Below the pieces are notes generated by a model. That model was not told the DNA's origin, did not search any database, and was given only the letters and a program-made list of their open reading frames with translations. A stretch of DNA of 64,000 nt from Planctomycetota bacterium (lineage in GTDB: Bacteria > Planctomycetota > Planctomycetia > Pirellulales > PNKZ01): NCBI GenBank assembly GCA_018242585.1, contig JAFEBQ010000012.1, forward strand, positions 1 to 64,000, written 5' to 3'. This document shows, one piece after another, positions 1 to 64,000 of this stretch; the stretch's first letter is position 1; each line of letters starts with the position of its first letter. Made by a program: the position numbers and the translations under genes.

Positions 1-1474
1 TGTGCCCGGCCTCGAAGTAGCTGAAGGTGATCCGCTTCTTCATCTCCGCATCGAGGCCGAGGTGATTCATGGTGTAATCGGTTGCGAAGTACGGCGTGGC
101 CAGGTCGTAATAGCCACTGGCCACAAACACGCGCAGGCCAGGGTTCTTGCGGACCGCTCCCGCGAGTTGCGGGCCGACGTTGAGGAATGAATTGCGGGCC
201 CCGAAGTCCCACGGCTGGACCCGGCCGGTGAGCACCTCGTACTTCAGGTCCGTGTCGTACTTCAGGTCGCGGCGGAAGTACTGATTGGCCGCGCCGGTGA
301 ACGCCGTGAACACCGCCGCGTAGCTCGGGTCCGATTCGGGCCGATTGCCGACCATGTCGGCGTCGACGCCCTTGAGGCGCGAGTCGAACCGCCCGACTGT
401 CCGCGCCTGATCGCGGAGCAGCTCCTTGCAGAACCGCTGGATCTCGATGCGGAAGTTGGAGCGGGTGACGTAATCCTCCGAAAGCCCGGTCAGGCGGGCG
501 AGCTTCTTCGCGAGCGCGGTGCGCTCCTCGCCGGTGAGCTTATCGCCCTTCATCAGCAGTTGCGGGTACTCGCCGGCGGCGAACTGTTCGCTCTCGGTCA
601 GCGCCTTCTTCAGGTCGCCGAGCAGGTCGCCAGGCAGACGCTTATGGTGCCAGGCCGTTGCAGTGTAACTCGGGAGGAACAGCGAGTAGGGCAAGTCGTG
701 CCCATCGTCGAAGCGGGCGGTGCCGAAGTTGAGGATGCTGGAGACGAGGACCACGCCCGAGAGGTCAATGCCGAGCGAGTCCTGAAGGTAAGCAGCGAGC
801 GCGGCCGCGCGGGTGGTGCCGTAGCTCTCGCCGGCAATGAACTTCGCGGAGCCCCATCGCTGGTGGCGCGTCAGGTACAATCGAATGAACTCGCCGACAG
901 CGGCCACGTCTTCCTGCACGCCGTGATATCTCTTCGGATCCACGCCCGGCGCGGCCCGGCTATAGCCCGTGCTCACCGGGTCGATAAACACGAGGTCGGT
1001 CACGTCGAGGAGCGACAGGTCGTTGTCGCCGACTTTCGAGGGCGGCATCGGCTGCTCACCGGTCTCGGGCATGACGGCCCGGCGGGGCCCCCACGCACCG
1101 AGGTGCAGCCAGACCGAGGAACTGCCCGGGCCGCCGTTGAAGCAGAACGTGATCGGCCGGGCCGGGTCGGGCGGCGACACGACGACTGCTGCCGGCTGCC
1201 CCGCCGGGACGGGGCCCGGCTCGGTGACCTTGACCCGGTGGTAGGCGACGAAAAAGATGCTCGCCTGGGCTTTGCCCTCGTCGTCGCGGAGGAGGATGTT
1301 GCCGGTGTTGGCGACGTAGTCGATCTTCTGCCCGCCGATGGTCACTGCCGACCGCGACTCCACGAGCCGTTCAGACGGCAGCGCGCCGGGGGCGGCCTTG
1401 TCCTGCCCGGCAACCGGGCCCGCCGCCCACACCAGACCGCAGAGCAGAATTCCAGACAAACGGACACGAGACAT
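1..1474 (-). CDS. Serine carboxypeptidase-like S10 peptidase, truncated by window edge
   Basis: The reverse strand is open from an ATG at 1474 to the left edge, giving 491 codons with no stop. Residues 1-23 look like a signal peptide, so the protein is probably exported. The S10 landmarks are in order: the oxyanion region GGPGSSS at residues 114-120, the nucleophile motif GESYGT at 215-220 (Ser217), a later YYDLATP segment that carries the expected catalytic Asp, and EAGH as the last complete codons, where His is the expected third catalytic residue. Only a short C-terminus should therefore be missing. It is read divergently from the MATE gene across a 161-base gap. A long open frame on the opposite strand (560-1537) is its shadow. 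The family is clear; the substrate is unknown. Confidence 0.93.
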   Translation of the reverse strand, partial: MSRVRLSGILLCGLVWAAGPVAGQDKAAPGALPSERLVESRSAVTIGGQKIDYVANTGNILLRDDEGKAQASIFFVAYHRVKVTEPGPVPAGQPAAVVVSPPDPARPITFCFNGGPGSSSVWLHLGAWGPRRAVMPETGEQPMPPSKVGDNDLSLLDVTDLVFIDPVSTGYSRAAPGVDPKRYHGVQEDVAAVGEFIRLYLTRHQRWGSAKFIAGESYGTTRAAALAAYLQDSLGIDLSGVVLVSSILNFGTARFDDGHDLPYSLFLPSYTATAWHHKRLPGDLLGDLKKALTESEQFAAGEYPQLLMKGDKLTGEERTALAKKLARLTGLSEDYVTRSNFRIEIQRFCKELLRDQARTVGRFDSRLKGVDADMVGNRPESDPSYAAVFTAFTGAANQYFRRDLKYDTDLKYEVLTGRVQPWDFGARNSFLNVGPQLAGAVRKNPGLRVFVASGYYDLATPYFATDYTMNHLGLDAEMKKRITFSYFEAGH

Positions 1475-1635
1475 ACGTTCCTCATTCGCAGGGCGTGCCA
1501 CCGACCCCGGCTGTCGGGGTTGTGGCGACTCATCTAGCATGTTAATGACACCGTTCGGGCCGACCTAGATCGGACCGGGTAAAATCGGCAAATTAGGCAG
1601 ACCCGTCTGTCGCTTCAACCCGCATTCTCGTCTCG

Positions 1636-3033
1636 ATGCCGACCTCTGTGGAACCTCTGATAACCCGCCTGCCGCACGGCCCCGTCGTCGGTCGGGTGTT
1701 CCGGTTGGCGATTCCGGTACTGATCCAGCAACTGCTGATCCTGGTCGTCGGGCTCTCCGACCGCTGGCTGGCCGGGCACCTGCCCGCCGGCTCGGCCGAG
1801 GAACTGGCCGCGTACCAGGCCGCCCAGGGCACGGCCCTTTACCTGGGCTGGTTCATCTCCAGCTACACCGTCCTCGTGAGTGCCGGTGCGAGCGCGGTGG
1901 TCGCCCGCTGCATCGGCGCGGGCGACACGCCGGCGGCCGGCCGGGCGATGCACCAGGCGATCCTCCTCGGGCTCTTCGTAGGGCTTCTGGGCGCGTTCAT
2001 CGGCGTCGGATTTACGGGCCTGCTCGTGCGGTCCCTCAGCCTCGAAGGGGATGCGGCACGCTTCTGCATTGCGTACCTCCGGCCCATGTTCTGGCTTTAC
2101 GGCGCCCAGGTCGTCGAGGCGGCCGGGATCGCATGCCTTCAGGGCGCGGGCGACACGCGGACCGGCCTTTTCGTGCAGGGCGGGATCGCGGTGGGCAACC
2201 TTCCCGTCGCGTGGCTCATGTGCAGGGGGTTCGGCGACTGGCCGGGCCTCGGCTTCCGCGGCATCGCCTGGGGCACCGCGCTGTGCTACGTGTTCGGGGC
2301 AATCGCCGTCGCCATCGTCCTGGCACGGGGAAGGGCGGGATTGCGACTCAGGCTCCCGGGATTCCGGCCGGACTTCCACATGCTCTGGCGGTTGCTGCGG
2401 GTCAGCCTCCCGGCCGGGGCCGACAGCCTCTCGGTCGTTGCCGGGCAGTTCGTGTTTCTGACAATCATCAATGACCTCGGCGTGATCGCCGCCGCCGCTC
2501 ACACCACCGCGCTGGGCTGGGAAGCGCTCGGCTTCCAGTCGGCCCACGCCTTCGGGATCGCCGCGATGGCGCTCGTGGGCCAGAACCTCGGCGCGAAGCG
2601 GCCCGACGACGCGGCCCATGCCGGCTGGACCGCGTTCGGGTTCGGCTGCCTATGTACCTGCGTCATGGGTCTGATCTTCTACATCTTCGCGCCGGAGATG
2701 GCGCGGTTCTTCAACCCGGACCCCATGCAGGCGCGGACGGTGGCCGAGGCGGTACCCGTGCTTCGCCTTGTCGCATTGGCGACCCCCGCGCTCGCGAGCA
2801 CGATTATCTTCACGCAGGCTCTGCGTGGCGCGGGTGATACGCGGGTGCCGGTGTTGTTCACATGGTGCGGGTTCCTCCTGGTTCGCCTGCCGCTGGCGTA
2901 TTTGCTGACGGGCCCGCGGTTCGGGCTGGGGTTGTACGGCGCGTGGCTGGCGATGTGTGCGGACCTCGCGGTTCGCGGGACGTTTTTCTTCTGGCGGTTT
3001 GCGAGCGGCCGGTGGAAGCTGGCCCGGGTATGA
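1636..3033 (+). CDS. MATE family efflux transporter
   Basis: This 465-residue protein is hydrophobic throughout, with about twelve likely membrane helices, the usual number for MATE exporters. MATE-like features include the early segment with IPVLIQQ followed by GLSDRWLAG (about residues 26-47), two internal halves of similar layout, and the GAGDTR motif that occurs once in each half. Such proteins export cationic drugs or metabolites by Na+ or H+ antiport at the inner membrane; the substrate here cannot be predicted. The ATG at 1636 is chosen because it comes just before the first helix. The gene ends 62 bases before the WD40 gene on the same strand, so the two may share a transcript. Confidence 0.93.
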   Translation: MPTSVEPLITRLPHGPVVGRVFRLAIPVLIQQLLILVVGLSDRWLAGHLPAGSAEELAAYQAAQGTALYLGWFISSYTVLVSAGASAVVARCIGAGDTPAAGRAMHQAILLGLFVGLLGAFIGVGFTGLLVRSLSLEGDAARFCIAYLRPMFWLYGAQVVEAAGIACLQGAGDTRTGLFVQGGIAVGNLPVAWLMCRGFGDWPGLGFRGIAWGTALCYVFGAIAVAIVLARGRAGLRLRLPGFRPDFHMLWRLLRVSLPAGADSLSVVAGQFVFLTIINDLGVIAAAAHTTALGWEALGFQSAHAFGIAAMALVGQNLGAKRPDDAAHAGWTAFGFGCLCTCVMGLIFYIFAPEMARFFNPDPMQARTVAEAVPVLRLVALATPALASTIIFTQALRGAGDTRVPVLFTWCGFLLVRLPLAYLLTGPRFGLGLYGAWLAMCADLAVRGTFFFWRFASGRWKLARV

Positions 3034-3095
3034 CGCCGGGATTGCACCTTCGCCGGCCGGTCCGACTTCGGTATGCTGAGCGACGGGAGCCGCTC

Positions 3096-5633
3096 ATGTG
3101 TCGGTTGGCGTTACTCATTCTAATTCTGGGAGCCGTGGCGGCCGCACCCGCGGGGGTGGGGCGCGTTGCCGGGCCGCCGGAACGCCGCGACCGGCACGGC
3201 GACCGCCTGCCCGAGTCGGCCGTTACGCGGATCGGCACCGTCCGGTATCGCGGTCTGATGTCTCGCGGCCCGGATCCGAAGACTCTGGCAGTGTTGCGCG
3301 AAAACCGGGTAGTCGTCGTCGATGCCGAGACGTGTGCGGAGGTGCGTCGGCTGCCCGGCCCGGACCCCGCCCGACTGGAAGTGGATAGTTTCCTGCTCGA
3401 CCCGGCCGGTCGCCGCGTGGCATACGGCGGGGGCAACCGCATCGCGGTCCTGGATGTCGCTACCGGCCAGACCGTGTTCGAGGGACAGTTTGAACGCGAG
3501 TCGTACCGCGGCGGCCTCGAGTTCTCCGCCCGACCCGTGGCATTCGTTCCGGGATCGGACGTGCTGATCGCGGAGTGCCCGATGTGCGAGATGCCAATTG
3601 TCGCCTGGCACCTCGGGCGACGCCAGCGGGCCTGGCAGTTCGGCCCGATCGACATCGGCAACGACGACACGACCACGCACGTCCTCGGGCTGATCGCCGG
3701 GAATTCGCAACTGGTTGTCGTGCGATCGCGATCGACCGAAACGGTAGCGCTTATGCTCGATGCCGCGACTGGCGAGGAACGCGCTTCGCTGGAGCTGGGT
3801 GCAAACCTCGACTTCAATCATGCCGTGCTCTCGCCGGACGGGAAGCAGATGGCATTCAGCGACAATGTCCTCGGCATACACCGCGTCGAGCTTCCCGGCG
3901 GGGGTGAGCTGGAGCGGATCAAAGTTCAAGGCGAGAGCGACACGTACGGCATGCAGTACTCGCGCGACTCGCGCCGGCTGGTCGTGCTCGGCCCCTACTG
4001 GATGCAGATGTTCGACGCCACGACCGCAAAGTCGCTCGGCCGCAACAACGCGTCCGGGTTTATCGGCATCAACAACCCCCGCCTGGTCTTCAGTGAGGAC
4101 GACTCAACACTCTGGGTCCAGGGAACGGACGATTCGCGATGGCGCAAATTCGACGGACGTACCGCCCGTGAAAAGAAACTGCCCGACCTCGGACCGCAGG
4201 GACACGTGACCTGCCTCGCGGTCAGCGCGGACGGGTCGCGAGTCATCACCGGTTGCAACGATGATCTGCCGCGCGTCTACAACGGCATGACGGGTGAACA
4301 ACTCCGGCGATACTCGGCTTCGCTCTTCGGCGCGTTCACGGGCCGGGACGATTCGGGTGTCGGCGGCGTCGCGATCACGGCCGACGGTTCACTGGCCGCA
4401 CTGCGGATGAACGATGACCGCGTTGTGATCTGGGAGCCGAGCACCGGCCGCAGCCGCCGGACCATTAATCTCGACGGCGCGTTTGCCGGAGACACGGTCG
4501 CATTCAGCCCGGACGGCAAGACGCTCGCCGTCGGCCCCGGAGGATTTGCAGGGCCGAACCGTGCGAAGGTCGAGAACCCTCTCCGGCAGTTCGACGTGGC
4601 GACGGGCAGGGAAAAACCGGCAATCACCAAACTCACCGGGCAGGTCTCGTCGCTGGTGTATTCGCCGTGCGGCCGCTGGCTCGGCGCGGTCACTATGCAT
4701 CAGGACGATTCGCCCGGCTACCTCCTTATTGAGGCCAGCACCGGGCGACTGTTACGGTCCATCAGCGCCAACGTGTACACGGCCGCGTTCGTCCCGTTCG
4801 CCGACGCGATCGTGTACTCTTCGCCGGAAGAACTCGTCATGTGGGAGCCGGCTTCCGGCGAGGTCCGCGTCCGTTATCCCTTGCCGCACGACGACATGAT
4901 CGATCTGCTCGCGGTCTCGCCGTGCGGCCGATGGCTGGCCGGTGCGAACAACGGCTCGGGCACACGCAAGATCTACCTGTGGGATCTGAGGACGGGCCAC
5001 GTCCTGCCGCCGCTCTATGGACACAACCATTACATTTCGTCGCTGGCGTTCGGGCCGAACGGCCGGCTCGTGAGCGGTAGCTTCGACACGACGGCGCTCG
5101 TGTGGGACGTGAACACTCGGCCGTGTTCCGCGCCGGCAGCGCTCCCGAAGGAACAATGGTCGAACGCCTGGTCCGACCTCGCCGGCAATGGCATCACCGC
5201 CCACAACACTACGGAGCGGCTGATCGCCACCGGATCGGACGTCGTGCCGTTCCTGCGCGAGCGTGTGCGGCCTGCGACGGCCGTCGACCCGGCACTCGTG
5301 ACAGAACTCATCGGTCGGCTGGACGCGCCCAAGTTCACGGACCGGCAACGGGCCACGCTGGAACTGGAACGATTCGACCGGATCGTCGAGCCGGCCCTGA
5401 GACTCGCGATGCAGGAACTCCCGTCGGCCGAGGCACGCCGGCGGGTGCAACGACTCCTGGACCGGATGGACGGGCCGCACACCGATCCCGACCGGGCCCG
5501 AGAAATGCGAGCCGTCGAGGCGCTAGCGAGAATGAACGAGCCCGATGCGGTAGCTCTGTTGAAGGAACTGGCCGGCGGCGTGCCGGCCGCGAGGCTGACG
5601 CAGGCGGCCCGGCGGGCCTGCGAACGGAGGTGA
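3096..5633 (+). CDS. Secreted WD40-repeat protein
   Basis: This 845-residue protein starts at an ATG at 3096, ten bases after a GGGAGC ribosome site. The frame is open further upstream into the MATE gene, but only this start gives a clean hydrophobic signal peptide (residues 1-17). The body is a run of beta-propeller blades with the recurring pattern of LAFSPDG-like strands and terminal WD/WE pairs. The clearest blade is near residues 643-670, ending in ALVWDV. Residues from about 700 onward are helical and lack repeats, a tail often seen on planctomycete WD40 proteins. It probably acts as an envelope scaffold, but no catalytic site is visible. Leucine is mostly CTG/CTC, unlike the genes after about 5.8 kb. 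Confidence 0.88.
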   Translation: MCRLALLILILGAVAAAPAGVGRVAGPPERRDRHGDRLPESAVTRIGTVRYRGLMSRGPDPKTLAVLRENRVVVVDAETCAEVRRLPGPDPARLEVDSFLLDPAGRRVAYGGGNRIAVLDVATGQTVFEGQFERESYRGGLEFSARPVAFVPGSDVLIAECPMCEMPIVAWHLGRRQRAWQFGPIDIGNDDTTTHVLGLIAGNSQLVVVRSRSTETVALMLDAATGEERASLELGANLDFNHAVLSPDGKQMAFSDNVLGIHRVELPGGGELERIKVQGESDTYGMQYSRDSRRLVVLGPYWMQMFDATTAKSLGRNNASGFIGINNPRLVFSEDDSTLWVQGTDDSRWRKFDGRTAREKKLPDLGPQGHVTCLAVSADGSRVITGCNDDLPRVYNGMTGEQLRRYSASLFGAFTGRDDSGVGGVAITADGSLAALRMNDDRVVIWEPSTGRSRRTINLDGAFAGDTVAFSPDGKTLAVGPGGFAGPNRAKVENPLRQFDVATGREKPAITKLTGQVSSLVYSPCGRWLGAVTMHQDDSPGYLLIEASTGRLLRSISANVYTAAFVPFADAIVYSSPEELVMWEPASGEVRVRYPLPHDDMIDLLAVSPCGRWLAGANNGSGTRKIYLWDLRTGHVLPPLYGHNHYISSLAFGPNGRLVSGSFDTTALVWDVNTRPCSAPAALPKEQWSNAWSDLAGNGITAHNTTERLIATGSDVVPFLRERVRPATAVDPALVTELIGRLDAPKFTDRQRATLELERFDRIVEPALRLAMQELPSAEARRRVQRLLDRMDGPHTDPDRAREMRAVEALARMNEPDAVALLKELAGGVPAARLTQAARRACERR

Positions 5634-5641
5634 CACGACCG

Positions 5642-7870
5642 ATGCGACGCCGGCGAAGCGGGGGCGGCTGGGCCGCCATTCTGTACACGATGCGCATGGC
5701 CCGGCGGGTCGGCTTCCGCCGGCTCTGGTACGCGCTGCGTTCCCGCAACGCCTGCAAGACCTGCGCGCTGGGCATGGGGGGCCAACAAGGGGGTATGGTC
5801 AACGAGTCGGGGCACTTTCCCGAGGTCTGTAAGAAGTCGCTCCAAGCCATGGCCGCCGATATGCAAGGTGCCATTCGCACCGACTTTTGGTCCACCTATT
5901 CGGTGCCGCAACTGCAAAGCTTTTCGCCGCGCGAACTTGAATTCTGTGGCCGGATCACCCAGCCGGTCATCCTGGAACCTGGGCAGCAGTACTATCGGCC
6001 GATTCCGTGGGATGAGGCCCTTCGTCGGATCGCCGGCCAGCTCAAGCAGTTTCGCTCCGACGAGACCTTCTGGTACTTCAGCGGTCGCAGTTCGAATGAG
6101 GCTGGCTTCTTGTTGCAATTGTTCGCTCGGGTGTACGGCACGAACAACGTCAACAACTGCAGCTATTACTGTCATCAGGCCAGCGGCGTCGGACTGGGGG
6201 GAGTGCTGGGGAGCGGTGTCGGCACGATTCAGCTCGAAGACCTGGACCACTGCGACCTGTACGTCCTGATCGGCGGCAACCCGGCCAGCAACCATCCGCG
6301 GCTGATGACCACACTGAAGAATCTGCGCCGTCGTGGCGGACAGGTGATCGTGGTCAATCCAGTGATCGAGACTGGGTTGGTCAACTTCAAAGTGCCTAGC
6401 GATCCGTGGAGCATGCTGTTTGGTAGCGAGATCGCCAATCAATACGTCCAGTTGCACATCGGCGGCGACCTGGCGTTGTTGTACGCCGTGATGAAACGCA
6501 TGCTCGAATTGGGGGCTGTCGACGAGCAATACCTGGCCAGCTATTGCGACGGTTGGCCGGCCTTGAAGGAGCGTTTGCAGCAACTGGACTGGTCCGAGTT
6601 GCTGGCCAAGAGCGGCGCGTCGCGCGCCGATATCGATGAGATGGCCGAGCGCTATGCCCGGGCCAAGAACGTCGTCTTTGGCTGGACGATGGGGATCACG
6701 CATCACACTAACGGCGTCGAGAACGTCGAAGCGGTTGCCAGCTTGGCGCTGATGCGCGGGATGGTCGGCCGGCCGCACGCGGGCTTGATGCCGATTCGCG
6801 GCCACTCGAACGTGCAAGGCATCGGCTCGGTCGGCGTCGCGCCCAAGTTGAAGGATGCGATCTTCCAGCGTCTGCAATCACATTTCAACATTCAACTACC
6901 GACCAGCACGGGCATGGACACGATGGCCTGCATGGAAGCCGCGCAGGCCAACAGGGTGCGGTTCGCGATGTGTCTGGGCGGAAACCTGTTCGGCTCGAAC
7001 CCCGACGCCACCTATGCCCGGGACTCGATGAGCAAGATCGACACGGTGGTTTACCTGAACACGACGCTCAATACCGGTCACGCGCACGGGCTGGGCAAAA
7101 CGACGATCATCTTGCCCGTGCTAGCCCGCGACGAGGAGCCCCAACCGACGACGCAGGAGTCGATGTTCAGCTATGTGCGGCTCAGCGACGGCGGCCCGGC
7201 TCGGCACGAGGGCCCGCGTAGCGAGATCGAAGTAATCGCCAGCCTGGCGCGCGGCGTGCTTGGGGACGATGGGCCGATCGATTGGCGGACCATGGAAGAC
7301 ACGCATCAAATCCGCGAAGCGATTGCCAAGATCATCCCAGGTTGGGAGCAGATCGCCACGATTGATCGAACCAAGCAAGAGTTTCAGATCGCCGGCCGCA
7401 CGTTCCACGAGCCGAAGTTTCCCACGGCCAATGGCCGCGCGCAGATTTCTGTTCACTCGATTCCCGAGTTGGCTGGCGGTGAGGACGAGTTGCGGCTGAT
7501 GACGGTGCGGAGCGAGGGGCAATTCAATACAGTCGTTTACGAAGACTACGATCTATACCGAAGCGTCGAGCGCCGCGATGTGATCCTGATGCATCCGGAT
7601 GACATGCGCCGGCGCGGCTTGCAGAACGATCAGCGCGTGACCGTGACCAGCCAGGCGGGCGAGATGCCGAACATCCTGGCCCGGGCGTGGCCGAAGATCA
7701 AAGCGGGGAACGTGCTGATGTACTATCCCGAGGCCAATGTCCTGGTTCCCCGGGCGCTCGATCCACGTTCCAAGACGCCGGCCTTCAAAGCGGTGCTAGT
7801 GACCGTGGCGCCGATGGCGCCGGCCACCATGATGCCGCAACGCATTGCACAACCCGTCACCGTTCAATAA
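5642..7870 (+). CDS. FdhF/YdeP-like molybdopterin oxidoreductase alpha subunit
   Basis: This 742-residue protein resembles the formate-dehydrogenase-alpha-like YdeP family, which binds bis-MGD molybdenum or tungsten cofactor. The ATG at 5642 follows a GGAGG site located in the last codons of the WD40 gene; the frame is open upstream only because it shadows that gene. Cys38, Cys41 and Cys63 near the N-terminus could bind a reduced-size Fe-S site. Conserved cofactor segments follow: FSGRSSNEAGF, VNPVIETG, LMRGMVGRPHAG with RGHSNVQG, and a C-terminal molydopterin-binding domain with NTVVYEDYD. No partner electron-transfer or FdhD gene is adjacent. The first 60 or so codons are G+C-rich like the upstream genes, while later codons use TTG leucine freely. 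Confidence 0.9.
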   Translation: MRRRRSGGGWAAILYTMRMARRVGFRRLWYALRSRNACKTCALGMGGQQGGMVNESGHFPEVCKKSLQAMAADMQGAIRTDFWSTYSVPQLQSFSPRELEFCGRITQPVILEPGQQYYRPIPWDEALRRIAGQLKQFRSDETFWYFSGRSSNEAGFLLQLFARVYGTNNVNNCSYYCHQASGVGLGGVLGSGVGTIQLEDLDHCDLYVLIGGNPASNHPRLMTTLKNLRRRGGQVIVVNPVIETGLVNFKVPSDPWSMLFGSEIANQYVQLHIGGDLALLYAVMKRMLELGAVDEQYLASYCDGWPALKERLQQLDWSELLAKSGASRADIDEMAERYARAKNVVFGWTMGITHHTNGVENVEAVASLALMRGMVGRPHAGLMPIRGHSNVQGIGSVGVAPKLKDAIFQRLQSHFNIQLPTSTGMDTMACMEAAQANRVRFAMCLGGNLFGSNPDATYARDSMSKIDTVVYLNTTLNTGHAHGLGKTTIILPVLARDEEPQPTTQESMFSYVRLSDGGPARHEGPRSEIEVIASLARGVLGDDGPIDWRTMEDTHQIREAIAKIIPGWEQIATIDRTKQEFQIAGRTFHEPKFPTANGRAQISVHSIPELAGGEDELRLMTVRSEGQFNTVVYEDYDLYRSVERRDVILMHPDDMRRRGLQNDQRVTVTSQAGEMPNILARAWPKIKAGNVLMYYPEANVLVPRALDPRSKTPAFKAVLVTVAPMAPATMMPQRIAQPVTVQ

Positions 7871-7890
7871 TCAACCTGGAGGTTCATGCG

Positions 7891-8631
7891 ATGCGTCGCG
7901 CAAGTCTGATTGTGGCGTCGGTGGCCGAATGTTTACTTATCGCGCTGGTGGCCCGTGCCGCCGAGTCCGACGGGTTCGTGCCGTTGTTCAACGGGACCGA
8001 TTTATCGGGTTGGCGGATACCACAAGGGGACAACGGCCACTGGCGCGTTGTCGACGGCGTGATCGACTATGACGCCGAAAGCGAGGCGACCGGCGATAAG
8101 AACTTGTGGACCGAAAAAGAATACGGCGATTTCACGCTACGCGCCGATTGGCGGATTAAAGAGACGCCCTACTTGAACCCGCGCGCCAAGATCGTCATGC
8201 CCGACGGTCACAACAAGCTCGACGCCGCGGGCAAGGAAATCGACATCATCGTTCCCGACAGCGACTCGGGCATTTTCCTGCGCGGCGAAGGGAAGTCACA
8301 GGTCAACATCTGGTGTTGGCCGGTTGGTTCCGGAGAGATCTACGGCTATCGCATGGACAAGAAGATGCCGCCGGAAGTCCACCGTGGCGTCACGCCGCTC
8401 GTCGTGGCGGACAAGGATATTGGCCAGTGGAACACCTTCGAGATCACCATTCGCGGCGACCGGGTGTCGGTCAAGTTAAACGGCCAGCAGGTGCTCGAAA
8501 ACGCTCAACTACCGGGCATTCCCACGCGCGGTCCACTGGCCTTGCAACACCACGGCGGCAAAAAGAACGGCGAGTGGAACAGCCCACCGGCTTTGGTGCA
8601 GTTCCGCAATCTCTCGATCAAGGAACTGTAA
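7891..8631 (+). CDS. Secreted DUF1080 (3-keto-disaccharide hydrolase-like) protein
   Basis: This 246-residue protein starts at the ATG at 7891, behind a CTGGAGG ribosome site. Residues 1-24 form a signal peptide ending in ARA. The rest matches the concanavalin-like DUF1080 fold: FVPLFNGTDLSGW near the start of the domain, WRVVDGVIDY, the strand DFTLRADWRI, DSDSGIFLRG, and the closing GPLALQHHGG. DUF1080 proteins are very abundant in planctomycetes and are linked to glycan or 3-keto-glycoside breakdown outside the cytoplasm. It lies 20 bases after the oxidoreductase gene, which suggests co-transcription, although no biochemical link between the two is obvious. Confidence 0.92.
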   Translation: MRRASLIVASVAECLLIALVARAAESDGFVPLFNGTDLSGWRIPQGDNGHWRVVDGVIDYDAESEATGDKNLWTEKEYGDFTLRADWRIKETPYLNPRAKIVMPDGHNKLDAAGKEIDIIVPDSDSGIFLRGEGKSQVNIWCWPVGSGEIYGYRMDKKMPPEVHRGVTPLVVADKDIGQWNTFEITIRGDRVSVKLNGQQVLENAQLPGIPTRGPLALQHHGGKKNGEWNSPPALVQFRNLSIKEL

Positions 8632-8652
8632 AGCGGCCTTCAGATCGCACGC

Positions 8653-9231
8653 TCAATCGGCCAACAGCAGCGCTAAGGCCGCGCCGGCCGCGCCGGCCAG
8701 GATGTTGAACTCGCCACGACGCAGGCTGGCAATCAAGTCGCGCCGGTTGTGCAGTTCGACCGTCAGCGGCTCGGTGTCGTGGTGCTCGGGCGCTTGAATC
8801 GGCAGGCAATTGCGGGCCACGAACAGGTGCATCTTGCCGCACTCGCGATTGCCGTCGACCGTGTAGCTGCCCAGCGCTTCCCAATTGGTCGTGCCGTAGC
8901 CGGTCTCCTCGCGCAGCTCGCGCTCGGCCGCGACCTGGGGGGACTCGCGCAGATCGATAATGCCGGCCGGCATACTGAGCGTCGATACCCGTGGACCGTG
9001 TTTGTAGCCGCGAACCAGGATCCATTCTCCCTCGATCGTGGTGGCGGCCACGACGACAAATTCGGGGAGCACGATCCGATAGAAGTCGTCGATTACGCGC
9101 CCGCCGGCAAGTTGCACCTGCTCGCGGTGGACCGAGAACCAGGGGGCGATTTCCAGCAGCGGGGTCGAACCAAGCGTCCGCCAGGGTTGCTGAACGTCTG
9201 AGCTGAGAGAACCTGGCTGTTGAACTTCCAT
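8653..9231 (-). CDS. Nudix hydrolase, ADP-sugar pyrophosphatase-like
   Basis: This 192-residue cytosolic protein has a complete Nudix box at residues 90-112 (G-x5-E-x7-RELREETG), which binds Mg2+ and cleaves nucleoside diphosphates linked to another group. The AGI segment just before the box and the general length fit the ADP-ribose/ADP-sugar pyrophosphatase branch, but the substrate is not certain. The ATG at 9231 is used. The gene is convergent with the DUF1080 gene, with 21 bases between the two stop codons. A hydrophobic Ala/Leu-rich C-terminus (LAGAAGAALALLL) is slightly unusual for a soluble Nudix enzyme. Confidence 0.93.
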   Translation of the reverse strand: MEVQQPGSLSSDVQQPWRTLGSTPLLEIAPWFSVHREQVQLAGGRVIDDFYRIVLPEFVVVAATTIEGEWILVRGYKHGPRVSTLSMPAGIIDLRESPQVAAERELREETGYGTTNWEALGSYTVDGNRECGKMHLFVARNCLPIQAPEHHDTEPLTVELHNRRDLIASLRRGEFNILAGAAGAALALLLAD

Positions 9232-9286
9232 AACGACAACGCGCTAGCAGAAGAAGCGGATTGTGTTGGCCAGGCCTGGAGACGAA

Positions 9287-10045
9287 CTACGCCGCCTGTG
9301 CCAGCGATGGTTGCACTGTATTGTTGTACGCAGCGATGACTTGTTCGGTTGGCCCGAGCATGCGAACTCGGCCGTGATCCATCCAGATAAGCCGATTACA
9401 CAAACCTTGCAGCGCCGACATGTCGTGACTGGCTAGAACGACAATCTGGGCCGACTGAATCATCGTTTCCATCCTGCGGCGGGCCTTTTCCTGAAAGGCG
9501 CGATCGCCGGCACTGAGAATTTCGTCGACGATCAGGATTTCAGGCTCGACGGAGGTGGCAATGGCAAAGCCCAGACGAACGGTCATGCCGGTCGAGTAAT
9601 AGCGAACGGGCATATCGAGATATTGCCCCAATTCACTGAAATCGGCGATGGCCTGAATACGCTTGGCGATCGTCCGCGGTGTTTCGCCTTGCAAAAAGCT
9701 ACGGTAGGAAATGTTTTCCCAACCAGAAGCATCGGGCTCGAACCCAAGCGTTACATCAAACAGCGCGCTCACTCGCCCGTTCACATCGCACGTGCCATGC
9801 GTGGGAGGGTAAACTCCGGCCAGCGTCTTGAGCAGCGTGCTTTTGCCGGCGCCGTTGTGACCGATAACGCCCAGCCGATCTCCCTCGCTGATCTCGAAGT
9901 TCAAAGCGTCGAGCGCTTTAACCGTGATACGCGGGTTCACGTTCTTGCGGAACATGCCCCGCACCACAAACTCCTTGAGCGACATACGTCCCAAGCGGCG
10001 CACATCGAAGCTAACACAAACGTCGTCGAGTCGAATGTGGGCCAT
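9287..10045 (-). CDS. wzt: Polysaccharide ABC exporter, ATP-binding subunit (Wzt/TagH type)
   Basis: This 252-residue ABC ATPase has Walker A GHNGAGKST at residues 62-70, the variant signature YYSTGMTVRLGFA typical of polysaccharide and teichoic-acid exporters, and Walker B ILIVDEILSAGD, followed by a switch histidine in ASHDM. It powers export of a lipid-linked glycan across the inner membrane. The protein ends soon after the nucleotide-binding domain, so it lacks the C-terminal carbohydrate-binding domain that some Wzt proteins use to recognise a capped O-antigen. It lies 100 bases downstream of the permease gene on the same strand. Confidence 0.93.
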   Translation of the reverse strand: MAHIRLDDVCVSFDVRRLGRMSLKEFVVRGMFRKNVNPRITVKALDALNFEISEGDRLGVIGHNGAGKSTLLKTLAGVYPPTHGTCDVNGRVSALFDVTLGFEPDASGWENISYRSFLQGETPRTIAKRIQAIADFSELGQYLDMPVRYYSTGMTVRLGFAIATSVEPEILIVDEILSAGDRAFQEKARRRMETMIQSAQIVVLASHDMSALQGLCNRLIWMDHGRVRMLGPTEQVIAAYNNTVQPSLAQAA

Positions 10046-10145
10046 ACCGTGGTTTCTTCGGTGATTTGAAGTTAGCTGCCGTCATTACGGGCGGTGCGTT
10101 GTCGCGAGGCCAGTTGTTTGGCCTCGAGGTCTGCCGTTCGACCTG

Positions 10146-10937
10146 CTAGAGGAAAAAGATCAGCCGGCGTTCCACTCGCGACAGAATCCAACCGGCCAGC
10201 GCTACCAGCACGCACGTCGTCGCCCCGGTCAACAACCAGGCGTGCAGCGTGGCCAGCCGGCAGTCAAGGATCGGAGCGCGAATCAGCTCGAGCGCCGCAG
10301 CCAGGGGATTCCATTTGATCAACCAGCTCATGCCATGATCGTTGAGCAGTCCGGGCGAATAGAAGACTGGCGTCAAATAAAACGTCATCTGCAATCCAAC
10401 CTGAACCAAGTGTTGCATGTCGGGAAAAATGACATTTACAACACCCATGCAAACGGCGACGGACCAGGCCAGCACGAAAAGTAGGGCCAGCGCTGGTACC
10501 ACGCTCCACAGATGCAGCAGGTGTTGAGGGCCGCGCAAACAAACCACCATGGCCAACAGCACCAACAAGCCAATGGCAAAATGCAGTGCCATCCCCAGCG
10601 TCACGCGGAGCGGATAAATGGCTAACGGCGCCGGATGTTGGCGGATGTAGATTTCGCTCTGGAAAAAACACTGGCAGCCTTCCGACGTACAGCCAGTCAC
10701 AAAGCTCCAGAATGCTAGGCCTGACAACACGTACGGCGCGTAGGTGACGACGTCTTCGTGGAACAACTGCGAGAAGACGACGCAAAACACCGTGGTCATG
10801 GCGATCGGGTTCATCAGCGACCAGCCAATGCCCAGCCAACTGCGGCGATAGCGGCGGCGCAGGTCGACCTTGACCAACGACATCCAAAAGTACCGCTTGG
10901 ACCAGATCGAAGAGAAATAGTCGGACGTTGCTATCAT
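10146..10937 (-). CDS. wzm: Polysaccharide ABC-2 exporter, permease subunit (Wzm type)
   Basis: This 263-residue ABC-2 permease has an amphipathic basic N-terminus (KVDLRRRYRRSWLGIGW), then about six membrane helices, in the layout of Wzm/TagG proteins. The ATG at 10937 is preferred over a GTG at 10955, because a GGGAAG site is spaced about ten bases before the ATG. With the downstream ATPase it forms the inner-membrane exporter for the glycan made by this region. No flippase/polymerase (Wzx/Wzy) pair was recognised nearby, which favours ABC-dependent export. It is read divergently from the next glycosyltransferase over about 270 bases. Confidence 0.92.
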   Translation of the reverse strand: MIATSDYFSSIWSKRYFWMSLVKVDLRRRYRRSWLGIGWSLMNPIAMTTVFCVVFSQLFHEDVVTYAPYVLSGLAFWSFVTGCTSEGCQCFFQSEIYIRQHPAPLAIYPLRVTLGMALHFAIGLLVLLAMVVCLRGPQHLLHLWSVVPALALLFVLAWSVAVCMGVVNVIFPDMQHLVQVGLQMTFYLTPVFYSPGLLNDHGMSWLIKWNPLAAALELIRAPILDCRLATLHAWLLTGATTCVLVALAGWILSRVERRLIFFL

Positions 10938-11205
10938 GGGCGTTGCACTTCCCACTCCAGGGTTCGGAACGAGGGTGGCGAATATTATCAGCCCGCTTGT
11001 TTCGTATCAACAGCGCCCCTGCGTTGCAACTGGGCCGTGCATCTTGCGGCACGCTTCGGGGAGACTGAATTGCGCTTGCTAGCGTGGGGTGATTGGCTCG
11101 CCAACGCATCGAGAAGAAGTCGTCTTCATCGCGCGCCGTAAATCTGGCACAATCGCACGCCACACGCTCCGAGTTTGGTTTTGCCCGATTGGGAGTTCCC
11201 CTTCC

Positions 11206-12252
11206 ATGTCTCTTGGTCCGCTGGCGCCTCGATTGAATCGCTCAACTGAGGCAGAGCTTGACGAATTGCCTGCAGGGGCAGCCAGCATCGCCGTCGTGAT
11301 TGTTAACTACAATGGTCGGCATTACCTGGGCCAATGTCTCGACCACCTGGCCGCTCAAACCTTGCGGGCCAAGCGCGTCATCGTGGTCGATAATGCCAGC
11401 AGTGACGAATCGCTGGTGGCGGGCGAACGCCACTACCCCACGGTGGAAGTCATTCGGTTGCCCAAGAATATTGGCTTCGCGGCGGCGAACAATGTCGCCA
11501 TCCGACTGGCGACTGATTGCCGCTGGGTGGCGCTGCTGAACGCCGACGCATTTCCCGAACCAGCCTGGCTGGAAAAGCTACACCATGCGACGGTCGACTC
11601 GCCCGAAGTGGCCGTCTTGGGATGCACCCTGGTTCAGGCCAACGATCCAGCCGCGCTCGACGGAACTGGCGACGTCTACCACGTGAGCGGGGTGGCCTGG
11701 CGTCGCGACTGGGGACGGCCGGTGTCGAACATGCGTCGTACCTCGGCAGGAACGGTCGGGCCGTGCGCCGCCGCAGCCATGTATCGTCGCGACGCATTAT
11801 TAGACGTCAACGGCTTTGACGAGGATTTCTTCTGCTATCTCGAAGACGTTGATTTGGGACTGCGTTTGCGGCTCGCCGGCTACCAGTATCGGCACGTTTC
11901 GGACGCCACAGTGCGTCACGTGGGATCGGCCATCACCGTCAAGCATAGCGACTTCTACTTGTATCATGGTCACCGGAATCTTCCCTGGGTTTATGTCAAG
12001 AACATGCCTGGCGTGTTGTTCTGGCTGTTTTTGCCACAACATTTGTTGTTGAATCTGGCCAGCGTCGTCTACTTTGCCTTGCGCGGGCGCGGTCGAGTCC
12101 TGTTGCGCGCCAAGCGTGATGCCATTGGCGGCTTGCCACGTTTCTTGCGCAAGCGTCGACAACAAGCCGCGCAACGGAAAGTCTCATTGGCAGCCACGTT
12201 AAAGATGCTCAATTGCGGAGCATTTCTGGCCTACGCTCGTAGCTGGCGCTAG
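11206..12252 (+). CDS. GT2 glycosyltransferase, rhamnosyltransferase-like
   Basis: This 348-residue protein starts at the ATG at 11206. The frame is open upstream, but those codons lack family similarity. The GT-A domain begins at about residue 29 with VVIVNYNGRHYL, followed by VDNASSDES, LPKNIGFAAANN and a divalent-metal region LLNADAFPEP. The acceptor-side segment GFDEDFFCYLEDVDLGLRL near residue 210 is typical of WbbL/RfbN-like transferases that add rhamnose or similar sugars. A hydrophobic region (VLFWLFLPQHLLLNL) follows and may attach it to the membrane. Its role is to add a sugar to the growing surface glycan; donor and acceptor are not determinable. Confidence 0.9.
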   Translation: MSLGPLAPRLNRSTEAELDELPAGAASIAVVIVNYNGRHYLGQCLDHLAAQTLRAKRVIVVDNASSDESLVAGERHYPTVEVIRLPKNIGFAAANNVAIRLATDCRWVALLNADAFPEPAWLEKLHHATVDSPEVAVLGCTLVQANDPAALDGTGDVYHVSGVAWRRDWGRPVSNMRRTSAGTVGPCAAAAMYRRDALLDVNGFDEDFFCYLEDVDLGLRLRLAGYQYRHVSDATVRHVGSAITVKHSDFYLYHGHRNLPWVYVKNMPGVLFWLFLPQHLLLNLASVVYFALRGRGRVLLRAKRDAIGGLPRFLRKRRQQAAQRKVSLAATLKMLNCGAFLAYARSWR

Positions 12253-12336
12253 AACCGTTGATGCGGCACGAGTCGCTGCTAACACCCGCCGACAAGAGCT
12301 GTGAAACCCTCTTAGGTTCAACTTGGAACTGCTTGT

Positions 12337-13737
12337 ATGAGACCACGAACCAGCCATCCAGTCTTGGCGGCCCAGGGTGATTTAACGGTTGGCACTGCGC
12401 TAGCGCCGACAACTACGAACGATTGTCCAGCGGCCGACATCGCTCCCAATACTCGTGCAGGGGTTAACGTGCTAGGCCCGTTCGGTTATCCCTCGGGTCT
12501 GCAAGTGTCCACGTTGTCCACGGTCAGGGCGCTGCGGTTACTGGGTACGCCAGTGTCCTGCCGGGATGTGCCGGTGCGACCTGAGGTTGAGTTGTCGCGC
12601 CAAAGTGAGTACCTCGGACAAGAGGCGTTTGACGTCAGCATCTTGCATTTGCAACCCGATTTGATGTTCGATACCAGCTACGAGCGGGCCCGCCTCCGGC
12701 CGCGCGACGATGTCTATCGCATTGGAATCTGGTATTGGGAGTTGAGCAATGTGCCCGCCGAATGGCCCCGACAAGCGCTGCTGCTCGACGAGATTTGGGC
12801 GCCAACGCGATTCATCGCCGACGCGCTGAGCAACACCATGCCAGTTCCGGTGACGTACATGCTGCCAGGCTTGGAATTACCGCGGTTCCCGGTGAAGTCG
12901 CGGTGCGAGTTTGGACTTCCCGACGATCACTATCTGTTTCTCTTTGCCTTCGACATGCGGAGTTCGATGGAGCGAAAGAACCCGATTGCGTTGATCCGCG
13001 CCTTTCGCCAGGCATTCTCGCCGAACGAGAAAGTCTCGCTGGCGATTAAGGTCGCGTGTGGCGACCGTGATCCGCGGGCATTAGCGCAGCTCAAGCGCGA
13101 AGCGGCCGGCATCAATGTCGTGATTATCGAGCAGTTCATGACGCACGAAGACGCTTATGGTCTGATTAACGCCTGCGACTGCTTTGCCTCGTTTCATCGT
13201 TCAGAAGGCTTCGGCCTTTGCATCGCCGAGGCGATGGCGATGGGCAAGCCGGTCATCGCCACCGGCTATTCAGGCAACATGGACTTCATGACCAGCGACG
13301 ATACGCTGCTGGTGAACTACGAACTCGCGTCGCTGGAATATGACATCCCGCCTTACCGCCAAGGGAACCTGTGGGCCAAGCCATCGGTCGCTCATGGCAC
13401 CGAATGTCTGCGCTGGGTTTATGAGCACCCGGCCGAGGCCCGGGCCTTGGGCAAGCGCGGTCAGCAATTGGTGCGCCGGGTGTTATCGCTCGAGTCGGCG
13501 GCGCGCCGGATGAGCGACCGGCTGGCTCAGATCAGGCAATTGCCACGTCGAATCAACCAGCGTCCTAAGAAGATGTTTCGATTCGATTGCGCCGGCCAGC
13601 CGACCGGGCGCATCTCTCGGGCGCTTGCCAAGGTGGGACGTCACCTGCGCTACTATGGGGCTGCCCCGACAGTACAGCGCTCGGCTCAGGAATGCCAGCG
13701 GTTTGCCTCGCGACAATGGCGCCGCATCTTTAGCTAG
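12337..13737 (+). CDS. GT4-type glycosyltransferase (GT-B fold)
   Basis: This 466-residue protein has a GT-B fold. The C-terminal donor domain carries the E-x7-E type motif in SEGFGLCIAEAMAMGKPVIAT near residue 288, the hallmark of GT4 retaining transferases, followed by YSGNMDF. The N-terminal domain holds GPFGYPSGLQ and the region IWYWELSNVP. An unstructured stretch of about 45 residues precedes the first domain, so the real start may be internal, but no better site with a ribosome signal was seen. A basic C-terminal extension of about 60 residues follows the domain. It is co-oriented with the preceding GT2 gene, 84 bases downstream, and convergent with gmd. Confidence 0.9.
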   Translation: MRPRTSHPVLAAQGDLTVGTALAPTTTNDCPAADIAPNTRAGVNVLGPFGYPSGLQVSTLSTVRALRLLGTPVSCRDVPVRPEVELSRQSEYLGQEAFDVSILHLQPDLMFDTSYERARLRPRDDVYRIGIWYWELSNVPAEWPRQALLLDEIWAPTRFIADALSNTMPVPVTYMLPGLELPRFPVKSRCEFGLPDDHYLFLFAFDMRSSMERKNPIALIRAFRQAFSPNEKVSLAIKVACGDRDPRALAQLKREAAGINVVIIEQFMTHEDAYGLINACDCFASFHRSEGFGLCIAEAMAMGKPVIATGYSGNMDFMTSDDTLLVNYELASLEYDIPPYRQGNLWAKPSVAHGTECLRWVYEHPAEARALGKRGQQLVRRVLSLESAARRMSDRLAQIRQLPRRINQRPKKMFRFDCAGQPTGRISRALAKVGRHLRYYGAAPTVQRSAQECQRFASRQWRRIFS

Positions 13738-13830
13738 AGAACGAGCCGGGCGTCTGGAACCTGGCGCGGACGGTGGGCGTACGTCGCCGCCGAGAACGTG
13801 AGCAAGCGGCTGCGCGATGGCTCAAAGCGG

Positions 13831-14823
13831 TCAGGCGGCCAGCCTGATGGGCGCTTTCGCCCCTGACTTTAAAAGGTCGAGATCGGCGTCGACCATCGTG
13901 GTCACCAGCGTCTCGAATCGCATCTCGGGCATCCAGCCAAACCGCTTTCGCGCCTTGGTGTAGTCGCCCAGCAGCAGATCGACCTCGGTGGGTCGATAGA
14001 ACTTGGGATCGATGGCGACGTAGTCTTTCCAGTCCAACCCCACGTGATCGAACGCCAGGCGTACGAACTCTTCGACGGAATGAGTTTCATTCGTGGCGAT
14101 GACGTAGTCGTCGGGAGCGTCTTGCTGCAGCATCATCCACATCGCTCGGACGTAATCGCCGGCGTAGCCCCAATCGCGCAGCGCCTGAAGATTGCCCAGG
14201 CGCAGCTCGCTGGCCAAGCCCAGCTTGATTTGGGCGACGCCGTGGCTGATCTTGCGTGTGACGAATTCGAGGCCGCGGCGCGGCGATTCGTGATTGAACA
14301 GAATTCCCGAGCAAGCGAATAGCTGATAGCTTTCGCGGTAGTTGACCGTGATGTAATGACCGTAAACCTTGGCCACGCCGTAGGGGCTGCGCGGGTAGAA
14401 CGGCGTGGTTTCCCGCTGGGGCGTTTCGCGCACCCGGCCGAACATCTCGCTCGAGCTGGCTTGGTAAAAACGAATCTGGTCGTTCACTTCGCGAATCGCA
14501 TCCAGCATCCGGGTGACGCCCAGTCCGGTGACTTCGGAAGTCAGCACCGGTTGCTCCCAACTGGTGGGCACAAAGCTTTGCGCGGCGAGATTGTAGATTT
14601 CCGTGGGCCGCACCGCGTCGATCAAGCGAATCAGCGACAATTGATCGAGCACGTCTCCCTGGTGCAAACTGATGCGGTCTTTGAGATGGGCAATGCGTTC
14701 AAGATTCTCGCTGCTCGACCGGCGCATCATGCCGTGAACGCGATAGCCTTTCGACAACAAGAACTCGGCCAGATACGACCCGTCTTGACCGGTGATTCCA
14801 GTGATCAGAGCCGTGCCTGCCAT
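13831..14823 (-). CDS. gmd: GDP-mannose 4,6-dehydratase
   Basis: This 330-residue extended SDR enzyme converts GDP-D-mannose to GDP-4-keto-6-deoxy-D-mannose, the first step to GDP-L-fucose or GDP-rhamnose. The ATG at 14823 starts directly at the NAD(P)-binding motif [14 protein letters not shown]. Also visible are the GMD-specific MMRRSSSEN segment, the catalytic region [13 protein letters not shown] (the Tyr-x3-Lys pair) and FNHESPRRG. The length and all motifs fit the family. Its partner fcl is about 23 kb away at 38299-39261, within the same polysaccharide region, so the GDP-L-fucose route is complete in the window. Confidence 0.97.
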
Positions 14824-15034
14824 CCTGAGTCCTTCCGTGATCTTCGCGTGACTGACCGCTCGCCGCACATACGTTGCCAGTGGTTCAGGGGGCGGCGATA
14901 TCGATGCTTGCAGAGGTTGTCGGTGCGGCAATATATCGGGGTGGTAAAAGCAGGGTCAAGTTCACTTTCAGCACGTCGGCCGCGGTAATGCTGGTCCGAC
15001 GAGCATCAGGCGACGCCGCCCTTTGCTAGCACCA

Positions 15035-15865
15035 TCATGCGGCGCGACGGACTGGCTCGACGCCGAGTTGGCCCGCTTGTTCCTGGCGTCGCAGCGAATG
15101 TCGCAGCGCAAAGATGTAAGCAAAGGTGCGGCGCACCAGACGCATCTTGCCGCGGAGCGTGCCGCCCCCCTTGGCCTCGCCATGCTTGCGCAGGCCAAAA
15201 TCGACCGGCAACTCGAGCACTGGCCGCTGGTGTTGCGCCGCCTGGTACAGCGCGTACAAGTCCAGCGAGAAGTCATCGGGCGGCGCTGGCAGCAACTCGA
15301 GGAACGAGCGATGAAACAGCTTGGGCTGGGCATTGATATCATGCAGCGGAGTCTGCAAGGCCAGCGAAGCCACGACCCCCATTCCCCAGGTGAAGAACCG
15401 GTCGACCACGCCTCGCCCGCGTCGCCGACCGCGGATCAACGTGCCCTTCGGGTCGGGCGCCTGGCCAAGCTGCTGAAAGCCCAGCAATACATCAAGCGGA
15501 TCCGTTTGTAAATCGGCATGCGTCCAGGCCAGGTACGCGCCGCGACAATCGCGGAGACCGGAGACGATGCCGTAGCCATAGCCTTGATTGACGGGTACAT
15601 GAACAGCGCGGGCGAAGGCGTTTTCCGGTTTGGCCAGTTCGCTGGCCAGCGCTTCCGCCGAGCGGTCAGTCGAACCGTTGTTGACCAGTACGACTTCGAC
15701 GTCACCTCGCCCGGCGAGGACCGCGCGAAACCGTTCCAGAATCAAAGGGATGTTGCCAGATTCGTTGTAACATGGCACAACGATCGAAAGCTGGCAGGCC
15801 GTCGCTGACTGACGCTGATAGGCGCTGCCAGATGCTGAATCGGGGAGTGCGGCAGATGAGCTCAT
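15035..15865 (-). CDS. GT2 glycosyltransferase, dolichyl-phosphate mannose synthase-like
   Basis: This 276-residue protein has a GT-A domain starting with LSIVVPCYNESGNIP, followed by VLVNNGSTDRS, the dolichol-phosphate-mannose-synthase style segment NQGYGYGIVSGL, and the metal-binding WTHADLQTDP. It lacks the C-terminal membrane helices of longer DPM-like enzymes. It probably moves a sugar from a nucleotide donor to a polyprenyl phosphate or glycan acceptor. The ATG at 15865 is used because the frame upstream runs over the divergent 2H phosphoesterase gene. The two start codons are only 41 bases apart, so they share a compact promoter region. It is upstream of gmd in the same direction, with a 211-base gap. 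Confidence 0.89.
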   Translation of the reverse strand: MSSSAALPDSASGSAYQRQSATACQLSIVVPCYNESGNIPLILERFRAVLAGRGDVEVVLVNNGSTDRSAEALASELAKPENAFARAVHVPVNQGYGYGIVSGLRDCRGAYLAWTHADLQTDPLDVLLGFQQLGQAPDPKGTLIRGRRRGRGVVDRFFTWGMGVVASLALQTPLHDINAQPKLFHRSFLELLPAPPDDFSLDLYALYQAAQHQRPVLELPVDFGLRKHGEAKGGGTLRGKMRLVRRTFAYIFALRHSLRRQEQAGQLGVEPVRRAA

Positions 15866-15906
15866 CGGCAAGTTTCCATTTCTTCTTCTGATTGGCGCCG
15901 GCAACG

Positions 15907-16554
15907 ATGAATCGTCAGGCTGATTCGGTTCCCCTGTTCTTCTCGCTTGAGCCGGACCCGGCATTGACGACGTTGATCCTCGACTACAAGCAGCGCACTC
16001 GTCGCGTCGCGGGGGACCAGCTTTACCTTTCCGATCCACCCCACTTGACGGTTTACCTGGCCGCGTTTGCCAGTTCTGCAAAACTGGACGAGGCCTGGGA
16101 CCGAATCGTCGGGCGACTCGTCGCGCCGACGTTCGAGATCACCGGCTGGCACTTGTTCGAACAGGACGCGCTGACGGGGAGGCAAACGCTCGTGTGCGAT
16201 CTGTGCGCCGCAGACCGTGACATTTTTCGCGCTCTGCAGCGAACGGTCGTGGACGCGGCCGCGCCGTGGCGTGACCGCCGTGCGACCGAGCAACGATATG
16301 CTGGGCGGTTGGATCGCTTGCAGCATGTCGAACGCGAACAGGTAGAGCGAGTCGGGTTTCCCTTCGTCGGCGACGGCTGGCATCCGCATTTTTCGATTGC
16401 CTCGATCGCCACCGGCGACTGGCCGCGGGTCAGAGCCGAGTTGTGGAACGACCCGCCACGGGGAAGATTCACCTGTCCACGCTTGCAGTTGTACGAGCTT
16501 CATGACGGGCATCCGAGGCTGGTACGCTCAAGCAGCCTGGCGACGGGCGTTTGA
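15907..16554 (+). CDS. 2H phosphoesterase (2'-5' RNA ligase family) protein
   Basis: This 215-residue protein carries the two H-x-[ST]-x motifs that define the 2H phosphoesterase superfamily: H46-L-T48-V and H161-F-S163-I. Members hydrolyse or ligate 2'-5' or cyclic phosphodiester bonds. The ATG at 15907 is chosen over a TTG 15 bases upstream. Its last 27 bases overlap the 3' end of the GDPD-like gene on the other strand. Its presence among polysaccharide genes is unexpected; whether it acts on RNA or on a cyclic sugar phosphate cannot be told from sequence. Confidence 0.85.
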   Translation: MNRQADSVPLFFSLEPDPALTTLILDYKQRTRRVAGDQLYLSDPPHLTVYLAAFASSAKLDEAWDRIVGRLVAPTFEITGWHLFEQDALTGRQTLVCDLCAADRDIFRALQRTVVDAAAPWRDRRATEQRYAGRLDRLQHVEREQVERVGFPFVGDGWHPHFSIASIATGDWPRVRAELWNDPPRGRFTCPRLQLYELHDGHPRLVRSSSLATGV

Positions 16555-17139
16555 GCCGAGCGCTGCTTGCCACAAATCGGGGCGCTTGGTGCAAACGGCG
16601 TCGACCGAAAAGGGCGCCAATTGCAGCGCGTACTGCGAAATGGTGGTGACCGGCCGTCCTTGCAACTCGGGCGAAACCGCACAAAACCGAAAGTGTCGCT
16701 TTAGCCGAGCATAGCTGTCCGGTTCGAAGGGCATGGTCGTAAAGCAATCGACCCAGACCCAGTCCACTTTGCCCGCCATGGCCAGGCAGCTTTCCACCGG
16801 CTCGTATTCCGAGAACCGCATGGCGATGCGCGATTCGCCCTGGGAACTGAGCAGGCGAATCATGGGAAACGAGCTATCGAGAAAGAAGTAGTTTTCAATG
16901 CCGTGGGCTTGTAGCAACTCGAGCGCGCGGTGCTCGATGCGCTCGCTCTTGATGTTCAGAATCATCAGTCCGTGGCGATAGTGCTTCAAGTAGTCCGCGA
17001 AGCGCTCGCCATCGGTGAAGGGGTCGTGCTGCAGAATGAGTTCGCCACCCTGATCGCGCAAGTCGAGCTCAACGCCGTGCTCGACGGGAACGTCGGCCAA
17101 CTGTCGGATATTGTTAATCCGGTGATGAATGAACAGCAT
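16528..17139 (-). CDS. Glycerophosphodiester phosphodiesterase-like protein
   Basis: This 203-residue protein resembles the TIM-barrel GDPD/PI-PLC-like superfamily. The expected active-site pattern is present near the N-terminus: HHR at residues 5-7, Glu24 and Asp26 in VELDLR, and His38 in QHDPF. These positions match the catalytic His, metal-binding Glu/Asp and second His of GDPD enzymes. There is no signal peptide, so it should be cytosolic. It is shorter than typical GDPDs (about 240-300 residues). It ends inside the 3' end of the convergent 2H phosphoesterase gene, so two predicted phosphodiesterases sit back to back. The substrate could be a glycerol-phosphate or sugar-phosphate diester. 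Confidence 0.82.
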   Translation of the reverse strand: MLFIHHRINNIRQLADVPVEHGVELDLRDQGGELILQHDPFTDGERFADYLKHYRHGLMILNIKSERIEHRALELLQAHGIENYFFLDSSFPMIRLLSSQGESRIAMRFSEYEPVESCLAMAGKVDWVWVDCFTTMPFEPDSYARLKRHFRFCAVSPELQGRPVTTISQYALQLAPFSVDAVCTKRPDLWQAALGSNARRQAA

Positions 17140-17208
17140 CGCGGTTCGCTATCGAGGAATACCGACTTGCCGGCCTGGTAGAATAGCGCGGACGCAAACT
17201 GAGCTCGC

Positions 17209-17943
17209 TCAAGCAGCGAGGGCTTGCCGTTGTTCGGCTGTTTTTGCGACGATGAACGCTTGGCCGCCATAGCCGTAGTCGAGCAGACGACGGAAAACGA
17301 GTTCGGGATGGGACTTTTGAAAGTTGGCGAATGCTCCGGCCACGCCGCGCTCGTTCGAACCTGCATAGGCAAAAAAGTCGTCCAGCACGATGACGCTGCC
17401 AGGTTGCAACACTGGGGCCATGAACTCGAGCGCCACGCGCGCCGGTTCACCCAGGTCACAGTCGATCAGCGCCACGGCGATCTTTTGAATGCCGAGTTCA
17501 TCGGGTGTTTTCTTGCCAATCGTGTCTTCAATATAGCCCGGCAAGACGTCCCATTCGGCGCGGCGACCGAATTGACCCGAGAGACGGCTCAATGTTTTCT
17601 GGTAACTGCTCTTAAATTCACCCGGCCGAAAGAACGGATGCTGGTCCGCGTCGGTCGAATAACGAAAGCCCTCGAAAGAATCGAAGCCCCAGAATTTGCG
17701 CGGCTGCGCCTCTTGGCCCTTGGTCGATTCATGGCATTCAAGCGCCGCGATGAACGACGAACCCTCGTACATGCCGAATTCCAAGTAATCGCCCGCGACC
17801 GCTTCGCAGTTGGCGAGATAGAACGCCTTTTTCAAAGCGCGGACTTTTTCGACATTGTGCTCGATCGGCACGCTCAGCCTGGCGATTCGCTTGATGACGA
17901 ACGATTGTAACCATTGACTGTTCTGGGCGATGAAGCCAAGCAT
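17209..17943 (-). CDS. TylF/MycF-type sugar O-methyltransferase
   Basis: This 244-residue class I SAM methyltransferase resembles the macrocin O-methyltransferase (TylF) family. Seen in order are the SAM-binding loop LEFGMYEGSS (residues 54-63), the family segment FWGFDSFEGF, and the metal-binding acidic region LIDCDLGEPA near residue 160 with LQPGSVIVLDDF about 25 residues later. TylF enzymes methylate sugar hydroxyls using Mg2+. Here it probably methylates a deoxysugar of the surface glycan. The ATG at 17943 is used because upstream codons in frame show no similarity. It lies 69 bases upstream of the GDPD-like gene in the same direction. Confidence 0.9.
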   Translation of the reverse strand: MLGFIAQNSQWLQSFVIKRIARLSVPIEHNVEKVRALKKAFYLANCEAVAGDYLEFGMYEGSSFIAALECHESTKGQEAQPRKFWGFDSFEGFRYSTDADQHPFFRPGEFKSSYQKTLSRLSGQFGRRAEWDVLPGYIEDTIGKKTPDELGIQKIAVALIDCDLGEPARVALEFMAPVLQPGSVIVLDDFFAYAGSNERGVAGAFANFQKSHPELVFRRLLDYGYGGQAFIVAKTAEQRQALAA

Positions 17944-18162
17944 GCGTTGGTCTCTAGTCGGGCGTTTTAAACAGTAATGCCGAGGGCAAAACCTATCGCG
18001 GCATACTAGCTGCATCAAGATCAATCGTTTTGGTTGACTGTCTACAGCGTCTTAGCCGCGGGTGATAGCGGCAACGGCTTGCTGCTAGCGGTGACCGCAT
18101 CGATTAAGTTCCGCTGGATTTCGTCTTCTCGAACGCCGTATGACGGAGATAAAACTTGCTCC

Positions 18163-19797
18163 ATGACGTCATCATCGGACCAGTTATCGCCACCCAGCCG
18201 GCTATCAGGCATCGTTCTTGCTGCCGGCTTCGGAGTTGCTTTCGCAGGACTGTTGGCGGCCAAATTGACTTGGGGAGTTTTTGACTACGGTTGCCCCACC
18301 TATTGTGGAAACATGATTTGGCAAATCGCCACTAAGGGATTTCCCGCCGAATTCGCGGGAACTCCGGGAGTGGTTGCCAACTACCACCAGGGCACGTTCT
18401 GGCTTTCGGCGCAACTAAGCAAGTGGATCGAAATCGAGCCCGCGGCTGCCATCCGCTGGGTGTTGTTCCTGTTCAGCGTCGCTAACTTCACGATTCTGTC
18501 GGTGGTGGGCGTCCGCACGCGCGGCCCGACATTAACCGTGATGATCATGGCCACGGTGTTTTTTTCCGCGAGTCCCCCGACTTGTAACACCTGGCCATTG
18601 AACACCGCTTCCGTCGGTTGGTTTGAATACATCAGCCTGTTCGAATACCTTGCCGGCACGTCTACTCCAATCGCGTTCCTGCTGATGACCTGCCTGGTGA
18701 TCGGATCGAGCCATGGTACGACGCCAGCCAGGTTTTTGGCGATCTGCCTACCCCCGCTGCTGCTTTTGCCGATCATCAATCCTACGGCCTTCATGGTAAG
18801 TTTTCTGGCCGTTGGTACCCTGTTGGCGGAAGGCGCTAGCGACGGGGGGAAAAGAAAGCTGCCATCGCCTGCTTGGATACTTCCGGCAGCCGCGTGGTTG
18901 TTCACCTATTTTTTGCCAAGGTGCTATCCCTCGGCGATGCTACAGGGGGACAACTACGAACCGGTCAAACTAGGCTTGCGCTTGTTCGCGACGGACGGCT
19001 GGGTGACGATCGGCGAGTACTTGGCGCTGCACCCCATGGCAAACCATTTCACACTGATCTTCGTGCTGATGCAGATCGTTTCGTTGCGATGGAAGACTCC
19101 GTTTGGATCGCGGCTATTCCTGCTGTGCTATCTATTTCCGCTGGTGGTCTCGTTCGATAACGTATTTCGCTGGGACAATACTCACAAATTTGTGCTGCTG
19201 TCGTCCATGGCTTCACTTTACGTCTGGTTGATTCCAGGGAATTGGTTTGCTTTTCTTTCGTCTTCATGGCGGCGCTGGGGATATGCCGCGGCCGCAATCT
19301 CGTTGCTCTGCTCGATACCGTCCCAGTTCAACCTCTTTGCCACGCGAATGACCTACGCAACGCCGTCGTTCACCCCGGCGCCATGTCCCGACGATGCGTT
19401 GTACCGATATCTGCGGGACGCCTATCGCCAATCAGGGCGCCGATGCATGCTCTGGCCTTATGGCGATCAGCAATACTGTGGTCGCCTGGCAATGGTCGTC
19501 TCCAATACGAATGTGTCGTGCGCCGGCGCCTACTTTTCGTTCTTTCTGCTCGCGCCTGAACTAGAAGCACAGACGTTGGTCGAGCGAGACTGGTTTGAGC
19601 ATGACGTGCTATCGCTGCAAAGCCGCTACCCTTCGCACATTCACGTTTGCATCGCCCCACATGGCAGTTGGCGGGAACTTGAATCGCGCATGGCTGACAA
19701 GAACCTGAGGCTCCGAGTGACCGCGAGTTTCGAGCACTACCGGTTAGGTGAATTGAGCCCTTGGGACGCGCCAGGCGAAGCCGAACCGTCGAAGTGA
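18163..19797 (+). CDS. Polytopic membrane protein in polysaccharide region, unrecognised family
   Basis: This 544-residue protein has roughly ten hydrophobic segments between residues about 15 and 410, followed by a soluble C-terminal domain of about 130 residues. The overall plan (many helices with a periplasmic tail) resembles GT-C glycosyltransferases or O-antigen ligase/polymerase-like proteins, but no diagnostic motif such as a DxD near the first loop was found. The ATG at 18163 is preferred because it just precedes the first helix. The separate protein at 27906-29621 has a similar plan and may be a distant paralogue. Function is unknown; GT-C or polymerase activity is only an inference. 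Confidence 0.78.
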   Translation: MTSSSDQLSPPSRLSGIVLAAGFGVAFAGLLAAKLTWGVFDYGCPTYCGNMIWQIATKGFPAEFAGTPGVVANYHQGTFWLSAQLSKWIEIEPAAAIRWVLFLFSVANFTILSVVGVRTRGPTLTVMIMATVFFSASPPTCNTWPLNTASVGWFEYISLFEYLAGTSTPIAFLLMTCLVIGSSHGTTPARFLAICLPPLLLLPIINPTAFMVSFLAVGTLLAEGASDGGKRKLPSPAWILPAAAWLFTYFLPRCYPSAMLQGDNYEPVKLGLRLFATDGWVTIGEYLALHPMANHFTLIFVLMQIVSLRWKTPFGSRLFLLCYLFPLVVSFDNVFRWDNTHKFVLLSSMASLYVWLIPGNWFAFLSSSWRRWGYAAAAISLLCSIPSQFNLFATRMTYATPSFTPAPCPDDALYRYLRDAYRQSGRRCMLWPYGDQQYCGRLAMVVSNTNVSCAGAYFSFFLLAPELEAQTLVERDWFEHDVLSLQSRYPSHIHVCIAPHGSWRELESRMADKNLRLRVTASFEHYRLGELSPWDAPGEAEPSK

Positions 19798-20020
19798 TGA
19801 TCTGCATGCATCCTTCGGTTGAGCCATGGACACCGAGTGCGGCAAGCCCAGGCCGAGGCGTTCCTTGCCAGCGTATCGTGACGCTCGGTTTACCATTGAC
19901 CGAAACGCCGAAGTGGCCTACGATCCGCCCCCATTTGACCAGCTTTCAGCCACGGCCTGACATCGGATTGCTATCACCTTTCGGCCCGTACTGAAAGGTC
20001 GAGCGAGGGAGGGGTTGCAC

Positions 20021-20701
20021 GTGTCTTCCAATCTGCCATTTCAAGCGCTCGATCAATTACGTGAAGACGTTTGCCATGCCAACCGCATGCTGCCCGAGCT
20101 TGAGTTGGTCGTCATGCACTCAGGCAACGCTAGCGGTTACGACCCGATCTCGGGCCGATTGGTCATCAAGCCTTCGGGCATGGACTACGACAAGATCACG
20201 CCCGATTGCCTGGTCGAGGTCGAAGTGGCAAGCGGACGGATCGTGCGCGGCGATTTGAAGCCCAGCGTCGATCTGCCGCACCATCTCTATCTGTATCGCA
20301 ACATGCCCGATGTGCGTTCGGTGATTCACACCCACAGCAACCATGCGACGGCGTTCGCCGCCTGCCAGCGACCGATTCCGCTGGTGCTAACCGCTATTGC
20401 CGACGAGTTTGGCGGTGAAATCCCTTGCACTCCGTATGTCAGTAACGAAGGGGATCAAATTGGCGAGGCAATCGTCAAATACGCCAATGGTCGGCCAGCC
20501 GTGTTGCTGGGCAATCATGGCGTATTTGCCTGGGGCGGTTCCGTGGCCGCCGCTTTGAAATGCGCTGCCATGGTCGAAGACGTAGCGCGCACCGTCTTGT
20601 TGGCAATGCAGTTGGGCAGTCTGGTGACAATCCCGGCGCACGAGGCCTCAAAGTGGTTCGACCGTTACCAGCATCGTTACGGCCAGCATCGCGCGGCCTG
20701 A
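20021..20701 (+). CDS. Class II aldolase/adducin family protein, AraD-like
   Basis: This 226-residue protein starts at a GTG at 20021, with a strong AGGGAGGGG site six bases upstream; a TTG at 20015 lies inside that site and is unlikely. The class II aldolase signatures are present: SGNASGYD (phosphate binding, residues 34-41), IKPSGMDY (49-56), the zinc pair H103-x-H105 in VIHTHS, and a third likely zinc ligand His166 in LLGNHGVFAWG. It is closest in pattern to L-ribulose-5-phosphate 4-epimerase and fuculose-phosphate aldolase. It is the first gene of a four-gene module with an RPE-like fusion, a nucleotidyltransferase-phosphatase fusion and a sugar nucleotidyltransferase. Confidence 0.9.
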   Translation: MSSNLPFQALDQLREDVCHANRMLPELELVVMHSGNASGYDPISGRLVIKPSGMDYDKITPDCLVEVEVASGRIVRGDLKPSVDLPHHLYLYRNMPDVRSVIHTHSNHATAFAACQRPIPLVLTAIADEFGGEIPCTPYVSNEGDQIGEAIVKYANGRPAVLLGNHGVFAWGGSVAAALKCAAMVEDVARTVLLAMQLGSLVTIPAHEASKWFDRYQHRYGQHRAA

Positions 20702-20763
20702 GCCAGAGGATCGACCACGAGACGAACTGCAAAGCTCTGAAGTCGATCGAACCCTCGTTCGTC

Positions 20764-21894
20764 ATGAATGCGAAGTCCGGTATGAAACTGCCCAGCACCA
20801 TCGAACGCGCCAGGCGACGCTGCACGCGACTGATCGTGTACAGCCATCTGTCGTACCTGGCTTACCGCTATCGCTACCTCACCGTCTTTACGCTGATTGG
20901 TGTCTCGTCGTTGTTGATGGAGATTGCGCTGGCACGGTTCGTGATGCCGGCCAGTTGGCCCTGGCTGGCGCAAGCGCTGGTGGCGTTTGGACTGGGGCTG
21001 ATGACCAGCTTCCTGTTGAATGCCACATTCAATTTTCGCGTGCCGAAGCGGGACTTCGTGCGCACCTTTCAGCGGTTCGCGCTCGTTTCGGTGATTTCCT
21101 TCGCGTTGAACATGCTGGCGGTCGCCTGCTTTTATAACTGGATTGGCCCGGCCTACGGCGAAGCGCGGCTGGTTTCGGCGGCGATTCTGTTCCTGGTCGC
21201 GTACTCGCTGCATCGGCGTTTCACGTTCGACATGACGCGAAACTTCGGAATCGCCCTATACGCTTCACGGGAAGAAAGATTGTACGAAGCCTTCTTGCGG
21301 ATCGGCCGCAAGTGCGACCATGTCCACATGGATCTCGTCGACGAAAGCTTCAATCCTCGCTGTGCGCCGGTCGAGGTCGGCCGCGTGCGGTTGGCCCGCA
21401 AGTTGTGGAATCGGGCGCCAATTTGTCTGCACATTATGTCGCGTCGACCGCGGCATTGGATGGAACAGACCTGGGACGACGTCGATTGGTATCTGTTTCA
21501 CACGAATATCGACGATGAGCCGCTTAAGCTGGTTGTCGAGTGTCGTATGCGTGGCAAGAAGGTGGGGGTCGTTTGGCATCGAAATGACGCCGTCGAGACG
21601 CTGTTCCCATTGCTGCCGCATGTCGACTTCGTGATGGTATTGGGCATTGCCGAACCGGGCCGCTCGGGCCAACAGTTGCTCGACGAGGCGCTGGCCGTGA
21701 CCGACATGCTGCATCGCATTCGAGGCAACTATCGATACGAGGTGATGGTCGACGGTGGTGTGAACCCACAGACCATTCGTCGCTTGCCCGCCAAATACGT
21801 GGTGGCCGCCAGCTCGGTGCTGCGCGCCAACAACCCGATCCTCTCACTGCACCGGCTAAAAACGGAATCGCGCTATGAGCGAATTGCCGCTTAA
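20764..21894 (+). CDS. Fusion of GtrA-like membrane domain and ribulose-phosphate 3-epimerase-like domain
   Basis: This 376-residue protein has two unrelated halves. Residues about 38-155 hold four membrane helices in GtrA-like layout (with NATFNFRV after helix 2 and RRFTFD after helix 4). Residues about 175-376 match a ribulose-phosphate 3-epimerase barrel: H188-M-D190, His223 in CLHIM, EPGRSGQQ (297-304) and V329-D330-GGVN. These are the positions of the RPE metal ligands and catalytic acids, so the barrel may be active. GtrA proteins are thought to help flip lipid-linked sugars. Tethering an epimerase to such a domain suggests epimerisation at the membrane. Its last 20 bases overlap the next gene. 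Confidence 0.86.
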   Translation: MNAKSGMKLPSTIERARRRCTRLIVYSHLSYLAYRYRYLTVFTLIGVSSLLMEIALARFVMPASWPWLAQALVAFGLGLMTSFLLNATFNFRVPKRDFVRTFQRFALVSVISFALNMLAVACFYNWIGPAYGEARLVSAAILFLVAYSLHRRFTFDMTRNFGIALYASREERLYEAFLRIGRKCDHVHMDLVDESFNPRCAPVEVGRVRLARKLWNRAPICLHIMSRRPRHWMEQTWDDVDWYLFHTNIDDEPLKLVVECRMRGKKVGVVWHRNDAVETLFPLLPHVDFVMVLGIAEPGRSGQQLLDEALAVTDMLHRIRGNYRYEVMVDGGVNPQTIRRLPAKYVVAASSVLRANNPILSLHRLKTESRYERIAA

Positions 21895-23440
21895 ACAACG
21901 CATCCAACAAGCCCTGTGGAGCGTGGTCGAAGGCCGGCCGGAGATCTTGTCAGCCACGCTGACGGGCAGCTTCCAGGAAGCCGATACGCTGGACGCGGTC
22001 AGCGATATCGATTTCGTCGTCGTGCTCGACTGTCTGGACGAATCGCGATACCGACAACTGCTCGCCGAATTGGAAACGGCGTTGACGCCCGTGTTAAGCC
22101 GCGCTGGGTTCGGGCTGTACATCAATCCGACGCTCGGGCCCCTCAAGTTCAACGATCCGCGGACGGCCGTGCTGCATTTGATGCTCTATTCGCGCGCTGG
22201 GCACGTCGAGCATGTGGTATCCAGCCCGTTTACCTGTCTCGATTGGCAACGCTCCAAGCTGTTTTGCCAACGGAGCCTGGCCCAGGTTTACCCGGTCTTT
22301 GGTCTGCAGCCCCATCATTTTGTTTCGTCGCGAAGGAGCGTGACCGATTACCTGCGCGATTACGACGCGCGGGTCGTTTCGTATCGTGAACTGGTGTTCT
22401 CCGTGGACGGCCCTCGCGAAGAGAAGCGAACCAAGTTGATGGACGTCCGCGATCGGTACGAGTTCAGCTACCACATTGTGCGGTTCTTGATGGAGAACCT
22501 GGTCAAGTTGGTAACGCGCCGCAACCTGGCCCTTCGTGGCGACGCCCTGTTGGACGCTTACTTTGCCGTCTTCCCGGAGAATCGCTCGGCGATTGCCGGC
22601 CTGTATCGCGAACTGGCGCGCAAGAAGCAGCGTGCCGACTTCACTGACTCGTTGCCCAACCTCGACGTCCAGTTGCGCGACTTCATCAGCAGGTTTGAAG
22701 CTCAATTCCAGGACACGTTCGTCCAGCAGGCAACGCGGCACGTCGTATTCCGACATGCCGAGACTGCGGCAAATCGCGGCAAGTACGGCAACCGGGTATT
22801 CCTGGGACGGTCGAATCCTCCGATCGAGAATGTACCGGCCGAGCGGCTGGAGCGGTTGGCGTCGACAATCGGCGGCCACTCGATCGAGCGCGTCTTTTGC
22901 TCGCCGCTGTTGCGCTGTCTGCAGTCACTTCAGCAAGTGACTGCTCGGTGCTCGTTGCCTACTCTCACGTTCGATGATCGATTGCTGGAGATTGACTACG
23001 GCGCCGTGGAAGGATTGACCATTGACGACGCTCGCAGGCATTACCCCGAGCTGTTTCACGCCTGGGACCGGCACGAGGACCCCTGTTTTCCCGACGGAGA
23101 ATCGACGCAAGCTGTTGAACGGCGCGTGGTGAAGTTTGTCAACGAATGTTGGGGCGGCGCCGGGAATACCTTGACTTGTACCCACAATGTCGTGCTTCGC
23201 GCGCTGGTTGGGCGCACGCTACAAGTTCCCCCGGAACTTTGGCACAAAATCCAGATTCCGCATCTGGCGCCGATTGTGTTTGTGCAGACCCGTGAACACG
23301 GCTTATTCCTCGATTTGTCCGAAGATGTCGAGCGGGAAGTGTTTCGCGAGTTTGCCGAGCGAGCCCCCGAGAACACCACGGCACCGACGCTTGCCGCCGC
23401 CGGCGCTACAGGAATCGAGTTGGCCCCGTCTTTGCGATAA
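21875..23440 (+). CDS. Fusion of MNT-type nucleotidyltransferase and histidine phosphatase
   Basis: This 521-residue cytosolic protein joins two catalytic domains. The N-terminal part has the minimal nucleotidyltransferase signature G31-S32 followed by D44-I-D46-FVVV. The C-terminal part, from about residue 288, is a histidine phosphatase: R293-H294-AETAAN (usually RHGE), SPLLRCLQ at 343-350, an acid at Glu372 in LLEIDYGAVEG, PDGES at 407-411, and the second His437. All core phosphatase residues are kept. About 100 residues of helical linker sit between the domains. The start overlaps the preceding GtrA-RPE gene by 20 bases, so translation is probably coupled. It may transfer a nucleotide or phosphate and remove one in the same pathway. 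Confidence 0.85.
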   Translation: MSELPLKQRIQQALWSVVEGRPEILSATLTGSFQEADTLDAVSDIDFVVVLDCLDESRYRQLLAELETALTPVLSRAGFGLYINPTLGPLKFNDPRTAVLHLMLYSRAGHVEHVVSSPFTCLDWQRSKLFCQRSLAQVYPVFGLQPHHFVSSRRSVTDYLRDYDARVVSYRELVFSVDGPREEKRTKLMDVRDRYEFSYHIVRFLMENLVKLVTRRNLALRGDALLDAYFAVFPENRSAIAGLYRELARKKQRADFTDSLPNLDVQLRDFISRFEAQFQDTFVQQATRHVVFRHAETAANRGKYGNRVFLGRSNPPIENVPAERLERLASTIGGHSIERVFCSPLLRCLQSLQQVTARCSLPTLTFDDRLLEIDYGAVEGLTIDDARRHYPELFHAWDRHEDPCFPDGESTQAVERRVVKFVNECWGGAGNTLTCTHNVVLRALVGRTLQVPPELWHKIQIPHLAPIVFVQTREHGLFLDLSEDVEREVFREFAERAPENTTAPTLAAAGATGIELAPSLR

Positions 23441-23507
23441 CGCGGTGTCGGCCACTGAGATGGCCGGCGTTTGATTTGGCTGCCGAGCTCCAACTGGGTT
23501 GAAATCA

Positions 23508-24356
23508 ATGTATCATCGGATTCAGCCCAAGATGACGATCTCGGACGGCTTGCAGATTGTGATTCCGATGGCGGGACTTGGCCAGCGTTTTCGCGACGCT
23601 GGCTTTACGGTTCCCAAGCCGTTGATACCGGTGGGCGGGACGCCGATGGTCATTCGGGCCGCGCAAGCATTGCCGACGGCTGAGCGATACATCTTCATTG
23701 TTCATCCGGATCATCAGCAGCAATACGACCTCGCCTCGACACTGCGCTGTCATTGCCCGCGCGCCGAGATTGTCGTCGCCCCCGGCCTCACTCAGGGACA
23801 AGCGTGTACGGTCGCCCTGGCTGCCCCCAAGCTGAACCTGGAGCACGAGGTTCTGGTCGCGGCTTGCGATGCGGCGCATCTGTATGACCGATCGCAGTTC
23901 GATCGGCTCCGCGAGGAGCCCGACATTGACGCGATCATTTGGACCTACCGTGGCGATCCGCGCGTGCTGACTCGGCCTCAGGCCTATGGCTGGGTGCGCA
24001 CCCGACCGGGGAGCATCGATGTCCAAGAAGTGAGTTGCAAGCGGCCCATTTCCAGCGAGCCACTGAACGATCTGGTAATCAGCGGTACCTTCTGGTTTCG
24101 CACGGCTGGATTGATGTGCGATGGCATCAACGAGTTGGTGGCTAGCGAGCGGCAAATCAACGGTGAGTTTTACCTGGACGTCGTTCCCAACCTGTTGCTC
24201 AGCCAAGGGCGCCGGGTGGTCGCTTTTGAAGTCGACCAGCATATCGGCTGGGGGACGCCTGAGGATTACTGGCGGTACGACAAGCTAGCTCAATATGTGA
24301 CCGCTGGCCTGCAGGCAGCGATTCCGCCAACAGCCCCTAGGCTGGCCTGCGAATAG
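23508..24356 (+). CDS. Sugar-phosphate nucleotidyltransferase-like protein
   Basis: This 282-residue protein belongs to the NTP_transferase (nucleotide-diphospho-sugar pyrophosphorylase) family. The binding loop IPMAGLGQRF and the lysine-bearing VPKPLIPVGG are near the N-terminus, with ACDAAHLY as the metal-binding site and GTFWFRTA and NGEFYLDVVP further on. It should couple NTP to a sugar or polyol phosphate; neither can be named. Start choice is weak: an ATG at 23532 gives a shorter protein beginning just before the fold. It is the last gene of the 20021-24356 module, 67 bases after the fusion gene, and is followed by a terminator-like hairpin. Confidence 0.87.
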   Translation: MYHRIQPKMTISDGLQIVIPMAGLGQRFRDAGFTVPKPLIPVGGTPMVIRAAQALPTAERYIFIVHPDHQQQYDLASTLRCHCPRAEIVVAPGLTQGQACTVALAAPKLNLEHEVLVAACDAAHLYDRSQFDRLREEPDIDAIIWTYRGDPRVLTRPQAYGWVRTRPGSIDVQEVSCKRPISSEPLNDLVISGTFWFRTAGLMCDGINELVASERQINGEFYLDVVPNLLLSQGRRVVAFEVDQHIGWGTPEDYWRYDKLAQYVTAGLQAAIPPTAPRLACE

Positions 24357-24370
24357 CTCGGCACGCCGGA

Positions 24371-24408
24371 AGTCGCATCACCTGGCCAGGTCCGCCGCGA
24401 CTTTTTTG
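24371..24408 (+). terminator. Hairpin plus T-tract after the four-gene module
   Basis: AGTCGC at 24371-24376 pairs with GCGACT at 24397-24402, with an inner ACCT-GGCC-AGGT hairpin between them, followed by a run of six T. It starts 15 bases after the nucleotidyltransferase stop codon, so it probably ends that transcript and separates it from rfbF. Confidence 0.65.
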
Positions 24409-24559
24409 CGTACGCCCAAATCACGCGGCGATGCTAGCATTCGTCGCTATTGAACCCGCTCTTGACTCTTGTGCGCGTTGTTTCTTAGATTTCCTTTCGG
24501 CGCATTGGCGACATCGAGTTGCCTGCTAGGAAGCATCGAAGGGGAAGGAGCCAGGCTCG

Positions 24560-25432
24560 ATGAAAGTCGTCATTCTAGCCGGTGGACTCGGCACGCGATT
24601 GGCGGAGGAATCGTCGTTGCGACCGAAGCCGATGGTGGAAATCGGCGGCAAGCCCATGCTGTGGCACATCATGAATATCTACTCGGCCCATGGGTATCGA
24701 GAGTTTCTGATTGCCTGCGGCTACAAGGGCGAGGTGATCAAGGAATACTTCACCAACTTTCGCAGCCGGCACAACGACGCATTCATCGAGTTGCGGACTG
24801 GCGTCAGTACGATTGTCAGGCCTTGCTGTCCCGACTGGAATGTCGGACTGATTGACACGGGCCTGAAAACAATGACCGGCGGTCGTCTGCGTCGGCTGCG
24901 CGACTATCTGGCCGACGGGCCATTCATGGTCACTTATGGCGATGGCGTGGCCGATGTTGACGTTCACGCTGTCATCGAGTTTCATCGCCGGCACGGCAAG
25001 CTAGCGACTCTGACGGCGGTCCACCCGCCAGCGCGCTTCGGCGCCTTGCAGATCGAAGCCGATCAGGTTGCGGGCTTCACCGAGAAGCCGCAAACTGGCG
25101 AAGGCTGGATCAACGGCGGCTTCATGGTGTTCGAGCCAAAAGTGCTCGACTACATCGACTCGGACGAAATGATCCTCGAGCGGGAGCCGCTCGAACGTCT
25201 GTCAGCCGACAATCAATTGATGGCCTATAAGCATCAGGGCTTTTGGCAGCCCATGGATACCCTGCGCGAGAAGCAACTTCTCGAGTCCATGTGGGAGTCT
25301 GGCAAAGCGCCCTGGAAGGTGTGGGAGGATAACCTTGACGATTTCGACATTTTATCGACACAAACGGGTGCTGATCACCGGGCATACAGGATTCAAGGGG
25401 GGGTGGCTGGCGGCGTGGCTGAAGCGGCTTGA
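24560..25432 (+). CDS. rfbF: Glucose-1-phosphate cytidylyltransferase
   Basis: This 290-residue enzyme makes CDP-glucose from CTP and glucose-1-phosphate, the entry to CDP-3,6-dideoxyhexoses. The start is MKVVILAGGLGTRLAEES, with RPKPMVEIGGKPMLW, the metal site VTYGDGVADV, FTEKPQTGEGWINGGFMV and GFWQPMDTLREK all present. Typical family members end near residue 257 just after APWKVW; here the frame continues for about 34 extra residues with no family similarity and overlaps rfbG by 98 bases. That tail looks like a lost stop codon. The gene follows a GGGGAAGGAG ribosome site. Confidence 0.96.
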   Translation: MKVVILAGGLGTRLAEESSLRPKPMVEIGGKPMLWHIMNIYSAHGYREFLIACGYKGEVIKEYFTNFRSRHNDAFIELRTGVSTIVRPCCPDWNVGLIDTGLKTMTGGRLRRLRDYLADGPFMVTYGDGVADVDVHAVIEFHRRHGKLATLTAVHPPARFGALQIEADQVAGFTEKPQTGEGWINGGFMVFEPKVLDYIDSDEMILEREPLERLSADNQLMAYKHQGFWQPMDTLREKQLLESMWESGKAPWKVWEDNLDDFDILSTQTGADHRAYRIQGGVAGGVAEAA

Positions 25433-26435
25433 TGCCCAGGTCAGCGGTTACGGACTGCCTCCCCAGCCGATCGAAACCAATCTTTTCGGCGCTGCGCAGT
25501 TGGCCGACGGAATGGCCTCCGAGTTGGGAGACATCTGCGACCGCGACCAACTCGACCGATACTTTGCCGCCCAGCGCCCCGAAGTCGTGTTTCACCTGGC
25601 GGCTCAACCGCTGGTGCGGCGCTCGTATCAACAGCCCGTCGAAACATTCCAGACCAACGTGCTGGGCACGGTGAATGTTTTGGAAGCGGTGCGGCGCACG
25701 CCGAGCGTACGATGCGTGGTCGTCGTCACCAGCGACAAGTGCTACGAAAACCGCGAGTGGCACTGGGGTTATCGCGAGCACGATCCACTCGGCGGCCACG
25801 ATCCCTATAGCGCCAGCAAAGGCTGTGCGGAAATCGTTGCCTCGTCCTACCGCCGCTCGTATTTCTCGGTCGACCAGCGAGTGGCGCTCGCATCGGCGCG
25901 CGCGGGCAATGTGATTGGCGGTGGCGATTGGTCCGAGGATCGGCTGGTGCCCGACATTGTGCGGTCGATCGTCCGCAACGTGCCGATCGAAATCCGCAAT
26001 CCCCAAGCCATCCGCCCCTGGCAGCATGTGCTTGAGTCACTGCACGGCTACCTGCGGCTTGGCCAGAAGCTGTGCGAGGATGGTCATGCGTTTGCCGAGG
26101 CCTGGAACTTCGGGCCCCGCGACGACGACGCACGGTCGGTGCATGCGGTCGCCCAACGATTAGTTGAAGTCTGGGGGCAAGGGCAACTCCAACTCCAGAC
26201 GGCGGGGCAAGGGGCTCACGAAGCCAGGCTCTTGACACTCGACAGCAGCAAGGCGCGAAATCGCTTGAATTGGCGGCCGCTATTGCGGCTGGACGAAGCT
26301 TTGCAGCTCACCGCCGAGTGGTATCGCGGTTATTACGCTTGCCCGGCCGATGCGGCCGCGTTACTCGACCGCCAAATTGACTTCATGATGTGCCGGATCG
26401 AAGAGCCACATCAAATTGCCCGGAGAGCCGCCTGA
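25335..26435 (+). CDS. rfbG: CDP-glucose 4,6-dehydratase
   Basis: This 366-residue extended SDR converts CDP-glucose to CDP-4-keto-6-deoxyglucose. The cofactor motif is [11 protein letters not shown] at residues 15-25; the active site shows [11 protein letters not shown] and the Tyr-x3-Lys pair in DPYSASKG near residue 157. [13 protein letters not shown] is a family hallmark. The start is a TTG at 25335, supported by GGGAGG six bases upstream and by the fact that codon 10 onward already matches the family. The gene begins inside rfbF and ends with TGATG shared with rfbH, so all three genes are tightly coupled. Confidence 0.96.
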
Positions 26436-27778
26436 TGAAATCCGAAGCCGATCGCTTGCGCCAGCAGATCCTCGAGCTGGTGGGAAGCTATCATCGAGCC
26501 AACTGGCCGCAGCGAGAATTCCACGCTGGCGATCACGCGATTCCCGTCACGGGCAAGGTATTCGACGCGGATGACTTGCAGGCCCTGGTCGATTCGTCGC
26601 TCGATTTCTGGCTGACGACGGGGCGGTATGCGCGTCAATTCGAGCGAGAGTTTGCCAAGTTTTGCGAGGTGCGTTACGCACTGCTGACCAACTCGGGTTC
26701 GAGCGCGAATCTGTTGGCGATCTCGGCGCTGACCTCTCCGCAACTTGGCGATCGCCGCCTGCAGCCAGGCGATGAAGTGATTACCGTGGCCACGGGCTTT
26801 CCGACGACCGTGAATCCCATCATCCAGAACCAGTTGGTTCCGGTCTTCCTGGACGTTGAAATTCCGTCCTACAACATCGACGTGACGCGGTTGGAAGAAG
26901 CCATTACCGACCGGACCAAGGCAATTATGATCGCCCACACGCTGGGCAATCCGTTTAACCTGGACGCTGTCACCACCATCGCCAAGAAACATCAGCTTTG
27001 GCTGGTCGAGGACATGTGCGACGCGGTGGGCTCGCGATACCACGACCGCTCGGTGGGAAGTTTTGGTCACCTGGCCACCGTCAGTTTCTATCCAGCACAC
27101 CATTTGACCATGGGTGAGGGTGGCGCTGTGCTGACCAGCAGCCCCATCCTCAAGAAGTTGGTCGAGTCGTTTCGCGACTGGGGACGCGATTGCTGGTGTG
27201 ATCCCGGGCAAGACAACACTTGCGGCAAGCGCTTTGATCAGCAGCTTGGCGAGCTCCCCCAAGGCTACGACCACAAATATACCTACAGCCATATCGGCTA
27301 TAACTTGAAACTTACCGACATGCAGGCCGCAATTGGCGTAAGCCAGTTGCGAAAGTTGCCCGAGTTCATTCGTCAACGTCGCGACAACTTCGACTACTTA
27401 CATGCTGCGCTCGCTGGGCTCGAGCAGCACTTAATTCTTCCCGAGGCCACGCCGAATTCGGCGCCATCATGGTTCGGGTTCCCGATCACGCTGCGAGAAT
27501 CATCGCCGCTGTCGAGAAATGAATTGATTCACGCCTTGGAATCGCAAAAAATCGGCACGCGCCTCTTATTTGGCGGCAACCTCCTGCGCCAGCCGGCTTA
27601 CAGCAATATCGCGCATCGTGTCATTGGCTCGCTTGATAACGCCGACCGCATCATGAATGACACGTTCTGGATCGGCCTTTATCCGGGCCTGAGCCGGGCC
27701 ATGCTCGATCACACCGTGACAACCCTTTACGACGCGCTGGCGGTCAGCAACCACAAGCGCCAAGGCGCGGCGGCTTGA
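26435..27778 (+). CDS. rfbH: CDP-4-keto-6-deoxyglucose 3-dehydrase (E1, RfbH)
   Basis: This 447-residue PMP/iron-sulfur enzyme removes the C3 hydroxyl of CDP-4-keto-6-deoxyglucose. Two marks separate it from ordinary aminotransferases. The PLP lysine is replaced by His in [14 protein letters not shown] (His222/His223). The cluster cysteines are at 195, 253, 255 and 263, exactly the C-x57-C-x-C-x7-C spacing known for E1. Length and the segment [16 protein letters not shown] match RfbH closely. The ATG at 26435 overlaps the rfbG stop. The reaction normally needs an NADH-dependent ferredoxin-type reductase (RfbI/AscD); none is seen in the window. Confidence 0.97.
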
Positions 27779-27905
27779 CGGGCGGGCCAGCTATTGAGTT
27801 GGCAAAATGTGAGAGTCAGTTCATCAAGGTCCGGCGATTAAAATGCCGTGTGTGGCTGTCGCACGCCAGGCTACGGCGTGACGCGATTGAAATCGACTTT
27901 ACACC

Positions 27906-29621
27906 ATGACCACCAGACATCTCAGACTTGACGCGACGTTTGGTCTCGCGTTGTTCATCGCGACGACGATAGGCTATTTTGTCCTGACGAGTTGGGCGAA
28001 CGCCGATCTTGCTGACGGCCAGTACGTGCTCTTCATGGACGAAGAACTGGTGTTCAGCGGCGTCTCCCAATTGCTGCACCCGAGCAGCGCGGCAAACTTT
28101 CTGTGGAGCGTGTTGGATGCCGACGACCATCGCTACGGCCGAGTGCTGTGGAACGTCTCGGCACTGGTCTCGTTCGTGCCGGAGCGAATTTGGGGCGAGC
28201 CAGGACAGATCATCGCCACGCGCATGACGCAAGCGGCCGCGCTGTGGCTGGCTTATGTCGTGCTCACCACCAGCTTTCTCCAGAGTTGGACAACGCGCGG
28301 GTTGGCGCTGTTGACGCTCGTCTGCCTGCCGTCAACGGCGTTTTACGCCACCATGCCCAAACCCGAGCCGTTGCAATTGTTGTTCCTAGCCTTGTTCCTC
28401 AGGCAGGCAATACCCGGGCGTTTTCAGTTCTCGAAGAGCTGGTTCTGGCTGGGCGCGGCATTTGGCGCCAAGATTTCGGCATTGCCGATTGTCCTGCTCT
28501 CATTTGCGTCAGGCGTAGTGTTTTCATTACCTGCGTCCGTGGTTGGTGAAGCCTCCACATGGTCGCGGCGACTTGTGGGACGGACGTTGCTTAACAGCGG
28601 AAAATCAGCGCTGTTTTTTATCGCCGGTCTGTGCTGTAGCGTGCCTGTTCTGGCTTATGGCAACTTCCGCGAATGGCACAATTGGACCTTTGCCTGTACA
28701 GGTCACGCCTATGACGACGCGACGGTGAACTGGCTGACGTGGCTGTCCCATATGTTTTTTGACTGGCAGGGCTTCCCGGTCGGACTTTCGACCATCGTGC
28801 TGAGCGGGGCCTTGTTGGCAATCGGCATCGGAATAAAACGAGCCATCGATCGCGGGTCGTTTGCTGGCAATGGGACGCAAGCCTCTCGCGAATGGCAGCC
28901 GCTCTTGTTGATTGCGCTTGGCGCTTCTTTGTGGTGCGCCATCGCGATCGCCGCTAAACGGCTGTGGGATATCTATCTTCATCCCGGGGCCGCATTGTGT
29001 GTGGTGGGACTGTTCGGGCTGGTCGAATCAGCCGGCACATGGTTGACTGAGAAGCTGTCCTCGACCTGGCGTTGGTACGCCGATTGGAGCCTGCGCGGGG
29101 CGTGTTTAGCGGTGCTGCTGGCTACCTTTTTCTACCGCATTCCGGCGGTCAGCGACGAATACGAGCGGTTGGCCACTCGTTCACAAGCAGCGGAGCACCA
29201 AGCGATGCTTCGCGAGTATCAGTGGGTGACCGGCGAATTGGACAAGCTGGCGACTGTCATGGGACGTTCCATAGCCGTTCAGTATTCACCGCATTTGTTG
29301 CTTGCCAGCTCGAATGAGCTTTACACCATCAATCGCTATTGGGGGCCGTTCCAGCAATGGGATGACCCGGCCTGTGACGTGATTGTGTGCTATCAGAAAG
29401 AGCCCTGGGTGCCAGGGAGCGAGGAGACGCCGCCGACGAGTGCGCAGTACAGTCAAGTACATGCCGCGAAACAGGAGTTCGAGCGCCGTGTTCGCGACGA
29501 GAATCGTGAAGTTGGCTCGCAGTCTCAATTCGTCCGCATTGCTTGCCCAGACGAGCGTTTGGTCATGCTGATCAAAGCATCCTGTTACCAAACGGCTCAG
29601 GCCAGCGGCATGTGGCGTTAG
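27906..29621 (+). CDS. Polytopic membrane protein, unrecognised family
   Basis: This 571-residue protein has about ten hydrophobic segments in its first 410 residues and a soluble C-terminal domain of about 150 residues. Acidic residues in an early loop after helix 1 (LFMDEELVFSG) resemble the acidic first-loop site of GT-C glycosyltransferases such as GT39/ArnT, but this is not diagnostic. It lies between rfbH and a glycosyltransferase gene, 127 bases after rfbH, on the same strand. The protein at 18163-19797 has a similar plan. A GT-C transferase using polyprenyl-linked donors is a plausible inference only. Confidence 0.8.
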   Translation: MTTRHLRLDATFGLALFIATTIGYFVLTSWANADLADGQYVLFMDEELVFSGVSQLLHPSSAANFLWSVLDADDHRYGRVLWNVSALVSFVPERIWGEPGQIIATRMTQAAALWLAYVVLTTSFLQSWTTRGLALLTLVCLPSTAFYATMPKPEPLQLLFLALFLRQAIPGRFQFSKSWFWLGAAFGAKISALPIVLLSFASGVVFSLPASVVGEASTWSRRLVGRTLLNSGKSALFFIAGLCCSVPVLAYGNFREWHNWTFACTGHAYDDATVNWLTWLSHMFFDWQGFPVGLSTIVLSGALLAIGIGIKRAIDRGSFAGNGTQASREWQPLLLIALGASLWCAIAIAAKRLWDIYLHPGAALCVVGLFGLVESAGTWLTEKLSSTWRWYADWSLRGACLAVLLATFFYRIPAVSDEYERLATRSQAAEHQAMLREYQWVTGELDKLATVMGRSIAVQYSPHLLLASSNELYTINRYWGPFQQWDDPACDVIVCYQKEPWVPGSEETPPTSAQYSQVHAAKQEFERRVRDENREVGSQSQFVRIACPDERLVMLIKASCYQTAQASGMWR

Positions 29622-29773
29622 GCCATAGCTCGCGCCATGCTATCGTGAGCTCGCGTGCTAGCGGCGACTGCGGCGGTCGATGCTGCGCCGTTTAATCTTG
29701 CGACATCTGTAGCAATCATTTAGTAAATGCGATTGGTTCCTTGGGATGACGATCGAGCTGTGCGAGGTCAGGC

Positions 29774-30724
29774 ATGCCTTTTAAAACTCCGATTGCGTTC
29801 ATGATTTTCAATCGGCCTGACTTTACGCGCCGAGTGTTCGATCGCATTGCGGAAATCAAGCCGCAAGTATTGCTGGTGATTGGTGATGGCCCGCGGCCGG
29901 AACGAGGTGGCGAACGCGAGCGTGTCGCAGCTGCTCGAAAGATCCTTGAGAAGATCGATTGGCCCTGCACGGTTCAAACACATTTCTCCGAGGAGAACCT
30001 GGGGTGCAAGCGGCGAATCTCGAGCGGTTTGACCTGGGTCTTCGAGCAAGTCCCTGAGGCGATCATTCTCGAAGATGACTGTCTGCCAGATCGGTCTTTC
30101 TTTCCCTACTGCGAACAGATTCTTGATCGTTATCGCGACGATCCTCGGGTGATGGCGATTTCCGGCACGGCCTATCAAGGAAAGAAGCCAGCAGGCGACG
30201 CCAGCTACGGGTTTTCCAAGTATTGGAACTGCTGGGGCTGGGCGACTTGGCGACGGGCATGGCAGCGCTATGACGTCGCGATGAAACAATGGCCCGCCTA
30301 TTTAGCGAGTGGCACCTTTCGAAATTCATGTCATTCAAACGAGGAGGCGGAATACTGGAAGTCAGGCTTTCAAATGACCTACGATGGCCAAGTGGATACC
30401 TGGGACTATCAGTTTTTGTTTGCGTGCTGGCTGAACAATGGCCTGACGGTATGTCCGTTCACCAATTTAGTTTCCAACATTGGCTTTGGCGCCAATGCCA
30501 CCCATACCCATGATGCGGGTAATATCTTGGCGCGCCTGGCGACGCGCTCGCTGGGCGAGATTCATCATCCCGCGAAAGTAGAGCGCAGCTTGGAGCGAGA
30601 CCAATTCACCTTTGAATACAATTTCCAAGGGAAAGTCCCCTCTCGCTGGCCCGATGCAATGAAGCGCAAACTGCGATCCATCGTCCATCGGCTCCGCACA
30701 TTCAATGGCCGGCGATGCGCCTAG
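29774..30724 (+). CDS. GT-A type glycosyltransferase, HlpA/GNT-I-like
   Basis: This 316-residue protein begins with the nucleotide-diphospho-sugar transferase segment TPIAFMIFNRPDFTRRVF, followed by FSEENLGCKRRISSGL and the metal-binding acidic site AIILEDDCLPDRSFF. This pattern is found in the HlpA-like and alpha-1,3-mannosyl-glycoprotein GlcNAc-transferase-like group. A tryptophan-rich segment (KYWNCWGWATWRRAW) is also conserved in that group. It should be cytosolic or membrane-peripheral. It lies downstream of the membrane protein gene with 152 bases between them. Donor and acceptor are unknown. Confidence 0.88.
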   Translation: MPFKTPIAFMIFNRPDFTRRVFDRIAEIKPQVLLVIGDGPRPERGGERERVAAARKILEKIDWPCTVQTHFSEENLGCKRRISSGLTWVFEQVPEAIILEDDCLPDRSFFPYCEQILDRYRDDPRVMAISGTAYQGKKPAGDASYGFSKYWNCWGWATWRRAWQRYDVAMKQWPAYLASGTFRNSCHSNEEAEYWKSGFQMTYDGQVDTWDYQFLFACWLNNGLTVCPFTNLVSNIGFGANATHTHDAGNILARLATRSLGEIHHPAKVERSLERDQFTFEYNFQGKVPSRWPDAMKRKLRSIVHRLRTFNGRRCA

Positions 30725-30791
30725 GGCAGAGAAAGGTGCCGCTGGCGGCCGGCAATGGCAGTGAAGAACCTACGAGAGTGACGGCGTTCGC

Positions 30792-31763
30792 ATGCTCAAA
30801 CCAGCTTTCGCAGGTGACTTAGGCGTCTTTTCCACTGAGACAGCGGAAGCATTTCAGACTCTGCTCCGCGGTCGTCGGGTTCTTGTCACCGGCTGTGGCG
30901 GATTTATTGGCAGCCATCTCACCGAGGCTCTGAGTGGCCTTGGCGCTGAAGTGCATGGACTTTCTCGCCAAGCCAGACCAGCGTGCAAACTGGCACAATG
31001 GTGGCAGGTCGACCTACAGAATGAACAGTCGACGGCGAATGCTATTGCGCAAATCGCCCCTCACACGGTGTTTCACCTGGCTGCCAGTGTCACGGCAAGT
31101 CCTGGCAAGAAATACGTGATCCCGATGATCCGAAATAATCTGATCGGGACCGTTAACCTGCTGGCCCAGCTAGCGGAGCAAACGTGCCACCGAGTCGTTC
31201 TGCTTGGTTCCGCCGAAGCGTCCGTCAAGGGCCCGCCCAGCTCTCCCTATGCAGCGGCAAAGCAAGCCGAGGCCCGTTACGCCGCGCTATTTCACCATGC
31301 TTATAAGCTGCCGACGGTGGTCATTCATCCAACGATCATCTACGGCCCGGGGCAGGTGGCCGAGAAGCTCATTCCTTACGTCATTACCAGAGCAATCAAT
31401 GGGCAGCCGCTGGCGTTGCAAACACCAGAAAGAGTTTGCGACTTCCTGTACATCAACGACTTGATCCATGCCTTGCTCTGCGCAGCGCTGCGTGAATCGA
31501 TCGCAGGAGAGGAATTCGAGATTGGCTCGGGGCAAGGCGTCATGATCCGCGACGTGGTTCAACTGGTGACCGCTTCGATAGGGTCAGATGCGACGCTCGC
31601 GAATCAAGACAGCACCGACAGGCACTCGCAACCTCTAACGATCGACGGCGCATCGAGTCGCGTGAAACTAGGCTGGGCGCCGCATTGGTCGTTGGCCGAT
31701 GGTCTTCGTCGGACGATTGCGTGGCATTGCGAGCAGTTGATGGCGGCGCAACAAACAACATGA
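30792..31763 (+). CDS. NAD(P)-dependent epimerase/reductase, candidate CDP-paratose synthase
   Basis: This 323-residue extended SDR has the cofactor motif TGCGGFIGSHL near residue 35 and the Tyr-x3-Lys pair in SPYAAAKQAEARY, with LLGSAEASVKG carrying the catalytic Ser region. About 25 residues precede the Rossmann fold. Its position between rfbF-rfbG-rfbH and a paratose 2-epimerase-like gene suggests it is the C4 reductase (RfbS, paratose synthase; or RfbJ-like abequose synthase) that finishes the 3,6-dideoxyhexose. Sequence motifs alone only prove the SDR family, so the step is inferred from context. Confidence 0.8.
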   Translation: MLKPAFAGDLGVFSTETAEAFQTLLRGRRVLVTGCGGFIGSHLTEALSGLGAEVHGLSRQARPACKLAQWWQVDLQNEQSTANAIAQIAPHTVFHLAASVTASPGKKYVIPMIRNNLIGTVNLLAQLAEQTCHRVVLLGSAEASVKGPPSSPYAAAKQAEARYAALFHHAYKLPTVVIHPTIIYGPGQVAEKLIPYVITRAINGQPLALQTPERVCDFLYINDLIHALLCAALRESIAGEEFEIGSGQGVMIRDVVQLVTASIGSDATLANQDSTDRHSQPLTIDGASSRVKLGWAPHWSLADGLRRTIAWHCEQLMAAQQTT

Positions 31764-31844
31764 GCAACGGCGTGACCGAGGCTGGTAAGGCTGGCGGTTC
31801 GTGTCAAAATCATTGTGCGTCCGAACGGAACGGAGACTTCAAGA

Positions 31845-32888
31845 ATGACGTGGCTGGTTACCGGTGGTTGTGGTTTTTTAGGTACAAATCTCACCGACGA
31901 CTTATTGTCTGATGGCATCAATGTCGTCGTGCTTGACAATCTGTCTCGCCACGGGACACGTGACAATCTGGAATGGCTGCGCACTCGTCATGGGAGTGAT
32001 TGGCGGTTCGAGGAAATGGACATTCGCGATGGCGATGCCGTTGCCAGGTTGATCGATAACGTCCGCCCCGAAGCCATCGCGCACCTGGCCGGCCAGGTCG
32101 CCATGACAACCAGCTTGCAGAATCCACGGCTCGATTTCGAAGTCAATGCCCTGGGGACGCTGAATGTTCTGGAGGCAGTCAGACTTCATTCGCTTGAGTC
32201 GATGGTTCTTTATTCTTCCACAAACAAGGTCTACGGGGCACTCGATCAGTTGACTTATCGTGAAACTGCCACGCGCTATGAATTGCCAGATTTTCCCCAC
32301 GGCCTGGATGAAACACTCCCGCTGGATGGCTGCTCGCCGTATGGCTGCTCGAAGCTGGCCGGCGAACAGTATTGTCGAGACTATCATCGAAGCTTTGGCT
32401 TGAAGACGGCCGTGTTTCGACATTCGTCGATGTTCGGCGGCCGGCAGTATGCGACCTATGACCAGGGCTGGGTGGGCTGGTTCTGTCGTCAAGCGCTCGA
32501 TCAGCAAGAAGGGGCCGTCGGGAGGTTCACCATCTCAGGTGATGGCAAGCAGGTTCGTGATGTCCTGCACGTTTCCGATCTCATTCCGCTCTATCGCACG
32601 GCGGGCACACGCGGCGAAGAAATCGCTGGTCGAATCTACAACATTGGCGGCGGCATCCAGAACAGCCTGTCGCTATTGGAATTGTTCGACATGTTGGAGC
32701 GGATGCTCGATGTCAAATTGGCCCACAACCGCCTGGCCTGGCGGCCTGGCGACCAAAAGGTGTTTGTGGCCAACAATGGGCAAATCACCACTGATCTTGG
32801 ATGGGCGCCAACCATCTCGAAGGACGAAGGCGTCGCGATGATGATTAGCTGGTGCAAGGAAGTCGAGGCAATCCATGGGCTCAAGTAA
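31845..32888 (+). CDS. rfbE: CDP-paratose 2-epimerase-like (tyvelose epimerase)
   Basis: This 347-residue SDR resembles RfbE, which turns CDP-paratose into CDP-tyvelose by C2 epimerisation. Features are the cofactor motif [11 protein letters not shown], the family segment YSSTNKVYG, the Tyr-x3-Lys pair in [26 protein letters not shown], and [17 protein letters not shown]. The ATG at 31845 is preferred over a GTG 30 bases upstream, because it sits directly before the Rossmann fold and has GGAG about nine bases ahead. Its end overlaps the following GT2 gene by 14 bases. The related UDP-glucose epimerase group is an alternative, but the [11 protein letters not shown] segment favours the tyvelose type. 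Confidence 0.87.
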
Positions 32889-33795
32889 AGTTAGCATTCT
32901 CATTCCGGTCTACAATCGCCCTGATTTGATTCGGCGAGCAGTCCGCTGCGCCTTGTCGCAAACTCATGGCAACATCGAGGTTGTCATTATTGACAATTGC
33001 AGCACCGACAACACTTGGGAAGTGGTCAAGCAACTTGCCGCCGCCGACAGTCGCGTGCGTTGCCTGAGAAACACAAGTAATCTGGGGCCGCTTCGCAGTT
33101 GGCGCCGAGGGCTCGATGAATGCCGCGGCGACTATATCAAGATTCTCTGGTCCGACGATTGGATCGATGACGAGTTTGTCGCCGACTGCCTGAAGCTGAT
33201 GCACGACCAGCCTGCCATGGGATTGGTCTTCACGGCCACGTTGGTTCACTTCAAGAGTCGAGATCAGTCACACTATATCTTCCCTGACCGGAATGTGATC
33301 CCAGCCAAGGACTATGTGATCGAGTCATTGACGCTTGGCAACCAGATGCCGGTTTCGCCTGGCTGTTCGCTTGTTCGACGTGACGTCGCCCAATTCCAGG
33401 TGGAGATGCCAGAAAACGTCGAGTTGCAAAGACTAGCAGAGAGGACTGGGGCCGGAGCGGACCTGCTGTTCTTGTTGAATGCCGCGGCTCGATCCGAGTG
33501 GGTCGGCCATGTGCCTAGATATCTTTCGCACTTCTTGGCGTCCGATACTTCCATCACGTGCAATCATGGCGACGATTGCAATCGGGCCTATGAATTGGCC
33601 AGAAAATACTTCGTCGACTATTTGCAGCCCGCGGATTGGGATTTCGCGTTTACCAAGGAGGTGGCCAAAGTGGTTCAGCCGACCGGGCTCAAACGCATTT
33701 ACCAATCGCTCCCTCATCCCATCAAGCGGATCGTGAAGCGTTCATTCAGCTATGTGGGGCTGACGCCTCGCCCGCGGAAAGTGTTAGGAGGTTGA
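32875..33795 (+). CDS. GT2 glycosyltransferase
   Basis: This 306-residue protein has a GT-A fold starting at [18 protein letters not shown], with [24 protein letters not shown] and the metal-site [12 protein letters not shown]. It begins inside the last 14 bases of the rfbE-like gene and so is translationally coupled to it. This makes it the best candidate to transfer the CDP-3,6-dideoxyhexose. The C-terminal region after about residue 200 has no recognised similarity and ends in a basic stretch. It is convergent with the FkbM methyltransferase gene 108 bases downstream. Confidence 0.9.
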
Positions 33796-33903
33796 TGGCG
33801 AAGCCGGACTTTGCGCCGTCACAATCCAATCATTCTGGCTGCTCTCGACGCTCGCTCGATAGTCCAGGCCTCGATCTGACCGCGACGCGCTTCGGACACG
33901 CGC

Positions 33904-34668
33904 TTAGCGATAGTGTTGATAGTTGAACGTCTCAGAGTCCGCTCGCAGGAACAGAATATCTATCTGCCAGAACGCGTTGTCATGCATTCGCAACATCGGG
34001 TCGGCGATGTCGGCGGGCCGAAACCCCAGACGTTCCATGTGAGCGCACATCTCTGGGAACCTTAGCGAGGTGCTTGTCAGCGAAAAGTTATAGGTCTCCA
34101 TGATAATTGCCGTCGTGTTCGCCAGGGCTTGGCTGGCGCCAGCCAGGATCGGCATTTCATAGCCGTGGGTGTCAAACTTCAACAGCAATGGACCGGCGAA
34201 CTGTCGATCGGCGATTAACGAATCAATTGTCCGCACGCCGCAGGTTCTTTTGGAGCCTGGGTTTTGGCCATCGACCGTGCTGCCATCGAGGTCGGCGGTC
34301 ACGTTAAGCGTAACTTCCTGTCCATCAACGTCGCCGGCCACACAAATGGCATAGTCGAAGTTCGCGAACCGACGTTTGTTATTCTCCAACGCGGCTAGTC
34401 TTTCTTCGAGTGGCTCAATTGCCAGGTAGGAGGCGTCTGGCAAGTGTTGCATACACTCCAAACTCCACTTTCCGTCCGACGAGCCAATGTCGATCACATT
34501 TCGAATCGGCGTCCCACGCTGGGCAAGTCGCTGGAGCAGCGAACTCATCTGGAAGTTAGTGCCAATTGGTGCTGCGGCGACATTGGCGCCATGGCGAATG
34601 ATCTCGACGCCTATCGGCCGTAGCAGGCGGTTGATCGCGTTGACAATCTGCTTTTTCATAAGAAGCAT
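33904..34668 (-). CDS. FkbM family methyltransferase
   Basis: This 254-residue SAM-dependent methyltransferase fits the FkbM family. The SAM-binding motif VIDIGSSDGKWSL is followed by AIEPLEERLAAL and the later segment LLLKFDTHGYEMPILAGA, which carries the conserved D-x-x-G-x-E positions of FkbM proteins. Such enzymes methylate hydroxyl groups in secondary metabolites and surface glycans. The ATG at 34668 has AAGGA five bases upstream; an ATG nine bases later is possible. It is the last gene of a reverse-strand run of glycan genes that includes GT genes at 34820 and 36064. Confidence 0.9.
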   Translation of the reverse strand: MLLMKKQIVNAINRLLRPIGVEIIRHGANVAAAPIGTNFQMSSLLQRLAQRGTPIRNVIDIGSSDGKWSLECMQHLPDASYLAIEPLEERLAALENNKRRFANFDYAICVAGDVDGQEVTLNVTADLDGSTVDGQNPGSKRTCGVRTIDSLIADRQFAGPLLLKFDTHGYEMPILAGASQALANTTAIIMETYNFSLTSTSLRFPEMCAHMERLGFRPADIADPMLRMHDNAFWQIDILFLRADSETFNYQHYR

Positions 34669-34819
34669 TGTTCCTTGCTGCGTGGCCGTTGTGAGTAAAG
34701 AATTGCTGCCGTGATGTTGCTCGACTTGTTTCGTGGCGTGGACGCCACTGACTGGTCGACAAACCAACGAGCGGATCAATTCAGCTCTGCCCAAGTCTTG
34801 TCGAAACGCCAGCTTGTCG

Positions 34820-35713
34820 TTAAGGGAGAAAGCGATATTCGTGAATATCCCAGGTTGGAGCGAACTTATTGGGGGTCAGATTCACTACTCTTTTGGCGAG
34901 ATAGCCGAGCCTGTTTCTGACAAAGTTTTTGCCCCTTGGCAGGCTGTCATAGCACGTATATCTCAGCGCGTTCAGGCACGGCCTTTTCCATTGGCACCGC
35001 TGTCGGAACGACGACAGGGCATTGCCGGCCTCACTCATGTACTTGTCCATCGCTTCGCTTCGCTGGCCCTCGACATGCCTGAATCCAGCTAATGGATAGT
35101 CGACACCGTACAACTCGGCGTGTTTATAGAACTCGCACCACAGTGCGAAGTCACCGGCGAGGTGATAGTCGGGGATGCGCGCTCCAGCTTGTTCCCATAA
35201 CTCGCGGGTAAAGAACGTGGATTCCTGTTGGATCCAATACCCCTTGGTATTGGTGCCAGGCAAAAACAGGCCGTCTAAGAAGGCCGCTTTGCTAAACCCA
35301 GGAATGTTGCCCACGTGGGACAGAAAGCTATTCGCGTCCCACGAACCAGGTTTCAGTGTCGAGATCCATTTAACATGCGATAGCTTCGCGAAAATCCCTG
35401 CCACGACAAACAACGATCGTGGCAACAACAGATCGTCGGCATTGAGCCAGCATAGGATCTCTCCGGTAGATTTGGCAAAGCCCTCGTTGATCGCCGCGTA
35501 CTGGCCGTCATCAGGTCGACTGTGCCAATACGCCAACTGCGAGTCGTAGCGCTTCAGAATCTGGTCTGTATTGTCCCCAGCGCCGTCAAGGACAATGTAT
35601 TCCAGATTGGGGTATTCCTGGTCAAGCACGGAACGCAATGTAACTTCGATGAGTCGTTCGCCCTTAAAAGCGGGGGTGACGACGCTGATTCTCGGATAGC
35701 GGGGAGCAGTCAT
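34820..35713 (-). CDS. GT2 glycosyltransferase
   Basis: This 297-residue protein starts at the ATG at 35713 next to the GT-A fold: ISVVTPAFKGERLIEVTL, then IVLDGAGDNTDQIL, SRPDDGQYAAINEGF and the metal site CWLNADDLL. This is the WcaA-like GT2 pattern. The NTD/GSTD position reads GAGDNTD, a mild variation. A lower-A/T tail of about 45 residues is basic. The gene shares orientation with the FkbM gene 151 bases downstream. The sugar donor is unknown. Confidence 0.9.
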   Translation of the reverse strand: MTAPRYPRISVVTPAFKGERLIEVTLRSVLDQEYPNLEYIVLDGAGDNTDQILKRYDSQLAYWHSRPDDGQYAAINEGFAKSTGEILCWLNADDLLLPRSLFVVAGIFAKLSHVKWISTLKPGSWDANSFLSHVGNIPGFSKAAFLDGLFLPGTNTKGYWIQQESTFFTRELWEQAGARIPDYHLAGDFALWCEFYKHAELYGVDYPLAGFRHVEGQRSEAMDKYMSEAGNALSSFRQRCQWKRPCLNALRYTCYDSLPRGKNFVRNRLGYLAKRVVNLTPNKFAPTWDIHEYRFLP

Positions 35714-36063
35714 GAGGTTGCCCACTCGGTTGTTTCGGTTGGCGGCGGCGTTAGCGTCGGGGCGTGCAAATCCCAGCCCACCCTGATTCGACACATCCTG
35801 GACCGCGCACAAGCGATGGGGGACGGGGGGAACTGAGAGATGCTGGACCGGCTGGCAATTTCAGGTGCGCTGGTGAATCGCTGTGCTGATGCGATGCAAA
35901 TCAAAGGACGAAGTGAAGCCATTGGTTTCGCCGGGAAAACCGTCAACTATCGACTTCGCGGCCGACCACCTCCGAAGCCCAACTCCAGGAACGGCCGTTC
36001 GGCTATTTCGCCGATTGCATGCGCCTGACGGCCGTCCTGCGACGCTGTTGAAACGGCCTCTGA
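35714..36063. other. Intergenic gap with no recognised feature
   Basis: These 350 bases lie between two reverse-strand genes. Short open frames exist on both strands, but none has a ribosome site or recognisable family segment. It presumably holds the promoter or leader of the GT2 gene at 34820-35713. No strong hairpin with a T-tract was seen. Confidence 0.5.
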
Positions 36064-37113
36064 TCAATTGCCATCAGCTAACGCTGGCTGCTGTCGGCTA
36101 TCTGGAAGATTGCCAGTCATCCTCCCGATTTTTCTCATCACACGTTTTTGCAGATAGCTCAAGCCAGACAACACGCCTCGACGTCGTGCCAGGCTGATCG
36201 CTGTTCGCAGTCGGACCCGAATGCCGCGCATCGTCCCTAACAGGCGACTAAGTTTGCTGTTCTTGAACCGCGCTCGGAGACGAAGTATCTGGGCTTGTCT
36301 TTTGTTGATCATCTGACGTGAGAGATTAACAAGGCTCAGCGTCCGCCGCAGGCCATTCGCGGTTAATGAATGGGTGGCGTCGTCAATGGTGTGTACAATC
36401 AACGGGCCATCTTTCGGGTGCCAGCCGGCCAGGCGGCGGTTTTCGTCTGCTTCGGGGCCTTCCCAGGCGATACCGCGGTTCTTGGACACGTGCGCATAGC
36501 CGTGATTTTGATGAACGGCCATGACAACGTCGGTGGCGTCAATCACTGGTGTATTAAGCCGTCGCGCATTGCCGATGAACCAGTTGTCCCAAGCAGGGCG
36601 TCCCACCGCAAAGGACGGCAGACAGCTCAAGCGGGAGTCTTTGGGAAAGATCATGTAGTCGATACAGCAATTGGGAGCGAGTTTCCCTTGGCTTACGACT
36701 CGCTGCCGCAGCGAGGTTTCCCAATTCGGATCGCGGCAATCGAGCGGCTCGTTCACATCGATGTTTCGCCGCTTTCCCACCAGCAGAAAGTTCTGACGCT
36801 GAGCTCGCCGCACGGCTTGGAGCAAGTCATTAAAAAAAATGATGTCGCAATTGACATAACAGAGCAACGACTGCGTGGCATGTTGGCGGGCAGTGGCGAA
36901 CATCGAGTCCAACAATGGCGTGCCGTATTGATTGCGATCCACCTGCGGGAGATGCAAGGCCCCAAACTCAGCGGCCGCCTCGGCAACGCCAACGTCGTCG
37001 CCGCACAAAATCAACTGACATCCCGACAGACGCTTCCAACTCGCCAAGGCGTTTCTCTGGATGATGGCCGCATGGCCGGTAAATGGCTTGGGAGCCGTAA
37101 AGAATGTCAACAC
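36064..37113 (-). CDS. Hypothetical glycosyltransferase-like protein
   Basis: This 349-residue protein opens with LTFFTAPKPFTGH and has an acidic metal-site-like segment CYVNCDIIFFNDL near residue 88, with ILCGDDVG earlier. These resemble the donor-binding and DxD regions of GT-A transferases, and the context is a glycan cluster, but no named family was recognised. The start is a GTG at 37113 with AGGAAA upstream. The C-terminal 100 residues are strongly basic and may contact membrane or glycan. It is expressed in the same direction as the GT2 gene at 37233-38153, 119 bases downstream of it. Confidence 0.78.
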   Translation of the reverse strand: MLTFFTAPKPFTGHAAIIQRNALASWKRLSGCQLILCGDDVGVAEAAAEFGALHLPQVDRNQYGTPLLDSMFATARQHATQSLLCYVNCDIIFFNDLLQAVRRAQRQNFLLVGKRRNIDVNEPLDCRDPNWETSLRQRVVSQGKLAPNCCIDYMIFPKDSRLSCLPSFAVGRPAWDNWFIGNARRLNTPVIDATDVVMAVHQNHGYAHVSKNRGIAWEGPEADENRRLAGWHPKDGPLIVHTIDDATHSLTANGLRRTLSLVNLSRQMINKRQAQILRLRARFKNSKLSRLLGTMRGIRVRLRTAISLARRRGVLSGLSYLQKRVMRKIGRMTGNLPDSRQQPALADGN

Positions 37114-37232
37114 GTCGCGTTTCCTGTCGTTATGCTTTTATTGAGTAGAGGTTTTTTTTGAACCAACAAGCCATCAGAGTCGGTTGCGCAACCCAACCTG
37201 ATCTCGGCGGCCGCGAGTCTTCACGGCTGCTT

Positions 37233-38153
37233 CTACTGGGCTCCGCTGGGCAGCCGGAAAGCGCGTTCGCCTCCCCTGAATGCGTGCCTGACATGGTGCC
37301 TGATCCATTGGCAGTTCAGCTTGAGCAGTCCCCAAGTCAAGCGGGAATTCCAATTGATTGACGCGGCAATTGAATTCACGAAGAACAAGAACAAAAAGCG
37401 TAGCGGCTGTTTCCGCGTCACGCCTCGGCTCTCGAGTACTACGTGAGCATAGGTAAATATCCAGCGATCAGGCACGCGGCCAAGTTTCTTTGCCAGCATG
37501 TTGTTGATTTCGCGATGACACTTCAGTTTCAAGGCGTTGGTCTTCGTAGCAGGATGGATGCGCGTCGCGGCCAGCACCTGTGGCAGGTAGGCAAAACGGG
37601 CGCCCCCTAGCGCTAGCCGCAGCCAGAATTCATAGTCCAGGGCGTATTGCAGGTTCTCATCCAGCGCTCCCAACCGCTCCACAATACGACGGCGAAAGAA
37701 CGCCGCCGGCTGACTGATGATGCAGAGCTCTTTCATCCGCTCGAGCGACCACGCTTCGGTCGGATAGGGCTCGATCACTTGCTCGTGCTCGTCGATATGA
37801 TTCGATCTGCCATAGACGACGTCAACGTCGGGGTGCGACTCGAAAAACTCGCGCACCAGAGCCAGCGCGCCCGGATAGTAAATGTCGTCCGAATTCAGCC
37901 AGCCGATGATGTCGCCATGGGTGCTGCGAATCCCTTTGTTCACCGCTTCCGACTGACCTCGGTCGCGCGCGCTGGCCCATCTCACTCGCGTGCCAAACGA
38001 GTTCAGAACGGCAACGGTCTGGTCCGTGCTGCCACCGTCGTAGACAACATATTCCTCAGCCGGCGACTCCTGCCCCAGCACGCTTTGCAGGGTCCGTTCG
38101 ATGAACTGCCCCTGATTGTACGAAGGGGTAACAACCGAAATGCTCAATGTCAT
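37233..38153 (-). CDS. GT2 glycosyltransferase
   Basis: This 306-residue protein is a GT2 enzyme of the WcaA type: ISVVTPSYNQGQFIERTL, VYDGGSTDQTV, DRGQSEAVNKGI and the metal site GWLNSDDIYYPG, followed by DYEFWLRLALGGA, the likely catalytic base region. It probably acts at the cytoplasmic face of the inner membrane. A hydrophobic segment (LRFLFLFFVNSIAAS) near residue 260 may anchor it. It resembles the GT2 at 34820-35713 in layout and may be a paralogue. It lies 145 bases downstream of fcl in the same direction. Confidence 0.92.
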   Translation of the reverse strand: MTLSISVVTPSYNQGQFIERTLQSVLGQESPAEEYVVYDGGSTDQTVAVLNSFGTRVRWASARDRGQSEAVNKGIRSTHGDIIGWLNSDDIYYPGALALVREFFESHPDVDVVYGRSNHIDEHEQVIEPYPTEAWSLERMKELCIISQPAAFFRRRIVERLGALDENLQYALDYEFWLRLALGGARFAYLPQVLAATRIHPATKTNALKLKCHREINNMLAKKLGRVPDRWIFTYAHVVLESRGVTRKQPLRFLFLFFVNSIAASINWNSRLTWGLLKLNCQWIRHHVRHAFRGGERAFRLPSGAQ

Positions 38154-38298
38154 GGTTAAGCCGCACTAATCAATGCATTGATGGTCCACCTGATCGAGGA
38201 CGATGCGCCTCGATTTGATCGGGCTGCACGGCCATCCCTGTGCCTCGCGACTAACGTGAATTGTCGGGTGGCATCGCAGCGTTGCGCAGCATCGCTCT

Positions 38299-39874
<1,576 letters not shown>

Positions 39875-40468
39875 ATGCTTGTCACGAGTAATTCGCCGAT
39901 GTCAGGACATTCCGTCAACCTGCCGGGAGTGATGTTGATCGAACCCAAGCTGTTTCTCGATTCACGCGGCTATTTTCTTGAGACCTGGAATGACGAGCGC
40001 TATCCGGCCCTTGGACTTTCCGCGCGCATGGTGCAGGACAATCTATCGTCGTCCAAGCAAGGAGTGCTGCGAGGCTTGCACTATCAGTTCCCCCATCCCC
40101 AAGGCAAGCTCGTCAGCGTGCTGTTAGGCAAAATCTTCGATGTGGCAGTCGACATCCGCGTTGGTTCACCGACCTATGGCGAGTGGAATGGTGTGACGCT
40201 TTCCGGTGAAGACCATCGACAGTTCTATATCCCGCCCGGTTTCGCCCACGGTTATTGCGTGCTCACGCCGCGGGCGATTGTCGCTTATAAGTGCACTGAG
40301 CTTTATCGGCCAAAGTGCGAGTCGACGATCGCGTGGAACGATTCGGCGATCGGCATTCAATGGCCGGTAAGCGACCCGATCTTGTCGGCCAAAGACGCCG
40401 ATGCGCTTTGCCTGGCCGACATTCCGCGCGAGCGACTGCCGCGTTACGAGAAGACCCCTACTGCCTGA
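39875..40468 (+). CDS. rfbC: dTDP-4-dehydrorhamnose 3,5-epimerase
   Basis: This 197-residue cupin epimerase converts dTDP-4-keto-6-deoxyglucose to the L-configured keto sugar. Family marks are DSRGYFLETWNDERY, NLSSSKQGVLRGLHYQ (with the catalytic His in RGLHYQ), GKIFDVAVDIRVGSPTYGEW and FYIPPGFAHGYCVL. Length is near the usual 180-190. An alternative start at 39899 would shorten the N-terminus by eight residues. It is 33 bases upstream of rfbD in the same direction. rfbA and rfbB, which make its substrate, are not in the window. Confidence 0.96.
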   Translation: MLVTSNSPMSGHSVNLPGVMLIEPKLFLDSRGYFLETWNDERYPALGLSARMVQDNLSSSKQGVLRGLHYQFPHPQGKLVSVLLGKIFDVAVDIRVGSPTYGEWNGVTLSGEDHRQFYIPPGFAHGYCVLTPRAIVAYKCTELYRPKCESTIAWNDSAIGIQWPVSDPILSAKDADALCLADIPRERLPRYEKTPTA

Positions 40469-40501
40469 TGCTTCGCATCTACCGCGAAGGCCGATCGATT
40501 C

Positions 40502-41449
40502 ATGAGCGCATCGTTGCCGCGAATTCTACTGATCGGCGCGGGCGGCCAGTTGGGGCGCGAACTGCTCGAGACGCTTTGTCCGCTGGGCTCGATCACGCCA
40601 ACCGTCCATCGACCGACGCACGCGCCCGAACTGGCCGAGGCGCGCACGCTCGATCTGGCTGATGGGCATCAAGTGCGGGCCGCGATCCGCGAAGTGCGGC
40701 CGGCGCTGATCATAAATGCCGCGGCCTACACGGCAGTCGACCTGGCCGAAACTGAGCGGGACGCCTGTTGGCAAATCAATGCCATCGCGCCGGGCTGGCT
40801 GGCCGAGGAAGCCGCGGCGCTCGGGGCGGCGCTGATTCATTACTCGACCGACTATGTGTTCAACGGCAGCGGTACCCAGCCCTGGCGCGAGGACGACTCG
40901 ACAGGACCATTGAACCAATATGGCGCCAGCAAGCTCGCCGGCGAAGAGGCGATTCGACAGTCTGGTGTCAGCCACCTGATCCTGCGCACGTCCTGGGTAT
41001 ACGGCGCGTACGGCAAGAACTTCGTCGCGACCATGTTGCGTCACGGGCTGACCAAGAAGCAACTGCGTATTGTCAGCGACCAGGTCGGCGCGCCGACCTC
41101 GGCCGATTGGTTGGCCGAGGCCACTCGGCAAATACTTGCTCAGGCCACGGTTCCTTGGCACGACTGGCTAGCGACGAACGGCGGCGTGTTCCACGCGGCC
41201 TGTGCTGGCGAAACAAACTGGCATGCCTTCGCTTTGGAAATCTTTCGTCGCGGGCGAGCGCTCGGCCTGCCCTTGGTTGTGGAGGACGTGGCGGCCGTCA
41301 CCTCCCAGGACTATCCCACGCCCGCTCGGCGGCCTTTGAACTCGCGATTGTTCCTTGCCCGGCTCCGCGAGCGGTTCGGCATTGAGCCGCCCGAATGGCG
41401 TACTGCGCTCGCACGTACACTGCCGGCCATTGCCCACGGCATCGGCTAG
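40502..41449 (+). CDS. rfbD: dTDP-4-dehydrorhamnose reductase
   Basis: This 315-residue SDR performs the last step of dTDP-L-rhamnose synthesis. It begins with ILLIGAGGQLGREL, then INAAAYTAVDLAE, YSTDYVFNG, the Tyr-x3-Lys pair in NQYGASKLAGE, LRTSWVYG and DQVGAPTSADWLAE, all RfbD signatures. The C-terminal part includes ARRPLNSRL, also typical. It is co-transcribed with rfbC. The enzyme is cytosolic and NADPH-dependent. The gene marks the end of the polysaccharide region on this side. Confidence 0.96.
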   Translation: MSASLPRILLIGAGGQLGRELLETLCPLGSITPTVHRPTHAPELAEARTLDLADGHQVRAAIREVRPALIINAAAYTAVDLAETERDACWQINAIAPGWLAEEAAALGAALIHYSTDYVFNGSGTQPWREDDSTGPLNQYGASKLAGEEAIRQSGVSHLILRTSWVYGAYGKNFVATMLRHGLTKKQLRIVSDQVGAPTSADWLAEATRQILAQATVPWHDWLATNGGVFHAACAGETNWHAFALEIFRRGRALGLPLVVEDVAAVTSQDYPTPARRPLNSRLFLARLRERFGIEPPEWRTALARTLPAIAHGIG

Positions 41450-41599
41450 CGTCGCTTGCTGAGCCTCTTGCTGTCGCCGCTGTCGCGGAGGCGACTCTTC
41501 CGATTGCAGAAACCTTGCCGATTGTGCCGATAACGGTGAGTGAAGCGCGGCTTCGTGTCGAGGTCGCGCTACGCACTTGCTACCTCGGGCACACACGGC

Positions 41600-42676
41600 A
41601 TGCGACGGCTGGCACTTCTAGCACTGGTTCTGCTGGCGACAGGATGTCAATTCCTGCCGCAAATCAGCCGCCAGCCGGCGGTCCATAATCCGCTGCCGCA
41701 GCTCTCGAAAATCGCTGTCGCTTCGTTCTTCAATCACAGCACCGAGCCGACCGTTGACGGCGCCAAGTTCGCGCTGGCCTACGCCAACGAGTTGCAAAAG
41801 ATTCCAGGCTATGAAGTCATCCCGCTATCGCGCGTCGAGTACGTCCGCCGGGCGTACGGGCTGACGCTGGCCAACGCCCAGGAAGCGCGCTTGCTGGCAC
41901 AGTTGCTCGAAGCCGACGCCATCGCCATCGGCGTGGTGACCGATTACTCGCCGTATTATCCGCCGCGAATCGGCATGCATGTCGAGTGGTACGCCGCGAA
42001 CCCGGGCTTCCACCCGATCCCGCCGGGCTACGGGCTACCGTGGGGCACGCCGGAAGAGGAAGAGATTCCGCCGCCGCTGGTGTTCGAGGCCCGCATGGCG
42101 CTGGCCCGCGAGCAGATGAAAACGCAGGAACCGGCGTATCAGCCGCTGAATTCGCCGCCGCCGGCACCGCTATCGCCGGCCTTGCCTGCGCCCGAAACGT
42201 CGGCCAGTGGCAAGGCCAGCGGCGACAAGCCGGCCGAGGTAAAACCCGCATCCGACGGCGTGAAAACCGCGACTTTAACTTCGCACGAGCAGCCGGCTGC
42301 CGAGGAAGTGCAAGCTCTTGGCGCGGCGGGTGCGCCCGTCGTGTTACCGGCTGGGCCGCTGCCACCCGACTGGCCCGATCCGCGCGGCTTCACGCCCGCG
42401 CCGCCAGTTCCGGTTCGACCTGCAACGATTGAATCGAAAGAACCGGTGATGCGGCACACCAAAATCTACAACGGCAACAACTCGGACGTGACCGAGGCGT
42501 TGTCCACCTACTACTACTACGCCGACGACGCGCGGTTTGGCGGCTGGCAAGCGTACATGCAACGCAGCGATGACTTCGTTCGCTTCTGCTGTCACGCGCA
42601 TATCTGCGAAATGTTGACCGCACGTGGCGGCGCCGGACAAAGCCGAGTGGTGTGGCGCTGGCCAACTGGCCGATAA
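41600..42676 (+). CDS. Predicted lipoprotein, proline-rich, unknown function
   Basis: This 358-residue protein starts at an ATG at 41600; the upstream in-frame ATG at 41540 would put charged residues before the signal. Residues 1-16 are a lipoprotein signal with the lipobox LLATGC. The N-terminal part (about 30-150) resembles proteins that assemble lipoprotein complexes: SKIAVASFFNHS, then a domain with a strand pattern like those of CsgG/LpoB-type outer-membrane assembly lipoproteins, but this is only a loose likeness. Residues about 150-290 are rich in Pro, Ala and Glu and should be unfolded. The last 70 residues are folded. Its end overlaps no gene, and it is upstream of a small conserved protein and a Xer recombinase. 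Confidence 0.82.
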   Translation: MRRLALLALVLLATGCQFLPQISRQPAVHNPLPQLSKIAVASFFNHSTEPTVDGAKFALAYANELQKIPGYEVIPLSRVEYVRRAYGLTLANAQEARLLAQLLEADAIAIGVVTDYSPYYPPRIGMHVEWYAANPGFHPIPPGYGLPWGTPEEEEIPPPLVFEARMALAREQMKTQEPAYQPLNSPPPAPLSPALPAPETSASGKASGDKPAEVKPASDGVKTATLTSHEQPAAEEVQALGAAGAPVVLPAGPLPPDWPDPRGFTPAPPVPVRPATIESKEPVMRHTKIYNGNNSDVTEALSTYYYYADDARFGGWQAYMQRSDDFVRFCCHAHICEMLTARGGAGQSRVVWRWPTGR

Positions 42677-42786
42677 GTAGGGATGCGGCCTGTGGATTCG
42701 ACGTCTCGCGCCATGGAACGGCGCCGCCCATCAACGGGGGACTCGAACCCATGTGGCCAATGAACAGCCAACGGAGGGCTCGGGTC

Positions 42787-43026
42787 GTGGCAGACATCAA
42801 CGTGGTGGCCTTGGTCAAGGGTGAAGAGCGGTACGTCTTCTTGTACGACGAGACCAGCCGTGCCGAGACCCTGCGAACCTTGGGCCGCTTTGCCTCGAAC
42901 CCGGACCTCAGCTTTAGCTGGTACGATGCCGCGGTTCTCAGCCAGCGGATTCGCCAGGAAGCGCGCCAGGCCCAAGCGCCGCGCCGCTTCTCGTTGCCGA
43001 TGAGCGCTGACTTCGAGGAACTCTAA
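42787..43026 (+). CDS. Small conserved protein upstream of Xer recombinase, unknown function
   Basis: This 79-residue protein starts at a GTG at 42787 with GGAGGG eight bases ahead; the frame is open further upstream but those codons overlap the preceding gene and have no signal. It is acidic to neutral with a central segment VFLYDETSRAETLRTLGRF and ends in SADFEEL. No known domain was recognised. Three bases separate its stop from the start of the Xer recombinase gene, so the two are likely translationally coupled. Confidence 0.75.
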   Translation: MADINVVALVKGEERYVFLYDETSRAETLRTLGRFASNPDLSFSWYDAAVLSQRIRQEARQAQAPRRFSLPMSADFEEL

Positions 43027-43029
43027 ACG

Positions 43030-44064
43030 GTGGACGCCACCCGCGCAAACCGGCCGGGTGCGCCGTCGCAGGGATCCACCGGCGCGACCGATTCAACCGC
43101 CGCGGCTTCGGCGGGCCGCCCGTCTCCGGCCGCGCCCACTGGGCCGCTGTGGCAAGCGGTTGTGCGCTACCTGAAGTACCTGCAGGTCGAGCGCAACGCC
43201 TCGCCGTTGACGATCAAGAGCTACCGCGAGGATCTGACGGGACTCGTGCAATACCTGGCCCACGCCCACGGCGGTCGCGCCCCAAAGCCCGAGACGATTG
43301 GCACGCCTGAACTGCGGGCCTACGTCGCCACGCTGCACGACTCGGAACTGGCCAAAAGCACGATCGCCCGCCGGCTGGCGTCGCTGCGCAGCTTCTTTCG
43401 CTTTGGCCAGCGCGATGGCTGGGCCCAAGCGAACCCGGCCCGGCCGCTACGCAACCCGCGGCGCAATCGACCATTGCCGCACTTTCTTTCCACGGCTGAA
43501 GTCGGCCAACTGCTCGAAGCGCCGCGCGGGAGGGGAGCGTTGCCGCTGCGCGATCGGGCGATTCTCGAGACGCTCTACTCGGCCGGATTGCGCGTCAGTG
43601 AGTTGGTCGGGCTGAATGACGCCGACCTGGACCTGGAATCAGGCCTGGTCCGCGTGCGCGGCAAGGGGCGGCGCGAGCGGCTTTCGCCCATCGGTTCCCA
43701 TGCCGCGGCTGCTCTGCGGCGCTGGTTGGCCGAGCGCGATCGACAGCAGCGCCCACCGGCGCGCGGGCCGGCGCAGCGCGGCGGGGCGCCGTTGTTCGTC
43801 AACCGATTCGGCACACGGCTCACCTCGCGCAGTGTCGGCCGCTTGCTGGAAAAGTATCTCCGCGAGACCGGCCTGGACAGCCGGACCAGCCCGCATACCC
43901 TTCGCCACAGCTTCGCCACGCACTTGCTCGATCGCGGGGCCGACATTCGTAGCGTCCAGGAGTTGCTGGGACACAAGAGTCTGCTGACCACGCAGATTTA
44001 CACGCACGTCAGCACGGCCACCCTGCGGGCGGCGTACGAACGGGCCCATCCGCGAGCGCAATAG
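43030..44064 (+). CDS. Tyrosine recombinase, XerC/XerD type
   Basis: This 344-residue site-specific recombinase has a SAM-like N-terminal domain (about 40-140) and the catalytic domain with all six residues in place: Arg188 (AGLRVSEL), Lys212 (GKGRRER), His289 and Arg292 (HTLRHSF), His315 (GHKS) and Tyr324 (TTQIYTHV). It probably resolves chromosome dimers rather than moving an element, because no integrative element or attachment repeat is nearby. A Pro/Ala/Ser-rich tail of about 38 residues precedes the N-terminal domain. The start is a GTG at 43030. Which Xer (C or D) is not certain. Confidence 0.93.
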   Translation: MDATRANRPGAPSQGSTGATDSTAAASAGRPSPAAPTGPLWQAVVRYLKYLQVERNASPLTIKSYREDLTGLVQYLAHAHGGRAPKPETIGTPELRAYVATLHDSELAKSTIARRLASLRSFFRFGQRDGWAQANPARPLRNPRRNRPLPHFLSTAEVGQLLEAPRGRGALPLRDRAILETLYSAGLRVSELVGLNDADLDLESGLVRVRGKGRRERLSPIGSHAAAALRRWLAERDRQQRPPARGPAQRGGAPLFVNRFGTRLTSRSVGRLLEKYLRETGLDSRTSPHTLRHSFATHLLDRGADIRSVQELLGHKSLLTTQIYTHVSTATLRAAYERAHPRAQ

Positions 44065-44094
44065 CCAAACAGGGTTTCCTTCATCAACGATTAC

Positions 44095-44242
44095 GCGCAA
44101 ACCCTTCTCCCTCCGGGAGAAGGTGGCCGAAGGCCGGATGAGGGTCAGCATTGAAGCTGGAGTCGCGCAAGATTGACGCGCGACCCTCATCCGTCGGCTA
44201 GCGCCGCCACCTTCTCCCCGGGGGAGAAGGGTTTGGCGCTAC
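44095..44242. repeat. Long imperfect inverted repeat between convergent genes
   Basis: The left arm (about 44095-44145) includes AAACCCTTCTCC and GGATGAGGGTC; the right arm (about 44182-44242) includes GACCCTCATCC and GGAGAAGGGTTT, the reverse complement. Each arm also carries its own smaller hairpin around CTCCGGGAG or CTCCCCGGGGGAG. The element sits between the Xer gene and the convergent NarL-type gene, where it may end both transcripts. Its shape recalls dispersed REP-like palindromes; copy number elsewhere in the genome is unknown. Confidence 0.8.
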
Positions 44243-44309
44243 GTCGCGCTAGATTGATGCGCCCGCTTTAAGGTGCTTATCAACACGGAGAGGTGGAACC
44301 GTCAGCACC

Positions 44310-44942
44310 TTATACCAAGCCGCGCTTGACGGCCCAGACGGCTGCTTGCGTTCGATCGGTGACGTCCATTTTGCGCAGCAAGTGTTGAACGTGTTCTTTC
44401 ACCGTTTCGACGCTGATCGACAGGGATCGGCTGATTTCCTTGTTGCTCAGCCCCAGGGCTAGGTGTCGCAACACCTGCGTCTCGCGCTGGGTTAGGGTGA
44501 CCTCGGCCCCCTGTTCCTTTTGTTTGGTGGCCATGGCGTTGGCGACCTTGCGTAGCTCGCCGTATTGGCTCGGCGCGTTGCCGGCGGCCACGTCCATGAT
44601 CACTTGGATCAGCTCTTCGCGCGTCGCCCCCTTCAAGACGTAGTCGGCGGCGCCGAGCGCGTGGGCCCGGGCGATGTAGGTGGGGTTCTCGTACGTCGAG
44701 AGCATGACGACCTTCAGGTCCGGGAAGCCCTCGCGCAGTTGGCCGAGCGTTTCGAGCCCGTCCCCTTCGACCATCCGGATGTCCAACAAGACCAGATCAG
44801 GTTTGAGCTGACCGGTCAACTCGACGGTCTCGGAGCCCGATGCCGCCTGACCGACAATTTCAATCCGCGGGTCATCCAGCAGATTGACTAACCCGCTCCG
44901 CACCACTTCGTGGTCGTCGGCAATTAATAATCGTACCAGCAT
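44310..44942 (-). CDS. NarL/LuxR family response regulator
   Basis: This 210-residue transcription regulator has a receiver domain at residues about 3-118, with acidic pocket LIADDH, the phosphate-accepting Asp54 in LVLLDIRM, and switch residues further on, and a C-terminal LuxR-type helix-turn-helix (about 145-205) with LTQRETQVLRHLALGLSNKEI and VKEHVQHLLRKMDV. The ATG at 44942 begins right at the receiver domain. No adjacent histidine kinase is present. It is read divergently from the NtrC-type regulator over 435 bases. Confidence 0.95.
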   Translation of the reverse strand: MLVRLLIADDHEVVRSGLVNLLDDPRIEIVGQAASGSETVELTGQLKPDLVLLDIRMVEGDGLETLGQLREGFPDLKVVMLSTYENPTYIARAHALGAADYVLKGATREELIQVIMDVAAGNAPSQYGELRKVANAMATKQKEQGAEVTLTQRETQVLRHLALGLSNKEISRSLSISVETVKEHVQHLLRKMDVTDRTQAAVWAVKRGLV

Positions 44943-45377
44943 GCCAGTGATCTCCCCAATGCTTGGCAACTTGGCATCGCGCCGCCAGCGCATCTGCCCT
45001 ACGAGGTCGGGCCAAGTAGAACACGACCTCGCGCTTAATCGTACCCGTCATGTGCGGCCGGGCAAGCCTGAAAAATCCCTACAAATGCGTAGGTTGCTAG
45101 ATTCGTAATCTATGGACGAGAGCGGTTCGGCGCGCTCGTCTCCTACATCAAGGATCGTTCAATTTCGTTCGATGGGTGCGCCTCATTAAACCGCACATTC
45201 GGTACACGTTGGCGATTGTTCGCCAACTGTCGACATCCCGCGACAGCCGCGGAGGTCGCAATGTTGACCTACCGCAACCTGCGACGTAGATGATTCTCGA
45301 CGAATCATTGTTTGACACGCGACTGCGCCCTGTGCGCAGCGCTTTTGGATTGAGCCCCCCGGGCAACGAGCTGAATC
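44943..45377. other. Divergent regulatory gap between two response regulators
   Basis: These 435 bases separate the start codons of the NarL-type (-) and NtrC-type (+) regulators, so promoters for both should lie here. A perfect palindrome at 45208-45227 is listed separately. A second, looser repeat of GGTCGCA and ACCTGCG type lies around 45250-45290. No gene is evident. Confidence 0.6.
45208..45227. promoter_or_regulatory. Perfect 8+8 palindrome, candidate operator
   Basis: GTTGGCGA at 45208-45215 is the exact reverse complement of TCGCCAAC at 45220-45227, with a four-base TTGT spacer. It lies 151 bases upstream of the NtrC-type regulator start and between two divergent regulator genes. It could bind a dimeric regulator, perhaps one of the two neighbours, or form a hairpin in a leader RNA. 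Confidence 0.5.
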
Positions 45378-46763
45378 ATGAATCGCGTCTCTTTGTTGTT
45401 GGTTGACGACGACCGCCACCTGCTCGAGTCGATGTCCGATTGGCTGCGCGAGCAAGGCTATGCGGTCGACACGGCCGACAGCCAGGCCACCGCCCTCGCG
45501 CAACTGAAAAAGCGCTCGTTCGAGTTGCTGCTGATTGATATTCGCCTGGGCAATGACGACGGCTTCGAGCTGTTGGAGTGGGCTCGCCAGAACCAGCCCG
45601 AGGCGACGGTGATTCTAATGACCGGCTATGGCACGGTCGAAACCGCGGTCGAAGCGATTCGAGCCGGGGCGTTCGATCTGTTGACCAAGCCGTTGATCGA
45701 CGACGAACTCGAAATGTCGATCGAGCGGGCAGTCAAGACGCGCCGCGTGCTGGAAGAAAACAAGAATCTCAAGGCGCAGCTCGACCGCAAGTTCGGCATG
45801 GAAAACATCATCGGCCACGATGATCAGATGCGCAAGATGTTCGACGTGATCGACAGCGTTGCCGACACTCGGGCCACGATCCTGGTCACCGGCGAAAGCG
45901 GCACCGGCAAGTCGCTGATCGCCCGCGCGGTCCATCGCCGCAGCAGCCGGCGCGACGGGCCATTTGTCGAAGTGGCCTGCGGCGCGCTGCCCGAGACTCT
46001 GCTCGAAAGCGAGCTGTTCGGCCACGTGGCGGGCGCGTTCACCGGCGCCACGACCGACAAGATGGGCAAGTTCAAGCAAGCCGACGGCGGCACGCTGTTC
46101 CTGGACGAAATCGGCACCGCCACGCCCGGCCTGCAGGTCAAGCTGCTCCGCGTGTTGCAGGAGTTCGAGTTCGAACAAGTCGGCGGCAACAAGACATTCA
46201 AGGTTGACGCCCGGGTGATCCTGGCCACGAACGAAAACCTCGAGAAACTGGTCGCCGAAGGGCGATTCCGCCAGGATTTGTTCTACCGGATCAACGTCAT
46301 CAACCTGGAACTGCCGGGTCTGCGCGATCGGTTCAGCGACATTCCGTTGTTGGCGCAGCACTTCCTGGAACAAGTCTGCGAGGAATCGGGCAAGAAGGTC
46401 ACTGGCTACACCGACGAGGCGCTGGCCGCGTTGCAGCGCTATCGCTGGCCAGGGAATGTCCGCGAGTTGCAGAACGTGATCGAACGGGCAGTGTTGCTTA
46501 ACAAGACTTCAACGATCCGCGTCGAAGACCTGCCAGCCAACCTGGTGCATGCCGCGCCGATCAGTGTCGACCCGCTGGGACAGCGCAAGCTGAAAGAAGC
46601 GCTGGCCGACCCCGAACGGCAAATCCTGTTGCAAGTGCTCGAAGAGCACCACTGGAACCGGCACGCCACGGCGGCCGCCCTAGGCATCAACCGCACCACG
46701 CTTTACAAAAAGATGAAGCGGTTGAACATCAGCGGGCAGACGGCGGCAGCGGAGAGGGCCTAG
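45378..46763 (+). CDS. NtrC-type sigma54-dependent response regulator
   Basis: This 461-residue activator has three domains: a receiver with Asp54 in [11 protein letters not shown], a central AAA+ sigma54-interaction domain (about 140-375) with Walker A GESGTGKS near residue 171, the sigma54-contact loop GAFTGA near 219, Walker B TLFLDEIG, and a C-terminal Fis-type helix-turn-helix ending in [12 protein letters not shown]. It should activate sigma54-dependent promoters after phosphorylation. No kinase is adjacent. The GAFTGA motif is intact, so activator function is likely. Its targets are unknown. Confidence 0.96.
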
Positions 46764-46765
46764 CA

Positions 46766-46911
46766 AAAGTTGCTAGTTGCGTGCTGCTGGTTGCTAGAAA
46801 ATGCAAATCACCAGCAACGAGCCCTTAGGCTTAGCGTTGCCACTTGTTTGCAGTCGGCACGGATGGGCTGGCTGCCTACTAGCAACTAGGCACTAGCAAC
46901 CAGCAACTTTT
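46766..46911. repeat. Imperfect inverted repeat between convergent genes
   Basis: AAAAGTTGCTAGTTGC and nearby words on the left (46766-46797) are matched by reversed copies such as GGTTGCTAG's complement and AACCAGCAACTTTT on the right (46879-46911). The right arm runs up to the stop codon of the TIM-barrel gene. The repeat can form a long hairpin flanked by A- and T-runs, so it may act as a bidirectional terminator for the two convergent genes. Confidence 0.7.
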
Positions 46912-47879
46912 CATCCGAATACCTCTTTCATCTCGTCGATGATTCGCGGCACGGTCTCGCGCGGGTCTTCTTTCTCTTCGTATTCCAGTACGACGAAGCC
47001 CCGATAGTTGCAAGTGCGCAGAATCTGCGCTAGGCGCTTCAGATCGGTCGCCTCGGGCTTGGCCCCCGGGCGGTGGACGGTCATCTTGATTTGGACGTTG
47101 ATCGCGTGTGGGGCGATCTTGGCCAGGTCGCGGTAAGGATCGTCGCTGGCGAAGTTGCCCGAGTCGAGATTCACGCCGAACCAGGGGCTCTTCACGTCGC
47201 GCGCAAGGCGCAGCAACCCTTCGGCCTCGGTCGTCAAGCCGCCATGATTCTCTAGCGCCAGAAAGACGCCGTGCTTGCCAGCGTAGTCGCACGCCTCTTC
47301 AAAGCCTTCGACCGCCAGGCGGTGCGCAGTTTCGACGTTGGCTGCGGTCTCATCGGGTGTTTTGCCCGGCAGCGCTTTGCCCGAGAAGACGCGAATGACC
47401 GGCGCGCCCATTGTCTCGGCATAGTCGATCCAGCGCTTGGTGTATTCCATTTGGGCCGAGCGTTCTGGTCCCGCCGGCAAGCAGAAGTCGTTAGCGATGG
47501 CCGTGCCGCTGATACTCAACCCTTGGCGGAAGGCCAGTTGCTTGAGACCCAGCAGGTATTCGCGCGTGATCTCGGCCGGGAAATAATACGAGGTCAACTC
47601 AGTGCCCGCCAGACCCAACTCGCCGCAGTAGCGAATGAAGTCTTCCAGGCTCATCGTGCCGGCGCGAGGCTTCTTGACCCCCGGCTGCTGGGCGTTGGGC
47701 AAGGCGTCGCGAAAGCTGTACGCGGCCAGGCTGAGGCGAAACGCTCTCGGCCGGGGTTCCTTGTACGTCTCGGCCCGCGCGATCCGCGGCGCGGGCAAGT
47801 TCGCGGCCACCCCCAGCGCGGCACCCGAGGCGGCCAGTGCCGAGACTTGAAACAAACGACGGCGATCGAGGCGAGGCAT
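46911..47879 (-). CDS. TAT-exported sugar phosphate isomerase/epimerase-like protein
   Basis: This 322-residue protein is a xylose-isomerase-like TIM barrel. Its N-terminus has a twin-arginine signal (RRRLFQ at residues 6-11, then a hydrophobic segment), so it is probably exported folded. Barrel features include ALENHGG, GVNLDSGNF and the end strand GFVVLEYEEKEDP, which provide the Glu and Asp metal-binding positions seen in this family. These exported epimerases are common in planctomycetes and act on sugars outside the cytoplasm; the exact substrate is not known. Confidence 0.9.
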   Translation of the reverse strand: MPRLDRRRLFQVSALAASGAALGVAANLPAPRIARAETYKEPRPRAFRLSLAAYSFRDALPNAQQPGVKKPRAGTMSLEDFIRYCGELGLAGTELTSYYFPAEITREYLLGLKQLAFRQGLSISGTAIANDFCLPAGPERSAQMEYTKRWIDYAETMGAPVIRVFSGKALPGKTPDETAANVETAHRLAVEGFEEACDYAGKHGVFLALENHGGLTTEAEGLLRLARDVKSPWFGVNLDSGNFASDDPYRDLAKIAPHAINVQIKMTVHRPGAKPEATDLKRLAQILRTCNYRGFVVLEYEEKEDPRETVPRIIDEMKEVFG

Positions 47880-47969
47880 GGGCGTGGGCTCCGGGCGAGG
47901 CGTAGTCAGGAGGGAGATGGCCTGACAATACTGTGCGCCCGAGCGCGAAGCAAGTTTTTGGGGAGCGAT

Positions 47970-48091
47970 TAGCGGTTAGCTATTAGCGATTAGACCGGGG
48001 GGCCGTTGTCAGTTGTCCGTTGTCAGTTGTTAAGACACTGGTGCAGGAGTGCAACTGACAACTGACCACGCTAGCCCCTAGTCTCTAGCCT
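47970..48091. repeat. Inverted-repeat stretch of short repeated words
   Basis: The left part holds TAGCGGTTAGCTATTAGCGATTAG and repeats of GTTGTCAGTTGTC; the right part holds CAACTGACAACTGACCAC and CTAGTCTCTAGCCTC, their approximate reverse. The 16-base word AGCGATTAGCGGTTAG here (47964-47979) reappears inverted at 56515-56530. It lies just downstream of the HTTM gene stop and may terminate that transcript. Confidence 0.7.
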
Positions 48092-49057
48092 CTAACTGCT
48101 CTTCCCACACACCATCCGCCACTGGTCGGCCGACACGAACGCCAACGTGGCCGCGATCATTGCCAGGCCAAACGTGAACAGCCCGCTGACCAGCGCCAAC
48201 AGCACCCAGAGCACCACCCCCACGACCAGCCAGAGCGGCCGGGTCAATGGGTGCCAGATGGCCAAGGGGAAAGTCAATTCGTAAACAATTTGGGCGTGCG
48301 TCCAGAGATTGATCAAATACCGGCCCAGCGGTGGACTGGTTTGTGCGGCCAGCGAGGTCAAATCGAACACGCCGCCGTTGCTGTTCAACGACAGCCACCA
48401 GAATGCCGTCCCGTTCCACCAGGCGTCGCCGAACATTTTGGCCATGACCATCATCACGAACACCAGCGTCAAGTGAACCTGGATCAGGTTCAACGCGATG
48501 TTGGCACTGACCGACGGCTTGACCGGCACACGTCCCGAGCGATCGCGCCACCAGGCGTCGAACGACAGATACGCCCCCGACGGCCCGACACAGATGTACA
48601 ACATCAGCAAGTTCAACATCATCTCGAACGGCGAGACGACAACGAACATGCGATGCGAATACGAGATCATCGTGGCCGCGGCCAGCACCGACGTTACCCG
48701 GCTAAACACCCCCAGCGTGTAAAGGGCCACGACAGCGACGCTTAGATAGTGAATCGTGCGGAGCGACCGGGCATCGGCGGCGTAGTCGAGCACCGAGAAC
48801 CGATACGCCCCGCCGTAGTCGGCGTCGCGAAAACCTTCCATCTGCCGCGCCAGGTCCAAGGGGAGCATCCCCTGACGGCCAATCAGCCGATCGAGGTCCG
48901 GCGTCAGTGTGAGCAGCGCATAGGTAGCCAACAAGCCGGTAAACACACGCAGCACGCCAAGCGGCAATGGGTCCACCGCCGTGAACCAGAGTCGGTTCCA
49001 GGTTTGCCCCATTTGATCGAACAGCGCGTTGAAATAGCCGCGAGCGAGCGAAAGCAT
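48092..49057 (-). CDS. HTTM domain membrane protein
   Basis: This 321-residue integral membrane protein matches the HTTM (horizontally transferred transmembrane) family related to vitamin-K-dependent gamma-carboxylase. About eight hydrophobic segments are present, with the family segments LGVLRVFTGLLA, SYSHRMFVVVSPFEMMLNL and MAKMFGDAWWNGTAFWW. Its biochemical role in bacteria is not established. It starts 15 bases after the stop of the upstream hypothetical protein, so the pair forms an operon. No carboxylation substrate with a Glu-rich region is evident nearby. Confidence 0.9.
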   Translation of the reverse strand: MLSLARGYFNALFDQMGQTWNRLWFTAVDPLPLGVLRVFTGLLATYALLTLTPDLDRLIGRQGMLPLDLARQMEGFRDADYGGAYRFSVLDYAADARSLRTIHYLSVAVVALYTLGVFSRVTSVLAAATMISYSHRMFVVVSPFEMMLNLLMLYICVGPSGAYLSFDAWWRDRSGRVPVKPSVSANIALNLIQVHLTLVFVMMVMAKMFGDAWWNGTAFWWLSLNSNGGVFDLTSLAAQTSPPLGRYLINLWTHAQIVYELTFPLAIWHPLTRPLWLVVGVVLWVLLALVSGLFTFGLAMIAATLAFVSADQWRMVCGKSS

Positions 49058-49072
49058 GGCGGACCAGTCTCC

Positions 49073-49732
49073 TTACTTCTCGGCCTTGGGGGCCACTTCG
49101 GCGGCCGATTCGATCTTGAACAGGTCGACCTGCGAGCGATTGTCCGGATCGACCAAGATCCGCGCTTCGTACGCCGTGCGGACTTGGGGCGCGGGGGGCA
49201 CGAACGGATCGTTGCCGATCGGTCCCCGTTGCCGCCAGCGGACGCTTAGCTTACCCCCGGTAGCGCCCGTCTCGTTGACGAGCGCGCGAGCCAAGGTGCG
49301 TGGGAAGGCACTTTCCAAAACCTGGTGCTGGGCAAAGGCCCAATTCACCGATTGAAAGGCCAGCCGCTCGTAGCGGCGCGAACGGAGCCGCGAGCGGATG
49401 TTCTCGGGCGGGACCACTTCGTTGCGCGTCGAGCCGTCGGGCATGGTCAACTCGAAGTCGACCCAGCATTGCGTGTCGGCGTCGGGCGCGTCGCTGGGGG
49501 TGTACGTGTAGGTGAACGCATACGAGAAATCGAGCAGCAGCGTTTGCAGATAGGCGCGCAAGCCGGGCACCTGCCGCCGCAGGCCGTCTTCCAGCAGCGA
49601 CGCTACCTGGTTCGAGGTCATGCCGACCACGATGCAAAACAGGTGCAGAAAGAGAAGCAAGCTGGCCACCGTACGCGCGCCGGGCGAAAGCCCCAGCGTC
49701 GGCGCGGACGCGCTTTGAGTCGGTCGATCCAT
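49073..49732 (-). CDS. Membrane-anchored hypothetical protein paired with HTTM
   Basis: This 219-residue protein has one membrane helix near residues 20-37 (ASLLLFLHLFCIVVG) and a periplasmic domain of about 180 residues without recognised similarity. The ATG at 49732 is preferred because a GCAGGAGG site lies six bases upstream. The C-terminal segment DPFVPPAPQVRTAYEA precedes a short lysine-rich end. The gene is 15 bases upstream of the HTTM gene, and the pairing suggests the two act together, possibly as an accessory subunit or substrate carrier. Confidence 0.78.
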   Translation of the reverse strand: MDRPTQSASAPTLGLSPGARTVASLLLFLHLFCIVVGMTSNQVASLLEDGLRRQVPGLRAYLQTLLLDFSYAFTYTYTPSDAPDADTQCWVDFELTMPDGSTRNEVVPPENIRSRLRSRRYERLAFQSVNWAFAQHQVLESAFPRTLARALVNETGATGGKLSVRWRQRGPIGNDPFVPPAPQVRTAYEARILVDPDNRSQVDLFKIESAAEVAPKAEK

Positions 49733-50169
49733 CCATGCCTCCTGCAATGGCCACGCGAGCGCGAACGGCCCGGTGGGTGAAAGACATCCTTGGCGCGCAA
49801 CGTCTGCCGACCGATCAGCGCCAGGCAACGAAGGCGCCCCGCGCACGATAGGCCGCCGCCCGCTGCGTCTTGTTTCCAGGGAGTTCATCGGCCCAGGCTA
49901 GCGCGGCCGACGAGTCCGCCTCGCGGTTTAACAGTTGTGCCGAGTGAAGCGGGTGCCTGCGCCGCACGAATTTGCCGGTCGGAAGCCGGTCCAGTTCAGC
50001 TAGCAGCACTCGGTGGCAACTGAGCGATCGGCCCGAAAGACTTGCGGCATCATGGCTTGCAACGTGGCGATGAAAACCTACAATGGCTCGGTGCAATTGG
50101 CCGATATGATTAGTCGGCCTCGTTCCATTTTGCCCAAGCGGCAGATTGAACGCCGCAGGTAATCGACCC
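49733..50169. other. Gap upstream of tRNA-Ser and hypothetical protein
   Basis: This 437-base stretch lies between a reverse-strand gene start and tRNA-Ser. It should hold the promoter of the 49073-49732 gene and that of the tRNA. No gene, repeat or recognisable promoter pair was identified. Confidence 0.45.
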
Positions 50170-50258
50170 GGAGAGGTGGCTGAGTGGTCGAAAGCGCCGG
50201 TTTGCTAAACCGGTGTACGGGTCAAACTGTACCATGGGTTCGAATCCCATCCTCTCCG
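50170..50258 (+). tRNA. tRNA-Ser (anticodon GCU)
   Basis: The 89-base sequence folds into a class II tRNA. The acceptor stem GGAGAGG (50170-50176) pairs with CCTCTCC (50251-50257), with discriminator G at 50258. The anticodon stem CCGGT/ACCGG encloses the loop TTGCTAA with anticodon GCT at 50204-50206, which reads AGC/AGU serine codons. A long variable arm and a GGTTCGAATCC T-arm follow. CCA is not encoded. Confidence 0.96.
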
Positions 50259-50269
50259 CTTCAAAAGAG

Positions 50270-50314
50270 ACACGGCTCGCAAGTGCTTTTTATGTAAGCA
50301 TTTGCGAGCCGTGT
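50270..50314 (+). terminator. Strong hairpin after tRNA-Ser
   Basis: A 17-base arm at 50270-50286 (ACACGGCTCGCAAGTGC) pairs with 50298-50314 with a single G-T mismatch over an 11-base loop, followed by TCGTTTTCG. It begins 12 bases after the tRNA and probably terminates it. The arm is unusually long and perfect for a simple terminator. Confidence 0.7.
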
Positions 50315-50591
50315 TCGTTTTCGTGGCCCCCATTTGTCCAGACGCAAAACTTCAGGGGCCTCCGGCCTCGTTGGAGCGGCGCACATGTTTTCGATTCGAG
50401 CGGACATGGGAAGGCAGCATCGATATTGAAAACTTCCCGCAAAGGCGACGATTCAGTTGGGGTAGCCGCGATCATATTAGCGAGCGCAACGCCCCCATGA
50501 CGCCAAAGAGCCACAAGTTCAGCGAAAGCGTCTGTGTCAGTTGGCAAATAACCGGCGCCATCACGGCAAGTTGTGGCATAGCTGAGTTGGT

Positions 50592-51983
50592 CTAGGCGTC
50601 GAGCGACCAGCCCGTGCGGTACTCGCGTCCTAACATTTTTTCGGCCTCGGGAGCGTTGGGGAACTTCATGTTCTTGGCGTCCCACACCAGCTTGCGTCCG
50701 GCGCGATAGGCGATGCTGCCCAGGTGATTGGCTTCGGTCAGCGGGCCAGCATAGTCGAAGTGGCAGGTCGTGGGGGAGCCGCTCTTGCAAGCCTGCAGCC
50801 ACTCGGCATGGTGGCCAATCGAGTCAGGAATCGACTTGGCCGGCATTTGGAAGGGTGCAAAGTTGGGCAACTGCTTGCCATCGACCAGCAGTTGATACTT
50901 GCTGTAATCGGCCAGCAAACTCCCCTGGTCTCCGATGAACAGCACACCATTCGGCCACTGCGGAATCTTGCCGTCGGTCCACAGCTTGGGCTTCAGCGCG
51001 CCCTGATGCCAGGTCAGCTTCACCGGCGGCAAATCGCCCCGCGGGCCATATTCGTAGGTCGCACTGAAGGAGGCAGGGGCGATTTCCGGATGCGGCGGCG
51101 GGCCGCTGGCGTCGATGGTGCGCGGTGCGTCGAGCTTCAAGGCCCAAAAGGGCAAGTCATTCCAGTGGCTCCCCAAGTCCGACATCGTACCGCTGCCAAA
51201 GTCCCACCAGCGATACCATTTGGGCCCCGGGAAATAGACTTCATGGAACGGGCGCGCGCGAGCAGGCCCGAGCCACAAATCCCAATCCAATTCCGGTGGC
51301 ACGGTCGACGTGTCGGTCGGACGGTCCATGGTCCAGACAATGTCCTTGTTCTTTTCCGCGTCGTCCTGGCTTTGCCAGCCCCAGGCGCGCGAGACCCAAA
51401 CGTGGACCTCGCGCACCGGGCCGAGCGCGCCGCTTTGGACGAATTCGACCACGCGGCGATAGTTCGCCGAGGCGTGCAGCTGGGTTCCCATCTGCGTGGC
51501 CACGCCCGATTGGCGCGCCACTTCGGTTACTTTGCGCGCCTCATGCACGGTCAGCGTGAGCGGCTTTTCGCAATAGACGTGCTTCTTGCGCCGCAAGGCC
51601 GGCAGCGTGGCAAAGGCGTGCGTGTGTTCCGTCGTGCTGACTACGACGGCGTCATAACTCCCCTCGGGGAGCGTCTCGTACAGCTTGCGAAAGTCGCGAA
51701 AGGTTTTGGCCTGCGGGGCGATTTCGAGCGCGCGATTGATTTGATTCGCGTTCACATCGCACAGGGCAACGATGTTCTCGGACTTGACCGAGTTCAAGTT
51801 GCCAAAGCCGCGACCGCCACAGCCGATGACGACCAGATTCAGCTTTTCGTTCAGCGATCGAGCGCTGATGAGTCGCGGCGCGGCAAACAGGGCCGACGCT
51901 CCGGCGGTCGCGGCGCCAAGGAAGCGGCGGCGCGGCATGCCCGAAGCGGGACGGTCGGAACTGTGAGTCACTGGGCGGGACAT
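50592..51983 (-). CDS. TAT-exported Gfo/Idh/MocA family oxidoreductase
   Basis: This 463-residue protein has a twin-arginine signal (PRRRFLGAA at about residues 17-25) followed by an NAD-binding Rossmann domain with [13 protein letters not shown] and the family motif [12 protein letters not shown], including the EKP catalytic lysine. A C-terminal domain with [14 protein letters not shown] (His for substrate) completes the fold. Such exported GFO/IDH/MOCA dehydrogenases are numerous in planctomycetes and act on sugars or cyclitols. The start is the ATG at 51983. The substrate is unknown. Confidence 0.94.
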
Positions 51984-52581
51984 GTGTACACCTCGTGGAT
52001 GGTCAGGCGGGATGGCCTGAAGCTAACTGCCCCTCGCAAGGAATGCAAATTGGGCAACGACGACCACCAAGCCGAGAAGCTTGACGCCATGACTCGGCGA
52101 TATGGTCCGATTGCCAGCCGATAAAGTTCGTGGGTGGCCGAGAGATCAAAATCAAGTTCGACGTGCAGTTCGAAGGAAACCAAGTTCGATTGGTCAATGA
52201 TCGAAAAGACATCTCGCCGCCTCAGCCCACGGGCCACCATTGATGCTCAGTTGTGGCGATAATAGGCGGTTCATTCCCCGCTAAAGCGTTCGTGTGTCCG
52301 CTTCGGCGCACTTCGCTAGTACGGCCCTTTTCGCCGCAATCGGAGGGGAAATCGAGGCCAAACCTCACTACCTCCTTTTACGAGCCATCGTCGTAAAGCG
52401 ATGACGGCTTTTCTGTTGCGACGTGGGACCACTTTGCGGTCGCGGTTAGGGGCCTGGCGCGGGTCGACGCGCCGAGTGTCGCAACACAAAAAGATAGCGG
52501 AAGAATCCCAACATCGCTGCGCGCCGCAAGTACAATAGGCGGCAACGGAATGCCCGGCTCCAGATTGAATGGGCATCGACC
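51984..52581. other. 598-base divergent gap, no clear gene
   Basis: The gap separates the Gfo/Idh/MocA gene (-) from the secreted hypothetical gene (+). A reverse-strand frame at 51968-52240 (90 codons) overlaps the Gfo start and matches nothing I recognise. A hairpin with AGCCATCGTCG and CGATGACGGCT followed by TTTT lies near 52384-52413 and could be a leader terminator for the forward gene. Promoters for both genes should be here. Confidence 0.45.
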
Positions 52582-54477
52582 ATGGGGCGGCCAACACAGC
52601 ACTCAGTTTCCAATTGCAGCCATGACCACTGGCCATTGCTGGCGGCCATGATTGTTCTCTTGCTCGGGGCGTGTCTTGGCACGAGCGCCTTGTGGGCGCA
52701 AGCGGTCGCAGTCCCGCTAGAGTTGCCGGCCGCAGTGCTGCAAGCCACTCGCGACGCGCTGGCCAAGCCAAGCGCCGGCCAGGTTGCCGCGGCGCGGCAG
52801 CGCATGGCCGACGCATTGAGCGCGGTCGAAGCGCAACTGGCCAAGTATCCCAATGCGGTCAGCCTGGGCCAGGACATGGGGCTGGCATTGCTTCGTGAAG
52901 ACCTGAGCGCCGAGCGTCCGGCGACCGAGCAGCTTGATGCAGCGTACGATCGTCTGCGTCATTCGCGCTGGCAGATGCCCAAAGAGGCCGGCGCCGAATT
53001 GCGCGACGCGGTCACGGATTATGCCGCGGCGCTGCGCCGCGGCTTAGCCAGCGCGAACGAAACCGCGCCGCTGGTCGATCGGATGGACCAGGCGTGGCGT
53101 CAATTTGCCCAGCAGCCGACGGCCGAGCGATTCGACACGGTACGCGAGGCGGTTCAGCAGTTATCACGGCTGGGCGCCGCCGACGCGGTCTTGAGCTGGC
53201 TGGATCTGCATGCTTCGTATCCAAATCAATGGGTGCTCGTCGCCCGGCCTGACCTGGAACGGATGATGAGTCGCCCGATCAAAGTCGATCAACCGGTCGA
53301 CACGGTGTCGCAAGGGGCTCGCATTCGCGGCCGAGTGACCGGCGAAGGAGTGATCTCGGCCTCGCTTCCCCCCAACAGTGAGAACAGCGAGTTGCACGTC
53401 CATTTCTCGGGCACGGCCACAGAGCGATTCAACCTGACCAAGGGGATCGCCAGCATCAACGTCAACGGCACTACCCAGTTGCAAGGTCACCAGCCGTACC
53501 AACTGTCGGCGGGCGTGCTGGGCGAGAGCAAGCCCGACATTCGTCTGGGAATGCAATTGCGGACGGGGCGCGTGAGTCTGGCCATTCGATCGTGCGTGGT
53601 CCGCGCCATTGCCGAGCCGATTGCCCAGCGAATTGCCCAGCGCAAGCTCGCCGAGAAGCAACCCGAACTGAGACGCTACGCCACCAAGGCGATTGCCGAT
53701 CGCGTCGACTTGGAGACCCGCGGCATGGTGCTTCAACTCAATCGCTTGGCCGCGTTGACGGTGTGGAACCCGCTGAACGATTTGACCGTCATCGGCCGCC
53801 CGCGATTCCAGACGACGGATCGCGAACTGATCGTCTCGACGCGCTTTGTCACGCCAACGCGCGGTGGCGCGCCCACGCTTCCGCCCGAACTTCCGGCCGG
53901 CGACTATGGGCGGATCGCGCAACTGCACGAATCGTCGATCGACAACACATCCAACACGATCGCCAGGCGCGACCTGACCGAATCGTTGGTACATGAAACC
54001 TTGTTCGACATGATCGGGTTGCAGGAGCCCGAGACGACGACGGGGCCGCGCATGCCATCAACACTGCGGCTGGCGAGTCGTGATCCCGTGCGCGCGCGGT
54101 TTCGCCAAGAAACCGCCACGGCTCGCTGGAATATCCAGGGTTATCAGCAAGGAACGGCCGCCTTCGTCAGCGCGCCATGCACGATCCGCGCGGAATACAC
54201 GGTGCGGCTTGTCGACGGCCAATTGAAGCTCGAACGGAGCGCGCTGTCGATCGAACCTGGCGACGCTGCCTACGCGGCCGAGGTGCGAGGCGTCAGCGAG
54301 CGATTCTTTCCGGCGACGCTCGCTTCTCGACCGAAAGCCGGCGGCTCGTCAAGTGCGAGCCACACGCGGATGAGTTATGTCAAGTGTGATAATGGCTGGC
54401 TCAGCCTGGGCTGGGAACGCGAGCACACCGATCAGCCGTTGGCCCAAGCCGAAGCCACCTCGACTTCCTCTAGATAG
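52582..54477 (+). CDS. Secreted hypothetical protein
   Basis: This 631-residue protein has an N-terminal hydrophobic segment (about 18-38) ending ALWAQA, consistent with a signal peptide. Residues about 50-200 are predicted helical; the rest is strand-rich. No known family motif was found. Many planctomycete genomes encode such large secreted proteins of unknown role. The ATG at 52582 is used. It lies 16 bases upstream of the patatin-like gene in the same direction, so they probably form an operon; a shared extracellular function is an inference. Confidence 0.82.
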   Translation: MGRPTQHSVSNCSHDHWPLLAAMIVLLLGACLGTSALWAQAVAVPLELPAAVLQATRDALAKPSAGQVAAARQRMADALSAVEAQLAKYPNAVSLGQDMGLALLREDLSAERPATEQLDAAYDRLRHSRWQMPKEAGAELRDAVTDYAAALRRGLASANETAPLVDRMDQAWRQFAQQPTAERFDTVREAVQQLSRLGAADAVLSWLDLHASYPNQWVLVARPDLERMMSRPIKVDQPVDTVSQGARIRGRVTGEGVISASLPPNSENSELHVHFSGTATERFNLTKGIASINVNGTTQLQGHQPYQLSAGVLGESKPDIRLGMQLRTGRVSLAIRSCVVRAIAEPIAQRIAQRKLAEKQPELRRYATKAIADRVDLETRGMVLQLNRLAALTVWNPLNDLTVIGRPRFQTTDRELIVSTRFVTPTRGGAPTLPPELPAGDYGRIAQLHESSIDNTSNTIARRDLTESLVHETLFDMIGLQEPETTTGPRMPSTLRLASRDPVRARFRQETATARWNIQGYQQGTAAFVSAPCTIRAEYTVRLVDGQLKLERSALSIEPGDAAYAAEVRGVSERFFPATLASRPKAGGSSSASHTRMSYVKCDNGWLSLGWEREHTDQPLAQAEATSTSSR

Positions 54478-54493
54478 CGACAGCGAGGACTCC

Positions 54494-55915
54494 ATGAAGC
54501 GATGCCTGGGAGTCGTCAGCCTGTGCGTGATCGCTGGCGTGGCGCTATTGCCTCGTCCGACCGGCGCCGCCGAGCCGCTGTCGCCCGAGCTGCAGCAGCG
54601 ATTTCGCGACGCGGCGTTATTCGTCCACTTTCAGGGCAAAGGCTCCTGCTTGCCCTACGACGGCGGCGTAATCAAAGAAGCGTCGCGCCGCATTCCGGCG
54701 CTGGTCGAAAACCGCGTGGTCATCGGCGGCAATTCCAGCGGCTCGTTGCTGGCGATCTACTTTGCCGTCCATGGCTTCGCGCCGCGGAGCGTCTCGTATG
54801 CCGAATACCGCCTCAAACGCGGCGACGTGGCCGCGGTTCGCAAGGCGGAAAGTTCGTCGGTCAAAATGGTAAAACTGCTCCGCAAACAGCCGACCGAAGT
54901 GTCGATGTTCACCGCCATGCGCGAGTTCGTCGGCTTTGCCTTGGGGGTCGATGACTGGCGCTCCGCGCGCTCGTTCGGCGACATCGCCCGGCGCAGCAAG
55001 GCGCGGCTGCAACTGCCGGTCGTCATCATTGCCGCCAACAAGGAGGTCATCGACAATCGCGTGCCAGGATCCGATTTTGACGCCCGCGGCCACAAGGTGT
55101 TCGACGCGCGCAACTTCTCGGTGTCGTGGAAGGCGGATGTTTACGAGTACTACCGCCAACATCCGGCGCAATTTGAACGAGACCATCCGAACCTGCGGCT
55201 GGGTGCGACGGCTTACATCGGCAAGGCATGCACGATGTTCGTCGACCCCATGATGTACGCGCTGTTGAGCCAGATTCCGGCCGCGGAACGATTGGGCGAT
55301 TTGCGGTTGATCACGACGCCCGACGATATGGCGATGGCCATCGAAGCCTCGGTGGCCGAGCCCACCTATTTCGATCCCGTGGCCGAACGATCACCGGACA
55401 GACTGCTGGTCGATGACACCTGGGGAAATCTGGGCAATTCCAAACGGCGGATCTATTGCGGCGGCTTTACGATGACGATGGCGGCGCAGGACCAACGGCG
55501 CATGCTGCCGGGGCTGCGCGTGCTGGGCACCGGTTGGTCGCAAACTCCGGCCCCGGGGCGTAGCCTGCTGAAGAGTTGGTATTTGCTTGACATGGAACCG
55601 GTGTCCGAACTCAACTCCTGGTGGGCCGACATGGAGATCACACCAGCCCACGACGACCAGGTGCGACTCGACAAGCACACGCTATCGAACGAAGAGGAGT
55701 TCCGGCTGGGAGAAGAAACGGCCGCGCGCTACTTCGACAAGGATCACAGTCGGTCCCGCTTCGTCCGCCGGCCCGACTACCATTATCCCGCTACCGCGGC
55801 CATCTGGCCCGAGCAGCTTCCCGTGGACATGTTCTTGGACGCGAGCGAAAAGGGGCCGCGGGCCGAACTTAAGACCTGGCGCGGAATGGGGCCATTGTTG
55901 GCGAGGCCACAATGA
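54494..55915 (+). CDS. Secreted patatin-like (pectin acetylesterase-like?) hydrolase
   Basis: This 473-residue protein starts at the ATG at 54494, where a signal peptide (residues 1-25) begins. Its N-terminal region has HFQGKGSCLPYDGGVIKEA and then IGGNSSGSLLAIYF, with the nucleophile elbow G-N-S-S-G placing Ser81 as the likely catalytic serine. This arrangement fits patatin-like lipid acyl hydrolases; the segment DDTWGNLGN further on could supply the Asp of a Ser-Asp dyad. Pectin acetylesterase-type hydrolases, which share a GNSSGS-like elbow, are an alternative. It follows the secreted hypothetical protein closely. Confidence 0.7.
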   Translation: MKRCLGVVSLCVIAGVALLPRPTGAAEPLSPELQQRFRDAALFVHFQGKGSCLPYDGGVIKEASRRIPALVENRVVIGGNSSGSLLAIYFAVHGFAPRSVSYAEYRLKRGDVAAVRKAESSSVKMVKLLRKQPTEVSMFTAMREFVGFALGVDDWRSARSFGDIARRSKARLQLPVVIIAANKEVIDNRVPGSDFDARGHKVFDARNFSVSWKADVYEYYRQHPAQFERDHPNLRLGATAYIGKACTMFVDPMMYALLSQIPAAERLGDLRLITTPDDMAMAIEASVAEPTYFDPVAERSPDRLLVDDTWGNLGNSKRRIYCGGFTMTMAAQDQRRMLPGLRVLGTGWSQTPAPGRSLLKSWYLLDMEPVSELNSWWADMEITPAHDDQVRLDKHTLSNEEEFRLGEETAARYFDKDHSRSRFVRRPDYHYPATAAIWPEQLPVDMFLDASEKGPRAELKTWRGMGPLLARPQ

Positions 55916-56068
55916 TGAAAAGGCCGATGCGATTCCACAGCAGGCGTTGTCCGTTTGCCTGGCGGCAATGACAGCACGTCACCACGAGCCATCATTCAGC
56001 GTGCCTTTGTCCTGACGCGGCGAAGTTGCAATTGCTAGCTTCTTGGTGGAACGATATTCTCCGCCGCC

Positions 56069-56410
56069 ATGCGAAGCTCTTTGCGGGGGTTGGTGATTGT
56101 TTGTAGCGCGGTGTTTGGCTGCGCCCAGCAGTCGGCTACGCCGCCGCCCGGAGCGGCCTATCCCAATAGCCCCGCCAACGTCCCGGGACAATTGCCAGCC
56201 GGCGGGGCGTTCGCGCCGCCGCGATATAAGCTGCCGCCTGGCTACCCGGTCGAGCCGCAGGGCTCGCCGGTGGCCGATCCGGGGCCAGCGAGGAAACACC
56301 TGCTGTGGCCGTTCACCATGCTCGACCGCGTGCAGGAAGCCGGTTATCAACGCCGCGGCGCCGACTACGACTCGCGGCTCAATTACTTTCGGTACTATCC
56401 GAAGGACTGA
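56069..56410 (+). CDS. Small predicted lipoprotein
   Basis: This 113-residue protein has a short hydrophobic N-terminus with a possible lipobox (AVFGC at residues 14-18), followed by a Pro/Ala/Gly-rich segment and the C-terminal part LLWPFTMLDRVQEAGYQRRG. No domain was recognised. It is probably attached to a membrane. It is convergent with the first porin gene, with an inverted-repeat stretch between them. Confidence 0.7.
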   Translation: MRSSLRGLVIVCSAVFGCAQQSATPPPGAAYPNSPANVPGQLPAGGAFAPPRYKLPPGYPVEPQGSPVADPGPARKHLLWPFTMLDRVQEAGYQRRGADYDSRLNYFRYYPKD

Positions 56411-56424
56411 GAGTGCGTTCCGCG

Positions 56425-56530
56425 TTGGTCAGTGGCCCGTCGCCATTTGTCAGTTGTTGAAGAGCCGCCCATCAAGTGCCACGGGCCACGGACAACTGAC
56501 CACGGACCTTCGGCCTAACCGCTAATCGCT
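56425..56530. repeat. Inverted-repeat stretch sharing words with 47970-48091
   Basis: The left arm (56425-56457) reads TTGGTCAGTGGCCCGT and later TTTGTCAGTTG; the right arm (about 56479-56503) reads ACGGGCCACGGACAACTGACC, the approximate reverse. The word CTAACCGCTAATCGCT at 56515-56530 is the exact reverse complement of a word at 47964-47979. It sits between convergent genes and may end both transcripts. Confidence 0.7.
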
Positions 56531-56532
56531 GC

Positions 56533-58269
56533 TCAGAAATCCACCTGCAGTCGCGTGACGTACAACTCGCCTACGCTCCAGCCTTGTAGCGCTTGCTGCG
56601 CGCCGGCGTAGCCAGTGTTGTTCAGCATGGCGTGGATGTAATTGAACTGGAATTTCGAGTACGCATTCAGGAACCAGGTCATGCCCAGCGTGACGTCGGT
56701 GAGCGTTCCTTGGCCGTTGCCATTCGAGTTCGACAGGTACCGCAGATTCGAAGGATTGCGAATGTCGACGTACGACAGGCGCGCCCCAACTTCCCAAGCG
56801 CCCCAGCCGTGAATGCCGCGCTTCGACCCGCGTTGCAGCGAGATGAAGTCGGTATAGGGGATGATCTTGCCCAGCGAGGCGGTTCGCTTGTCGTACACGC
56901 GATGCTCGCCGGTCAGGCGGTACGCCGCCTGGACGTAGCCGCCATGATAGAAGATCGTGCCGGCATTCGTGCCATTGACGGCCGTGCCCATCCATTCGCC
57001 CGTGAAGCCCCACGGGCCGAGCTGAGCGAGACTTTCGATGCCAAAGAGGTCAAACGACTCGGCCTGGTATTTGCCCGAGTCAACGTAGACCGGATTCGAC
57101 GCATTGGCAAAGCCGAAGTTTTGGGATACATCCGAATAGCCCAAGGGGCCGAACTCGGGGCTGGTCTTGGACTGGTAGAACGGCACGTTCGAGCCGGCGC
57201 TGGTCTGGCCTGGTTGCACCGTGGCGCTGTTCCACGACAGATAGCTGTAGTCGAAGCTGGCGCCGACGTGCCACAGGTAACGATCGTTGGCCAGATCATC
57301 ATAGTAGAGCAAGTGTGTCGCACGGCCCGAGTACGAATAACCCCCTTGGCCGATATCGGTGGCAAAGCGGTCGTCGCCCAGCGGAGCGTTCTGGAAACCG
57401 CCGGTCTTGAAGACGCTGTTCGCCCAGTTGGTCCGCTGATCGATCGAGCCGTTGTAGGCCATGACGCCGACGCGTCGGAACGGCACGAACGCCAAGAACG
57501 GTAACGACCGTTCCAGAAAGGTCAGGTTGCGGAACCCAGTCATCGCGTCGACGCTGAACGGCTGGCAAAACTGCCCGGCGCGAACCGAGCCGAGCAACGG
57601 GATGTTCTGCTGTTCGAGCCAGATATCAAAGAAGCTAGGGCGGCCGGCGGTGGCGAAGTCGACTTCGACCATGTAGTTGGTGAACTCGGCCACCTTGCCG
57701 ACGATGCCTACGCGGACGCGGCGGAAGTCGACGCCTGGCTGCGCCGAGCCGACTTGTTGGATGTTCTTCCCATCTTGCGAGAACCAGCCGCCGTCCAACT
57801 GGGTGAAGCCGGTGATCCTGAAGGTGGGAAACTCTTCCGACTTGGCGGCCATTTTCTTGATCGTGGCGGACGAGTCGTTCAACTGTTTTTTCAGATCGGC
57901 CAGCTCTTTCTGCATGGCCTTCATCTGATCTGGCACACTTGGCGGTTCGTCAGCCGCCAAGTTGCCATAGGCCGCGGGCACGACGCCGCCGGGCGCCATT
58001 TCGGGCGCAACATTAACCGACGGTGGCGGGGCGAACGGCGCGACCGCGGCGGGCTCGGCGTCAAACGCCGGCGCTTGCCCCAGGGCGCTCGTTGCCGCGC
58101 TGGCCAACGGGACGGCGACGATGCCGGCCAGGACCGCGCGCCAGCGCCAGCTACAACAACCGGCCAACCGCGCCAGAGCAGCGCGGCCAACGGCCGTTCG
58201 GTGCTTGGTGGATGGTTCGGCGCCGCGCGTGGCGGCGTTGTCTCCGGTGTCGTGAGTGTCAAGGCGCAT
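56533..58269 (-). CDS. Porin, phosphate-selective OprO/OprP type
   Basis: This 578-residue protein has an N-terminal signal region, then a short coiled coil (MQKELADLKKQLNDSSATIKK, about residues 118-140) and a beta-barrel of about 16 strands rich in alternating aromatic residues (FRITGFTQLDGGWF, GRPSFFDIWLEQQ). It ends in VTRLQVDF, with the C-terminal Phe typical of outer-membrane barrel proteins. OprO/OprP channels take up phosphate or anions; the signature is not strict enough to fix the ion. The gene is convergent with the lipoprotein gene and upstream of a cysteine-rich protein gene (opposite end). Confidence 0.92.
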   Translation of the reverse strand: MRLDTHDTGDNAATRGAEPSTKHRTAVGRAALARLAGCCSWRWRAVLAGIVAVPLASAATSALGQAPAFDAEPAAVAPFAPPPSVNVAPEMAPGGVVPAAYGNLAADEPPSVPDQMKAMQKELADLKKQLNDSSATIKKMAAKSEEFPTFRITGFTQLDGGWFSQDGKNIQQVGSAQPGVDFRRVRVGIVGKVAEFTNYMVEVDFATAGRPSFFDIWLEQQNIPLLGSVRAGQFCQPFSVDAMTGFRNLTFLERSLPFLAFVPFRRVGVMAYNGSIDQRTNWANSVFKTGGFQNAPLGDDRFATDIGQGGYSYSGRATHLLYYDDLANDRYLWHVGASFDYSYLSWNSATVQPGQTSAGSNVPFYQSKTSPEFGPLGYSDVSQNFGFANASNPVYVDSGKYQAESFDLFGIESLAQLGPWGFTGEWMGTAVNGTNAGTIFYHGGYVQAAYRLTGEHRVYDKRTASLGKIIPYTDFISLQRGSKRGIHGWGAWEVGARLSYVDIRNPSNLRYLSNSNGNGQGTLTDVTLGMTWFLNAYSKFQFNYIHAMLNNTGYAGAQQALQGWSVGELYVTRLQVDF

Positions 58270-58743
58270 GACGGTCTCCTAGGCGCTGAAGCGCTCGCCT
58301 TCACGGTCGCTAGATCACGCGAGCGTGGTAAAGGCGAGTTCGGCCGGCGGGGCCGCTGTCGGTTCGCCGCGGGCGACGATCGCGCGAGGCGGACAAAACC
58401 CAGAGTGGGCGTCCGGCGATGGCTCAGCGCGTGAGAAGTCCGGGCTGACCATCGGCTGGGGACGCCAAGCCTCCGGTTGTCCGGTCAGCCGTCGTTGCCG
58501 TTGGCGCGGCAAGGATCGCTACAAGTGATGCCTTTGTACTTATCGGAAACGCCGCTACCAGCGCTTGAGATGACAGCACCGTCAGAGGCGGCACTTTGTG
58601 GATATTCCACATTGTCGCGAGCGCTCTACTAGCGTCAACTGACAGAGCTCGCGATTGATCGCATTCGGCGGCGCGCCCAAATAAAAAGGCCCAGGACCGA
58701 TTGGCCCTGGGCCTCAATTGGTTCGTGATTGTTGCGGCCGGGC
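58270..58743. other. Gap upstream of first porin
   Basis: These 474 bases hold the promoter side of the first porin gene and, at the other end, the terminator hairpin of the cysteine-rich gene (58682-58714). No other gene or repeat was recognised; weak open frames on both strands lack ribosome sites. Confidence 0.5.
58682..58714 (-). terminator. Rho-independent terminator of the cysteine-rich gene
   Basis: AGGCCCAGG at 58687-58695 pairs perfectly with CCTGGGCCT at 58706-58714 around a 10-base loop. On the reverse strand the hairpin is followed by a T-run (AAAAA on the forward strand at 58682-58686), the classical layout. It lies 30 bases after the stop of the cysteine-rich protein gene at 58744. 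Confidence 0.85.
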
Positions 58744-59253
58744 TTATTGGCCGTCGACCGGCGCTTCGGCCGAGGCCTGTTGAGCCAGTTCTTCGCGATC
58801 GAGCTGTTGCTGGATCATGGCCTGGGTCTGGGGAGTCCCTTCGCCGCAGTCCTGCTCGCCACGGTTGCAACCGCAGCCGTTGCAGATCACCTTGACCACG
58901 CACTTGAAGCCGGGCTTTTCGTCGATCACGGTCTTCTTGACCAGCTTGGTCCGGGTGCGGACCTGGCCGCAGCAGGGCTTCCAGATGATTTCCTTGCGGC
59001 AGCCGTGGAGCGCGTCGCAGTCGGGCACGCACTTCACACCGCACATCTTGCTGGGGCCGGGCACGCAAAAGTCTTCGCATTCGCAGTCATAGACGACGCG
59101 CGGAACCTTCTTGACCTCGGGCACCAGGCAGCAGATTTTCTTGACGTTGTGACAGCCGCAGTTCGGGCAGCAGTGGTGATGCCGGCCGGCATAGGCCAAC
59201 AGGGGGGCTGCCAGCATGGCGGCCAGAACCAACAGGGGAGCGAAGGCTTTCAT
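58744..59253 (-). CDS. Cysteine-rich secreted protein
   Basis: This 169-residue protein starts at the ATG at 59253; the frame is open 21 codons further upstream, but the signal peptide (residues 1-21, ending LLAYAG) fits this start. The mature part has 20 cysteines, mostly in CC, CxC and CxxC groups (HHHCCPNCGCHN, YDCECEDFC, PDCDALHGC, NGCGCN). It may bind metals such as zinc or iron or form a disulfide-stabilised envelope layer. The C-terminal 40 residues are Gln/Glu-rich. It sits between two paralogous porins and has its own terminator. Confidence 0.85.
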   Translation of the reverse strand: MKAFAPLLVLAAMLAAPLLAYAGRHHHCCPNCGCHNVKKICCLVPEVKKVPRVVYDCECEDFCVPGPSKMCGVKCVPDCDALHGCRKEIIWKPCCGQVRTRTKLVKKTVIDEKPGFKCVVKVICNGCGCNRGEQDCGEGTPQTQAMIQQQLDREELAQQASAEAPVDGQ

Positions 59254-59386
59254 AAGGCACCTAACCAGTAAAGCGCTACTAGCTGTTCTTCGGCTAAAAA
59301 TGGGAGGTTTCGCCACACGACAACTTTAAGTGTCCGCGCTGCCGCCAGGGCAAGCTGTTCCGGCGGCTGCGGTTGACTGCTATCGG

Positions 59387-61057
59387 TTAGAACTCGATTT
59401 GAAACCGCGTGGCGTAGATATCCATGGTGCTGGAGCCCGTCACGTTGCTGTCCAACATGGCGCGAATCCAGTTGAACTGGACTCGGGTGTATTGATTCCA
59501 CCACCAGTTCAAGCCAACGGTGCTTTCATTCAGTGAGCCCGGGTTGGGCGAGACCGGAATCCCGGGCGTACCACCCAATTGATTGGCGGCCAGAATGTTA
59601 GTGGCGCTCAGGTCCAAGTACGACCAGCGGGCCGTCAGTTCCCACGCGCCCCAGCCACACATCCGCTTCCGCCGGCCCAGGCCGAAGAACTCGGTGAACG
59701 GCTTGACGTTGTAGTCGAGCACGCCCACCTGCTTGTTGTAGCCGGCGTTCTCGCCGGTCAAAAAGTAACCGCCTTGCAGGTACGTGCCACCGTAATAGAC
59801 CGGCGGCCCGTGCAATTGATTCAACTGAGTGAGCAACACTTCCGTTTGAAAGTGCGCTGGGCCGTAGTTGCCCGCCAACTCGGTGTGCCAGAGATGGTAG
59901 TTCGACGCCAGGATGCGGCCGGTGTCGAGCACGAAAGGCGTGCCCCCCGCCGTGGCGCCGCCAGCCGCCGGGTCGCCGACGAAGAATTCGGGAATGGTGC
60001 GAGACTCGTACGTCTGGGCTTCGCTGCCCGATTGGCCAAAGCCGCCGATTTGGCTGTAATTGTAACCGCCGCCGACGTGCAACAGATACCGCCCGTTGGC
60101 CGGTTCATCGTAGTACAGCAAGTGCGTGCCGCGAATCGAGGTCGAGACGCCGTTGTTGCCCAGTTGAGTGCCAGAGCGATTATCGCCAAATGTCGAATAG
60201 CTGGTGCCGGAGCCGTTCCAAAAGGTCAGGCCGGTGCCATAGACGCTATAGGCGAGCAGGGACCGTTCGTCCTCGCTGTTGCACCAGGCCATGGCGCCCA
60301 CGCGGCGGAACGGATCGAGCGCTTGAAACGGCGTCGAACGCTCGAGGAATTCGAGGTGACGGACGCTGGTCCACGAGTCCATCGTGACCGGCATGCGAAA
60401 CTGTCCCACGCGCACATTGCCGAAGAACGGCAGATTCGATTGCTGGACCCAGAGGTCCATAAAACTCGGCCGGCCCACCGTGGCGAAGTCGAACTCCATG
60501 GTATACGAAGTGAACTCGCTCAGCTTGCCGAACGATTGCAGACGAGCGCGGCGGAAGCCGATGCCGTTCTGAACGGGGCCAAGGGTGGCCGTGTTGACCG
60601 CCGATTGATCGAACAGCCCGTCGTCCAGTTGGAAGAAGCCGGTCAGACTAAACAACAGCGACTGGCCCGGTATCGGCGCCTGCAGCAAGTTTTCGAGGTT
60701 CCTCAAGCGTTCGTAGATCGCCGGAAAACTAGGTTCGTCCTGTAACTGGTTGTTCGCGGTCGATGGCTGGTTGACGTAAGCCGCCGGCGTGGTACGCTTG
60801 CCGCGCAAGGCGGCGATCTCGGCTTCGTTCTGCGCGATCCGTCGCATCAACTCGTCGATCGTCGGCTGCGTGTTGGGTGCATGGGTCGTGGGTGTCACGC
60901 CCGGGCCAGTTGCGCCAACATAATCTGACGCTGGAATGGCGGATGCTTCAGCCGGCGCGGCAAGGGGGGCAGCCGGTGGCGCCAGTGTCTGAGCTTCAAT
61001 CACCGATGGCGCCAGCAGCGTGGTCGCGATCGCAACCGACAGCATCCGTTGCCACAT
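59387..61057 (-). CDS. Second porin, OprO/OprP-like paralogue
   Basis: This 556-residue protein starts at the ATG at 61057, where a signal peptide (residues 1-22) begins; the frame is open about 109 codons upstream, but that part has no similarity. A coiled coil (about residues 70-90, DELMRRIAQNEAEIAALR) precedes the barrel, which has the same segment types as the 56533 porin: FSLTGFFQLDDGLF, GRPSFMDLWVQQS, and the last strand IYATRFQIEF. The two porins are probably paralogues by local duplication, with the cysteine-rich gene between them. Confidence 0.92.
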   Translation of the reverse strand: MWQRMLSVAIATTLLAPSVIEAQTLAPPAAPLAAPAEASAIPASDYVGATGPGVTPTTHAPNTQPTIDELMRRIAQNEAEIAALRGKRTTPAAYVNQPSTANNQLQDEPSFPAIYERLRNLENLLQAPIPGQSLLFSLTGFFQLDDGLFDQSAVNTATLGPVQNGIGFRRARLQSFGKLSEFTSYTMEFDFATVGRPSFMDLWVQQSNLPFFGNVRVGQFRMPVTMDSWTSVRHLEFLERSTPFQALDPFRRVGAMAWCNSEDERSLLAYSVYGTGLTFWNGSGTSYSTFGDNRSGTQLGNNGVSTSIRGTHLLYYDEPANGRYLLHVGGGYNYSQIGGFGQSGSEAQTYESRTIPEFFVGDPAAGGATAGGTPFVLDTGRILASNYHLWHTELAGNYGPAHFQTEVLLTQLNQLHGPPVYYGGTYLQGGYFLTGENAGYNKQVGVLDYNVKPFTEFFGLGRRKRMCGWGAWELTARWSYLDLSATNILAANQLGGTPGIPVSPNPGSLNESTVGLNWWWNQYTRVQFNWIRAMLDSNVTGSSTMDIYATRFQIEF

Positions 61058-61441
61058 GATTGATACTCCAATGGTCGCGCTCGGTTGCACTCGTCGCTGA
61101 CGTCGTCTGGCGTTTCGGTGCGTGAAGCGAGGATTCTTACCCACTACAATTGGTATCGATCGGAATCGACGTAGTGGTTGAATTGCTAGTGTGCTTAATT
61201 GCTCGCCCATTGCTAGCGGCAAGTCGTTGCTAGCGAAAATGTCTCGAGCGCTGTGTCGCCGCAGGCACGCGGCGCGACAGTTTCGCGCTAGCCGTTCAAC
61301 GACCGCTGGCATTCGTAATGAACTTGATGCGTGCGCGAGGAATTGTCGCGCCAGCACGGCGTGCCTGTGAAAGATCGCTAGCATCGCGAACTGCGCGCTA
61401 GCGTGCGGCGCGAAGTGAAGAAGGAGTATCCGTGCCGCGCG
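61058..61441. other. Gap between CobW gene and second porin
   Basis: This 384-base gap holds the promoter of the second porin. It has a loose palindrome TGTCGCCGC/GCGGCGCGACA near 61253-61279 and several GCTAGC words. No gene was recognised and no clear terminator for the CobW gene was seen. Confidence 0.45.
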
Positions 61442-62548
61442 TTACGAGGCGGCGACGATCCGATGCGTGGGTACCGGCCGCCCAGGGCGAAAACTTTGCA
61501 GCGTATTGATCGACGCCACCGCGCCGGCCGCGGTCGCTTCGTCGGCAACCGCTCGACGGACAAGCTGCGCGAGCGTGTCGGGATCGAGCGCCACGCGCGC
61601 ATTGACGACGACGTCGGCTTGGCGCGTGTGGCAATCCGAAGCCAGTGACAATACCGGCGCGGTCTCGCTGCTGACCAGGTTGGCAACGCCGTAGAGGCCT
61701 TCCCACAGGCCAATCACCTTCAAGTGAGCTGTTTCGGCCGAATGTCGAGCAAACTCGTCGCGCAGCCGCCGCAGCAAACGCAGCAGAAAACCATCGAGAT
61801 CGATCGGGGTCTGCGCCTTCAACGTCAGTTGGCTGTTCAGCCAGCCCAACTCCGCTTCCCCTTCAGCATAGACATCGTAATCGACGTCGATCACACGACG
61901 ACCGACGGCATCGTGTCGATCGAGCGCCGCGCAGAACGCGTCGAACCCGTCGCCGGTTTTCGCCGACATGCGGATCACTGGCCGGCCGGGAAACTGGCTT
62001 TCCAGCAGACTCGCAAGCTCGGCGACTTCTCCCTGGGGCAGCTCGTCGATCCGATTGATGATCACGAAGTCGGCTTCTTCGATCTGCTTGCGGAAGATGT
62101 ACTCGGCCTTGGGCGAAAAGCCGGCGTTTGCCTGCTGGCGCAGAATCTTGCCGCCGTGGCTCGGCTTGACGATCACGCCATAGGGGGCGATGTCGAGCGG
62201 CACGGCGTAAATCTGTTGCAACGGGCGAATGACCGTCGCCACCAGATCGGTGCAACTGCCGACCGGCTCGACGATGATCACGTCGGGGCGCTGTTCCTCG
62301 CTCAATTGCTCGACCGTCGCTGTCAGCGCGTTGAAGTTGCAGCAGAAGCACGAGCCAGCCACTTCGCCGACGTCGAAACCTTGCGAGCGGAGCAAGTTCG
62401 TGTCGACCAGGTCGGTCGTCTGGTCGTTGGTGACGACGACGACACGCTTGCCTAGGGATTGAAAACGCCGAGCCAGTCGCGCGATGGTCGTCGTTTTGCC
62501 GGCACCCAGGAAGCCGCCGATCATGATGAAGCGAGGAGCGTTGCTCAT
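61442..62548 (-). CDS. CobW/G3E family GTP-binding metallochaperone
   Basis: This 368-residue protein has the P-loop GGFLGAGKTT (residues 11-20), the metal-binding C-x-C-C motif GSCFCCNFNAL (Cys67, Cys69, Cys70), the guanine-specificity type segment INRIDEL, and a C-terminal domain with less conserved residues. G3E GTPases of this type insert or deliver zinc, nickel or cobalt. The ATG at 62548 begins right before the P-loop; the upstream part of the frame overlaps the methyltransferase remnant and has no signal. The metal supplied is unknown, and no zinc-responsive operator was identified. Confidence 0.92.
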   Translation of the reverse strand: MSNAPRFIMIGGFLGAGKTTTIARLARRFQSLGKRVVVVTNDQTTDLVDTNLLRSQGFDVGEVAGSCFCCNFNALTATVEQLSEEQRPDVIIVEPVGSCTDLVATVIRPLQQIYAVPLDIAPYGVIVKPSHGGKILRQQANAGFSPKAEYIFRKQIEEADFVIINRIDELPQGEVAELASLLESQFPGRPVIRMSAKTGDGFDAFCAALDRHDAVGRRVIDVDYDVYAEGEAELGWLNSQLTLKAQTPIDLDGFLLRLLRRLRDEFARHSAETAHLKVIGLWEGLYGVANLVSSETAPVLSLASDCHTRQADVVVNARVALDPDTLAQLVRRAVADEATAAGAVASINTLQSFRPGRPVPTHRIVAAS

Positions 62549-62714
62549 GGCTGATTCCAACGTGTGTGGCGTGTGATGGGCGGAAAACGATCCAGCGCGT
62601 GAACCCCGCCGGGTTCCCTTCGCGCCATGAATGCGAACCGGATCGGACACTCTAGCCTGTGTCGAAATGAACGGCAACCACTGGCCATTGCCCTCGTCGA
62701 GATCAATCCGGCAT

Positions 62715-63122
62715 TCACTTGCCAAACTCAGCGACGGTCGGGTCACTGAGATGGATATGCGAGACGACGCCACGTTCCACCGGCGCGGCTTGGAATACAA
62801 AGCAAAAGTAGCGCATCGCGCCGCTCCGATAGGCCACCAGGGCGCAGCCAGCTTGCCGCGCGGCGAAGAAAGGCTTGTTTGTCGAACAGGTGTTCGAGCA
62901 CTCAATGCTGCATACCACGTCGAACGATTGCGGCGCGAAGCCAATGCGATTGGCATCGGCCCACATCCATTGTGGCGGGCTGAGCGTCATGCCGGTGACC
63001 CGACAGCCGGCGTGCCACAAGCCATGATGAATATGCTCGCCCCACAACAGCCGGTAAAACGGCGTGACCAGGTCATAGTGACTTCGGACGGCGGATTTCT
63101 TGACGTCACAAACGGAAATCAT
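62715..63122 (-). pseudogene. Decayed SAM-dependent methyltransferase (gamma-tocopherol/sterol type)
   Basis: From the ATG at 63122 the reverse strand encodes the typical start of this family: KKSAVRSHYDLVTPFYRLLWG with HIHHGLWHAG. The SAM-binding loop expected next is absent, and the reading jumps to VTGMTLSPPQ and then FAPQSFDVVCSIEC. In the shifted frame the remaining segment reads LEHLFDKQAFLRRAASWLRPGG, which continues the family. So the gene has an internal deletion of about 80-100 codons and a frameshift, and its C-terminus is lost. It is a remnant of a lipid or quinone methyltransferase. Confidence 0.85.
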
Positions 63123-63305
63123 CGGGTGATCTTGCCAAGAGGTGCTGGCGAGGGAGCTCTCGTAACACATTAAGCGACTCGTGAGGCGATTGCGACTGCT
63201 AGCAGGCTGCCCCGCAATACTGACCTTGCGGCAAAGGGCGAACCGGCTTACAAGTCCCCGCTAGCTTCGGTTCAGTGTCGCTTTTTTTAAGGCAAGGTCG
63301 ACCCG

Positions 63306-64000
63306 ATGGAACTGACCATGCGGCGAGGGAACGACGTGTTCGTTCCCGAAGGTGGCTTTCGCGATCTGACGGGGCGCCTGGCCACGCGGCGCGAAGAGCT
63401 CGCGCAGATCCCGGTCGTGGTCCTATCTTGCTTTGACGCGCGGACTCGGCTCTTGCCGTTCGTGATCTACGATCACTCGATCTTTCCTGCCGGCGCGCGA
63501 ACGGTCGCCGGCGCGGTTTACCAGGCCGGCTTCACGCGGACCCGGGCGGTGTTCCAACTGTGGAACAAGAACTTCCGGCCCAGTCGCGCCAAGATCGACG
63601 GCTTGCCGGTTCAAGTGCTGTTGGTGTCGTCCATGCAGATTCACGCCGGCAAAGCGTACGAGGCGATTCGCGAAGCGCGCAACATGGGGGCCGAGCGTCC
63701 GCTGATCATCGCCGGTGGTCCCAAGGCGGTCTACGAGCCTTATCACTTTTGGAATCGTGGCGCGGGCGGCGAGTGCGCGCCCCCCGACGTGGTGGTGACC
63801 GGCGAGGCGTATGTGCTGGTCGAGTTGTTGAGCGTACTGGTCCAATTTCGCGGCCATGGCGAGACCATGCGCATGGCCTTTGAGCGGGCACGCCGCGAGG
63901 GGGCGCTCGACGGAGTGCCCGGCCTGGTTTACATGGACCCGGCGTCGACGTTGCAGGAACCGCGGCTGGTCGACACCGGCTTACAGCGACTGGTGCAGCA
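63306..64000 (+). CDS. B12-binding-domain radical SAM protein, N-terminal part, cut by window edge
   Basis: The forward strand is open from an ATG at 63306 to the right edge, 231 complete codons. The visible part is the N-terminal half of a radical SAM protein with a cobalamin-binding-like domain: VQVLLVSSMQIHAGKAYEAI, ERPLIIAGGPKAVYEPYHF and the segment DVVVTGEAYVLVELL, the usual order of such a domain. The CxxxCxxC radical SAM motif would follow beyond the edge and is not seen. The function cannot be given from this part alone. Confidence 0.82.
   Translation, partial: MELTMRRGNDVFVPEGGFRDLTGRLATRREELAQIPVVVLSCFDARTRLLPFVIYDHSIFPAGARTVAGAVYQAGFTRTRAVFQLWNKNFRPSRAKIDGLPVQVLLVSSMQIHAGKAYEAIREARNMGAERPLIIAGGPKAVYEPYHFWNRGAGGECAPPDVVVTGEAYVLVELLSVLVQFRGHGETMRMAFERARREGALDGVPGLVYMDPASTLQEPRLVDTGLQRLVQ

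Follow-up and report, generated by a model that had tools for sequence, protein, structure and literature searches.

A conserved set of at least eight genes, predicted to make a ketopentose-derived surface sugar, in Planctomycetota, other bacterial phyla and small archaea

We analyzed the first 64,000 nucleotides of contig JAFEBQ010000012.1 of a Planctomycetota genome (hereafter the window) and found that it most likely contains, in full, a conserved pathway that would make an unusual ketopentose-derived sugar, load it onto a prenyl-phosphate carrier and add it to a surface glycan. Judged by sequence conservation, the module is a set of at least eight genes (eight to nine). The original prediction had placed its limits around the four plus-strand genes at 20021-24356; five more genes at 15035-19797, partly on the other strand, are members or companions of the same set. 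The features are as follows.

15035..15865, minus strand: GT2, a DPMS/GtrB-like soluble glycosyltransferase (PF00535; the ATG start is our choice)
15907..16554, plus strand: 2H phosphoesterase, 2'-5' RNA ligase/LigT-like (PF13563)
16528..17139, minus strand: GDPD-like phosphodiesterase, a short TIM barrel (fold matches of an AlphaFold2 model; no Pfam match)
17209..18024, minus strand: TylF-like O-methyltransferase, an optional companion (PF05711, 37.1 bits)
18034..19797, plus strand: multi-TM membrane protein, putative GT-C-type transferase (hydrophobic segments)
20021..20701, plus strand: class II aldolase family protein (AldII) of the AraD (L-ribulose-5-P 4-epimerase) type (NF005123; best solved relative AraD)
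20764..21894, plus strand: GtrA membrane domain fused to an RPE-like ketose-phosphate 3-epimerase (PF04138, PF00834)
21875..23440, plus strand: NT-HisP, a Polbeta-type nucleotidyltransferase (NT) fused to a histidine phosphatase (HisP) (His_Phos_1, motifs)
23499..24356, plus strand: GT-A-fold NTP transferase of the sugar-phosphate pyrophosphorylase/cytidylyltransferase type (PF12804)
24370..24407, plus strand: hairpin followed by six T, a possible terminator (fold -22.8 kcal/mol)

The four genes of the original prediction stand where it placed them and with the domains it named, as the open reading frame coordinates and the Pfam and curated-model scores agree in showing. The start overlap and short gaps that it described are also there: the end of GtrA-RPE overlaps the start of NT-HisP by 20 nt (21875-21894), and the gaps flanking this pair are about 60 nt or below 100 nt, depending on the choice of start. 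The open reading frame of the NTP transferase opens with TTG at 23499, and its true start may be 23532. Of the terminator claimed after the last gene, the hairpin and its run of six T are present, but the folding energy is unexceptional (z -1.47, not significant; 17 of 200 shuffled sequences are equally stable) and a terminator scan did not list this hairpin, so that a terminator here is plausible only.

The four-gene limits proved too narrow and were dropped, since the association of GT2, 2H and the GDPD-like protein with NT is about as tight as that of the four genes. In other genomes these three families and large membrane proteins accompany the four genes, and their homologues in the window lie upstream. 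The 2H gene is easy to miss because a spurious open reading frame (15862-16512, minus strand) lies opposite; we rejected this frame as a gene, the real gene being 2H on the plus strand. RfbF/G/H (24560-27778) were likewise left out of the module: their scores exceed the curated cut-offs for the known CDP-glucose pathway, and they show no conservation with the module. Other genes in the window encode an ABC-transporter pair of the kind that exports polysaccharides, a GDP-mannose-dehydratase-like enzyme, numerous glycosyltransferases and, in addition to RfbF/G/H, further sugar-nucleotide enzymes. This wealth of export, glycosyltransferase and sugar-nucleotide genes makes a surface-glycan role the natural reading and bears out the setting that had been proposed.

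Conserved synteny had been set beforehand as the test that could refute the original prediction, and the result was strongly in its favor, with the same partners at 39 loci. Searching a class sample of 148 genomes with the NT domain showed it to be rare (nine genomes, including the window's own). The NTP transferase lies 0.63-0.73 kb from NT in all eight other NT-bearing genomes, and translated searches of neighborhoods of up to 20 kb placed the aldolase and the RPE domain beside NT in seven of the eight; in the eighth stretch, which lies near a contig end, translated search found neither. This grouping is far above chance. In a draw of 294 genomes from the phylum, full-length NT and strong GDPD-like matches occurred in the same three genomes only (G000, G016 and G375).

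An NT-HisP profile scanned against 84,980 species genomes yielded 31 loci, which span Planctomycetota, Sumerlaeia, Neomarinimicrobiota, Verrucomicrobia, Bacteroidota, Gemmatimonadota, Pelagibacteraceae (SAR11), other alphaproteobacterial single cells, Actinomarina, and DPANN archaea (Woese-, Pace- and Micrarchaeota). Because the scan relied on conserved peptide patterns, this spread is a lower bound; the same pattern method found no relatives in viral contigs. Adding the window and the eight class genomes and removing one duplicate gave the 39 loci, among which NT and HisP are each present in 38, RPE, 2H and the NTP transferase in 36, GtrA in 35, GDPD in 33, AldII and GT2 in 31, and TylF in five. 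The next commonest neighbor families occur at only 5-10 loci, led by an SDR group at 10.

Many of the component absences fall on short contigs or contig ends. Four loci without a nearby AldII (L063, L065, L074 and L080) have a class II aldolase elsewhere in the genome that is 36-42% identical to the copy in the SAR11 module, and three without a nearby GDPD (L070, L074 and L081) have a GDPD-like gene elsewhere in the same genome, the one in L074 carrying an internal stop codon. Gene order varies between lineages, and the set is kept in genomes of about 0.7-1.3 Mb (about 0.7-1.2 Mb in the archaeal carriers). One carrier, Limnoglobus roseus (L057), is culturable. By these sequence comparisons, the set travels as a unit across many bacterial phyla and tiny archaea, and the pathway has probably spread horizontally.

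The domains are also joined in various fusions: GtrA-RPE at 35 loci, NT-HisP at 37, 2H-NT-HisP and NT-HisP-2H at three each, GtrA-RPE-NT-HisP at two archaeal loci and GtrA-RPE-NT at one. These combinations place the epimerase, nucleotidyl-transfer, phosphatase and cyclic-phosphodiesterase steps on one path. Between components, pairwise identities correlate at 0.67-0.86 for seven of them and more loosely, at 0.48-0.73, for GT2. These values are supporting evidence only, as plain species relatedness also enters into them; the looser GT2 would fit an occasional exchange of the transferase. Catalytic residues are near-invariant across all component families.

The two ketose-phosphate enzymes suggest the type of substrate. 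The aldolase scores 161 bits against Aldolase_II, barely passes NF005123 (251.5 bits against a cut-off of 251) and misses the equivalog TIGR00760 (153 against 389); among solved structures, AraD (1jdi, E 1e-46) is its closest relative. The AraD-type residues D81, H100, H102, D125, H163 and Y217, which we take to be the metal His triad and the equivalents of Asp76, Asp120 and Tyr229 of AraD, are invariant at 31 of 31 loci; the equivalent of AraD His218 is not conserved in the window's aldolase. Of the fused protein, the GtrA part matches PF04138 (54.5 bits over a cut-off of 26.1) and the epimerase part Ribul_P_3_epim PF00834 (69.2 bits), with metal ligands and catalytic Asp (H33, D35, H68 and D175) invariant in 36 of 36. 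The latter misses the equivalog TIGR01163 (66.3 against 212.6 bits) and is classed as RPE-like only. The invariance of both signatures supports a ketose phosphate as the likely substrate, as had been predicted.

Since a separate RPE gene is present in the genome of the window (247.6 bits) and in seven of 10 other carriers, we dropped the idea that the RPE domain does housekeeping work in the pentose-phosphate route, for this genome and for most carriers; the other three, two of them small archaeal genomes and the third a Bacteroidota assembly, showed no housekeeping RPE over the cut-off. Given the separate housekeeping enzyme, the probable substrate of the RPE-like domain is the C4 epimer, with conversion of L-ribulose-5-P to L-xylulose-5-P, or else a carrier-bound form. 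The arabinose and pentose-phosphate enzymes AraD and RPE are related to the module's in family and in conserved active-site residues, and differ in that the module lies in a glycan locus and its RPE domain is membrane-tethered and far below the housekeeping cut-off.

Among the phosphoester enzymes, the phosphatase domain is certain to be a histidine phosphatase of branch 1 (His_Phos_1, 112.6 bits; fold Z 22.9 to 1ebb), with the active site R13, H14, R67, E92 and H157 conserved in 38 of 38. NT is an assignment by motif, because it falls below the Pfam cut-offs (Polbeta/NTP_transf_2 scores of 17.8 against 26.9 bits and 16.9 against 21) and, in the fold search with the NT-HisP model (pLDDT 92), the phosphatase domain filled the result list. 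The motif, G-S...D-x-D, is well kept (G31, D44 and D46 in 38 of 38, S32 in 37 of 38). A sequence search of solved structures found no match for either NT or the GDPD-like protein. The 2H protein scores 45.2 bits against PF13563 (cut-off 27) and carries the motifs H41-x-T43 and H156-x-S158 in the window, both histidines being conserved in 36 of 36.

One could read NT and 2H as making and breaking a cyclic or 2'-5' nucleotide, in signaling or in the processing of RNA ends. The 2H superfamily does include 2'-5' phosphodiesterases, and NT gives weak profile matches to CD-NTases (E 0.14), but ketose-phosphate enzymes, GT2 and GtrA occur at nearly every locus and would be unneeded for signaling, which leaves this reading highly improbable.

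The GDPD-like protein, for which Pfam has no family matching either the window's copy or its homologue at L041, is recognized by its AlphaFold2 model (pLDDT 97). Among solved folds, GDPDs come closest to it (Z 17.6, rmsd 2.4 over 187 residues; Foldseek best match 1zcc, E 1e-5). H6, E24, D26, H38 and K64 are invariant in 33 of 33, and the H, E, D and H among them appear to follow the order of the family. A second cluster, of Gemmataceae type, has GDPD together with homologues of the NTP transferase but lacks NT, RPE, AldII and 2H, so GDPD need not depend on NT.

This second cluster, and the usual action of the GDPD fold on glycerophosphodiesters, would suit a phosphodiester decoration, in which GDPD, 2H and HisP process a glycerol-, choline- or inositol-like phospho-alcohol, the NTP transferase makes a CDP-alcohol, and RPE and AldII make a separate sugar. 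The substrate of GDPD and 2H could indeed be something other than the sugar. We nevertheless regard this decoration as distinctly unlikely, as the GtrA-RPE/NT-HisP and NT-HisP/2H fusions tie the ketose and phosphoester steps to one path and no family for CDP-alcohol transfer is prominent among the conserved neighbors.

2H, GDPD and HisP might alternatively serve in repair, clearing cyclic phosphates left by the breakdown of a labile NDP-furanose, with only RPE, AldII, NT, the NTP transferase and GT2 on the forward path. The chemistry is established, as NDP-furanoses with a free neighboring hydroxyl, such as UDP-apiose, form cyclic phosphates and 2H enzymes open them. Against this, NT is fused to HisP and also to 2H, and the set is retained in genomes as small as those noted above, both of which suggest essential steps; we consider a repair function quite improbable.

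Activation would fall to the NTP transferase (NTP_transf_3 PF12804, 39.8 bits over a cut-off of 27), whose G-x-G-x-R...KP motif and D111 are invariant in 36 of 36 and whose solved relatives are 4evw, GlmU, IspD and inositol-P cytidylyltransferase. The predicted dephosphorylation and nucleotide activation are the likely chemistry.

The IspD- and inositol-P-cytidylyltransferase-like relatives also raise a CDP-ketose or polyol-phosphate route, in which the NTP transferase places CTP on the terminal phosphate of a pentulose-5-phosphate and the phospho-sugar is then transferred. There is a precedent in the pathway from CDP-6-fructose to CDP-6-glucitol (HS5.18-HS5.17 and Mnp1-Mnp2), where HS5.18 of Campylobacter makes CDP-6-fructose directly from the ketose phosphate fructose-6-phosphate (PMC10918830). 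What the module has in common with it is the use of an NTP transferase on a ketose-phosphate path to surface glycans. HS5.18, however, partners a dedicated reductase, whereas no reductase is conserved across the 39 loci (SDR-type proteins are scattered over 10 of the 31 loci, none of them conserved with the module), and the module has NT-HisP, 2H, GDPD, AraD and RPE in addition and implies C5 rather than C6 chemistry. Such a route would leave HisP, NT, 2H, the DPMS-like GT2 and GtrA unexplained, and we judge it improbable. The lack of a conserved reductase also led us to drop the polyol that had been suggested as a product.

On the side of transfer, GT2 (PF00535, 63.7 bits) has orthologues with E<1e-80 in 30 other module loci. 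Its motif H-A-D-L-Q has His-x-Asp in place of D-x-D, invariant in 31 of 31, and we class it as DPMS-like; the motif and the absence of visible C-terminal membrane helices from its sequence indicate that its donor or acceptor may be unusual. The membrane protein at 18034..19797 has 13 hydrophobic segments and no Pfam match, and large multi-TM proteins flank the module at most loci with enough contig; its putative GT-C role is suggested by hydrophobicity only. A close homologue of TylF occurs at four other module loci (L060, L064, L070 and L075). A GtrA domain that occurs with a multi-TM protein and a GT2 of the DPMS/GtrB-like kind recalls O-antigen glucosylation of the GtrA/GtrB/Gtr(C) type, and it is from these three parts only that we infer prenyl-phosphate transfer outside the membrane. 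The module departs from that type in its GT2, in the fusion of GtrA to RPE and in a donor that would come from dedicated ketose and phosphoester enzymes.

Our preferred scheme for the ketopentose-derived sugar has four steps. First, C4 and C3 of a pentulose-5-phosphate would be set by the AraD-type enzyme and by the RPE-like domain tethered to GtrA; AraD with a second 3-epimerase would put the sugar in the L-ribulose/L-xylulose series, D-xylulose being a possible alternative. Second, the histidine phosphatase would strip the 5-phosphate before the pentulofuranose ring closes. A pentulose-5-phosphate cannot close to a furanose, as O5 is blocked, so the phosphate must leave before a pentulofuranosyl donor can form, and HisP fits this task. 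Third, NT would put a nucleotide on the sugar, the GDPD-like enzyme would expel the nucleoside through attack by the neighboring hydroxyl to give a cyclic phosphate, and 2H would open this to an anomeric phosphate. Fourth, the NTP transferase would make the NDP-sugar, GT2 would hand the sugar to prenyl phosphate, GtrA would flip the carrier-bound sugar and the membrane transferase would transfer it outside; TylF may methylate it. In outline, the first, second and fourth steps together are somewhat favored to be right; they are more likely than the third, which is a proposal.

The third step was devised because an NDP-sugar needs an anomeric phosphate and no kinase is conserved at the module loci, so that NT, transphosphorylation of the GDPD type and opening by 2H are put forward as its source. 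That the three proteins jointly build the phosphate through a cyclic intermediate is our own proposal, and the main merit of the scheme is that it uses every conserved part. In its most specific form, they would replace a sugar kinase in bacteria and DPANN archaea alike, taking a nucleotidyl-pentulose through a 1,2-cyclic phosphate to the anomeric (C2) phosphate; we hold this to be unlikely as it stands, and if true it would be the first case known of a pentulofuranose activated by a nucleotide, along with its prenyl-phosphate form.

Heptose-type pathways consist of an isomerase, a kinase, a phosphatase and an NTP transferase. The module shares their logic of setting the sugar, providing an anomeric phosphate, removing the terminal phosphate and activating with a nucleotide, but has NT, GDPD and 2H in place of the kinase. 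This and the CDP-6-fructose pathway (PMC10918830) are the nearest described logic, and neither has the module's parts. We found no description of the gene set, of NDP-pentuloses or of pentulose activation in open-licence texts; together with the synteny at 39 loci, this is consistent with the single conserved and apparently undescribed system that had been proposed. That eight tightly linked proteins, though rare, recur across phyla, and in SAR11 single cells and small archaea as well, suggests a surface sugar in broad use, for which they form a defined enzyme set. Strains known for xylulose glycans include E. coli O95 and C. jejuni RM1221. Of the pentuloses, xylulose is a rare component of the surface glycans and polysaccharides of several bacteria (PMC8707391).

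Immediately past the module, the window carries three genes, each scoring above curated cut-offs:

24560-27778: RfbF, RfbG and RfbH

This complete set belongs to a known pathway, which leads from CDP-glucose to a 3-deoxy-sugar.

A second cluster was found in genomes related within the class:

L048, 6163-8595: second cluster
L049, 8452-13663: second cluster
L050, 9077-11081: second cluster

In each of these three loci, one or two NTP transferase homologues accompany a GDPD-like protein and a HAD phosphatase; two of the loci also have a cupin, and none has NT, RPE, AldII or 2H. The cluster is possibly a sister pathway of the module.

Two archaeal ORFs encode GtrA, RPE, NT and histidine phosphatase together:

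L064, 8921-11419: four-part fusion, 832 aa
L061, 3-2954: four-part fusion, at most 983 aa

The module locus of one Gemmatimonadota genome (L074) is without GT2, GDPD and AldII, and the same genome has a GDPD-like copy:

G433:C14:180136-180711: GDPD-like copy with a single in-frame TAG

The TAG possibly reflects gene decay or a sequencing error.

One gene on the far side of the window's polysaccharide region may point to mobility:

43030-44064: tyrosine recombinase (phage integrase family)

When compared with a viral library, the NT-HisP model (window 21875-23362) gave weak matches to giant-virus histidine-phosphatase proteins (Yasminevirus and others), covering mostly the phosphatase domain.

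In GT2, an invariant His-x-Asp replaces D-x-D in the window copy (15077-15811, minus strand) and 30 orthologues, which for a DPMS-like enzyme would be an unusual site for metal or donor.
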